Assembly (NCBI GenBank): GCA_016946835.1
Contig: JACVTC010000126.1
Span: forward strand, 477,501 to 539,722
Source: Neocallimastix lanati (nom. inval.)
Lineage: Eukaryota; Neocallimastigomycota; Neocallimastigomycetes; Neocallimastigales; Neocallimastigaceae
Direction of reading: 5' to 3'
DNA: 62,222 nt
In this document: piece after piece, positions 1-62,222 of the stretch
Numbering within the stretch: position 1 is the first letter of the stretch
Layout: each line of letters begins with the position of its first letter
Made by a program: the position numbers and the translations under genes
Notes under the pieces: model-generated
Seen by the model: only the letters and a program-made list of their open reading frames with translations
Told to the model about the DNA's origin: nothing
The model's database searches: none

Positions 1-30
<30 letters not shown>

Positions 31-32
<2 letters not shown>

Positions 33-955
33 TTATCATAAATATATATATATATATATTACTATGAGGGAATTTTCCCTTCCTAACTAATAAAAAAATA
101 ATAAAACCTAGAAGAAAAATCTTTAAAATAGATAGTGTGGTGTCCACTAAACTCTCCCCAGATTCATCATTTATCGAACCAATAAGGAGAGATTCACCCT
201 TCGTAGAAATAGATGATGACCCTGTATTATCATTATGCCTTATCAGTACGATATCGACACTCTTGGTTAAGTTTGGAACTTTGGAATACCTATCAAATAA
301 TAGCTCAAACGAACTACTTATGATAGGTATTACTTTAGTTAAGAATTCCGCCAAGCCCACAATTTTTGGAACAGGTGACTCAGATGAACCTTTGAAAAGT
401 AGTTCATTTAATTGTCTCTGTTCCCCACTATCGAAATGTAGCTTTATTATTTGAGAACTTGTTACTATCGTAGTTTTGACCTTTAATACCTTGAAATTTG
501 GAAACTGATTTCCAGTAACGTTCTAAAATATCGTCATATTTTACACACTTATATTTTTTGATTCTTTGTACAAAGTTCTAGATTCTTTAGTCCAGAAATA
601 ATAAGGCATTTTGGGAATAAATTTAATAAGATCCTTTATAATACAGTTTGATTTACTCCATTTTGCAAACGATTTAATCTGTAAGGCTGCGTAGATACCA
701 GCAATAGGAGGGATGCTTAGATCTCGAGATAAATCATAAGTACTCATAGTAGAATTATGTCTAATATACTCGTTGTTTTCTGAACTTATTTTACCATTTT
801 TAGAGAAGGAACCGATACACCAAAATAGAACAGTATTAATTAATGTTTGAATTCTAGCAGTTCTAGATTTGTTTGAACCAAGTAGAGGAGAATAATAAAT
901 AACTTTACTAATAACAAAGAATTGAAGGGTGGAGTCAATGAAGTAATATACCTAT
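31..955 (-). mobile_element. LINE (non-LTR retrotransposon) 3' fragment, decayed
   Basis: Read on the minus strand, this encodes the C-terminal part of a non-LTR reverse transcriptase polyprotein. An open stretch from about 950 to 541 runs through the thumb/connection region (with IYYSPLLGSNKSRTARIQ and SIPPIAGI). A second part (about 440-110) matches, in a different frame, the C-terminus of the LINE copy at 16276-17197 (shared HFDSGEQRQLNELLFKG). The T-run at 2-30 would be its poly(A) tail. Compared with the other copy it lacks the Cys/His (zf-RVT-type) segment: the sequence jumps directly to the shared GCTACATTTCGATAG at about 443. It is therefore 5'-truncated, internally deleted and frameshifted. 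The plus-strand open frame at 137-454 is the antisense of this element. Confidence 0.7.
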
Positions 956-1161
956 AAAAAATTATTATTATTCTTAATATATACTCGATGAACTTAAAAA
1001 CAAATTAACTAAATAAACAGTAATAACAAAAAGACGTCTTTCCAATTTTTACAAACAGCATATCAATAAATTATTTATATATAATCACAATGAAACATTT
1101 AATATATCTAATAGAATTAAAATAAAACAAAATAAGAATATACATTCTTATTTTTTATAAT

Positions 1162-1199
<38 letters not shown>

Positions 1200-1861
1200 T
1201 TTTTTTATTATTTATTTAATTTATTTTATATTTTTGCAAATTTACAATCTTATATATATATAATATATGCAATTTTTTTTGTTACTAAAATAATAATAAG
1301 AATAAGAATAAGAATATTTGCCTTATTATTTATTTTCTTCTTTCTTATATTTTTATAAAATTATGATTTTGAAAATTTTTTGAAATAGTTTAAATTTATA
1401 TTTCCTTTTCTTTCACCTCTTTTTATTTAATTCTTTATTTTTTTTTTTTTTAGTTCATATTATTTTTGTTTTGTTTTTGATTTAATTTTATTTGTCTTCT
1501 ATTTTTTTCTTGGTTTTGATAATTTTTCTTTTTTTTTTCTCTGTCTTAACTCTTTTCTCTTTTGCTTTTACTTCTATAATTAATATTAATAAATATTATT
1601 ATTATTATTATTATAATTATTATTATTATTATTATTAGGTATTTAAAAAATAAATAAATTTTATATATAATTATATATATATATGTAAAAATAAAAAAAA
1701 AAAATTAAAAAAAAAAAAGAATTAAATAAAAAATAAATTAAAATAAAATATTTATAATTAAATAAGAAATATTTCTTCTAAAAATTAATTTATATTTAAA
1801 AATTTTATTAAGAAAAAAAGGTTATGAAAATTCATAAAGTAAATAAAAAAAATAAAATTAT

Positions 1862-1902
<41 letters not shown>

Positions 1903-2455
1903 TAATTTAAATATAAATTTTATTATTTTTCTAATTATTATTAAAAAAAAAAAATTTCCATATCTTATTTCTCTTTTTTTCTTTCTTTTAATAAATTTAT
2001 ATAAAAAAAAATAAATTTAAAATTTTTCTATTACTAAATTCAATGAAATTAAAATGTTTTTAAATAAAAAAAGGGGAATTTTATATTATGATTTTATCTT
2101 TATCATAATTAAAATATATAATCTTTTTTTTTAATTATGAAAAAAAAAAATTTAATCTATATCTTCATTAATGATAAAGTTTTTTTATGTATAATTGAAT
2201 ATGACTGTTAACTATATTATGAATTAACATTTCAAAAATTATTATAATATATATGTTTTACTTTATACATTATAATAAGCATATAAGTTATTAAAATAAC
2301 TTTTCTAGCATTATTTAATATGTAATTTTAATATGTAATTTTAAACTTTTATATTTTCAAATCAAATATTCATCTGGAAACTTTAAAATTCGCTAAGTCT
2401 ACAAAATTATTTATTTTTTATATTTTAATATTTTATTCTATTTAAGAAATTTATA

Positions 2456-2507
<52 letters not shown>

Positions 2508-2719
2508 TAGTTACTATTTAAATTATTCCTTAAACACTATTGTTATTTTTATGAATTATTGAAAATTAAAAAATAAAAGATTAAAACTAAATTAAAATGA
2601 AAAATTAAAATTGTAAACAAAAAATAAAAAAAAAAAAAGACTTTCAATAAAAGCTTTTAAATAACATATTTAACAGCATTTAGTAAAAGTAAATTAACTA
2701 TTTAAATAAATTAAATAAT
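956..2719. other. AT-rich intergenic region
   Basis: No gene seen. The stretch holds TA and ATT microsatellites, a long T-run at about 1865-1897 and an A44 tract at 2462-2505 just beyond the 3' end of the poly(A)-binding protein gene. Its 3'UTR and polyadenylation signals presumably lie at about 2560-2719, but AATAAA-like strings are too common here to choose one. Confidence 0.5.
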
Positions 2720-4663
<1,944 letters not shown>

Positions 4664-5813
4664 TTTTTCTAATTTTTAATTATAATAAAATTATTATTAT
4701 TATTATTTGCTAATTAAAAATAAATAAATAAATTTTGTTATTTGCCACATTTAGTATTAATTTTCATAAGCTTTCAAAAACTAATAATTTATATTTTTTT
4801 CAAAATATATTCACATTATTATTGTAATTAATATGAACAATCAAAATATTTCTGTAATTTCATAAAATTTTCATCTTCTTTATTATCAATTTTATTTTAT
4901 ATTAATATTTAAATATAATTCCATAAAATCTAAATTATCCCCGTCACACTTTATTCAAATTTTTTAATAGTGGCAAATCTTCATTACCCGTACTTTTCAC
5001 TTACTTTTTTTTTTAAGATCTAAAGACTTTTTTTTTTTTTTATATATATATAAAATAATCTTTTTATCACTATTTAACTAGTTTTAAAAAGATAACAATA
5101 ATAAATAAAATTAAATATATAAATATTTAATAATATTAATTTTTTTTTTTTTATATATTTATTAAAAGATACAAGAGTGGAAATAAAAATTATATGAATA
5201 AGAAAAAAAACTTTTATTAAAATGAAAAAAAAAATTGGACAATTTCATTGGTTAAAAAATCATATCAAATAATTCATTTGTAAAGAAAAAAAAAATTTTT
5301 TTTAAGACTTATTCTAATTAAATGATTAATGATATATAGTTTATTTTAGATATATTTATATTACTTTATAAACAATCAATAATATGAAATATATTAAATT
5401 ATTATGTAATATATAATAAATATATGGAATAAACATATAATGTAAAATTTAATATATAAGATTTAAATTATATCAAATTTATTCAAATATTAAAGTTTAT
5501 ATTAATATATTAATAAAGTTTATTAATCAGAGTATATATATTATATGAAAATTATAGAAAATTCAATTAATACTAACCCTTTTATCATCATATTTGAAAA
5601 ATACATTACATTTACAAAATTTCATTTTAAATAAGAATATATTTCATTCTATTATATAAACAATTAGATTTTAAACAGAAAAATATAATCTCATATATTA
5701 ATCTCATATATTACACAAAATTAAAAAACATAATATATATAATCTCTTCATATTGTACTTCAATGTTTAAACATCAAATAAAATAAAATAAAATAAAATA
5801 AAATGCTATTACT
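4664..5813. promoter_or_regulatory. upstream region of the PABP gene
   Basis: AT-rich non-coding sequence 5' of the minus-strand PABP gene. The only non-random motif I see is an inverted pair, ATTTGCCAC at 4740-4748 and GTGGCAAAT at 4970-4978, about 80 and 310 nt upstream of the start codon. A CCCCGTCAC patch at about 4939-4947 stands out in base composition. No confident TATA assignment is possible in this background. Confidence 0.3.
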
Positions 5814-5928
5814 TGCCATACTTTAACTTCAAAATTTGGCGGTATATATTATGATAGCAAAGTATGGCAGAGTTTAACTTCAAAATTTGGTGGTATTTAT
5901 TATGCCACCAAATTTTGAAATTAAACTC
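5814..5928. repeat. compound hairpin (nested inverted and direct repeats)
   Basis: An inverted pair TGCCATACTTT (5814-5824) / AAAGTATGGCA (5859-5869) is followed by a hairpin with two 24-nt arms (5870-5893 and 5905-5928), one mismatched position and an 11-nt loop. The core CTTCAAAATTTGG of the hairpin's left arm is also present upstream at about 5828-5840, so the same motif occurs three times, the last inverted. It could be a tiny foldback element or a solo MITE end; no coding capacity. Confidence 0.6.
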
Positions 5929-5999
5929 TTTTTCATATATAGATATAAATATACTTATTAATACATTAGTATTTATTAAATCAACTTTTTTGTTAGTGA

Positions 6000-6490
6000 A
6001 TATGCTTTTTATTTATTTTTTTTTATTTATTTATTATTTATTAATTATTTATTATTTATTATTTATTATTATTTATTATTATTATTTATTTTTTATTATT
6101 AGTTATTATTTATTATTTATTCAATTATTTATTATTTATTATTTATTATTTATTATTTATTATTTATTATTTATTATTTATTATTTATTATTTATTATTT
6201 ATTATTTATTATTTATTATTTATTTATTTATTTATTTATTTATTATTTATTTATTTATTTATTATTTATTATTATTATTTATTATTTATTATTTATTATT
6301 TATTATTTATTATTTATTATTTATTATTTATTATTTATTATTTATTATTTATTATTTATTATTTATTATTTATTATTTATTATTTATTATTTATTATTTA
6401 TTATTTTATTATTCATTATTTATTATTTATTATTTATTATTTTATTATTTATTATTTATTATTTATTATTAATTATTATTTATTATTTAA
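6000..6490. repeat. (TTATTTA)n low-complexity microsatellite
   Basis: About 490 bp of nearly pure TTATTTA/TTATTATT units. The apparent 202-residue Ile/Tyr/Leu open frame across it (5864-6472) is a translation of the repeat and not a gene. Confidence 0.9.
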
Positions 6491-6836
6491 ATAATTGATC
6501 AATTTTAATGAATAAAAAAAAAAAAGTTAATCACATTTAAAAATTATTGGTTAGACATTATTATAATTCCATAAAGTTTTAATATTATCAATTTACAAAT
6601 TTTTCTAATTATTTTAACAACATAAATTTTTGAAAACTCTAAAATTTGTTATTAAATTAATTCTTTATAATTCTATAAAGATCAATTATTAAAATAAAAC
6701 ATAAAAATAATAAGAAAGCAAATTTGATATTATAAAAATAAGAATATTATATTAAATACATCAAAAATAATAATAAAATCAATATGATACTAAAAAAAAT
6801 AGTATTAGTTAATTTTATGTTTAACTTAAAAAAAAA

Positions 6837-6888
<52 letters not shown>

Positions 6889-8018
6889 GTAAACAAAGTT
6901 CATTTTTAAATTTACTAAATATACATTTTAGAAATATTAACAATCTTTCATTAATTGTTATTTATCTTATTATATTTTATTATTTGAATGTAATAAAAAT
7001 ATTCAGAAATATTAATTAGTTAATATAAATAAATGTATCTTTTAATTTTCTGTTAATTACAAATTTTTATATTTAAATGTAATACATTCAAATGTAATAC
7101 ATAAATACGTAAATATACAAAATTTTTCATAATTAAAACTCAGCTATTTTATTTTTGTTTTTATTTATTCATTTTTTATTAATCCTTTAAAATATTAAAA
7201 ATAATATATTATATATATTATATTATCTAATTTCATTCTATCTCTATTTTCATATTTAATATTTTAAGTATATGAAACAAAAATTAACGAGTATTTAATA
7301 TCATTTAAAATTGTTCTTTTGACTTTATAATAAATATTTTTCCTAATTACAATTATATAAATATAAATAATAAATAATTTATAATTTATTATTGATATAA
7401 TTTTCTGTTAAAATGAAACATGTTTAACAGCCCATGAAATTATTTCATAAAAATAAATAATTAGTTATAAAAAATTTAAGTATATTATGTATAATGGCTA
7501 AAGTAAAATAAAAACATAGCCGACATATGAACAATATAACTTTAATGTATATATAAATAATTTATGATAAGAAATTTACTTATTAAAGAAATATATTATT
7601 ATTATTATTATTATATTAGTATTATTAGAATTATTAGACCTAGTATTATATTATCAATTAATTATATAATTAATAACTATTTCAATTTATTTATTATATA
7701 CAATTTTTTGAAATAATGTATTGTATTAATATTTATTATGTATATTTGTAATAAAAATTTTTAAAATAATACTTATTATGAATTACTAAAATTATTATCA
7801 GCCAACAAAAAGATCGTACATTAAAATTTCTTTTCATTATTATGAAAAAAAAAAATAAAATAAAATAAAATTTATTATATTTTAATATTTTATGTAATAA
7901 AATATTTTTAATTTTATAGTTATAAATAGTTAATTCCATAAATCCTAGTTTTTTAATATATAAATAATATATAAAATAGCATACCTTTTTTATTCTAAAA
8001 TAAAATCAAAACCAAAAC

Positions 8019-8062
<44 letters not shown>

Positions 8063-8897
8063 TGGATAGTAATAAATTGAAAGAATGGATATTATAAAAA
8101 TAATATAAAAATATTGTTTTGCATATAGGAAAACAATATTTAAAACAAACTTTTTTTATTATATAATACTAATAGTAAAAAAAAATATAATAATAAAAAA
8201 TTATATTTATTCTAAAATATATTAAAATAATAATTTTTTAATATTAAAAATTTTTTATTATAAAAAAAATATTCCATTTTTTTTATTGAAATATAATTAA
8301 ACAGTTTTATATATATATATATATTTATATTTATATAATATTATTTTATTCAAAATACAAATTCATGAGTATTACTTTTTATTATTATTATCATTATTAT
8401 TATTATTAATTTGAAATTATTCATATTTGTCAATATAAAAATAAGAAAAAAATAATTACAAAAAAATCGACAATATTAATAAGTAAGTTTTCAAATTTTT
8501 GAAAATTCTAATAATTTTTATACATCAAAGTATTAATTATTAATTTTACATCAAATAATTATATGATTTATAATAAAACATTTAAAAGTCTATTATAATA
8601 ATAATAATTATATATACTTTAAAATAAGAAAAATATTATAAAAATATAATATAAATTATAAATTTGAAAATTTCCAAAAATAAATTTTAATAATAATAAA
8701 TTAGATCTTTTTTTTTACTATTATTATTAATTTTTAATTAATAAAACTAAAATTATAGTTAAAATTTATTTTTATAAAAGTAAAATAATAATAATAATAA
8801 AAAATTTAATATTATGCTTATTTTCATTTAATAATTCTAAATAAATGCTATAAATTTATATATCTATATAAATGTTTTGAAAAGTTCTAAACACATT
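6491..8897. other. AT-rich intergenic region upstream of the cyclin gene
   Basis: No gene seen. It contains an (ATT)n run at about 6838-6886, an A40 tract at 8021-8060, and the presumed promoter and 5'UTR of the cyclin gene immediately before 8898. Confidence 0.5.
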
Positions 8898-11467
8898 ATG
8901 AGTAATAAAAAAGAAAATTCATGGATTTTTACACAAGAAGAATTAGATAATCCACCCTCAAAAGCATATATGACATTAGCAAAAGAGCGGGAATTAAGGA
9001 CATTAGCAAATAAATTTGTTTTGAACGTAGCTAAGGCACCAAGGCTCAAACTGTATGTTTGATTCTGGTACAAATAATTAAATATTAATATTTTAAAACA
9101 AAATTGAAAAATAATTTAAAATTAAACATAAAAAATGCATGAAAATTTAAAATTATAATAAAGTTCACGAGCAACTATAACTACAGCCCAAATATTTATT
9201 CATCGATATTACATGAGAAGAACTTTCAAAGATAATCCCTGGGATGTTTCCATAGGTGCGATTTTTTTAGCTTCAAAAATCGAATTTGAATATACCTCAA
9301 GAATTTCAAGATATTTAATACATGAATGTGCTAGAGCAGCAAAAAAAATTGCCGACCCAAAATTTGAGTTAAATAAAAAAGAAAAAGTAAATAAAACCTA
9401 TTAATTTTAACATAAAATTATTTATTAATTAATTTATAATTTAATTATATAAGAAGTTTTATTTAACAATTATTATTTATTAATTTTAAATATAAAAATT
9501 TAAAACTATATGGAATTTCATTTTCAATTTTTATCTCCAAAAAAAAAAAAAAAAAAAAAAAAAAGGAATATGGATATTGGAAAAACAATATGTTATATTA
9601 TGAAACTGAAATATTACGAGTACTTTATTATGATTTAAATGTAGATGAACCATACAGTATTAGCGGTAAATGGTGTAAAGAATATAAAGGTATATATAGT
9701 TTTTAAACAACTATTATATTTGATAATAATTAAAGTTTTTAATATTTAACAATAATTAATGTGAATTTTAAATATAGTGTCAATAGAAGAAGAATCAATT
9801 ATCAATTATTTATTAAATGAAAGGTAAAATATAAAAATATATTTTAAAGATTATCATAATATATCATTTATATTGATTTTACTGTCAATTTAAAATATTA
9901 TATATATATAATATATATCAATAGTTATATAAAAACATTATTATGTTTACAGTATCCATCTAAAACAATAGCCGCCGGTGCGTTTGTATTAGCAACTTTG
10001 GATAATAAAAACATTAATTGGAAAAAATGGAAAAAAAATATAAATTTATCAACAAATGATATAAAAGGTATAAATTATAATACAAAAATATATATATCTT
10101 GTAATAATATATTTTAGATAATTTTAAATAATTAAAATTATATAATAATTATATATATATCAATTAATTAATGTATATACATTTAATCATTTATATATTA
10201 TTATAATAACTATTTTTATAGATGTATCATTGAAACTAAAAGATATGTTAATAAAAAATAGCGAAAAAAGTCCCTCTGATTATCATCACAAATACTTATC
10301 ACATAAATCTTTTTCATTACAAGATTTTGTTAAAGTAATTTATATTAATTACAAAATAATTCTAATATATATATATATATACAATATTATAATATATTTT
10401 TAATTTTAAATAATAATTAATTAAATTTCTTATTTTATTATATTAATATAATAAAAAAATCTAGTCACCCAGTCCATTAAAAATATCATCAATGAATAAT
10501 GACATTGATAAAAATAGTACAGATAATAAAAATATAAATGACATAAATATAACTAAAACCCAACTACTTTCATCACCTCCTAAATCAGATAATTCTGATC
10601 ATCTTGAAAAAGATAATCAAAAAAATTCAAAAATATCAGAAGAAAATGCAACTGTTGTTAATATAGAAGAAAATCATTCATTAAATGAAAATGAAGATTG
10701 GGAAGTAGTAGATATGGATATTGATGATGATGAAGACGATGCAATACCGAACCCAAATCCAAATCCAAATAGTAACACAAATGTAAATATAATAATAAAA
10801 GAAAATAAAGAAACAGAAATTAAACAAGGTATATATTATAATTTATTACTATAATATTAATATTAATAATAAAGCATATTAAAAATATTAAATATTTTTT
10901 TGTTTTTTCTTCTTTTATATATATATATTATATATATATATATATGTATTAAATACGGATACTCATAAATATATCTATCCTTATATATATATAATAAATG
11001 AATAAAAAGATAATCTCTCTCTTAATGATATAAATAGCAATATAAATATCAATGATGATAGAAGTATTAGCTATATCAATAATCCAACGAAATACGATAA
11101 TTATAAAATTAAAAATAACTATCCCTTTTATTCAAATTCTAGAAAACATTACCCACCTCCACCTCCTCCAACCTCATTTCATTATTCCCGATCAAGATCA
11201 AGAGGTGGTAATAATTATTCCTATCATTATTCATATTCGAGACCATATTCAAATAATTATTCTAATTCAGGACAAAATTATTATAATAGAAATAATAGTT
11301 CATCTTATTATCGTTCATCCACTGGTAGAAACATTGGAAATTCTAAATTAAGTAATTCTTTAAGTAGTAGTAACAATAATAATATAACTAGTATTAATAG
11401 TACAAGTAATATAAATAATGTATCGCCAAATCAACCAAAAAATCCAAATTATTATCCACAGTATTAA
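8898..11467 (+). CDS. cyclin T/K-family (transcriptional CDK partner) cyclin
   Basis: Regulatory subunit of a CDK9/CDK12-type kinase that phosphorylates the RNA polymerase II tail; nuclear. I infer eight exons: 8898-9052, 9164-9386, 9566-9689, 9778-9823, 9925-10067, 10222-10334, 10465-10828 and 11010-11467. All joins are GT-AG and keep frame, giving 541 aa. The start is ATG at 8898. Near the N-terminus WIFTQEELDNPPS matches the W-x-F-x-x-E-x-L-x-x-x-PS signature of cyclins T/K and fission-yeast Pch1. The cyclin box continues with TITTAQIFIHRYYMRRTF (about residues 55-72) and GAIFLASKIE, and the second box has LYYETEILRVLYYDLNVDEP. The C-terminal half is low complexity: Asn-rich, acidic, a run of six prolines and an SRSRSRGG patch, as in cyclins K and L. 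T versus K versus L cannot be settled by eye. The acceptor of exon 3 lies at the end of a 25-nt A-run. Confidence 0.85.
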
Positions 11468-13292
11468 TTTTTAAGAAATAAAATATTAAATAATAAAATA
11501 TAAAAATAAAAATAAACTAATAATACTAATAATATGAAATTGTTGAAAATTTTTTTTTACAAAAGAAGAAATATAAATTTTGTTATAAAATTTATTTAAT
11601 TGGATAATAGGTTTAAAAAAGGAAATTAGTTGTTTTTAACTATAAATTATTTATTATTTAAAATATTAAGTATATAGATATATTATGTGTTGTATTTATA
11701 ATTATATAATATTTTGATCTGAAATTAATAATTGATAATATATTAATTAATTAAAGAATTTATAAACTTTATTAAATAATTCAATTTATATATTTTCACT
11801 TATTACCTATTAAGTACATTTTACTTAATTTTCATAATATATATATATATATTTATTTGGTTTGTTAAAATTTTGAAAGCTTTGATATTCTTTTATAATT
11901 TTTTATAATATAAAATATTATATAATATTAAAAAAAATTTACTTTTCATTTGTATTCATTAAACTATAAATGGTATTATTAAATATTTGTTAAATATTTG
12001 TTAATCTGATCTAAAATTATTAAACTTAGCCTATTTGAAAAATATCCTATTTATAAAGTAATAATACTATTACTAGTTAAAAGATGATAAAAAAAATAAA
12101 AAACAAATTAATATAACAAATTGAAATTATTAAATTAAAAAAAATTATAATATTCAATATTTTAATATGCAATGAAATTATATAATATATATATCATTCA
12201 ATAACTCAAGCCTTTAATCATTTAATAAATCCTCCAGCAACTTTTGTTTCTTTTTGACAATTTAATATTAATTAATAACAACAAATTATTATTTTAAAAT
12301 GAAAATATTCATTATGGTTTCTATATATTAAATTATTAACCCTTTCCTTATATTTATATATTGAAGAAAATTAATATTTATATACTAAAATTTTTAATTT
12401 TAATAAAAATAACTTGAAAATATAAATATTAGTATTAATGGATTTTGTTCAGTCATTTTAAAATTTTATTATAAATTTGAAATTTCGAAAAATTGAAAAT
12501 TTTAATAATTTTATTATATTTTTTTATTATGTTATTATTATTATATTACTATTATTATTGCTATTATTATTATTATTATTATTATTAAATATCAAACATT
12601 AAATAAATTTATATATATAAACTTTATTTTAATTTATAATTATTTTTATGTATGAATGTCAATCTAATTAATAATACAATAGTAGTTTATAAGATAGAAT
12701 AAAATTATATATCCTTGATTGCGCAACTCTTAAGTAATTCAATAAAGCTAAATAATTTTAATATTAGATAACCACTTTTTATTTAATTATAAATTTACTT
12801 TTATTTTCTTTTTTTTATTTAATATTTTAATTTTATCATTATTACTATTATTAGTATTATTATTATTATTATTATTACTATTATTATGTTAAACTATAGA
12901 AAGAAAAAATATGAGAAGTTAAGCAAAATTAAAGTAATAAATATTAAAAATAACAATAACAATAAGTAATTGAATTCGATATTTAAAAATATAGATTTTG
13001 CATAACAAAATCAAGAATATCCAATTTCTGGAACTAATTTTGGTAAAATGACTAAAGAATACATAAAAGAAGAAATTAAAAATTGAATGTGCTTTTATTT
13101 GGTATACATCCAAATAAAAAAAAATAACAATAAATAAATTAAATAAGAAAAATCGGGTAAAGAATTTCGTTATAAATCACCTCACCTCGGAAGCAATAGG
13201 AAAATTTAAATTAGTATTCTTTGAATTGAAAGATTAAAGTTTGATTATAAAGGAAACAAAAATGAATTATTAAAGAAAATATTCAAAGTAAT

Positions 13293-13326
<34 letters not shown>

Positions 13327-14310
13327 ATTTCTATTAAAAATTCATTAATTTTATAAATTTAAATATGATATTAAATGTGTAATACTTAAAATAAGTATAT
13401 AAAAATATATATATGTTGATAATACTTCATATATTTATTGCAATATTTCTTTTTTCCTTTTCAATTTTAAAAAGGGATATCAAATTTAGATTTAAAATTA
13501 CTAAAATGAAAAAAGACCAAATTATAATATCATAATGTAGATGAATCTTTTTTTCTATTATGAAATAATGAATTGAAAATTAAAATTTTAAATCAAATTC
13601 ATTTAGAATAACCTATTTATTATATCAATTAATTTATATTTAATATTAAAATTTTTAACAAAAAATTTAAAATTGATTAAAAATAAAAAAAAAAAATTAT
13701 ATTTTTAGATTTTATCTTATTTTATTTTATTTTATGGAAAAATCATAATAAATTATTAATTATTAATATACAAAAAAAGTATATCACTATTTTTATTAAA
13801 TATCCTTATATAGTAAATACGACGTTTCTCTTGCAATGTATGTAACACAATATTATTAGAATTTTACTTATAAGGAAATTATAAAGAATTGATATAATAT
13901 TTTGTATAAATTCGAAGCATCTCATTATAATATAATTTTTTTTAATAAATTCTAATATAAAAAATTACTATATTTGGTTACTTTTAAGATTCAATTTAAT
14001 ATTGATACATTGTAATATATGTAATATATGTTGTAATTATTAAATCTATATTTCAAATAATAAAAGAGGCTTTTTATTAATATATATTTAAAATATATTA
14101 ATATAGTTCATTTATATTTTATAATATAAATTATTAAAAAATAAGGATGAAAAATAATAAAAACTTATTATTAATATATTATAATATATTAATAATATAT
14201 TGTTATTTTTATTAATTTAATATAATAATAAAATTTCCTTTTATTGAAAAAAAAAACATTTATTTTTATTGTTCAAATTTAAGTATGTATATTTTTTTTC
14301 CAATTATAAT

Positions 14311-14341
<31 letters not shown>

Positions 14342-15106
14342 TTAAGTAATTAATGATTTATTAACAAATATTATTTATTTTTATAATTTACACATTAAGA
14401 AATTAATAATAAAAAAAACTATATAAATACGAAAATTTTTCTTATTTATTTATTTCAACTTTTTTAAAAGTTTATTTTTTATAGAAATAAATAAATAAAA
14501 GCTCATTAACATAAAAGTAAATAATAAGTAAATATAAAAGTTTTTTTTAATTAAAATTTGTTGAAAGATGTAATCGAAGGAAATATTAGAAAGAGAAATA
14601 TAATAAATATATAAACAAAATCATGAATTATAAAAAATATCTTTGAAATAAATTAATAATTTTAAAGTTATTAAAAAATATGTAGTAAACAATAATTCAT
14701 TATAAATAAATAAATAAATAAAATCAGAAGGAATTTTAAATTGTAAAAATCTTTGTTTAAAGTATTGTAAATAAAGAAATAAATAAACAAAAAGGAAAGA
14801 AAAAAATAAATAAATAAAAGGGAAAGAAAAAAAAATAAAGAAAGAAAGAAAGAAGACTGTTTTTAAAGTAGTGAAAGCAATATAATATTATAAAACCAAA
14901 ACTAATAAAAATATAGCCCGATATAAAAATAAATGGAATAAAAAATAAATAATATTTATTGATAAAGTTTCTATAATAAATAGAATGTTATTAATGAATA
15001 GTTAAAAAAAAATGCAAAAATAATAAATTTTGTTGTTTATTTACTTTATTAAATATGATTCAATAATAGTAATAAAATATTTATTATTTAATTAAAATTA
15101 ATAGAA
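11468..15106. other. long AT-rich intergenic region
   Basis: No supportable gene. There are several ATT/TTA microsatellites (about 12535-12590, 12836-12888) and an A-run at about 13300-13323. At 12990-13290 on the plus strand, short stretches look coding-like (for example EYPISGTNFGKMTKEYI and KEFRYKSPHLGSNRK) but are interrupted by stops and shifts. This may be a decayed coding relic and I cannot name it. Confidence 0.4.
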
Positions 15107-15696
15107 ATGGCTGATCAACTTTCTGAAGAACAAATTGCTCAATTCAAGGAAGCTTTCTCCCTCTTTGATAAAGAAGGTAGTAACACCATTGAAACTTCTG
15201 AACTCGGAACTGTCCTTCGTGCTTTAGGTTTAAATCTTTCTCAAGCCGAAGTTAACAAATATGTCAAGGAAGTCGACACCGGTAATGGAAAAGTTGGGTA
15301 AGTAGAGTTATTAATAAATAGAAATAATAATTTTGCTAAGTAAAATAAACAAGTAATAACTTGATAATGTGATATTAATATAAAATTATTGAAATTTTCT
15401 AAAAATATGAAATCTATTAAATCAAATACAGTTTCCCAGAATTCTTAACTCTTTGTGCACGTACTATGAAGACTCAACCATCTTCTAATGACTCTGAAGC
15501 TATTAATAAGGCTTTCCAAGTCTTTGATTCTAAGAACTCTGGATCCATTTCCGCTAAGGAATTCCGTCACATCCTTACTCATATTGGTGAAAAGTTAACT
15601 GATGAAGAAATCACTCAAGTTTTAAAGGATGCTGGTATTGCTGATGATGGTAAGATTACCCTTGAAGCTTTTACCAAAATGTTAAATGCTAACTAA
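15107..15696 (+). CDS. calmodulin-like EF-hand protein with degenerate calcium loops
   Basis: Two exons, 15107-15297 and 15432-15696, joined across a GTAAGT...TACAG intron give 151 aa. The protein aligns end to end with calmodulin, starting [20 protein letters not shown]. All four loops depart from the calcium-binding pattern. Loop 1 ([12 protein letters not shown]) has E and S at positions 3 and 5. Loop 2 is one residue short ([11 protein letters not shown]). Loop 3 ([12 protein letters not shown]) has K at position 3. Loop 4 ([12 protein letters not shown]) lacks the acid at positions 1, 3 and 12. The central linker is three residues longer than in calmodulin. By family, such proteins act as myosin light chains or other calcium-insensitive adaptors; that role is inferred. 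Codons end in C more often than in neighbouring genes (GTC, TTC, CTC), suggesting strong expression. Confidence 0.9.
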
Positions 15697-15961
15697 GTAA
15701 TATGTTTTCGATGAATCGCCTACTTTTTTTTATAAAATAAAAAAAACCGTAGAACTATATAAAAAATAAATAAAACTATTAAAATAATTAGAATTGTTTT
15801 ATAGTTTATTTTTAATTTAATAATACAAACAAAATATATATACTCATATATATAAATATAAATAAATAAATAAATATAGATAAAAGATTTATATTATTAT
15901 AAATAAGATATAACTTTTTTTTAATTTTTATTAAAAAAATTAAATATAAATAAAAAACAAT

Positions 15962-16009
<48 letters not shown>

Positions 16010-16260
16010 TAAAAAGTTTTTTATTATTAATAATAAAAAATTTAAGAATTGTTTGTGTTGTTATATTTATAAACATAAAATTTTTATATTATATATATTT
16101 CTAAGTAATAATTATGTAAAGTCATATAAAAATTTTAATTAGTTTGACATATATAACACAACATACGGGATAAATAGTTATATATGAAACAATTTTAATT
16201 GCTACTGCTAATATGTTTTTAAATTTTCAAATATTTAAAGACTTGTATTTTATGCTATGT
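15697..16260. other. 3' flank of the calmodulin-like gene
   Basis: AT-rich sequence with an A37 tract at 15969-16005. No gene seen. The first copy of the LINE target duplication starts at 16261. Confidence 0.5.
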
Positions 16261-16275
16261 ACTGTTATATGTTAA

Positions 16276-17168
16276 AATAAAGCTATAATTATGCTCAGCT
16301 TAAAATATCGTTTTTCGTGAATTATACGTTTACGCTGTGGTTATAAATATAATACTACTATTGCTATTAGAATGGGTAGAGTTTCAGAAGATTGTCCCAA
16401 GTCTTGCCCCTGTTGTGGCAAAGGTAACCAATCTTTTGAACATTGGATTTTTAAATGCATGCTCTTGTATTTTTTAGATGGAATTCTTTAAATTTCATCG
16501 ATGATCTCTATGTTTTATTCCTTAGGAAGATTAGAGCGTTTAATCCTCTTTCCTATGACTCTATTTCTGATTTTGAAGATTATATCAATCATTATATATA
16601 CTTGTTCCTTCTTGGTGGGACTTTAGTTTTAAATGAGCTACATTTCGATAGTGGGGAACAGAGACAATTAAATGAACTACTTTTCAAAGGTTCACCTGAG
16701 TCACCTGTTCCAAAAATTGTGGGCTTGGCGGAATTCTTAACAAGGGCAATACCTATCATAAGTAGTTCGTTTGAGCTATTATTTGATAGGTATTGTAAAA
16801 TACCAAACTTAACCAAGAGCGTCGACGTCGTACTGATAAGGCATAATGATAATACAGGATCGTCATCTATTTCTACGAAGGATGAATCTTGCCCTAGTAG
16901 TTCAATAAATAATGAATCCAGGGAGAGTTTAGTGTACACCACACTGTCTATTTTAAAGATGTTACTTCTAGGTTTTATTTCTTTTTTATTTGTTAGGAAA
17001 GGAAAAATTCCCGTATAGTACAACTTGCCGAAATACATAGTATTTTCGAGCTTTTTTATTTTTTATTGTTTAAATTTTTTATTTTTAATTTCAGATGTAC
17101 TTTTCACCTACATGTATTTTTTAAAATAAAATTAATAAAGTTTTGGAAGTGTATTCTCTTCCCTGTCG

Positions 17169-17197
<29 letters not shown>
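16276..17197 (+). mobile_element. 5'-truncated LINE with poly(A) tail and 15-bp target duplication
   Basis: The identical 15-mer ACTGTTATATGTTAA flanks it at 16261-16275 and 17198-17212, and an A-run at about 17169-17197 closes the 3' end: the hallmarks of target-primed reverse transcription. From about 16329 the plus strand reads LRCGYKYNTTIAIRMGRV, then C-x3-C-P-C-C-G-K...EHWIFKC, the Cys/His finger found at the C-terminus of many LINE reverse transcriptases. A stop follows at about 16489, and the rest of the C-terminus is open in another frame (16455-17018, 187 aa), so there is a frameshift near 16475-16490. Its last part (LNELHFDSGEQRQLNELLF, SPVPKIVGLAEFL) matches the fragment at 31-955. 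A dead copy. Confidence 0.85.
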
Positions 17198-17200
<3 letters not shown>

Positions 17201-17212
17201 GTTATATGTTAA

Positions 17213-18578
17213 CTGTATATTGCTATTGTTATATTAACTATATCAGCTATATCATTACATTAATATGTTGGACCTATATTTTAATAAACTATATGTTTTT
17301 TTTTTTTTTTTTTTTTTTTTTTTTGTGCAAATTTGAAAGTATTATAAAAGTTATTTTATACACATTATCTTTGAATATTATTTTTTTATTTCATTTTGTC
17401 CAATTTGAATATAAGTAATATTTAAAATAGAAAATAATATTTATTATTTATTATTAATTCTTTTTTTTTTTTTTTTTTTTTTTACTTTATTTAATTTGAT
17501 TCATTAATAATAATAAAATAATTATTACTTTAATTAAAATTAATGGAAATGGCTGAAAAAAAAAAAAAAAAGATGTATTCATATAATTAATAAATGAATA
17601 TATATATAAAGTTAAAGTTCGTAATAATTGTGGCTGAAAATATATTTTAAATTATTAAAACAATCCTTTTAGTTTCTCATATGTAATTATTATAGTTTAA
17701 AAAAAAATATTAATAATAATAAATAAATAAATAATAATTAAAAAAAAAAAAATTCATTTAAAAAAAAATATTAATAATAATAAATAAATAAATAATAATT
17801 AAAAAAAAAAAAATCATTCATAGTATAAAGATAATTTGAAAAATTCTTTATCAATTATAACAAAATCCAACGAGAATTTTAATCATCATGATAATGATGC
17901 TCTTGGTTTTAAAGAATAATTTACAAGGCATTTTTCCCCTTTACCATTATGTATATATGTATTTACATATAAATTTAATAATGGAATTAACTATATAATT
18001 TTTACTTTTATTTTTATTCTTCATTCTTCATTCTTTATTATTTTTTTTTTATTCATTATTATTATTATTTTTATTTTTAAATATGAATTCGATCCATTAT
18101 CATTATGATCATAATTCAATAAATTAATTTTTTTACTATATATATATTACATAGTATATTAACTTTTAATAAAAAAAAAATTTTATTTTTTTTTATTTTA
18201 TTTTATTCTAATAATTTTTTCATGCACAACATAAAAACTTGAATCCATTCAATGAGTCAACGTTTCATCTATATATATATTTAAAAAATAAAAAAAATAA
18301 CTTTTAAAAAATTATAATCATTATTTATATAATCAATCAACATGAATTAAATATCAAGATAACTTTTTTTTTTATTATTATTATTATTATAAGAAATGAT
18401 TTAAATGATACCCCATTATCTCTTTTCTGGTAATATGACAAAAAATAGGTATCATTAATATAATAATATTTAAACTATTTTCATTATTCATATTAACTTT
18501 AAATATTTAATAATATAAAATTTATGTAATAAATTGATTTAAATTAAAAATAATACATTTATTTATATAATAACTGTT
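17213..18578. other. intergenic region with a duplicated calmodulin-gene leader and tandem repeats
   Basis: At 17482-17556 the sequence resembles the 5' leader and first codons of the calmodulin-like gene (15051-15113), including AATTAAAATTAAT-x-GAAATGGCTGA, and then dissolves into an A-run. At about 17697-17817 a unit of roughly 60 bp is repeated twice. A (T)n run lies at about 17298-17324. No functional gene seen. Confidence 0.55.
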
Positions 18579-18989
18579 TGTAGAGGGCGGGGTTCGAATC
18601 CTCGGCATGGCACCAAATAATCGGATGAGGTTTCTATCCTGGGATATCATGAGACCACACGTGATGTCCATAAGGCTTTCCCTCAGATGATTATTTCACC
18701 CAACCCTGATACTACGCTTTGAATTGAAGCATAGACCTTGATGATTGTAAAATTTCCAATCGCCAATGATTACACCCACTAGGGAGGAGTTAATGGTTCC
18801 GTTCTGATGCTTGTGGTCATTAGAGATATATGTAGGAACGTTAGGAATGCATCTCCGGGCAGTGTGTAACGACGATTGAGAGCGGCGAAGCTGATACAGT
18901 ATGCCAATAACTCATCACCTTACAGTTAATTAATAACTGTATGGCCATATGGGAGATGGGTACCCATATGTGCAAGTCTATGTTTTTTT
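18579..18989 (+). mobile_element. SINE-like retroposon with tRNA-type box B and 17-bp target duplication
   Basis: A roughly 410-bp island of much higher GC content than its surroundings. It is flanked by TTTATATAATAACTGTT at 18562-18578 and 18990-19006 (the first Ts of the second copy could belong to the tail). Near its start, GGTTCGAATCC at 18591-18601 is a perfect RNA polymerase III box B / tRNA T-loop sequence. No box A is visible upstream, so the copy may be 5'-truncated. The 3' end has an inverted pair CATATGGG/CCCATATG (about 18945-18970) and an oligo(T) tail. There is no open frame. It could also be the leader of an unseen LINE family; the target duplication makes retroposition likely either way. 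Confidence 0.6.
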
Positions 18990-19287
18990 TTTATATAATA
19001 ACTGTTCAATTTTCCAATTTATACTCTAAATATTTTATTTGTTTTTGTTTTAACAATTAAATAATAGAGTATTTAAATATTTTATTTGTTTTTGTTTTAA
19101 CAATTAAATAATAAAGTATATTATCTTTCTAGAAAATATATATATATTATTAAGCATTTTTTTTTTTTTTTTACTTATATACGTTTTAAATACTTAAATA
19201 TAATAGTACTGAAATATGAATATATATATATGTATATATTTTTTAAAATAGTCAAATATAATAGTTCTATAGTAAAACAAAACAAAA

Positions 19288-19318
<31 letters not shown>

Positions 19319-19676
19319 GTAAAAAGTAAAAAATAAAACTATAAAAAAAATAATATTTATTTTAACAAATTGTGTTTGTATTTATATAATATTTTATTGT
19401 AATATTATTGTAGTATTACTATCAATATAACGTAATATACATAATAAAATAAAGTAATGATAATAAATAGAAAATAAAGTGTATTGGATGTAAAAATTTT
19501 ATTATTTTATAATTTTATTTATATGAAAGAAAATAGTATATATCATTTATTATACAAGATTTAGAAAGAAAAGATAAATTAATTTTTATTTTTAATAACA
19601 TTTAAATAAAAAAATTAAATAGATTTTTTATTATTTTATTAATAGAAGAATTTTCTTCAAATCCAATTATTTAGTT
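18990..19676. other. AT-rich intergenic sequence with a 47-bp tandem duplication
   Basis: A 47-bp unit is present twice in tandem (starting at 19028 and 19075). An A-run lies at about 19283-19311. No gene seen. Confidence 0.5.
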
Positions 19677-19986
19677 GCATTTCTCAATAGTGCATTTCGC
19701 AATGTGGCGTATTTTAGTAGGTGGCATTCTTTTTTTAATAATTAAATAAATAATATTCGTTTTTTTATATGTATAATTTATTAATATTCAATTGTAAAAA
19801 TAATTTTTAATAATTCTTTTTTAATAGAATATATTATTATTTCTTTTGAAATAGTTATTTAATAATATTTAATTGAAAAATATGTTATTATTTTATTTAT
19901 TAATGATTGTATGGAATATCTTAAAAATATATGGCTTTATTTTAAAATTATTATAAGCCACTTTGAGAAATGCACAATTGCGAATG
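19677..19986. mobile_element. MITE-like element with about 30-bp terminal inverted repeats
   Basis: The left end (19677-19708) and right end (19957-19986) are inverted copies differing at a handful of positions, sharing TGCATTTC-x-CAA-x-GTGGC. Each end itself contains two copies of a GCATTTCKCAA-like subunit. The interior is AT-rich and non-coding, total length 310 bp. No clear target duplication was found, so this may instead be two inverted fragments of a repeat family. Confidence 0.45.
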
Positions 19987-22944
19987 TAGGAAATCCTCAA
20001 TTTAAATTTATTATTCTAACCTATTTACTTTTAATTTTAATATTTTAATTTTGTTATTCTAACCTAGTTAGATAGATTTTAATTTTAATATTTTAATTTT
20101 GTTATTCTCTAGTTAGATAGATTTTATTAATTATTCAATTTTGTTAAAAATCTCAATGCTTGGTTTATTTACTAACTTTATTTATTTGAAATAAAAAACA
20201 TATTTTTTTTAATAATATTTATTCATATAAAACATTTAATCAATCATATATATTTCAATTCATTAAAAACTTGTTTGATATGGGTTCAAAAAAAATATAT
20301 TGAAATAAAAATTTTTTTAAAAAAAAAAATGTTATAAACTATCTAAACTGTATAAAACTATTAAAAATCTTTATTTATTTATTTTTTTTTTTTGTAATAT
20401 ACTATTTGATATTTACAATTTCATGATTTTATTACAACTTTTATTACAATTGTATAGTATTAATAAAAATGTTAATTAAACTATGAACCAAGAAAAATAC
20501 TAATTTTCTAACATTCCATCCTAAATAATGTGTTGTAAATTTTTATTTACTAGGAAATTTTGAAATTTTTTTTATATCTTTATTAATATACTAATAATTT
20601 GGAATATTATAATTAACATTCAAAATTTTGATAGCATTATTATTTTTATTACTATATTTATCAGGAGGTTTACTGTTGTAATTATACAATTTTTTTTCTT
20701 GAATATCATGTATTTACTTAATTCAGCCCCTTAGAGATCTAAGATGAAGTCCTCGTTCATCGTAGTTGACCTCAATCAGGAAATATTCCATTATATTTAA
20801 AATCATCAGTTGTTCCGGTCATTTAATTAATACGTTTAGATATTATTAATATCATTTAATAATTTATTATATATTGACTAATTATTAAATTACTGAACTA
20901 TTAAATTACTAAATTATTAAATTTCCTTATTAACTTAGCATTCTAAATCTCTGCACAAACTTATAAAGTAAAATGAGACTATTAACTTAAAAATATATAT
21001 TTATTCATGTAAAATACATTTATTGGATCATACAAATTTCATTGAATACATGTTTTTATATTAATATAAAAGAGGTTAATAGAGAATAAAAAAAATTTTT
21101 AAAACCAATTTAATATACTATTTAATATTTAAAATTATAGTAAAAATTGTAATAAAATAAAATATTAAAATGTTAATTAAATTGTAAACTAAAAATACTA
21201 ATTTTTCAAATAAATATATAAAATTTATTATAAGCTTTATAATTAGATGGTTTATAGCTAAAAATAATAATATAAATTATAGAAATAAAAAATTATTAGC
21301 AATTTACAACTATTAAAAAAAATATATATTATATTAACATAAATAATTATTTTTTTATTTTTTTATTTCATTCTTTTTTTTTTTAATATAAATAAAATAT
21401 TTTTAATAATATTTAAAAAGTTATAAATAGAATATTAACTTTTTTTTTCTATTTTTACTTTTCGTATTTTTGTACATAATGATATTTTTATTATCAAAAT
21501 GTATACATGGATACATTAAATTTTATTTTGACTTTTTCATTAAAGTTCAATCAATTTAGTATAATATTTATGAATAACTTTCTATTAATATTTATTTAAA
21601 TTAAATATTTAAAAAAAATAGTTATTTTTATTTTTTTTTTAAAAAAAAAATTATTATTAATTAAAGAGTTATTTGAATCAATTTCTATTTTTGTAAATTT
21701 TATTTAATTTTTTAATTTATTTTTTATATTGTAATATAAGATACCATTTAAATTTATATATTATATTATTCAATTGAATATGCCATGAATTTTGGTTTAG
21801 AATTATAATGTTTTAGGTTTTTTTTAATGTAACACAATGTTAATTAATATATTTATAAAAAGGTTTAATTTTAATTGTAATAGATAAATATTTATTTATA
21901 TTATGATAAATCTAATTAAATTCTTTATTTATTTATTTATTATTATTATTAATATTATTAATTTTATTATTATTTTGAATGTTTATTTTTAAAATAATGA
22001 TAATTAAGATTAAAAATTTTAGTTAATACTTATCAAAATTATATTAATATATAATATTAAAATAATAAATAATTAATATTAAAAATTTAATCAATAGGAA
22101 AGTAAAAATAATAACTAAATATAAAAAAATATTATTTATTATTTATTATTTATTATTTATTATTTATTATTTAATTATTTATTATTTAATTATTATTTAT
22201 TAAATACTTTTATATATAAAAAAAAGATAAAAAATGTTTAAATTGTTTATATTAATATGAAGTTCAATTTTAATAATACTGAAAAAAAATTATTTGCTCT
22301 AATTTTTTCAAACATTAAATATATTTTATATAAACTATAATTATTAAAAAAAAAAAAAAAAAAAAAGATATATATTTAATTATATAAAAAGATAAATTCG
22401 TATTTTTTTTTTTTTAAAAAATTTTTATTCCAAATTTTTTATTCCAATTTATTTACAAGAAAAAAAAATTAAGTAATAAACTTAGGAAATATCTATATAT
22501 TATTATTTTAAATAATATTAAAGATATAAAAGTATAGAAATAAAAGGTAGACTCTAATAATAAACTTATTTTATAATAGTTAAAAATTTTTTATGTAATA
22601 AAAGTACTAAATTTATTATATATTTATATAGTTTAATAAATTGAACTTTGTCGATATAAGAACTGCTACAATAATATCACAAAGTTTAAATATAATAATA
22701 TTGAAAGGTATATATTTAACATTAAAATAAATTAAATGTAAATACTATATATAAACAAAAGATAAATTGAATATATATTTTTTACCTTTAAAATATTAAT
22801 ATTATTTACTTCTAAAACTTTACATTATATATTTAAATTGTAAAATTTTAAATGTTAAATAATAATAAAAAATATTTAGAAAATAGTTTAAATTATAAAA
22901 AAATATTTAAAAAATAGTTTAAATCAAAGTTTATAGATAAAATA
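19987..22944. other. AT-rich intergenic region
   Basis: No gene seen. At about 20011-20125 a unit of roughly 50-60 bp containing CTAGTTAGATAGATTTTA is tandemly repeated. At about 20722-20790 a short GC-richer patch (CAGCCCCTTAGAGATCTAAG onward) breaks the background and is unassigned. TTATTTA microsatellite occurs at about 22130-22200. Confidence 0.45.
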
Positions 22945-23406
22945 ATGGACGGAGAAACAAAATCACATTTAAGAACTAATTTTAAACCAAAAGAAAATAT
23001 TGGTAAAGATTTTACTATCAACAGTAATTATCATGAAAAGTCAAGAAGACACTTTTCTATTCAACCAGGTGAAAAGAAAGTAGAAGAGGTTCCAAAGGGT
23101 CGTAAACATATTAAAGCCCCATTTGTTCAAGATCAAATTAATTTCATTACTCAAGGAGAGGAAGAAAAGAATAAACCTAAGGTTTTTCAAACTCCAAGAC
23201 CAAACACTAAGCCAGAATTTCATACTAAGAAGTTCGTTCCTTCAAGACAAATTTTAAAGAATCATAATCAATCATCTATAAGCTTTGATAACTATTCTGA
23301 AACTGAAGCTCCAGTCAGAACTAATAGGAGAAGTATTTATGCTCGTATTGACCCAGCTACTCTTCCAGCTGCTGGTACCAAAACTGGATTCTACGGTATT
23401 CGTTAA
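22945..23406 (+). CDS. small basic protein, weak HN1/Jupiter-like patch
   Basis: A single-exon 153-aa ORF from ATG at 22945 to TAA. Base composition is distinctly coding and the protein is rich in Lys/Arg/Asn, with no membrane segment or signal peptide. I do not firmly recognise it. Residues about 104-133 (SRQILK...SSISFDNYSETEAPVRTNRR) recall the start of vertebrate HN1/Jupiter microtubule-associated proteins, which have S-R-V-L-x, then S-x-x-x-F-D-x-x-x-E-x-x-x-P-V-R-x-N-K. If real, the role would be microtubule association. Repeated short blocks of the form KPK/TKPEFHTKKF suggest a disordered, linear-motif protein. Confidence 0.7.
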   Translation: MDGETKSHLRTNFKPKENIGKDFTINSNYHEKSRRHFSIQPGEKKVEEVPKGRKHIKAPFVQDQINFITQGEEEKNKPKVFQTPRPNTKPEFHTKKFVPSRQILKNHNQSSISFDNYSETEAPVRTNRRSIYARIDPATLPAAGTKTGFYGIR

Positions 23407-24508
23407 TAAAAATAAAAATAATATAATAAAACAGTATTGTTAAATTTAAAACAATATAAAATAACGAAATATTAAAAAAAAAAAAAAGGAAATTTTATAA
23501 TATTTATAAAATATATATATGCATTATTCAAAAAGTATTTATATCTTATATATATTTATTATTTTTTTAAAAAAATTAATATATAATATCATTTCATAAT
23601 TATTTAAATTTTTTAATATTATTATTACTTTTTATAAACCTATATATAATTTTTTTTTTATTTTTATAAAAAGTATAATAATCATAATAATAATAATAAT
23701 AATAATAATATAGTCAAAATTATATAACTATCGTAATATAATATATTTAAATAAAAATTATTTAAAAAGAAATATAGAAGTGTCTATATATTATTTAAAT
23801 AATTAAGAAAGATAATTATATAAATCAAAGGTAAAAAAAAAAAGAATTATTAAAAATATACTGAAAAATTATATAAAAGTAATTAAATATTTTAATAATT
23901 ATTCTGATATAATTGTTCTTCTGATAAATAATTAAACCAGAATATTATTTAAAACAAATATGTTAGAAATTTAAAATATTATAAATGTTTTCTAATAATA
24001 GAAACAAAAAAAAAAGACAATAATATTTAATAATAGTAAATCATATAAAAAATAATATTAAAATAAATAAATTTCAAAAAAAAAGAAGATAAAATAAAAA
24101 AAATATTAAAATATTTATTTTATTTTATTTTATTTTATTTTTTTTATTTTTTAAAAATTGTTTAAAATAATAGTAACAATTTTAAAAAAAAAAGATAATG
24201 AAACTTAAAAAGTAAAAAAAAAAAATATATATAAAAAAGTAAATAAATAAATTAATAAATAAATAAATAGATAATAATACTTATAAAGTAAAAAAACATA
24301 TAAAAAGAAAAAATAAATAAATAAATAAATAAAGTAATAATAATAATAATAGATAGAGTAAAAATAAATTTTCTTGTTTTTTAATTTTTTATTATGTGTT
24401 ATATAGTTTTATTAATTTTTCATAATATAATTAAAAATTCAATATTTTAATTATAAATATATATATATGTAAACCTTTTTATTATTAAATTTGTATTATT
24501 TAGTATTA

Positions 24509-24544
<36 letters not shown>

Positions 24545-24577
24545 TTTAATTTATTAATAATATTTAATAGTTTTAAT
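23407..24577. other. convergent intergenic region
   Basis: Lies between the 3' ends of the 153-aa gene (+) and the Pin1 gene (-). It is AT-rich, with TAAA and ATA microsatellites at about 24240-24350. Terminators presumably occur here, but none can be identified confidently. Confidence 0.4.
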
Positions 24578-24754
24578 TTAAGCAATTCTTAATATTAAAT
24601 GTACACCACTATCTGAAAATACTGGTTCACTTAATTGATTTACTTGTAAAGCAAAAGCAGCCTCTTCAAAAGATGCTTTTGATATATTTATGATAAATTT
24701 TAAAAATAATTTTAAATAGATAAAAATTATATTTACATCAATACAAAGATTTAT

Positions 24755-24791
<37 letters not shown>

Positions 24792-25511
24792 TAATATATA
24801 TATATATATATATTTTTTTTTTAAAATAATTTTTTACTATTATTTATTTATTATAAAAAATAAAACATATAGATTTCTTGATAATTATATATATATATTT
24901 TACTTACGTTGCATTCTTCCACGACCGAAAAAACCTAAATCACCACCATGTTTAGCAGAGCTACAATCACTTTCGGTTTTAGCTAATTCTTGAAGAGTTA
25001 TTTCACCATTAACAATTCTTTCTCTATATCCTTTAATTATTTCTAAAGCTTCTTCTTTAGTTCTTGTGATATTAGCTTCTTTCCATGAAGATGGTCTTCT
25101 AGATTGATTATGCTTAACTAAAAGATGACATACTCTAATTTGTGGTTCATCACCTTCACCTTCAGGTTTTTCCCACCTTGATTCTCCAGTTTTTCTATTG
25201 AAATAGTAAATTCTTTTATTTATTTAAAAAAAAAATACATTCATTAACACCAGTGAAAATTTTTACTTTTGAATATTTTGATTATATTACTTACTAACCT
25301 ATTTCTACTTTTTGACCATTTTTCTTCCCAGACCTTTTATTATTATTTGTAAATTATTATTATTTGTAATTAATATTATTTTATTATAATAAATAAATTG
25401 CATACAAAATTGTTAAATTAATTGTAATAATATTGAAGAAATTATATAAATTAAATATTTATTTGAAAAAAATTGATATTATTTTATATAGTAAAGAGAA
25501 TCATTTACCAT
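24578..25511 (-). CDS. ESS1: peptidyl-prolyl cis-trans isomerase, Pin1/Ess1 type (WW + parvulin)
   Basis: Isomerises phospho-Ser/Thr-Pro bonds, classically on the RNA polymerase II tail; nuclear. Inferred exons: 25511-25509 (ATG alone), 25333-25299, 25212-24908 and 24675-24578, with GT-AG introns of 175, 86 and 232 nt. The total is exactly 146 aa. Residues 1-31 form the WW domain ([17 protein letters not shown], then W26 and P29). The catalytic domain carries H42, the phosphate-binding pair R51-R52, the catalytic cysteine C96 in [28 protein letters not shown], and S137/H140 in DSGVHLILR, all at Pin1 spacing. The start is the unusual part: exon 2 has no ATG at its head, and the nearest in-frame ATG joined by consensus splice sites is an exon containing only the start codon. 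A longer unseen N-terminus is possible but not needed for a complete WW domain. Confidence 0.9.
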
Positions 25512-25739
25512 TTTGATTTTTTATTTTATAAATATTAAAAAAAAATTAAAGAAATATCATAAATAAAAATTAATAACTAAATTTATAATAGTTAAAATTT
25601 ATATCATTATTAAATTTAAAAATTAATTAATAAAATATTTATTATATTTGTTATTATATAATTTATAGTAATATATTATTACAAAAAATTATATAATAAA
25701 AAATGTATATTATCCATACATTTTTTTTTATACAAATTG

Positions 25740-25773
<34 letters not shown>

Positions 25774-25810
25774 AATAAAATTATTAAAATAATATTAAAT
25801 AAAGAAAATA
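25512..25810. promoter_or_regulatory. bidirectional promoter region, Pin1 / SF3B5
   Basis: The 299 bp between two divergent start codons must hold the 5'UTRs and promoters of both genes. It is almost pure AT with an A-run at about 25743-25770. No specific factor site can be called. Confidence 0.5.
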
Positions 25811-27222
25811 ATGGTAAAATAATATAGTAGATTTTAGATTTATAAGATGCTAAAAATGTGTTTACAATAATTATACTTTAATATTTAATACATTTTAATA
25901 TTTTATTTATTATTTATTTTTTTTAGGATCGTTTAAATTTAAATAGTCAATTGGAGCATTGTAAGAAACTATATATACAATAATGAATTTATTGATATAA
26001 ATTTATCTGGAAGATTATTAATAATATAATTTTCATTTTATAATTATATTAATATCATATTTATTAAGTACAATCAAAATATGTGGGTACAGGACATGCT
26101 GATACCAATAAATTGTAAATATTCTACTTTTTAAATGAGTATATATAAGCGTATAGATGTATTCTAATCATGATTAAAATATGTTTAATATTTTTAAAAA
26201 AAAAAAAAAAGATGGACAAAGAAATAAAGAAAATCAATTTATTAATTTATTTTCTATTAACATTTCTTATATTTATTATTATAATGGAAAAGAAATATTT
26301 ACCGGATTATATAATTGAATTTTTTACAAATTAAATTAATTAAATTTATCAAATTGATGAATAAATTTCAATTAAAAATAGATTTTACTCTTTTATTGAA
26401 CAATTAAATTGAAAATGAATATATGTAATATATGTTATAATATATATATATGTTTATGAAATATTTTGCTAATTAATAACTTAAATGATAAATACATATA
26501 TGTATATTATAAGTAATTAATTATAATTAGCAAAATATTGTTTTATTTCTTTAAATAATTATTGCAAGAAAAAAAAAAAAAAATAATATTGTTAATGAAC
26601 ATTAGTAATAGTAAATTTAAAAATTATAATTAAAATAATTATTACTTAATAATAATAATGAAATTTAAAATTTATTTATTTCGAATTATTAATATAAATA
26701 TATTTAATTATTAATTACAGAATAAAAAATAATGATAAATATTAATTTTTTGAATATATATATAGACATAAATACATTTTAACGAATATAAAATTAATAT
26801 TCTTTTATTATATATATAAATAAAGTGAATGGCTACAAAATCAACATCGTGATACATATGCTTCATATCTTGGTCATTACGGTTTATTAACTTATTTTTC
26901 TGTTGCTGAAAATGAAAGTATTGGAAGAATGAAATTCAATTATTTAGAAGTAATTTAATTTTTTTTTGAATTATTATTTATTAGTAATTTAAAACAAATT
27001 AAAATATATGTTAAATTATATGAGCAAATCTAATTACTAATATTAATAATTTTTTACTTATTCCAAAAATATTTTATAATATTTTGTAGAAAATGTTACA
27101 ACCATGGTAATTACTAAAATATTACTATAAGAAAATCAATATTTAATTATTAAATTTTTACTAATTTTTTATTATTATTATTATTTTTATATAGTGGACC
27201 TCCAATTAAAAAGGAAGAATAA
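25811..27222 (+). CDS. SF3B5: splicing factor 3B subunit 5 (SF3b10/Ysf3)
   Basis: A small core subunit of the SF3b complex in the U2 snRNP, which holds the intron branch site. Six inferred exons: 25811-25813 (ATG alone), 25927-25960, 26069-26114, 26826-26949, 27090-27106 and 27195-27222. They sum to exactly 83 aa plus stop (human protein 86 aa). The product shows the family pattern end to end: MDRLNLNSQLEHLQSKYVG, TGHADTNKFEWL, NQHRDTYASYLGHYGLLTYF, AENES, then EKMLQPCGPP. Every intron is GT-AG. Intron 3 is 711 nt, far longer than its neighbours, and contains a long perfect hairpin. As in the divergent Pin1 gene, the first coding exon is only the start codon. The homology is strong enough to fix all the joins. 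Confidence 0.92.
26461..26538 (+). repeat. long hairpin inside SF3B5 intron 3
   Basis: ATATTTTGCTAATTA (26461-26475) and TAATTAGCAAAATAT (26524-26538) are perfect 15-bp inverted repeats. Inside them lie a further ACTTA/TAAGT pair and a self-complementary TACATATATGTA at the tip. It could bring distant splice sites together or be a degenerate foldback insertion. Confidence 0.55.
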
Positions 27223-27322
27223 TTTTAAATGTTATCCATGCGATTCTAGATTCAATTTTATTTTAAAAAATATATTTTATATTAATTAAATTATAATGTA
27301 TTATAATATTTAAATTATAAAA

Positions 27323-27358
<36 letters not shown>

Positions 27359-29203
27359 CAATCGTATATATAGTATTTCATTATGTCATTATTTATTTTT
27401 TTTAAGATTAAAAGTATTATTTAAATAAATTTAATTTAAAATATAAATCTATGATATTATTCTTAAATAATACATTTTTTTTTATTATGCTTGTAATAAC
27501 TGGAGTATTAATAATATATATAAAAATATATACTATTTAAATAAGAAAAAAAAATTAATAAATCATAGAATTGATATAAATTTAAAATTATTATCCTGAA
27601 ATTAAAATACCGTTTTTGTTTTTATATAATAAAATTTAAAAATAAAAAAAAAAATATTTAAAATTTAATATTAAAACATAAGTTTTAATTTGTTATTTTA
27701 TAATCTTTATAATCATTTTAAATATTCTACATCTAATAAATAACTTATTATTATCAATATTATATTCTAAAATAATAAAATATAATATTGATAATAATAT
27801 GAATTAAATTTAATTATTCTATTCTTTAATACTCTTTTATAAATAGCTGTTTGATCTTTATTGTTCTATTAGTGAATACTCATTTAATTTTTAAATTGAA
27901 AGTATTACTTTATTATTATTATTACTTTATTATTTTATTTTATTTTATTTATTTTATTTTATTTTATTCAATCTGTACTTTATATTTAATATTTTACTAT
28001 TAATTTTATTTTATTTTATTTTATTTTATTTTATTTTATTTTATTCAATCTGTACTTTATATTTAATATTTTACTATTAATTTTATTTTATTTTATTTTA
28101 TTTTATTTTATTTTATTTTATTTTATTTTATTTTATTCAATCTGTACTTTATATTTAATATTTTACTATTAATTTTATTTTATTTTATTTTATTTTATTC
28201 AATCTGTACTTTATATTTAATATTTTACTATTCATTTTATTTAATTTTATTTTATTTTATTTTTATTAATACTTTACACTCTTATATCACTTCACTATTT
28301 ATTTTATTTTGTTTTTATAATTAATTTTTTTTATTTTATTTTATTTTGGTTATTATTTATATTAATTCTTTACAATCATATATTCTTTAAAAAATAATTC
28401 AATCTAATTAACCATTATAAATTATTTTAATAAATATTATTTTTTGATTATACAATATTGATTTTCATATGCTTATTTTTTTATAATTTTTATGACTAAT
28501 AAATAAAATATTTTGATGGAATATTTTGTTGATAATAATATATATACTATTTAATATTGACCATTGCAATTGTTACAAGATATTGAGGGGCAAAAGTTAA
28601 TATTATTAATGAAATGTATAATTATTATTATTTTAATAATTTTATTTTATATATAATTATTTATTATTTATTATTTATTATTCAATTATTTATTTATTAT
28701 TCAATTATTTATTTATTATTCAATTATTTATTTATTATTCAATTATTTATTTATTATTCAATTATTTATAATTGTTTATTATTTATTATTTATTATTTAT
28801 TATTTAATTATTTATTATTTATTTATTCAATTATTTATTGATTATTATTTATATATTATTATTATATAAAAATTTATATAAAATTATATTTTGGTAAATT
28901 TTTATTTTATATTTAATTTTATTTTTTACTTTTTCAAAAATTATGTAATAGATTTGATTTTAATCAATATATTGATAAATATAATATATCATATATTAAA
29001 ATCAAAGATAGAGATATATTAATTTTATCTTAATAATATTCAATATTTTTCAATAATACCTTATTATTAATAAAATATATATAATCATTAATCAATAATT
29101 AATAATATAAATAGAAAGTAAATCTTAAAAAAACTTATATTATTTATTAATATAACAATTAGATTTATATTAATTAGAATTATATATTATTTTTTTTGCT
29201 TTT

Positions 29204-29251
<48 letters not shown>

Positions 29252-29895
29252 TTTTATTTTTAAATAAAAAAATAAAATTATTTTTTATTATTTTTTATTA
29301 GAATATCTTTGGATTTAGGTTAATATAATAGTTATAAAGTAAGTGTGATATATGAAATGATAATGAAATATATTATTTTATATAATTTTATTATTTTGGT
29401 ATAAGATAAAGGAATATAATAATAAAAAAAATAAATATAAAAATGACTATCATAAACAATTGAACTTTAAATATAATTTTGTAATATTTTTGTAAAGAAT
29501 ATTAAAATAAACAAATAATATAATTATATTCTTTACATATATTATTATAAAATTGCTTTTATAAAAATATCAAAAATCATAAAATAAATAATAATAAACA
29601 AATACATTATATGTTATATAAAATAATGTATATTTACTTCTATATTTATTTTTTTTTTAAAAAATTATAATAGAAATTTAAATTTTGGAGTTTATAAAAT
29701 TTATATAATATATTTATAAAAACTCAATATAAATAATAGATTTATACATTATTTAATTGTAATAAATATATATTAACAATTATTTTTATTTTTTTTTTGT
29801 AAATATAAATATATTTATGATATATTATTTTTATAATAATAAATAATTATATTATCAATTTATACATTAATTCTATTTATAATTAAAAGAATACA
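27223..29895. other. AT-rich intergenic region with satellite-like repeats
   Basis: No gene seen. At about 27905-28260 a CAATCTGTACTTTATATTTA block recurs four times, separated by TTTTA pentanucleotide runs of different length. At about 28650-28860 there is TTATTTATTATTCAA repeat; the open frame 28614-28841 over it is spurious. A T43 tract occupies 29207-29249. Confidence 0.55.
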
Positions 29896-31117
29896 ATGGA
29901 ATCATTTCAAGGAAGAGCTCCACCAACTGGCTGGAATGATTTACCAGCTTCATTAAGTCCAAATCTTAAATTTGGAGGAGGTTCAAAAAAAAGAATTAAT
30001 CGTAATAATTTATATCAACAATATTACAGTAATAATAGTTTATATTCATCTTATTCCTCTTCTAGTTCTCAAGATTTTGGATCAAATCAAATGGTTTCAC
30101 CAAACTATAATCCAAATGGTCCACCACCAATGATGGGCCAAGGTGTTCCACAACCAATGATGGGTAGTCAAAATAGTTTATCCCAAAACCCACCACCACA
30201 ACAACCACCAATGATGGGTAGTCAAAATAATTTATCTCAAAACCCACCACCACAACAACCACCAATGATGGGTATGCAACAACAACAAACTTCTCAAGTT
30301 CCATCTGTTAACTATTTTAATCCAGCTTCAGCTATTCCAGCTCCAACTTTCAATAGTCAAAGTTATAATAGTACTAATACTTATCAACCAAATAATTATG
30401 CATCTCAGGCTGCTACCACACCTAGCTATGGAAATAACAATGCATTAAATGCTACTACCCAACCTGCTAGTAATATATCTAACGATAGAAAAACATATAT
30501 AATGAATGTATACAATAAACATCTTGATACATATAATGCTTCTTGTAGTGTAAGTTTAAAATAAAGTTTTTATCACTTTTTAATATGATATTGATTATAT
30601 TTGAATATATTAATATGTTAAATATAATTATTATAATATACTAATTGTATTAATTTTATTAAATTCCTTTATTTAAATATATATATATTTACAATTTACA
30701 TTTACATAATAATAATATATATATAGTTGTTCCAAAGAAAAATTTATGAAGATGCTCGTCAAAGAATTAACAACTTGTATGAACAATTAAATGCTGGAAT
30801 GATTGATGATCAAACTTTCGCTATGGTAGAAGCAATTGCAAATGGTAAGTAAATAATTATAATATATTAGTATTAGAATTTATATTATTATTTTTAAATA
30901 TTTTTTAAAATGAAGTAGATTTAATTAAATATTTTTTTTTATTTTTTTTTAAAATTATAATTAAATTTATTAAAATTTATTGTCTTATATTATAGCACTC
31001 GAAACTAAAGATGCTAATACAGCATCAACAAATGTATCATATTTAATGAGAAATTCCAATGAAATGAAATGGGTTTTAGGTGTTAAGGAACTTGTTGATT
31101 TCATTATTAGTAATTAA
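29896..31117 (+). CDS. SRA1-domain protein (steroid receptor RNA activator protein-like)
   Basis: Three exons, 29896-30549, 30727-30844 and 30996-31117, with GTAAGT donors and TATAG acceptors, give 297 aa. The N-terminus (APPTGWNDLP, then FGGG) matches the GWNDPP motif at the start of animal SRA1 proteins. The C-terminal 80 residues (FQRKIYEDARQRINNLYEQL to MKWVLGVKEL) form the helical SRA1 domain, also found at the C-terminus of Sec31. The middle is Gln/Asn/Pro-rich, with two tandem 18-residue units (PPMMGSQN-x-LSQNPPPQQ). There is no WD40 region, so this is a stand-alone SRA1 protein and not Sec31. In animals the family is linked to transcription co-regulation; its fungal role is not known to me. 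Confidence 0.8.
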
Positions 31118-31800
31118 ATATTAATAAATCAATAATTTCTACTTCGAAATTAATATTAATTTGATTAATATTAAAAAAAAAAAAAAAAAAAAAAGATATC
31201 GTTTTTTTTTTTTTTTTAATTTATATAAGTAAATATGCGTATATAATTGAATTCATAGAATTTTAAATAAAATTTTAAAATTAACATTGCTACTACTAAA
31301 GTTTTTATATTTAAATAAATAAAATTTAATAAATAATATTAAATATATATATATATAATAAAAAAAAAAAAAGAAATTGTTTGATATTAAAAAAGATAAT
31401 TAAATAATTATTAATATAATAAATAATATTAGTAATATGAATTTGTAAAAACAAAAAAACAAAAAAAAAATAAAATAATAAAAAAAGTATATAATTATTC
31501 TTAAATTAATAAATAAAATCAAAATAATAAAAATATTAGTATTAACAATATTAAAAATAATACTAATAAAAAATAAAAATCAAAATAAAAATAAAATAAA
31601 GGAAATCATTTTTTTTTATTTCAAAAATTATTAACTTTTTTTATATTGTATTTATTCATAATAAATATATATAATATATAATATATATGTACAATATAAA
31701 ATTTTGTTTATAATAATAATTAGTAATAGTGACACTATAAATTAAAGATTTTTTTTAAAAAATTTTTTTTATTTGATTTTGTATTATGTTAAATAATTTA

Positions 31801-31835
<35 letters not shown>

Positions 31836-31946
31836 AAAAATTATTATTATAATAAATTATATTATATTTAATATAATATAAATAAAATAATACAAAAAAT
31901 AAAAATAAAAAAAAAGGGTCTAAAGCATTAGTATTGTTGGTTATAA
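31118..31946. other. convergent intergenic region
   Basis: AT-rich sequence between the 3' ends of the SRA1-like (+) and ClpX (-) genes, with short A/T runs and TA repeats. Nothing else seen. Confidence 0.4.
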
Positions 31947-33682
31947 TTAATTACCAACTTCTACATGCTTTATACCTTCATTTTCAATAGTAATATTTTC
32001 TTTGGTTGTATCATCAGGATTTTTATTATTTTCTTTTGGTGATATAATAAAATTATCAAATGATATTTTATTATCTTTTAAACAAGCCATTAATCTATCT
32101 TCTTCTCCATATTTATAGATGGTTGATTTTGTAGAGTTAATAATATTATTAGTTACACTAGTTTTATGCTTTATTTTATTGTACTTTTCATTTTTGAAAT
32201 CAGATGCCATAGTTAATGGTTTTTTCTCATTATTAGATACAACTACATATCTATAATCTGAACCAAAATATTCATACATTATATCATTTAAGATTGATTC
32301 CTATATTATTATATATTTTAGAAAAAAAAATTTTTTTTTTTTTGTTAGAACTTCTTTAATTTTAATTTTATTTTTTTATTTTTTTTTTATTTTTTTTTTA
32401 TTTTTTTTATTTTTATTTTTTTATTTTTATTATTTTTTTTTTGTTATAAAAAGATTATAAATTTTATTAATAATAATTGAAAGAAAAGAAAAGAATAAAA
32501 AAAAAAAAAAAAAAAAAAAAGTCAAAATTATATACCAATATTCTTCTTAATCCTCTAGCCCCAGTTTTCTTTTGAATAGCTAATTCAGCTATTGATTTAA
32601 GAGCTGTATCTTGGAAGAATAATTGAATCTGTGTATATTATTTTTTTTTTTAATGATATTATTAATTATATAGACTTAATTCCTTTAAACTTTATTTAAT
32701 TTATTTATTTATTTTATTTTAAAGAATTATATATAAAAATAAATTTATATTATATCTTACACCATTTCTTTTAAATATTTCTTTATATTGTTTAACTATT
32801 GAATTCTTTGGTTTTACAAGTATGTCAATTAGATCCATTACTTTTAATTGATTAGTATTGGCTAAAACTGGTAATCTTCCAACAAATTCTGGTATTAATC
32901 CATATTTTACTAAATCCTCTGGTTCTACATAATTTAATGGGTTCTTTATAACATCATCTTCATCAACTTCATTTTCTGCATCATCTGAGTCAAATCCAAT
33001 GCACTTTTTTTTTTTTTTTTTTTTATTTTAAAATTATTTTTAATTCATTTTAAATGATTAAGATTATATATATATTATAAAAATTATAAGAATTAATGAG
33101 TTAAATTAAAATTTATTTAATTTGAATAAATTAATTTTTTTTTTTTTTTTAAATACTTACTCTTCTTTTGCTTAATCTATCAATAATAATTTTATCAAGA
33201 CCAACGAATGCACCAGAACATATAAACAATATATTTGATGTATTTACTGTATAAATATCTTGTTGAGATAGTGATGCAAGACCTCTTTTATTATGATTAT
33301 TTTTAACTGTAATTGTAACATTTGTTCCTTCAAGTAATCTTAATAAACCCTACATATTTTTTATAGTTTATTAGTATTAATATTATTATTTATTATTATT
33401 AATAATAGTTTTATATAATATTATTTATTTATAAATTATTTATTATATATATATATATATAATTTTATTAAATTTGATTATTTGATGGTATAAACATACT
33501 TGTTGAACGCCTTCTCCAGAAACATCTCTTTGACCAGAATTTACAGAATCAGAACGTCTAGCAATTTTATCAATTTCATCAATAAAAACAATACCTCTTT
33601 GGGCTCTTGAAACGTCATAATCAGAATTCTTTAATAATTAATATATATATATATAATTTTTATTATAATTAATACATGTATA

Positions 33683-33716
<34 letters not shown>

Positions 33717-34498
33717 TTTTTTCAATTTCTTATTATTAAATATAATAATTAAAATTATTAATAATCTTCTTCTTCTTATTATTTTTTTTATATTACCTGT
33801 AACAATCGGGCAATACATACTTCAGCATCTTCACCAACATAACCAGCTTGTGTAAATGGTGTTGCATCATTTAGTGAATATGGAACATCTAGTATTTCAG
33901 CAATTGTTTTTGATATTAATGTTTTACCTGTTCCTGTTGGTCCAACTAATAAAACATTACTTTTATCAAGAATAACTGATTCATCTTCACTCTTTTTTTT
34001 ATTTGTATTCATCGAATATGACGGATTGTCATGCCATATATTTGCTGCCATTCTAGCTTTAACTATTAAACAGTAATTATATTATTTTTATTTTTATTTT
34101 AATTTTAATTTTATTTTATATTATATTATTATTATTTTTTTTAAATAAAGTAATAAATAAAATGATTTAAGTAAATAAAATATATATTATAATAAGATAT
34201 TACTTTATAATAAATTTTATTTAATAATTAATTTATAATTTCTTATATAAATTTAAATATTTACTTTCATCTTGGAAATCAATTTTTTCATCAGAAATAT
34301 CATTTGTTTTAATATAATGATTATATAATGCTACTGATAATGTTTGTTTTAATCGATCTTGACCGATAACATATTTATCTAAATATTCTCTAATCTGCAT
34401 ATTGATTAATTATTAAAATAATAAAAATTTCATTATTTTAATAAATAATATAATATAATTTATTTAAAAGTTTAGTATTATTTAAATACATTTTTTTA

Positions 34499-34529
<31 letters not shown>

Positions 34530-35252
34530 TAATGATAAATATATTGAAATTTAAGATTTAAATATGATATAGAAAGAAAAATAAATAATAAGTATTAAAT
34601 ATTTTATATAATGTGTTTTTACCTCTCTTGGATTATTAAAAGATGTATTATTATAGATTTGTTGTTGGAACATAGTTTTACCATCAACATCTTGATTATA
34701 CATAAATGAGTTAGAATTATATATTTTATTTGGATTTGCTGATATTGATGATCTTCCAATAGTTAAAGTTTTTGATGTTCTACTACTTGATACTGTTGAC
34801 ATATTTAATGGATTATTTACTAATCTTTTACTTTTTGGTATATTTTCATTTCGTTGTTGTAAATGATGTTGAACTTGTTGCTTTACCTGATTTAATTGTT
34901 GTTGGTATTTAGAATTACAAGATTCACTGCCATTTTTAATATTAAGATCTTGTGATTTTTTAACTGAGGAAGAAGATGGAGTTGAAGAATTTGTTTTTAA
35001 AGACTTATTTTGATTTCTTCCTGGTCTTCCAGGATCCTTTGTACTTGATAATGGTGAGACTTGAATTATAGTGCTGGCTCTAGGCCAATTTTCCATTTTA
35101 AATTGAAGAGCATTATTAATTGATTTATAGTTATTAAAATTGGAAGTATTAGAGTTTAAAAGGTGATATAATTTTTTGGGATTAATTCTTCTTAAAATTT
35201 TATTTCTGTATAAACCATTAACTATGCCATTAGAAGAGATTATCATAGCCAT
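31947..35252 (-). CDS. CLPX: ClpX-type AAA+ unfoldase, organellar
   Basis: An ATP-driven protein unfoldase of the mitochondrial-type compartment (a hydrogenosome if this is a gut fungus). Eight inferred exons: 35252-34623, 34394-34265, 34062-33797, 33628-33500, 33349-33161, 33003-32761, 32628-32536 and 32300-31947. All are GT-AG and in frame, giving 677 aa. The basic N-terminus ([11 protein letters not shown]) looks like an organelle presequence. Next comes a Ser/Gln-rich region with no four-Cys zinc domain, as in eukaryotic Mcx1-type proteins. Core motifs are [12 protein letters not shown], Walker A GPTGTGKT (294-301), pore loop GYVG (327-330), Walker B IVFIDEID (D359/E360), [18 protein letters not shown] and sensor-2 GARGLRRI (552-559). 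An IGF triplet (450-452) sits at the ClpP-docking loop position, followed by an acidic insert. The roughly 100-residue C-terminal tail is unusual. Confidence 0.93.
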
Positions 35253-35285
35253 TTTTTTTTTTTTTTTTATATTATTATCTTATTC

Positions 35286-35316
<31 letters not shown>

Positions 35317-36244
35317 TTATATATATAATATATATATACATATATACAAATAGATTTATTAAATATAATAAATATATAATTAAATAATAATATATAATTT
35401 AATAATAATTAAAAATTATTTCAATTTTCATTCATTAATTTTTATATAGAAAAATAATAATAAAAAATTTCAATTTTCATTCATTAATTTTTATATAGAA
35501 AAATAATAATAAAAAAAAAGTATGCCTTTATATATATATATATATATTTTTATCAACATAATAAAATTTAATAATATAATAATTACTTGTATTTTTAATA
35601 TGTATTTTAAAATATATATTAAAATAATATTTTATTAATGTGTGAAGAAAAAAATATTCTAAAAAAAAATATAAGGAAATTTTAATTTTGATATTTTGAT
35701 TTATTTATGTTATATCACTTTTCCTAAGAATGTATATATATATATATTTAATAAATTAAATTGAATTAATTATAATAAGAATCAGCGATAGTAATTTTTA
35801 TCTGAGAATATTGTTTTATTGCTTTATTTCATTTATATATAATGTATATGAAGTATAGAAATACTAATTTTTTTTTTTTTTTTTTTAAAAAAAATAATTA
35901 TAAAATAATGAAAATAAAAAAAAATATAGAGTTCAACAAATTTACAATCACGATGTTTGTTATTTATTTATAAGATATTAAAAAATAATAAAAAATTTAA
36001 AAAATAAAAAATTTAAAAAATAAAAAATTTAAAAAATAAAAAAATTAAAAAATAAAAAAATAAAAATAAAAACAAAAAAAAACAAAAAACAATAACAACA
36101 AAAAAAAATGCAATAATAAATATATTAATTTATATTAATTAAAATTATTATTTGGTATAATAGTAAATGTATTAATTAGAGTATTAATAGAAAAAAAAAT
36201 TTTTTTTTTCCTTTTTTTTTATCACTACTCTCTTTAACTTAAAC

Positions 36245-36277
<33 letters not shown>

Positions 36278-37190
36278 TGACCCGATTATATATTTATTAT
36301 AACATATTTTTGGAGATTTAATAATATGATAGAAATTTAATATAGTATAAATTATAATTTTTATTTTTTCTTATATATATATAATTAAGCTTTGTTTTTA
36401 TGTTATATTTTATTTTATTTTTATTTTATTTTTATCTTTTCATTCATTTATTATTATTTTTAACTGAATTATTAATTATTTATTAATAACCTATGACTGA
36501 TTTTATTTTTAATTAAAATTTCAATTAATAATGTTGGGAGATTATAGGGAGAGCTTAATTATATAATTTATAATAAAAAAAATTTTATTAAAAAAAAACT
36601 TTAAAAATAAATATATAATCATACAGATAAACAAACAATCAAATGAATGAATAAATGAATAAATAAATCTAACACTGTTAATGAAAAAATTGAAATAATT
36701 GTAATAACATTTACATATTTTTATCAATTACTATTCAAAAAACTATAATTAATATGCAATATTAATTATAATTTTTATCAGAATATTTTATTTTTTTATA
36801 TTTTTTTAAAAAAAAAATTTATAAAAGCATTAAATATATTATAATTTTAATTGTAATAATTATATTTATTTATTTATTTATTTTTATAAAATGTTAATAG
36901 ATTTTTTTTTTAATTACTATTTATAACAAAAAGTATTTAATAAAAATTACAAAAAAAAAAATAATAATAAAATAAAATACAATTATTATGTATATATACA
37001 TTTATTTTTTTTACATAATTACTTAATATTACCAATTTTTTTTTAAAAAAAAAAGATTATGTTTAAGAAATAAAAACAATTTTAGGGGTTATATTTTTTT
37101 TAATGAATTAACAACCTCTATATTTGTCTTTTTTTCTTTTTTCTTTTTTTCTTTTTTTCTATGAAATAATACTTAAATCATTTTAAAAAA

Positions 37191-37221
<31 letters not shown>

Positions 37222-37829
37222 ATAGAAAAAAAGATAAAAAAGATAAAATAAAATATATTGTACAAATTATAATTTATAAATGTAAAATTTTAATAATTCT
37301 ATCAAAAATATAAATTTTTTTGATAATTATAATTATTAATGGTTTATTCACTATTAATATTTATTCCAGTAAAATAAAAATATAAACTAATGCTATAAAC
37401 TATATAAAAACATTACAATTATATAATATATATATATAATATCTGTTAAAATAATCACATTTTATTTTATATTTTTATATTATTAATATTATATTTTTAT
37501 ATTCTTATATTATAATCAATATTATATTTTTATCTTATATTAATATTTTATTCTTATATTTTTATGTTGTGTAACATTTATCTATGTGTATTAATTCATA
37601 GAATTATCACATGATTAAATATGTAATTTTTACTATAAAAAATAATTATTTTTATTATCTTAAAAAAAAAGGGAGTTCTTTACATTAATAAAATTTATGT
37701 ATTAACTAAATACAAAAATTAAATAAAGTTTATTATAAAAAACACACATACTTTTCTCAGATTAAGAGTCTCAATTAGCTCTTATTTATAAAAACATATC
37801 CGTTATTTAAAACCGCCTTTCTTATAGAT
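35253..37829. other. AT-rich intergenic region upstream of the copia-like element
   Basis: No gene seen. A 53-bp unit is tandemly duplicated at about 35408-35515. TAAA and AAAATAAAAAATTT repeats lie at about 35980-36060, and TAAA repeats at 37190-37225. A TGTTGTGTAACA at 37565 could be the start of the copia element's 5' LTR, but no matching 3' LTR is in the window, so this is only a guess. Confidence 0.4.
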
Positions 37830-38900
37830 ATGAATACTTCTAACAATTTAGATTCATCTTCAACTCCAAGAGAGATATTAAATGAAGAGAACTTTGATAT
37901 TTGGGCGTACGAATTGAGAACAAATCTCGAAATAAATCACATAGACAAATACATCCAATTCGACGCCAACGAAGAATTAAATGAGTTATATGATAAACTC
38001 AAATCTAAAAAGGAAGATAAGAAGAATATTGAAAATTCAATTTCTCTAATTAAAGAAAAGGACGGTAGAGCTCGCCAACAAATCTTATGTTCGGTTTCCA
38101 AAGAAACCAAAGCCACCTTGATAGGCCTTCGATTAAAATCGGCCTACGAAATGTATAAATATCTGGAAAGCGAATATAATATCATAAATATCAACAAAGT
38201 TCCAGATTTATACGACCGTTTAAAAAATCTAAGAGCCAAGACGGACAAAGAAGTAATCAAATTTACTACAGAATTCGAACATCTTTGTAATCTACTCAAA
38301 GAATTAGGAAAAACAATAGACGAAGATGAAAAATTCAAATTACTCCTGAAGGGACTCCCAGGGGAATATAAAAACTATGTCAAATTTAATTATAAAGACA
38401 ATCTTCAAGAGATTGCAAATGAAATCAGAACTATAGCCAAAAGAACTTTAAATGCGGAAGACCCAAAGCCAGTGGAAGAAGTTTCTTTTATAAAAAATAC
38501 GAATCATAATCATTCCCAAAATAATTCTAGGAATAATAATCATAATAATTATAATAACAATAACAATAATTATAATAATAATTATAATAATAACTATAAT
38601 AATAACTATAATAATAACTATAACAATAATAATCGGAGAAGAAGAAACCAGAAAAATAGCAAAATTAACAGGAACAAGACCAAAAGAAATAACGAGAAGT
38701 ACTGTTCAATCTGTGACAAACATGACTATTTCACAAGAAATTGCTACTTTAATGCAAGGAATCCTAATAATAAAATTAAAGAAATAGCAAGAAAGTTCAG
38801 CAATATTAACCTAGCCCAAGATACAATCAACAACCTAGAAATCATTGATGCCCTCAGTGACTATGATGAATCTCAAGAAACCCATGAAAAGAATATCTGA
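37830..38900 (+). CDS. copia-type Gag (UBN2/gag-polypeptide family)
   Basis: 356 aa. Residues about 20-215 resemble the UBN2 / copia gag capsid domain (FDIWAYELRTNLE, DLYDRLKNLRAKTDKEVI, LLKGLPGEYKNYV). An Asn/Tyr repeat follows (about 225-270), then a basic stretch and a Cys motif. In that motif the three cysteines have zinc-knuckle spacing (CSICDKHDYFTRNC), but the histidine sits at position 7 and Tyr at the usual position 9, so zinc binding may be impaired. The ORF ends at TGA (38898-38900) and the same frame is open beyond it into pol. Confidence 0.85.
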   Translation: MNTSNNLDSSSTPREILNEENFDIWAYELRTNLEINHIDKYIQFDANEELNELYDKLKSKKEDKKNIENSISLIKEKDGRARQQILCSVSKETKATLIGLRLKSAYEMYKYLESEYNIININKVPDLYDRLKNLRAKTDKEVIKFTTEFEHLCNLLKELGKTIDEDEKFKLLLKGLPGEYKNYVKFNYKDNLQEIANEIRTIAKRTLNAEDPKPVEEVSFIKNTNHNHSQNNSRNNNHNNYNNNNNNYNNNYNNNYNNNYNNNYNNNNRRRRNQKNSKINRNKTKRNNEKYCSICDKHDYFTRNCYFNARNPNNKIKEIARKFSNINLAQDTINNLEIIDALSDYDESQETHEKNI

Positions 38901-38904
38901 CTAG
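38898..38904 (+). promoter_or_regulatory. TGA-CTAG stop-codon readthrough context between copia gag and pol
   Basis: The gag stop is followed by CTAG. The reading frame is open for eight codons before the next ATG (38925) and then to 42773. UGA-CUAG is the best-known readthrough-prone stop context in eukaryotes and viruses. Frame and motif are seen; readthrough itself is inferred. Confidence 0.65.
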
Positions 38905-38924
38905 ATGGAGAAAATCCATATGAC

Positions 38925-41900
38925 ATGTCTCCTGAACCACCAATGAATAACTCTTATGAATCAAATGATTTAATAATCAATTATTTAGGGGACTATAACA
39001 AACCTAAAACAAATCCAATCAACTATAATATTTCAAATGTATCAATTCATGATGAACATAAATCAAATATATCAGATAAAATTATGGAATCACGTGATAT
39101 AATAATCAATAACGTGGAAAATAATAATAATCTAGAATTAAACCTTATTGGTAAAAATAAATTAGTAAAACCTCATGATAGTCCACTTCCACCTATGATT
39201 CCAAATATAATTACAAACGACCTAAATAGAAAAACTATATATGAATTTATTAACAATCATAAATGTCATCCAGATTATAATAATGGATATGTAATATCCA
39301 TAGATTCTGGAGCATCTTCAAATATCACGGGATCATTAAAAAATCTATGTAATGTTAGAGATTATCATACTAATATGATACTACCAACAAAGGAAAAGGA
39401 AATAGTACAAGTTTCAAAAATTGGAGATCTTACGGGATACATCAATAATATTTACTTCATAATAAAAAATGTATTATATTCAGAAGATATTAATGAAAAT
39501 AAAACATTAATATCATTCAACGATCTTAAAAGACAATACTTAGTTGATATTATCATTATTGATAACAATGCATACTTTAGATTAGCAAAACTAAATGGTC
39601 AACTTTTATGCATAGAAAAAGAAAACTCAATCAAAATTTGTAATATTTACGTTAATAATAAACAAAGAAATTATAAAACAATATACAGTTTACAAAGTAG
39701 CAATCTAGACCAATACTCCTTAAGTATATGGCATAAAAGACTGTGCCATTTCTATAACAATAATCTTATTAAATTCCTAAATGGACACACAATTAACAAA
39801 ACTTTATGTATTGGCTGCAAAATATCAAAGCTGAAAAAAGAACCTTTCAGAAAAACTTTAAATGCAAGAAGTACAAGGCCATTGGAACTAATCCACTCGG
39901 ACATTATTGGACCTCTTAAAGAATCAAGGAATAATTTCAAATATATTTTAACTTTCCTTGATGATTTCACAAGAAAAAGTTGGATATATCTACTAAAAAG
40001 AAAATCCGAAGTTCCAGAAATCTTTGAAAATTTCATACGTATGGTGACAAATGAATCAAATTTAACAATAACAAAAATACAAAGTGACAATGGAAAAGAA
40101 TATACATCAAGAAAATTCATAGATATCTGCAACAAAGCAGGTATACAAAGAAATCTTATCGTTCCAAGAAACCCACAAAGCAGGTATACAAAGAAATCTT
40201 ATCGTTCCAAGAAACCCACAAAGCAGGTATACAAAGAAATCTTATCGTTCCAAGAAACCCACAAAGCAGGTATACAAAGAAATCTTATCGTTCCAAGAAA
40301 CCCACAAAGCAGGTATACAAAGAAATCTTATCGTTCCAAGAAACCCACAAAGCAGGTATACAAAGAAATCTTATCGTTCCAAGAAACCCACAAAGCAGGT
40401 ATACAAAGAAATCTTATCGTTCCAAGAAACCCACAAAGCAGGTATACAAAGAAATCTTATCGTTCCAAGAAACCCACAAAGCAGGTATACAAAGAAATCT
40501 TATCGTTCCAAGAAACCCACAAAGCAGGTATACAAAGAAATCTTATCGTTCCAAGAAACCCACAAAGCAGGTATACAAAGAAATCTTATCGTTCCAAGAA
40601 ACCCACAAAGCAGGTATACAAAGAAATCTTATCGTTCCAAGAAACCCACAAAGCAGGTATACAAAGAAATCTTATCGTTCCAAGAAACCCACAAAGCAGG
40701 TATACAAAGAAATCTTATCGTTCCAAGAAACCCACAAAGCAGGTATACAAAGAAATCTTATCGTTCCAAGAAACCCACAAAGCAGGTATACAAAGAAATC
40801 TTATCGTTCCAAGAAACCCACAAAGCAGGTATACAAAGAAATCTTATCGTTCCAAGAAACCCACAAAGCAGGTATACAAAGAAATCTTATCGTTCCAAGA
40901 AACCCACAAAGCAGGTATACAAAGAAATCTTATCGTTCCAAGAAACCCACAAAGCAGGTATACAAAGAAATCTTATCGTTCCAAGAAACCCACAAAGCAG
41001 GTATACAAAGAAATCTTATCGTTCCAAGAAACCCACAAAGCAGGTATACAAAGAAATCTTATCGTTCCAAGAAACCCACAAAGCAGGTATACAAAGAAAT
41101 CTTATCGTTCCAAGAAACCCACAAAGCAGGTATACAAAGAAATCTTATCGTTCCAAGAAACCCACAAAGCAGGTATACAAAGAAATCTTATCGTTCCAAG
41201 AAACCCACAAAGCAATGGAAGAGCTGAAAGATTAAATGGAACAATAATAAATGCTACAAAAGCATTATTAAATCAAGCAAAATTAAGCTACCATTTCTGG
41301 GAAGATGCTGTAAGAACCGCAGTTAAAATATACAACATGACTCCAAGAACTGCAATAAAGTTTAAAATTCCTGATGAATTATACTACCATAAAGAAGTGA
41401 ATATTGACAATCTTCGTGTTTTTGGATGCAGAGCATACTACTATGTAGACGCTTCCCTTAAAAACTCAAAATTTGATAACAACACATTACCTGGAATTTT
41501 CTTAGGATATGATGAACATTCTCCAGGATATGTTATTTTCGGAACTAATGATTGCAAAACTCATATTGTTCGTGATGCCGTATTCGAAGAGGATATCCCT
41601 GGAAACTTTAATTTTAATAACAAAACAAATTATAAAGAAAATTACACACCTGAAGAACTTAACACAGAAGAAGATGAAGATGAAGACGAAGATTTAGAAT
41701 ATGAATCAAATGAAAATAATTCAAACGTTCATCACCAAAGTAACAACAATCAAAATGTACTCTTAATTCAACAAAATTTCAATAATAATAATACTTCAAA
41801 TTTCAATGACAGTAACTATTCAAGTGAAGATTCTCATGAGTATTCTCAAAACAATGATAATAATAACTCATTAAATAATAACAAAATTTACAACGACAAC

Positions 41901-42773
41901 TATGATATTTCTACTAATAAATCAAATAATATTCCAAGTAATAATTCAAATATTATTTCAAATAATAAATCAAATAATATTCCAAATAATAATTCAAATA
42001 TAATTTCAAATAATAATTCAAACAATATCTCAAATAATAAATCAAATAATACTTCAAATATTATTTCAAATAGTAACTCAAACAATAATTCATATAAGAA
42101 TTCAAATAATTCAACAATTAAATCAAATATCTCGAATCACAATTTAACGAATAATTTAAATAAAATAAAATATATATTTAACAATGACTCAAATATTGTC
42201 AATAAAATGAAATCAGATATTAAACAATATAATTTAAAGCATAATGGTATTATTAGTGATTATAAAAATAATAAATTTAATGCTAATAAAATTGTTAATA
42301 AACAATTAAAACAGGCAACGAAAAATTTAAAAGATTTTATTAAAAATAAATATAACAATGAAGAACTCTTATCAGAAATTTACAAAAATATAAAATCAAA
42401 TATATTTTCAAATAATGATAATAACTCCTCAAATAATAATTCCAATACAAATAATAATTTAAAATCAATAAATAATTCTAATATTCCAATTAATTATCAA
42501 AATAATTCAAAGAATATATCTAATGCAAAACAGTCAAATAAAAAGATAATTATTAAAGTTCAAGCCACAAATTCAAATAATTTACATATGCCTGAAAACA
42601 TTAATCAAAATAGGAAAATTAAAAATCAAGCCACAATTAATACTTCAAAATTTTCAAAAAAAGAAGAGAGTGAGACGACAACCCGCGGATCCGATCCGGT
42701 GTCGTCGGTATCGTTGTGCAGTCGCCTCACAGCTCGACCAGCGAGCCATTTGGGGGAACCCCCGCGAGATTGA
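38925..42773 (+). CDS. copia-type Pol (protease + integrase only), with internal repeat array
   Basis: Open for 1282 residues from the first ATG, probably translated by readthrough from gag. The aspartic protease signature IDSGASS has its Asp at residue 127. The integrase zinc domain (H270, H275, CIGC near 297) and catalytic residues D326 and D388 follow, with the Glu at 768 in NGRAERLNG. D388 and E768 are separated by 379 residues because of the 43-bp repeat array. Subtracting 344 residues restores exactly 35, the DD35E spacing. After the integrase core (to about residue 915) the protein is Asn/Ser-rich, and the last 35 or so residues come from a GC-rich block of unknown origin. No YVDD-type reverse transcriptase motif is present. 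Almost certainly inactive as it stands. Confidence 0.85.
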   Translation: MSPEPPMNNSYESNDLIINYLGDYNKPKTNPINYNISNVSIHDEHKSNISDKIMESRDIIINNVENNNNLELNLIGKNKLVKPHDSPLPPMIPNIITNDLNRKTIYEFINNHKCHPDYNNGYVISIDSGASSNITGSLKNLCNVRDYHTNMILPTKEKEIVQVSKIGDLTGYINNIYFIIKNVLYSEDINENKTLISFNDLKRQYLVDIIIIDNNAYFRLAKLNGQLLCIEKENSIKICNIYVNNKQRNYKTIYSLQSSNLDQYSLSIWHKRLCHFYNNNLIKFLNGHTINKTLCIGCKISKLKKEPFRKTLNARSTRPLELIHSDIIGPLKESRNNFKYILTFLDDFTRKSWIYLLKRKSEVPEIFENFIRMVTNESNLTITKIQSDNGKEYTSRKFIDICNKAGIQRNLIVPRNPQSRYTKKSYRSKKPTKQVYKEILSFQETHKAGIQRNLIVPRNPQSRYTKKSYRSKKPTKQVYKEILSFQETHKAGIQRNLIVPRNPQSRYTKKSYRSKKPTKQVYKEILSFQETHKAGIQRNLIVPRNPQSRYTKKSYRSKKPTKQVYKEILSFQETHKAGIQRNLIVPRNPQSRYTKKSYRSKKPTKQVYKEILSFQETHKAGIQRNLIVPRNPQSRYTKKSYRSKKPTKQVYKEILSFQETHKAGIQRNLIVPRNPQSRYTKKSYRSKKPTKQVYKEILSFQETHKAGIQRNLIVPRNPQSRYTKKSYRSKKPTKQVYKEILSFQETHKAGIQRNLIVPRNPQSNGRAERLNGTIINATKALLNQAKLSYHFWEDAVRTAVKIYNMTPRTAIKFKIPDELYYHKEVNIDNLRVFGCRAYYYVDASLKNSKFDNNTLPGIFLGYDEHSPGYVIFGTNDCKTHIVRDAVFEEDIPGNFNFNNKTNYKENYTPEELNTEEDEDEDEDLEYESNENNSNVHHQSNNNQNVLLIQQNFNNNNTSNFNDSNYSSEDSHEYSQNNDNNNSLNNNKIYNDNYDISTNKSNNIPSNNSNIISNNKSNNIPNNNSNIISNNNSNNISNNKSNNTSNIISNSNSNNNSYKNSNNSTIKSNISNHNLTNNLNKIKYIFNNDSNIVNKMKSDIKQYNLKHNGIISDYKNNKFNANKIVNKQLKQATKNLKDFIKNKYNNEELLSEIYKNIKSNIFSNNDNNSSNNNSNTNNNLKSINNSNIPINYQNNSKNISNAKQSNKKIIIKVQATNSNNLHMPENINQNRKIKNQATINTSKFSKKEESETTTRGSDPVSSVSLCSRLTARPASHLGEPPRD
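40134..41208 (+). repeat. 43-bp minisatellite, 25 identical copies, inside integrase
   Basis: The unit begins AAAGCAGGTATACAAAGAAA. The array spans exactly 1075 bp (25 x 43). Because 43 is not a multiple of 3, successive units are read in three frames, all open, giving a 43-residue super-repeat (IQRNLIVPRNPQ, RYTKKSYRSKKPT, VYKEILSFQETH). The sequence CAAAGCA occurs at both ends of a single ancestral unit, a likely microhomology seed. The 24 extra copies add 1032 bp, a multiple of 3, so the frame is restored downstream. Confidence 0.97.
42668..42770. other. GC-rich block of unknown origin
   Basis: 103 bp at about 63% GC (65 of 103 by my count) in an otherwise very AT-rich region. It includes CGCGGATCCGATCCGG and a GGGGGAACCCCC hairpin. 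It is joined in frame to the copia ORF on the left and touches the gypsy LTR on the right. It could be foreign DNA captured at a junction, host sequence of unusual composition, or an assembly/linker artefact. Confidence 0.6.
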
Positions 42774-43268
42774 TAAGAATGTACTAAATAATGCATTCTT
42801 AATTAAATCTACGATTTATTTCTAATACATTATGTGTACATTATTATTTTTGTACTTTAATAAATTTTTAAATCCAAAGATCAAAAATTAAATCAAAAAT
42901 TATATTAAACTTTAGATTTTTATATTAAATCTTATATTAAAAGTAATATTTTTATATATTTAAAACTTATATTAGCAATATTAATAATAAATCTTATTTT
43001 TTTTTTATATTAATAATGAAAATTTATATTAATAATATTTTTATATATTGATAATTAAAAATTTATATATTATATTTTAACTTTTTATTATAAAATTTTA
43101 TATCGAAATGTTTTATTTTATATTGAAAAATATTTTATTTTATTAAAAACCTTTATATTAGAATAGTATTTTTATTTTTATTTGAATATTTTAACAGATT
43201 GTAATAAAAATTATAGCCAATTAAATAAATTCTTATTAGTAATATTTTAGATATTTTTAAATAAATAA

Positions 43269-43315
<47 letters not shown>

Positions 43316-43613
43316 TTTTATTAATATTATAAATGTATTTTATTTATATTGTTATAATTAAATTTTATATAACTAATTATAAAATTCAATTTAAATTTAA
43401 TAGTTTTTATAAAAAAAAAAAAAATAAATAAAATGTAATTTAGTGGCAAGAACAACTTTTATGCCTTGAAAAAAGTATAAATAGTTGTAAATTTTGCTAC
43501 TAATTTTTAAATATCATCAAGTAAAATTAATAAAATAAATAAAAATAATAAATAAATGAATAAAATTTGTGTTTCCTTACTTTATTTTTATTTAATTCTC
43601 TAAAACCTTAACA
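42771..43613 (+). repeat. gypsy element 1, 5' LTR
   Basis: 843 bp starting TGATAAGAATG and ending CCTTAACA. It contains an internal A43 tract (43271-43313). A TATAAATAG at about 43477 is a plausible promoter core. Confidence 0.9.
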
Positions 43614-43619
43614 TTTATA

Positions 43620-43636
43620 TGGTGGAGATATCGGGG
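43620..43636 (+). other. gypsy element 1 primer-binding site
   Basis: TGGTGGAGATATCGGGG lies 6 nt after the LTR. Its TGG start complements a tRNA 3' CCA. The first nine bases are shared with element 2. Confidence 0.65.
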
Positions 43637-45068
43637 AATTAAATAGAAATAATAGTAAATAACATAGATTTTTTTTTTTTTTTAATTTTTTTTATTTTAT
43701 ATTGATAAACAAGTAAGTCGTTAATCCTTTGATTAACCTATGGCGCTTGTTTGATATATATATAAAAAAATTTTTTTTAAATAAGTAAAATTAAGATTCT
43801 AAAAAAACAAATTTTGTAAAATTATAACAAGGAGCGGATAGAGCTCATACACAGTGTATTCTCAGATAGCAACAAATTAACTCTATTCATAGTAGGTTAT
43901 TGAATAGTAGTTAATTTGGAGATTAATTGGAAAGTAGACGAAGGTATTTGGTTACCGACCCGGTAATAATAGTTCAGCCTTCAACGTTTCAACACACGAA
44001 GGTGCGGGTACTTTCCAAGCACTGGCGAATAAGGAGCTTACGTCACCGAAGGCGTAAGATTGTTTTTTTTATATATATTTTTTTTACTTTTCTTTGTGCT
44101 AGTTATAAGGCACTTTATTATATAAAGTATCAGACTTTGGCTAACTTCGCCATTTAAATTTTTTTTATTTTTTTTTTATTACTGATACTTTATTTGTTTA
44201 ATAATTCCTGTAAAAGAATCTTAATTTACTTTGAAAATATTGTGTTAGTTAATAAAAATATTATTGAATACTTTTAAAATTTTTTTTATTCCGTACATAG
44301 ATTATCGGATTAAGTTTATCCTACATAGTAATTGGGCTAGTGGGCTCTGAACTGCTATATTTTATATTGAATATAGTAATCGTGGCACACGCGTGGCATG
44401 ACACCATTAGGTAAGCTGCACGTCAGACAGTGTGTACTATCAGATTGTACGACAATAAAGATTATTTTTTGTATTTAATAATTATAATTAATTAATAATT
44501 TTATTAGCTATAACAAAACAATATTTATCGTTTAAAAAGAAAAATTTTTGAAAGGTGAAAATAATAAATAAAACTTTGCTTCTAAATTTATTACTACAAA
44601 TATACTAAATTACAAAATTCAAGTGGTCGATAAAGATTTCGAGCTTGAAAAATTATTCTATTAAGTTGTCGATAAAGATTTCGAACTTAAAATTATTCTA
44701 TTAAGTTGTCGATAAAGATTTCGAACTTAAAATTATTCTATTGAGTTGTCGATAAAGATTTCGAACTTAAAAATTATTCTATTGAGTTGTCGATAAAGAT
44801 TTCGAACTTAAAAATTATTCTTAATAAAGTAGTCGAAAAGAACCTCGTGCTTTATAATTTCTACTAAGTTGTCGATAAAGATTTCGAGCTTATATCTACT
44901 AAAGAAAGCAAATAAAATTATTATTTTCAAAAGTTACTAAAATATATTGTTTTAAAAAAATTGATTCGATATTAAATTACCTATTAAATTATATTTTTAA
45001 AGTTGTATTTCCAAATTTATTCTTATTTAATCACCTCATTAATATACAACAAGAAATATTTAAACAAA
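43637..45068 (+). other. gypsy element 1 untranslated leader
   Basis: About 1.4 kb without a convincing gene. A two-tier hairpin lies at 43707-43752 (AAACAAG/CTTGTTT outside GTTAATC/GATTAAC). A GC-richer, possibly structured zone lies at about 43828-44060 and another at 44330-44450. The open frame at 43927-44157 starts at TTG and resembles nothing I know. A roughly 40-bp tandem array (44623-44895) precedes gag. Confidence 0.55.
44623..44895 (+). repeat. tandem 40-bp repeats in the gypsy leader
   Basis: Six good copies and one diverged copy of a unit with core GTCGATAAAGATTTCGARCTT, starting near 44623, 44665, 44705, 44745, 44786, about 44830 (diverged) and 44869. The embedded TCGA...TCGA spacing suggests a small repeated structural or protein-binding motif, for example for RNA packaging. 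Confidence 0.75.
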
Positions 45069-45980
45069 ATGTCCAAGGAAACAACTTTGAGCTTTAAAGA
45101 ATTGAAAAAAGAATTAAGAGATATTGTGAAACTTAGCAAGGACAATTTAGATATTAAGTCCTGGGCTACTGAATTAAAACTTTGGATCAAGATACAAGGT
45201 ATTACAGATCCAGAAACAATATTTAATGCTTGTTTACTTACCAGCTCTGGTGAAGTACAACGCGTTATTGAAGATTTGGGAGAAGATAGTGATGATGAAA
45301 GTGATGATTCATCAGATGAAGAAGAAGAAGATGATGAAGAAGAAAATGTTGATGATGATATTAAATTTCCTTCTCTTGGAAAAATCATTTCAAGTCTTGA
45401 AAATTTTTACGGTATTAAAGAAGACCAAAATTTACTTCTTAAAGAACTTCGTGCAATGCGAATTAAAAGAAACGAAAAGATTAAAGACTTTAATGTAAGA
45501 TATAGAACTTTGTACACTAAACTTGATAAAAAGAGAAGAAAGCGCATCGGTGTACTAGATTATATTGATTCTATTCAAAATAATTATGAAGCTTGGAAGA
45601 AATTATCCCTTAAAGATGATATAAGTATGGAGAAAGCTTTCAAAATTGCCGAGAAAGTAGATAGACTTTCTGTAAGGAACAATAATATTAATACCTATAA
45701 TGTTAATAATTCCCAGCATAATCAAAATAATCAAAACAGTACTACTTCAAGACTTTATCCTAAAAGAAGAAACGAAACTTTCCAAACAAGTCAAACAAAT
45801 AATAAACCGAAACCTCAAGATATTATAGAAGAATCAACCCAGAAAATGAGAAATTTATCTATTAAAACTTGCTTCTTCTGTAAGGAAGAAGGTCATTACT
45901 CATACTATTGCCCTCAATTAAATAAGATTATGGAAAAAAATAAAAAAGAAATATATTCCAAAAAGTCTTTAAACTTCTAA
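45069..45980 (+). CDS. gypsy element 1 Gag
   Basis: 303 aa from ATG at 45069; the open frame extends upstream only to a TTG. It starts MSKETTLSFKELKKEL, has a strongly acidic stretch (SDDESDDSSDEEEEDDEEEN), then a retrotransposon capsid domain (SLENFYGIKEDQNLLLKEL, MRIKRNEKIKDFNVRY). It ends with a canonical CX2CX4HX4C zinc knuckle (CFFCKEEGHYSYYC). The last codons TTA AAC TTC TAA contain the slippery heptamer for Pol expression. Confidence 0.92.
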   Translation: MSKETTLSFKELKKELRDIVKLSKDNLDIKSWATELKLWIKIQGITDPETIFNACLLTSSGEVQRVIEDLGEDSDDESDDSSDEEEEDDEEENVDDDIKFPSLGKIISSLENFYGIKEDQNLLLKELRAMRIKRNEKIKDFNVRYRTLYTKLDKKRRKRIGVLDYIDSIQNNYEAWKKLSLKDDISMEKAFKIAEKVDRLSVRNNNINTYNVNNSQHNQNNQNSTTSRLYPKRRNETFQTSQTNNKPKPQDIIEESTQKMRNLSIKTCFFCKEEGHYSYYCPQLNKIMEKNKKEIYSKKSLNF

Positions 45981-46020
45981 ATGGGAGCAGAAGCACTCCC
46001 AATGACAAAACAATAGCTTC
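45968..46020 (+). promoter_or_regulatory. -1 ribosomal frameshift signal, gypsy element 1
   Basis: Slippery TTTAAAC at 45968-45974 is in the correct register (TTA AAC in the gag frame). A 7-nt spacer follows, then a 6-bp stem (45982-45987 with 45996-46001, TGGGAG/CTCCCA) and an 8-nt loop. Loop bases GAAGC (45990-45994) complement GCTTC at 46016-46020, so an H-type pseudoknot is possible. Slipping back one base enters the pol frame, which is open from 45974 to 49978. Confidence 0.85.
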
Positions 46021-49000
46021 ATTAAATAATTTACAAAATAATACTTTTACTAAGAATACTCCAATTGATAATAATTCCTTTAATGAAGAATCTGAAGAAT
46101 TTGATTTTAGTGACACACCTGATAGTGAGGATGATATCATTATAAATGCTATAAAAAGAAAAATGAATGATAATAACAGCGAAAAAGAAGAAAGTAATTC
46201 CAAGAAAGTACATAAAAGTTTAAAAGATAATCCACGTCCTTTCGCAACTCCTGCTTTAAGAAAGAAGAAAGAAAATGAGCTACATAATAAACCAAATAAA
46301 GCTTATAAAAATCAAATACTTCCATCAATTTTAACTCAACCAAATATTAACAAAGAAAAACAAAAAGAAAAGGAATTAAGAAATATGACAAGAGTAAGAG
46401 AAAGTAAAGAAGAAAACAACAATTATTCATCAAAAGGAAAGGAAAAAGTTGAATCTGAAGATATACTTGTAATCGATAATGAAATAGAAGATCTAGAAAT
46501 GAATAAAGATAATCAACAAAATAAAACTAATACTTTGGAAAAATTAATTTCAACAAAAACTAAAGAAACTAATAATGGAAATACTCAGTTAGTAAAGAGG
46601 AATATTAAAATGATGAATAATAAAGAACCTTACAATATTATGGATGATTTAAATAATCTTAAATCCAGTATTACGATAGGTCAACTCTTGAATGCATGTC
46701 CGAAAATTCGTTCACAACTAACTCAAGGTTTAAAGTTAGAAAAATCTAAAATAATTGGAACTGTAGACAATGTAATAGCACGAACTTTATTAGTAAATAA
46801 CTATGATCATAGCTACATAAGTAAAAGTAATGAAGTAGCCGAAGAAGACTTAGCAATGGTTGATGCAAGTGTTGACGGAGTACTAGGAAAACTTTTAATT
46901 GATTCTTGTAGTAACCTAAGCATCGTTACTAAGCAGTATTTTGATAAATTACCTGGTGAATATGAAACAGTTGGAAAAAGTCGTGGAAGAATCCAACTAG
47001 CAACACAAGATGAAGAATACTCGGAAGGAATTATTGTTCGATTACCAGTAAAAATTAATAATTATGAATTTAATGCGGACTTTAGAATTATTGAGAAAGA
47101 AGACTCTTTTTATGATATGTTAATAAACTTTAAAACTCAAATCGATCATTGTTTATTTATTCATCCGACCTTAAACAGTTTATGTAAACTTTTGTCAGAA
47201 AGTGAATACGAAGAAATAGCTAAAATAAATAATCAATATTATGATGAAGAAAGTATAATTTGCACTATTAGAAAAGTTAAAGAAACGAATAATGAAAAGG
47301 AAATTATAAAGGAATTAACTCCAATGGAATTTATTGAGAGTGATGAATTTTTAAGTACCTTAAATAAAGATTATAAAGAACAAATTATTAAAATTCTCAA
47401 AGAAATGATTGACATAGTTGCCACTTCAACAGAAGAACTAACTCCTTCTAAACTTTCACCACATAAGATCCGTTTAAAAGCAAATTCAAAGCCAGTAAAA
47501 TTAAGAAGTTATAGGTTAACTAAATTAAAATCAGATATCTTAAAAGAAGAACTTACAAAACTTATTAAGAAAGGATTGATAGAACCATCCTGTTCAGAAT
47601 GGTCATCTCCAGTAGTACTTATTCTAAAACACAATGGAAAGTGGCGCTTGTGCATTGACTACCGAAAAGTCAATGATATGACAGAAAAAGATTCTTATTC
47701 AGTTCCATATATAGATGAAATTTTTGATAGTCTCGGAGGAGCTAAAATATTTACAACTCTTGATTTATTTTCTGGTTTTCACCAAATCTTAATGGATGAA
47801 GAAAGCGTTGAAGTAACCACTTTCACTACTAAGTTTGGAAATTATCAATTTAAGGTTATGCCTTTTGGACTTACTGGAGCTCCCTCAACCTTCCAAAGAG
47901 AAATGAATAAAATTTTATTCCCTTTTATTGGTGAATTTGTTTACGTATTTATTGATGATGTTTTGATCTATTCAAAAAGTATCGAAGAACATTTAATTCA
48001 TATTAAACAAGTATTAGAAGTATTTAAAGAAAACAAGTTAAAAATTAATATTGAAAAGTGCCATTTTCTTCAAACTGAAGTTGATGTATTAGGTCACAAA
48101 CTTACTACTAAAGGATTAAGTCCCATGGAAAGTAAAATAACAGCTATTAAGAAGTGGGAAGCCCCTTCATCAATTCATGAATTAAGATCATTTCTAGGAG
48201 CAGTAGGATATTATCGTGACTTTATTCCTAAATATGCTCAAATTACCTCACCTTTATGTAAATTATTGAAAAAGAATACTAAATATGAATGGAATAAAGA
48301 ACAACAAGAAAGCTTTGAACTCCTAAAAGAAAAATTAATCAATGCACCTATTCTAAAATTTCCGTCATTTGACAAACCTTTTATCATTAGAACTGATGCT
48401 TCGTATAATGGAATTGGTGGAGTTCTTTTACAAAAAGAAGAAGAAACCGGTAAGGAGCATCCAATACACTTTATAAGTAGAAGTTTAAAGAAAGCTGAAA
48501 AGAATTATGGTATTACCGATTTGGAAGGAACCGCTTTGTTTTACTGTATGACTAAATTTAAATCTTATATTGAAGGAAATCCACTACCTACAACTATTTA
48601 CACAGATCATAAACCATTAGTTGGTTTATTTAAGAATAAAGAACCTTTGAATGCAAGGCAAACAAGATGGTGTCTAACCGCTAGTATGCTTGGAATTAAT
48701 ATAAAATATGAATCAGGCAAAAAGAATGTGTTAGCTGATGCTCTTTCAAGAATGAAAAGTAAGGAAGAGAGAAAGATATTATTAACAAAAATTACTGATG
48801 GAAATAATGAAGAATTATTATCTAAAGTTATAAAGGAATTTATTAATGAAAAGTTTACTGTTATTGATGGTGAAGATTACTTTATCGACAATGGAAATTA
48901 TAGAAAATTAATAACGGACGAAAATGAAAGGTTTAAATTAATTTTAGAAGCTCATAATATTGGCCACGAAGGATATTACAAAACATATCAAAGACTTAAG

Positions 49001-49978
49001 AAAAACTTTTATTGGAATCATATGATTAAAGATATCAAAAGAATTGTTAGTAATTGTGAAAAATGCCAATTAAATCGTCCTCAACCATATCCAGAACCAA
49101 CCGAAAACCATCCAACTAAAGTGGAGGGTCCCTTTGTGCATTTAGGATTAGATATTATAGGACCGTTACCAAAAACAAGAAATAATAATCAATATATTAT
49201 AGTAACTGTTGATTACTTTACCAAATGGGTTGAAGCCGAACCCACTGAAAACATAACTTCCTCTGATATAATTAAATTTTTAATAAACGTTTTTGCAAGA
49301 CATGGTGTACCTCAAGTTATTACTACTGATAATGGAGTCCAATTCACTTCTGATATGACTAAAATCTTTCTTGATTTTTATGATGTATATGTTAAATTTG
49401 TAGCTACTTACCACCCTGAATCAAATGGCCTTACTGAAAATCGAAATAAAGAAATTGGAAAATTACTTCGTTTATTAGGAAGGAAAAATCAAGATTGGGA
49501 TGAAGTTTTACCTTCTGCTTTATGGGCACTTCGAACTACCAAAAATACAGCTACTGGACATTCTAGTTTTGAATTAGTATATGGAAGAGAAGACCAACAG
49601 CCTTATGATATAGCCATAAGAACAATTGAAAATGCAGGTAAATCATATGATGAAATTTTAATGGAAAAATTTGTTCGTCATTATCAATGGACTAGAGAAG
49701 CATGCGAAAATGTGAAGAATGCTAACAAGTATTGGGCAACAAGACGAGAAGAACAAATAAGTATGAAAAAGGGAAAAGAATTAAAGGCTGGTGATCTTGT
49801 TCTTGTTAGAAACTTTAGCCGCACTAAGCTAGAACCATATTACAATGGACCATTTAAAATTTTAAAAATTCAATTCAACACGGCAACCCTAATCGATCAG
49901 AAGACTGGAAAGCAACTCGATAGGAATGTTCACTTTAAAAATTTAGTAAAGTTTAACTCCGCTTACAGAGAAGCTTGA
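45974..49978 (+). CDS. gypsy element 1 Pol (protease, RT, RNase H, integrase)
   Basis: Open in the -1 frame for 1334 codons from the slip site; the first ATG is at 46163. Residue numbers count from that ATG. After a charged Asn/Lys-rich linker comes an aspartic protease with LLIDSCSN (D247; Ser-Cys instead of the usual Thr/Ser-Gly). The RT has WRLCIDYRKVN, DLFSGFHQI, MPFGLTGAPSTFQ and active site FIDD (D598/D599). RNase H (RTDASYNGIGG, YTDHKPL) follows, then the integrase zinc domain (HNIGHEGYY, CEKC) and catalytic D997, D1056, E1092, which is exact DD35E spacing. It ends with a GPF (GPY/F-type) module and no chromodomain. No frame breaks. Confidence 0.95.
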   Translation, partial: LLNGSRSTPNDKTIASLNNLQNNTFTKNTPIDNNSFNEESEEFDFSDTPDSEDDIIINAIKRKMNDNNSEKEESNSKKVHKSLKDNPRPFATPALRKKKENELHNKPNKAYKNQILPSILTQPNINKEKQKEKELRNMTRVRESKEENNNYSSKGKEKVESEDILVIDNEIEDLEMNKDNQQNKTNTLEKLISTKTKETNNGNTQLVKRNIKMMNNKEPYNIMDDLNNLKSSITIGQLLNACPKIRSQLTQGLKLEKSKIIGTVDNVIARTLLVNNYDHSYISKSNEVAEEDLAMVDASVDGVLGKLLIDSCSNLSIVTKQYFDKLPGEYETVGKSRGRIQLATQDEEYSEGIIVRLPVKINNYEFNADFRIIEKEDSFYDMLINFKTQIDHCLFIHPTLNSLCKLLSESEYEEIAKINNQYYDEESIICTIRKVKETNNEKEIIKELTPMEFIESDEFLSTLNKDYKEQIIKILKEMIDIVATSTEELTPSKLSPHKIRLKANSKPVKLRSYRLTKLKSDILKEELTKLIKKGLIEPSCSEWSSPVVLILKHNGKWRLCIDYRKVNDMTEKDSYSVPYIDEIFDSLGGAKIFTTLDLFSGFHQILMDEESVEVTTFTTKFGNYQFKVMPFGLTGAPSTFQREMNKILFPFIGEFVYVFIDDVLIYSKSIEEHLIHIKQVLEVFKENKLKINIEKCHFLQTEVDVLGHKLTTKGLSPMESKITAIKKWEAPSSIHELRSFLGAVGYYRDFIPKYAQITSPLCKLLKKNTKYEWNKEQQESFELLKEKLINAPILKFPSFDKPFIIRTDASYNGIGGVLLQKEEETGKEHPIHFISRSLKKAEKNYGITDLEGTALFYCMTKFKSYIEGNPLPTTIYTDHKPLVGLFKNKEPLNARQTRWCLTASMLGINIKYESGKKNVLADALSRMKSKEERKILLTKITDGNNEELLSKVIKEFINEKFTVIDGEDYFIDNGNYRKLITDENERFKLILEAHNIGHEGYYKTYQRLKKNFYWNHMIKDIKRIVSNCEKCQLNRPQPYPEPTENHPTKVEGPFVHLGLDIIGPLPKTRNNNQYIIVTVDYFTKWVEAEPTENITSSDIIKFLINVFARHGVPQVITTDNGVQFTSDMTKIFLDFYDVYVKFVATYHPESNGLTENRNKEIGKLLRLLGRKNQDWDEVLPSALWALRTTKNTATGHSSFELVYGREDQQPYDIAIRTIENAGKSYDEILMEKFVRHYQWTREACENVKNANKYWATRREEQISMKKGKELKAGDLVLVRNFSRTKLEPYYNGPFKILKIQFNTATLIDQKTGKQLDRNVHFKNLVKFNSAYREA

Positions 49979-49980
49979 GT

Positions 49981-49996
49981 CTTCGTCGGGGCATCT
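49981..49996 (+). other. gypsy element 1 polypurine-tract region
   Basis: CGTCGGGGCATCT directly precedes the 3' LTR. The GGGGCATCT end is shared with element 2, so it is probably the plus-strand primer site. Confidence 0.5.
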
Positions 49997-50494
49997 TGAT
50001 AAGAATGTACTAAATAATGCATTCTTAATTAAATCTACGATTTATTTCTAATACATTATGTGTACATTATTATTTTTGTACTTTAATAAATTTTTAAATC
50101 CAAAGATCAAAAATTAAATCAAAAATTATATTAAACTTTAGATTTTTATATTAAATCTTATATTAAAAGTAATATTTTTATATATTTAAAACTTATATTA
50201 GCAATATTAATAATAAATCTTATTTTTTTTTTATATTAATAATGAAAATTTATATTAATAATATTTTTATATATTGATAATTAAAAATTTATATATTATA
50301 TTTTAACTTTTTATTATAAAATTTTATATCGAAATGTTTTATTTTATATTGAAAAATATTTTATTTTATTAAAAACCTTTATATTAGAATAGTATTTTTA
50401 TTTTTATTTGAATATTTTAACAGATTGTAATAAAAATTATAGCCAATTAAATAAATTCTTATTAGTAATATTTTAGATATTTTTAAATAAATAA

Positions 50495-50540
<46 letters not shown>

Positions 50541-50838
50541 TTTTATTAATATTATAAATGTATTTTATTTATATTGTTATAATTAAATTTTATATAACTA
50601 ATTATAAAATTCAATTTAAATTTAATAGTTTTTATAAAAAAAAAAAAAATAAATAAAATGTAATTTAGTGGCAAGAACAACTTTTATGCCTTGAAAAAAG
50701 TATAAATAGTTGTAAATTTTGCTACTAATTTTTAAATATCATCAAGTAAAATTAATAAAATAAATAAAAATAATAAATAAATGAATAAAATTTGTGTTTC
50801 CTTACTTTATTTTTATTTAATTCTCTAAAACCTTAACA
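49997..50838 (+). repeat. gypsy element 1, 3' LTR
   Basis: 842 bp, same as the 5' LTR apart from one A in the A-tract. It is followed by the AGAT target duplication. Confidence 0.92.
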
Positions 50839-50842
50839 AGAT

Positions 50843-52192
50843 GATAAATAACAAAATTATTAAATTAAAATAAATAATAAAAAAACAAATTCTTGTTAAG
50901 TTGGTACTTAGATTAAAGGGTAAACTTGGTTGGAAGCCTTTAATCTAATAACCTTTTGATATTATTTTATTTTTTTAAATTGATTTATTCAAATATAAAA
51001 TATTATTTTATTATTAAACTTTTAATTAACTATATTTTTATTTAATATGTTTTATTATAAAGTTATCAGATTATTTGTAAATAATAATCTTACAAAGATT
51101 TAAAAAAGAATATTTTTTAGTTCTTTTATATTTTGAAAAACAATATAAAATATTTAATAATATATTTTAATAAATACTAATTTAAAGATAACAATATAAA
51201 ATATAATTTTAATATATAAAGTAATAGAATAATACATATATAATATAAGATAATAAAAATATATAAAATAATATAATTAATAAAAAACAATTTTTATAAA
51301 TAATATTCAACTATATTAATTAATATAAAAAGGGATAATGTTAATTAATATGTAATACAATATTAATCAATTAATATATTAGGGGTTCAATAATGTATAA
51401 AAGGGGTAATATTAATTAATATGTAATACAATATTAATTTGGTTATGAACGGTACAAGGATTTAAGGAGTACAAATTATATTTATAATTAAATTGTTATT
51501 TTTGTAGTATTAAATATAAATTAATTTGTATCAAATCCTTGACAATTCTTGATAAAGTTTTCTAACTTAACCCAAAAATTAATCCATTCTAAAAAAAAAT
51601 TAAATCCATATTTAAGAAAAATTAATTAAATAAAGATAATTAAAATAAAATAATAATAAATTAATTAATCATTAATAATTTTAATTAAAAACTAAAATAA
51701 ATTAATAAATAATATTTTTCTAAAACAACAAATAAACAAAATAATAAACATATTTAATAAATTATAAACAACAAATAAACAAACTTATAAACAACGCAAA
51801 ATTAAAATTAAATAGTTAAATAATTTTTTAAGTTACTTTTATTTAAAATAATGATTATTTTATTTATTTTATAACTCAACTTTTATAAACAAATTGTAAT
51901 TAAAATAACATTTTAAAACTTATCTTTATTAACATTTTAATTGTAAATATTGTTTAATTTAATAATAAATTATTCTTTATTTCTCTTTTATTAATTTTAT
52001 TATTTTTAATGTAAATAGTTTAAAATCAAAGAAAAATATAAAAACATGTAAATATTTCTTATAAATTATTCTTTATTATTAATTAGTTAATAAATTATTA
52101 TAAATATTTTATTAGTTTTAATAATCAATTTTTTTATGATTATTAATTATTTAATAAATTATTATAAATATTTTATTAGTTTTAATAATCAA
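50843..52192. other. AT-rich region between the two gypsy elements
   Basis: No gene seen. A perfect 12-bp hairpin is at 50908-50948 (TTAGATTAAAGG / CCTTTAATCTAA, 17-nt loop). A block of about 40 bp containing TTAATTAATATGTAATACAA is repeated at about 51334 and 51411. From about 52070 a 62-bp unit ending TTTTAATAATCAA recurs about four times and continues into the left inverted-repeat arm. Confidence 0.5.
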
Positions 52193-52608
52193 AAAGTATG
52201 ATTATTAATTATTTAATAAATTATTATAGATATTTTATTAGTTTTTAATAATCAATTTTTATGATTATTAATTAGTTAATAAATTATTATAAATATTTTA
52301 TTAGTTATTAATAATCAATTTTATTATTAAAATTTAAAATAAATTAGTATAAATAATAAATATTCCATTTTATTATTTTATTAGTTTTAACAATTATTTT
52401 ATTAATTTAAACAAAATTAATTATTAAATAAATAAAGATTAATATTAAAATAAAAATAAATTTTTTTAATAAAACATTTTTGTGTTTAATAATAAAACAT
52501 ATTTATTTTTTTTAAATTTCTTAAATCAATTTTATTCAGTATTTATCCTTTTATTCACTTCTACAAAATTTAATTTTTGTAGATTAAGAATATTAGGTAT
52601 AAATCAGA
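52193..52608. repeat. left arm of inverted repeat flanking gypsy element 2
   Basis: Reads as the reverse complement of 61829-62222 with scattered substitutions and many one-base indels. It starts AAAGTATGATTATTAATTA and ends near GGTATAAATCA next to the 5' LTR. It includes part of the 62-bp tandem repeat. Confidence 0.85.
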
Positions 52609-52612
52609 GAAA

Positions 52613-53225
52613 TGATGCATGTCCAGTAAAAATAATAGAAAATAATAGAAAAATTATTTAGAAAAATTATTAATATAAATATTTATTAAAAATTAATTTT
52701 ATATAATGAATCTTAAAATATATTATTAATATATTATTAAAGATAATTTATTATTATTAATTATTAAAATATTAAATTAAATAATAATATTAAAAATATT
52801 AAAAGAATTGTTGATAATATAGTAAAATTAGTTATATTAATTATAACGGAGATTGAATGTTTAATTAAATTGATGTTAATATTAAAATAATTTTTAAATA
52901 ATATTAAACAATATGAATTAATAGTTATAAGTAAAAAGTTATGAATATTTATATTTATTAATTAATTTTAGTGTTTCGATAAATAAAATTTATAAAATTA
53001 GTAAAAAATATAATTATGAAAATAATTTATAAATAAATATTTTTTTTTTTTAGGAATAATAATAAAACATGTATTTTTTTTTATGATAAAATATAATAAA
53101 TAAAATAATAAAAGATAAATAAATAAAAAGTAAATATAATTATTGTAATATAATATTCTTGGAGTAATTCCCTTTTGCACAAACGCCCAACTAACATATA
53201 CGGTATTTAATAAAATATCGTATCA
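52613..53225 (+). repeat. gypsy element 2, 5' LTR
   Basis: Starts TGATGCATGTCCAG and ends CGTATCA; 613 bp. The exact right edge is uncertain by a few bases because AAAA follows in both copies. Confidence 0.82.
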
Positions 53226-53229
53226 AAAA

Positions 53230-53247
53230 TGGTGGAGAATCCGGGCG
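53230..53247 (+). other. gypsy element 2 primer-binding site
   Basis: TGGTGGAGAATCCGGGCG, 4 nt after the LTR. The first nine bases equal those of element 1, implying tRNA primers with the same 3' end. Confidence 0.65.
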
Positions 53248-53381
53248 TGCAAACCAAGAATATTATGAAATTTATATTTATATTGATATTTACTTTTTAA
53301 AAAATAAAGACAATTAAATAATTAATATTAAATTAAAATTAAATAATTAATTTTTTTATAATAGTAATATATAAATTTATA

Positions 53382-53434
<53 letters not shown>

Positions 53435-54105
53435 ACCTAAAATTATTATGATTATTATTAAATAATAATTAAAGGTAACTGGGAGTTCGAACCAGAATAA
53501 AAACGAATAAGTCTTTAATTATTATTATTAGTATAGTTAATTTTTTTTTATTATCATCTTTATTAGTAATTAAAGACAACTGGGAATTCGGACCAGTATA
53601 AAAACGAATAAACCTTTAATTAAGAAATGATATTATAATAAAAAGTAGTAATAGTTTAGTATAAAAATTAATATTAAATAATATTTTATTAATAGTATAT
53701 GTGATAATATTTAGAAAAAAAAAATAATAGATAATATTTTAATAATAATAATAAATAATATTTTAGTAATGGTGAATTAAGTAATAATTAATAATAATAA
53801 ATGATATTTTAGTAATAGTGAATTAAGTAATAATTAATAATAATAAATAATATTTTAGTAATAGTGAATTAAGTAATAATTAATAATAATAAATAATATT
53901 TTAGTAATAGTAATATTTTAGTAATAGTGTATAAAATAAGAATTAATAATAATAATAATAATAATTAAATGATATTTTAGTAATAGTGAATTAAGTAATA
54001 ATTAATAATAATAAATAATATTTTAGTAATAGTGAATTAATAATTAATAATAATAAATAATATTTTAATAATAGTAATATTTTAGTAATAGTATATAAAA
54101 TAAGA

Positions 54106-54141
<36 letters not shown>

Positions 54142-54238
54142 TATAATAACAATAATAATAACAATAATAAAAATAACATTATTATACTCGTAAAAGTATA
54201 TAAGAATATAATTTCAAATTAAAATAATAATTAGATAA
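53248..54238 (+). repeat. gypsy element 2 leader with hairpin and tandem repeats
   Basis: No gene. An A49 tract lies at 53385-53433. A unit of about 50 bp occurs twice (about 53472-53522 and 53570-53621), each with a CTGG...CCAG hairpin and ending in AAAAACGAATAA. At about 53745-54150 a unit containing ATATTTTAGTAATAGTGAATT is repeated at least six times, then ATA repeats lead to gag. Confidence 0.65.
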
Positions 54239-55543
54239 ATGGCGGACGCTTCGAAAATTAGAAGAGACTTACCATACTTAGCAAATTATGGTAAGGACAT
54301 AGATTCTTGGATAGAAGATTTCAAAAATGTTATGGAAATTTACAACATCGAGGAACCAAACAGAATTTTTATTTGGGTAAAGAACGCAGTAGAGGCTGAC
54401 ATAAAAAACCTTTTAAAATCTTTATGTACTACAAGAAATAATGTTAAAAGGTTTCCCTCATATAAAGAAATCCAGAGAGCCATTGAAGATTATTTAGAAA
54501 TTACTCAAAATGATAAGTGTTCAATTTTAAAGGCCTTAAAAATAAAAAGAAATGAGACAATTAAAGGATTTAATTATAATTATTTAACTCTTTATCATCG
54601 ACTTGACTTGGAATATAAAAAATTAATATGTGTCGATGATTATTTAAATGCTATACATGATAGGGTATATGTACATTCTCAAGTAATTTTGGCCAACTGT
54701 AAAACATTAACAGAAGCGTTCGAAGTAGCAGAACGTGCAGAAAAAGCTGAAGTACGAACTATAACAAACAAAAATTCTCAGAATGTTATGGTATATCAAA
54801 ACAACATAAATAAAAATAATAACAATTTATTAAATCATCCAATTTATAGGAGCTTAAGAGAACATGGAAATAATTTAGATAATTCATATCAAGCGTCATC
54901 ATATGTTATGGGTTATATAAATGAAAACTCCACCAATAATAGAATGTTTACACCAGGTAGATATAGTAACAATAAAAATAAAAGTTTTAATAATAATAAT
55001 AATTATTATCACGGAGTAGAACAAATTCAACAAAATAATACTTATGATACAAGAAGATTCTATAATAACTACGAACCAAAAGCTAGAAAATCAGTTATGT
55101 GTTACTCATGTAAACAAGTAGGACATAAAGCTTATGAATGTCCTAATAATAAAAATAATGGTAGTAATAGAAATAATAATCTTTATAATATGAATAATAA
55201 TGATATGGGTAATAATTATAATAATAATTTTGATTATAATAATAATAGTAATAAATATAACAATTATTATAATAATAGTAATAAAAATGGCTACAATAAT
55301 TCTTTTAATGGTAGTAATTATTACTTTAATAAAAATAATAAATTTACTGGAAATAATATTGCTAATAGAAATAATCATAATTTTAATGAGAATAATATTC
55401 CCACTGGAAATAATAATTTTAATAGAAATTCTAATGGAATAAATCAGGATATTAATACTACTAGTTCAAATATTAATAGTAATTTCAAAGCTAATGTAAA
55501 TAATAATAATAATAATGGAGATAGCTTTAATAATTTAAACTAA
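54239..55543 (+). CDS. gypsy element 2 Gag
   Basis: 434 aa from ATG at 54239, uninterrupted. The N-terminal capsid-like domain (YGKDIDSWIEDFKNVMEIY, IKGFNYNYLTLYHRLD) is followed by an Asn-rich linker and a canonical zinc knuckle CYSCKQVGHKAYEC (near residues 289-302). A long Asn/Tyr-rich tail ends in AAT TTA AAC TAA, placing the slippery site on the last sense codons. It is the only intact ORF of this element. Confidence 0.9.
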   Translation: MADASKIRRDLPYLANYGKDIDSWIEDFKNVMEIYNIEEPNRIFIWVKNAVEADIKNLLKSLCTTRNNVKRFPSYKEIQRAIEDYLEITQNDKCSILKALKIKRNETIKGFNYNYLTLYHRLDLEYKKLICVDDYLNAIHDRVYVHSQVILANCKTLTEAFEVAERAEKAEVRTITNKNSQNVMVYQNNINKNNNNLLNHPIYRSLREHGNNLDNSYQASSYVMGYINENSTNNRMFTPGRYSNNKNKSFNNNNNYYHGVEQIQQNNTYDTRRFYNNYEPKARKSVMCYSCKQVGHKAYECPNNKNNGSNRNNNLYNMNNNDMGNNYNNNFDYNNNSNKYNNYYNNSNKNGYNNSFNGSNYYFNKNNKFTGNNIANRNNHNFNENNIPTGNNNFNRNSNGINQDINTTSSNINSNFKANVNNNNNNGDSFNNLN

Positions 55544-55585
55544 ATAATGGGAGAAGGACAACTCCCGTTAACCAAACCAAACTTC
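55534..55585 (+). promoter_or_regulatory. -1 ribosomal frameshift signal, gypsy element 2
   Basis: TTTAAAC at 55534-55540 in correct register, a 7-nt spacer, then GGGAG (55549-55553) paired with CTCCC (55562-55566) around an 8-nt loop, with a flanking T-G wobble. The geometry is the same as in element 1, although loop and spacer bases differ. CTTC at 55582-55585 could pair with GAAG (55553-55556), a weaker pseudoknot candidate. The -1 frame is open to 56490. Confidence 0.82.
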
Positions 55586-58500
55586 AAACTTATAATAAAA
55601 ATAATAGTATTAATGAAGAATATGTAAATTTAACATACTCTCCCAAGTTAAATAATAATACTATGAAAACAAAAAATAATTATAATAATACTAATGATAA
55701 TAATTTACATAATAATAATAATAATAATAACTTACATAATAATAATAATAATAATAATAATTCATATAATGCTAGTGCAACTTCAAATAATGATGTAATA
55801 AATAATGGATATCCTTATAATGATAATTCACATAATTATGATATAAACAATAATTATTTAAATAAGAATAATAAAATAAATTATACAAACAGTTTATTTG
55901 ATGATAATCATACAAGTATTGATAATATTTATTCCAATAATAATAATAATAATAACTTAAATAATATAGAATATCTTAGTAAGAATACTAGTAACGGTTA
56001 TAAATTAAATAATAGTAATCATAACAACATCTATGAAAATGACACTATTAATAAACAAGTTAACAATGATGTTAATATAAATAATACTTATAAAAATAAT
56101 AATGATGATCAAAGTAACAATGAAATTGATTTAAATAGAATTTCTATAAATGATAATGAAAAGAAAATTAATAATGAACCTAATTCAAATAATATTTATA
56201 ATAATTTTGATAATTACCATAATGAGGAAATTATCGCTGTTGCCCAAAAGAAAGGTAAAAATAATTCAATAAAAATCTCCCCATATACCAAAGAAATAAA
56301 GAAAAAGCTTATAGATAATCCAGTTCCAATTATTACAAATGCTATGAAGAAAAATACTATTATGAAAAGAAAATTAAACATTAATAAATTAGCAACTACA
56401 GGAACACCTGATATGATAATAGATGAGGGAGGAACGAATGTCAAACTATCAACAGAAAAAGAAGAAGGTAAAGAATTTAAAAGAAAATAAAGATCATAAA
56501 AATGTTACTTTCAATGAATCTATTGAAATTTTTGAGGATTCACAACCACCAACTAATCAAACAATAACTAATAATAATACAAATAAATTAGAATATTTGG
56601 ATCTTTCTTATATCAATCAACCAAATATTAGAAATGTAAAAAAAGCGAATAAATTGAATAAAATAAATGAAATACTGAGCAGTAACAAAGATGATATACC
56701 CATCAATGTTAAAAGTTATTCCAAGCCAGAGAAACACATAAAAATGATGGAAGATTTTAATGAATTTAAAATTAAGGACTTTATCAAGGAAGTAGCATCA
56801 ACCGAAGTCATAACGAAGTTAGTATATTTGTTAGACCTGTTTCCAAAGTTCAGGTCAGAATTTACAAAAGCATTAAAATTAACCGAAGGAAAAGAGAAAA
56901 TAAAGAAAAATTTGAATACATCTTTAATAAATGTAATGACAATTATAAGCCAACATAAAGTGATTAAAGTTAAAGGCACTGTGGATAAGAAACCAGCTGA
57001 AATTTTCTTGGACTCGTGTGCTAGCGTTAATTTGATTACCACTACGGCTTTAAAAAAATTAAAATTAATAAAAATCCTATTGGGAGAATATCCGAAAAAA
57101 TTTTTCAGGTATATTCCAACAATTCAACTTGTTCAGATATTTATGAACTAAAAATATCTATTGGAAATTACACTTTTACGATTACTTTAGGAAAATTGAT
57201 AAGGATGATATCTTTGATATATTAATAGGTATTGACACACTTAAACGAAATAGATTTGATATAAATTTAGTTAATGATACCTTATATCATATTGATGAAA
57301 ATAATAATCCTATAGAATTAGCTTCTTTATTTTATGATGTTAGCTTGAGTCCTTCTGAAAGTACAAATAGAATTAATGACGAAGAAAATAATATGAATAA
57401 GGAGAATAATATAAATAATAATTCTTCTGAAGAGAATAATGGGGATTCTGAAACTAGTTGGAGGTGACAATGATAATAATAATGATAATAATACATATAC
57501 TTTTTACATATGCTAAATCAGAGTTACCTAATATTAACATAAATAATTTTAATGTAAAATTACCTTTCTTTAATAGTGTCGACATCGATAAAGAAAATAA
57601 TATCAAAATAAAAACGAATAATAATAAGAATGATGATAAATTGACAATTATAAAATAAATGATCATAAAAATTAATTCTAAAGTTACAAACAATATAAAT
57701 CCCATACTACATTCTAAACTTCCATCAAAAATCGATTCTGATCAAAACGGCAATAACCAAATTAAATAGTAATTATAAATTAGTATGATAGAAATATTGA
57801 AAGGAAAGAATATAAGAATAAACGGTTGATATTACAACACAATTGATTCCATCTCTTTTATTAATAACTAATGAAGTACTACATAATGAAAACGAGGTTT
57901 GCAACAGACGACACAATATCTAAACTGGAAATGATTCACTCTATTGTAAAAAATTACCAGAAAATTTGAAAGCTGATGTAGAAAAATTATTTTTAAATTA
58001 ATATTAGTGTTCTTGCACTGAAAATCTGACGATTTGGGTTCGTCACAGCTATATCCTCATAGAATTAATTAATACAGGAACAACACCTATTAAACAGAGG
58101 GCCTACCGTATTTCAAAAGTGCAAGCTGATGCACTTAAAAGGAATTAATTAAACTTATACATAATAACTTAATTGTCCCTTCTAGTTCTCCTTGGTCTCT
58201 CCTGTAGTAGTACTGGTACCGAAAAAGAATGGTCAAGTGAGAATGTGTGTTGACTACAGGAAGATAATAATTGTACATTAAAGGACGCTTATGCACTTCC
58301 TTTAATAGATGATATACTTTACTATGTTAGCGGTGATATTTCTATTTTGTCTACTATTGATCTCTTCTCAGGGTACCATCAGATTCCTATGCATTCTGAT
58401 GATAAAGATATCACTTGCTTTACGACCATTTACGGAAACTTTAATTTTGAAGTTATGCCTTTTGGACTATGCAACGCTCCCGCATACTTTTCAAAGGGAG

Positions 58501-60999
58501 ATGAAACAGAATATTTTTTGATTTAATCGGAGTATGTGTTTTTATTTACATAGATGACTTAGTTATTTATTCTCCTTCATTAGATCAACACATCAAAGAC
58601 CTAGAAAAAGTATTCCTCATTCTTGCTAATAATGGATTAAAAGTGAATTTTGAAAAATGTGATTTCTTTAAAGAAGAAGTTGAGCTCCTTGGTCATACTC
58701 TTTCTACTAAGGGTATAAAACCTATGAATTCTAAAATAAAAGTTATTGCTAATTGGTTACCTCCTTCTAATTTAAAACAGTTACGTTCTTTCTTAGGGGC
58801 AATTGGATATTACCGGAAATTCATTAGCCATTTTGCCCAAATTGCTAAACCTTTATATGATTTAACAAAAAAGAATGTTCCTTTTGTTTGGTCTACCGAA
58901 TCTAATAATGCATTTGAATTTTTAAAAATTCGTCTTATTAATGCACCTATATTGTCACCTCCAAATTTTGATAAACCATTTATTGTTCGTTCAGATGCAT
59001 CTAAATCAGGAATTGGCGGGGTACTACTTCAGTTAGACGATGACAACATTGAGAAGCCATTATATTATGAAAGTAGGACACTTTCCAATTCTGAAATCAA
59101 TTATAGCATTACAGAACTTGAGGGGCTTGCCGCATTTTACTGTGTCATGAAATTTAAACCTTTTCTCACTGGTAATAGTTTTGAGACAATTCTTTATACC
59201 GATCATAAGCCTTTAGTTTACATATTTAAAAATAAAGAACCTTCTTCAGCAAGGCATGTCAAATGGATAACTGAGTTCAGTATTTTAAAAATTAAAGTGT
59301 TATATGAAGAGGGGAGGAGGAATGTAGTTGCTGATGCACTATCTAGATTACATTCTAACAATGAAAAATATATAATCAAAATATAAAAAATGATGATAAA
59401 CATATAAAAATAAAAATAAAAGAAATAATATAAAAAATTATAATAAAGATGTATTCAACCAAGTTATAAATAATGAAATTCAAAATTGTGAAATTAAAAA
59501 TGAAGAAATTAGAAATAAGAAAAATACTAAAATTAATAAAATAAAAGAGTTAGTGGATGAAATTATCAATAGTAATAATGAAAATTACAAAATGGAATAT
59601 GAGGAAATTAAAAATAATGTAAATAACATTAATAAGTTTAATAAGTTTAATAATAAATTACATAATAATAATAGTGAAAATAATGGAGTGGAAAATAAAT
59701 TGAATGTGAATTATATGGTATTTCAAACTGAAGAAAATAATAACATAGTTTTAATAATGATAATAATAATAATAATATTAATCATGTTAATACTAATAAT
59801 AATGATATTGATGATAGTACTGAAATACTAAATGATTTCTATAAAAAAATAATAAACCAGAAATTTGTATTAATTGATGGAGTTCAGTATTATAAAGATA
59901 ATAATGAATTAAGAAAGTAATATTTAATGATAATGAAAAATGGGAACTTATTAGTAAAGCTCATTGTTTAGGACATGAAGGTAACTTTAAAACCTACCAT
60001 CGTTTGAAAAGGAACTATTATTGGATAGGATGAATAAGGATATCAGATTATTTATTAAATCTTGTCATGTATGTCAATTATGTAAACCACAACCACCGAA
60101 TGTATTTACAGAAGATTTAGCTACACCCCCAGGTCTACCTTTTACTCGGGTAGGATTGGATTTAGTTGGACCCTTATACGAATCTTTCAGAGGTAATAAA
60201 TATATAATAGTACTTGTAGATTATTTAACAAAATGGGTGGAAGCTGAAGCATTAGCCAAAACAGAATCAGAAGATGTCATTAGATTTTTAAATAATATAT
60301 TTTCAAGACACGGGATTCCAGAGATATTAATTACTGATAATGGCCCGCAATTCATATCTGATAAAACAAAAGCTTTCCTAGATTTAAATGATGTCTATGT
60401 ACATTATATTAGTACTTATCATCCTGCTTCTAACGGAGAAGTTGAAAACAGGAATAGAGAAATAGTCAAATATATTAGAATTCTTAAAAGCCAATTTAAA
60501 TTAAGTAAACAAATCAAGAATGGGATGATATTTTACCTAGTGCACTTTGGGCTTTAAGAACAACAAAAAATGAAGTTACTAAATTTAGTAGTTTCGAATT
60601 ACTCTATGGTAGGAAAGACTTACAACCATTTGAATTAGCAATTAATATTGACAAAAGATTTCCTGAAGAATCAGAAGAAGAATATTTTGTTCGAAAATTT
60701 ATTAATCACCATAATTGGATTTCTGAAGCAATCAAAAATATTGAAACTGCAAATGAATTATGGAAAGATAGGAGAAGACAGATTAAAGATTAAGAAGTGA
60801 ATTCAAACCAGGAGACCTAGTTTAGTTAGAAATTTCAATCGAAGGAAACTAGACCCTTATTATATCGGACCATTAAAAATAGTTAAACAGCAATTTAATA
60901 CTGTCACAGTATGTGATCCTTATACGAACGAAATTGCAGAGAGAAACATTCATCTAAAAAATGTAATTCCATATATTAGTAATTTCCTAAATTATAATC

Positions 61000-61004
<5 letters not shown>
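55540..61004 (+). pseudogene. gypsy element 2 Pol, multiply frameshifted
   Basis: Domains are recognisable in order but in changing frames: an Asn-rich N-terminus (to 56490), a protease-like region with FLDSCAS (56423-57151 frame), and another piece at about 57190-57465. The RT fingers/palm are broken (about 58030-58640, with MPFGLCNAPAYF). RT C-terminus plus RNase H are open (58643-59386). The integrase core is open (60021-60557), then ALWALRTTKN and a GPL-type C-terminus in further frames up to a stop at 61002-61004. The breaks I could compare with element 1 or the family pattern are single-base gains or losses (near 58265, 58490, 60520, 60795 and 60820). No complete Pol can be made from this copy. 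Confidence 0.85.
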
Positions 61005-61042
<38 letters not shown>

Positions 61043-61197
61043 ATGATATATATATAAAAAAAAAAAAAAAAAAATTTTGATATATATAAAAAATATAAAA
61101 AAAAATATAAAAAAAATATTATAAAATATATAATAGTATTATTAGTTTAATAAATATTTTAATATGCTTATAGACTTCAAGGGACGAAGTCTAAGCT

Positions 61198-61211
61198 AAG
61201 TGGGGGCATCT
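61198..61211 (+). other. gypsy element 2 polypurine tract
   Basis: AAGTGGGGGCATCT immediately precedes the 3' LTR; the same GGGGCATCT occurs at the equivalent place in element 1. Confidence 0.6.
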
Positions 61212-61827
61212 TGATGCATGTCCAGTAAAAATAATAGAAAATAATAGAAAAATTATTTAGAAAAATTATTAATATAAATATTTATTAAAAATTAATTTTA
61301 TATAATGAATCTTAAAATATATTATTAATATATTATTAAAGATAATTTATTATTATTAATTATTAAAATATTAAATTAAATAATAATATTAAAAATATTA
61401 AAAGAATTGTTGATAATATAGTAAAATTAGTTATATTAATTATAACGGAGATTGAATGTTTAATTAAATTGATGTTAATATTAAAATAATTTTTAAATAA
61501 TGTTAAACAATATGAATTAATAGTTATAAGTAAAAAGTTATGAATATTTATATTTATTAATTAATTTTAGTGTTTCGATAAATAAAATTTATAAAATTAG
61601 TAAAAATATAATTATGAAAATAATTTATAAATAAATATTTTTTTTTTTTAAGGAATAATAATAAAACATGTATTTTTTTTTTTTATGATAAAATATAATA
61701 AATAAAATAATAAAAGATAAATAAATAAAAAGTAAATATAATTATTGTAATATAATATTCTTGGAGTAATTCCCTTTTGCACAAACGCCCAACTAACATA
61801 TACGGTATTTAATAAAATATCGTATCA
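61212..61827 (+). repeat. gypsy element 2, 3' LTR
   Basis: 616 bp. It differs from the 5' LTR by one visible A-to-G change (AATGTTAAAC here, AATATTAAAC there) and T/A-run lengths. Confidence 0.85.
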
Positions 61828-61828
61828 A

Positions 61829-62222
61829 AAATGATTTATACTAATATTCTAATCTAAAATTAAATTTTGCAGAATGAATAAAAGGATAAATTTAATAAAA
61901 TGATTTAAGGAATTTAAAAAAAAATATGTTTTATTATTAAAACAAATGTTTTTATTAAAAAATTTATTTTTATTTTAATATAATCTTTATTTATTAATAA
62001 TTATTTTGTTTAAATTAATAAATAATTGTTAAAAACTAATAAATAATAAAATGAAATATTTATTATTATACTATTTATTTTAAATTTTAATAATAAAAAT
62101 TGATTATTAATAACTAATAAATATTTATAATAATTTATTAACTAATTAATAATCATAAAATTGATTATTAAAAACTAATAAATATCTATAATAATTTATT
62201 AAATAATTAATAATCATACTTT
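61829..62222. repeat. right arm of inverted repeat flanking gypsy element 2 (runs off window)
   Basis: Inverted copy of 52193-52608, starting ATGATTTATACTAATATTC beside the 3' LTR and ending CATACTTT at the window edge. Relative to the left arm it has many one-base deletions (for example ATATTTATTAG for ATATTTTATTAG). Confidence 0.85.

Follow-up and report, generated by a model that had tools for sequence, protein, structure and literature searches.

A model credited to Haber and Louis derives the birth of minisatellites from short flanking direct repeats, and a paper that discusses it (PMC3389668) counts 300 human arrays of transposon origin with direct repeats of 5 to 20 bp on their flanks, 7 bp being the commonest length. 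In plants, retrotransposon sequence has likewise become tandem array: CRM1TR/CRM4TR (PMC3648361), Ogre-derived satellites (PMC7004042), and Gmr9 minisatellites (PMC3305785) come from LTR or UTR sequence or from sequence downstream of the coding region. Here we describe an array in the fungus Neocallimastix lanati that shares a retrotransposon source with these plant arrays but lies in the integrase core of a Ty1/copia element. Like the Haber-Louis minisatellites as presented in PMC3389668, it has a short direct repeat on either side of the unexpanded unit, a partial unit that closes the array, and a transposable element as host. Unlike the human transposon-derived arrays presented there, it has about 25 units at a single locus, against one unit in each of 28 sister copies of the same genome, and it lies inside a protein-coding core, in a fungus. 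We consider it, with a probability of roughly 0.75, to be a newborn minisatellite in one chromosomal, defective Ty1/copia copy. The array changes nothing in the known route of array origin, which is already published, also for other transposable elements. It would be an unusually clean minisatellite birth: the pre-expansion state is kept in 28 sister copies, the initiating 8-bp repeat can still be read, and the array lies in a coding core, so its effect can be predicted. A search of titles and abstracts in the open-access literature, which is not proof of absence, found no tandem array inside a copia integrase.

The stretch analyzed (the window), 62,222 bases long, forms the end of contig C31 (539,722 bases), which belongs to a 199-Mb assembly of 762 contigs; near its start the window carries a gene for a polyadenylate-binding protein (positions 2720 to 4201). 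The maximal run of period 43 extends on the forward strand from 40132 to 41214, that is, over 1083 bp made up of 25 units and 8 bp, and is 100% identical throughout. The 43-bp unit has 25 exact matches in the real sequence and none in 100 shuffles, so the 25 identical repeats that the initial annotation had placed inside the integrase are confirmed. Its span of 40134 to 41208 located the array correctly and fell short by 2 and 6 bases at the two ends. Twenty-five units of 43 bp give the array the size of a minisatellite, and its unit has a G+C content of 37%, versus 18.9% for the window. In a TRF survey of 266,819 bases, which took in the window and loci L030 to L051 and considered arrays with a period of at least 10 and at least 4 copies, it received the top score.

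Searching the genome with the array returned 29 candidates, all of which were scored: the array locus and 28 others. Each of the 28 gave one match of 51 bp (49 bp in one case), equal to one unit plus 8 bp, with an identity of 100% in 16, 98% in 9, and 96% in 3; when read, these loci each held one unit in the same context as the array flanks. The unit is bounded there by an 8-bp direct repeat, ACAAAGCA, whose two copies are both exact at 25 of the 28 loci; in L022, L028, and L029 the left one differs. At the array locus, the left ACAAAGCA occupies positions 40132 to 40139 and the right one, which is the partial unit closing the array, positions 41207 to 41214 (forward strand). A 24-mer spanning the unit junction, allowed up to three mismatches, matched at the array locus only (24 of 24 matches in this assembly). 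A further search with the 532 bp left of the array, in which 40 of 84 candidates were scored, gave the known copies, 3 partial matches that end before the array position, and 8 distant relatives with 68 to 69% identity. The array had no matches in viral contigs or in bacterial and archaeal contigs, two sets from which records of this genome may be omitted and the second of which is uninformative for a fungal array. The array is thus private to one locus, and only this copy is expanded in the assembly. The single-unit state, which the initial annotation had suggested seeking in other copies, is present in 28 of 28, in keeping with its proposal that one ancestral unit was expanded.

Because all 28 sister copies hold a single unit, the junction occurs only here, and ACAAAGCA stands at the ends, we favor a locus-private expansion that began at the direct repeat. 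The two 8-bp repeats would have mispaired, by replication slippage or unequal exchange, to give a first duplication; the longer homology then available would have allowed further slippage or unequal exchange up to about 25 units. The initial annotation had likewise placed the start at flanking microhomology, correctly apart from its length, which is 8 bp and not 7, and so within the 5 to 10 bp expected under the Haber-Louis route. That the array closes with a partial unit equal to ACAAAGCA argues for a newborn minisatellite, as do the published model and its counts, which fit the locus (PMC3389668). Several points count against it. The array is present on a single contig, and the timing estimate given below does not show it to be younger than the insertion. 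Eight-base pairs are common in this AT-rich sequence: the roughly 3 kb of gag-pol in the sister copy L042 contain 58 pairs of 8-mers lying 20 to 120 bp apart, many of them in low-complexity tracts, although among these only the ACAAAGCA pair is spaced 43 bp. Chance alone would seldom give a unit free of stops, a point taken up below. Nor did hairpins of the unit in single-stranded DNA show anything unusual that would promote slippage (z scores of 0.41 and 0.64).

The host of the array is a Ty1/copia element on the forward strand, with a 5′ LTR at 37444 to 37759 that is similar to the 5′ and the 3′ LTR of L034 and other sister copies, and a gag of copia type at 37830 to 38900 (match to PF14223). 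The array lies in frame within pol (38925 to 42773), a truncated frame that encodes an integrase core (PF00665), the array, and an SH3-like domain (PF25597), and whose last bases extend slightly into an adjoining gypsy element. When the sequence surrounding the array was used as a protein query, 14 matches resulted, copia-like polyproteins as judged by their listed domains, the best with 65% identity over 54% of the region. The Ty1/copia assignment is based on the gag type and on an integrase ahead of reverse transcriptase (RT), the latter order being taken from L034 and L047, the two sister copies scanned, both of which have RVT_2 beyond the integrase. In contrast to Ty1/copia elements at large, which have two LTRs and RT, the array-bearing copy has only the 5′ LTR: no RT domain was detected by the domain scan, and no 3′ LTR was found right of the array. 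The sequence to its left (36500 to 37440) has its sole full-length match in C31. The array-bearing copy is chromosomal and defective. This absence of RT, set against its presence in L034 and L047, also speaks for a newborn minisatellite. The initial annotation overlooked both the truncation right of the array and the missing RT.

An LTR-type flanking direct repeat was found in 13 of the 20 copies fetched at about 10 kb, and because 4 of these pairs are 100% identical, the family has moved recently. Between integrase and RT, a 24-bp imperfect repeat in frame (41905 to 42110) encodes an Asn-rich linker, and its copy number differs among sister copies. Within the AT-rich linker of pol lies a stretch rich in G+C (42662 to 42769); 3 of the 7 sister copies inspected, as well as contig C13, have an exact match to its 12-base core, GGGGGAACCCCC.

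Similarity to the sister copies ends at the boundary 42769/42770, the alignments to L034, L048, and L042 all stopping at 42769. At this broken end lies a Ty3/gypsy element on the forward strand (42771 to 50838) with AGAT on both sides. The element is young; its LTRs (42771 to 43613 and 49997 to 50838) differ by no substitution and one gap. Beyond it the sequence is not copia but another repeat, which matched at 96 to 100% over most of its length among the 40 of 2,395 candidates scored. The AGAT motifs fit a 4-bp target duplication, which would place the insertion in an already truncated copia copy; a search for the empty site found the joined flanks at no other place. At a second locus, on C13 (L051, at about base 3546), copia and a related gypsy element also meet at this copia position, give or take 1 or 2 bases; the coincidence would be explained by preferential insertion at this site or by an older junction common to both loci. 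The gypsy element has a tandem repeat of its own between 5′ LTR and gag, with a 40-bp period and about 6.7 copies at 86% match (44617 to 44892).

A trivial explanation for the array could be an assembly artefact, the true locus having one or few units. The genome was assembled from PacBio Sequel reads (62× coverage, mean length 7,821 bp) with MECAT and polished with ARROW, according to PMC8561657; such polishing of noisy reads may have made the units look identical. The array is present on one contig, C31, and the count of 25 is provisional. From position 41942 onward the window is duplicated by the overlapping contig C461 (21,323 bp); 2,514 aligned columns contain 1 mismatch and 14 gap bases, and the two are collinear at 50839 and 57200. 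C461 supports the copia-gypsy junction; it offers no second allele of the array, since it begins 728 bp to the right, a circumstance that leaves room for an artefact. However, reads of that mean length span a 1.1-kb array, the junctions of the array with its flanks have the sequence context seen around the single unit in sister copies, and 24 exact invented units would, in our judgment, be an unusual error for such assemblers. We therefore regard an artefact as very unlikely. The last 20 kb of C31 (41942 to 62222) are thus assembled a second time in C461, and between 57200 and 58600 the window matches C461, and likewise 38 other places, at 98% in every case, which suggests that errors gather at the end of C31.

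The perfect identity of the units had been taken initially to imply a very recent burst. This does not follow. In the flanks of the array-bearing copy, 9 substitutions are private to it among 4,027 sites with 8 or more other copies aligned (6 in 2,188 sites in an earlier count with shorter flanks and at least 10 other copies), and its nearest sister copy, L042, differs at 52 of 4,003 sites. If the array were as old as the private changes, only 2.4 substitutions would be expected in it, with a probability of 0.09 of seeing none (0.12 in a second reckoning), and the consensus is polished. The absence of substitutions leans toward an array younger than the insertion and decides nothing, as polishing may hide variants. 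Dating by the copia LTR pair was ruled out, no 3′ LTR of this copy having been found.

These same probabilities leave some room for an array made before integration, the template having slipped repeatedly between the 8-bp repeats in the course of reverse transcription, so that the insertion brought the array with it into the chromosome. Changes in tandem copy number do occur in the family, the 24-bp linker repeat ranging from about 5.6 to 12.1 copies. Against such an origin, not even two units are present in any other scored copy, and it needs either many slips within a single cycle or a series of cycles from which no other copy remains; we consider it unlikely. Expansion after insertion, at the chromosomal locus, remains our preferred reading.

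The consequences for the integrase can be read from its catalytic positions, D326, D388, and E768. As initially proposed, the array splits the catalytic core between D388 and E768, which are 379 residues apart instead of showing the D,D(35)E spacing of an active integrase; 344 of these residues come from the extra units, and subtracting them leaves exactly the 35 that had been calculated for a core without the 24 extra units. In the integrase of one sister copy the single unit ends as NPQSNG directly before the catalytic Glu, a stretch that we take to be the flexible active-site loop. In the alignment, the foamy-virus-type integrase structures 3dlr and 3oyk have HPQSSG and HPQSHG at this place. 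An insertion of 344 residues immediately ahead of the catalytic Glu would, we infer, destroy the integrase.

The array is nevertheless open on the sense strand in all three frames, as the initial annotation held, and carries one stop per unit on the antisense strand. Its 24 extra units keep the downstream frame; not every copy number would, since only counts with remainder 1 modulo 3 are in frame, as 25 is. Cyclic 43-mers free of stops in all frames number 38 of 3,028 in the gag-pol of each of 5 sister copies, 28 of the 38 starting in the unit's own tract, compared with 10 of 2,838 in the window's own flanks and 2,412 of 62,180 in the whole window. Among the 13 8-mer pairs of L042 whose spacing is not divisible by 3, only the ACAAAGCA pair gives a stop-free unit. 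That such a unit, at about 1% of 43-mers in the sister gag-pol, expanded by a number that keeps the frame (a chance of 1 in 3) could point to a filter for the open frame acting while gag-pol was still translated. Yet the insert breaks the D-D-E core, the copy is without RT, no relative has the array, and the test was made after the fact on one event with an uncertain unit count. The coincidence is mildly surprising, and we find such filtering extremely unlikely. No more credible is its extension to a transposing lineage in whose integrase a repeat protein grew immediately ahead of the catalytic Glu, with the open frame filtered and integration supplied in trans by sister copies. Since this copy breaks off right of the array and has no RT, its open frame may be of no consequence for any working element, and under the newborn-minisatellite reading it would be incidental.

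In this copia family, gag and pol share one frame split by a stop in the context UGA-CUAG (38894 to 38905, with TGA at 38898 to 38900), a strong context for stop-codon readthrough. The window has this context, and so does every one of the 21 sister copies alignable at the site (7 of the 28 are not), and two open frames abut at the UGA stop in 12 of the 20 ten-kilobase copies. Gag-Pol of the family may thus be made by stop-codon readthrough. The RNA downstream of UGA-CUAG folds only slightly better than its shuffles (z score of −1.19).
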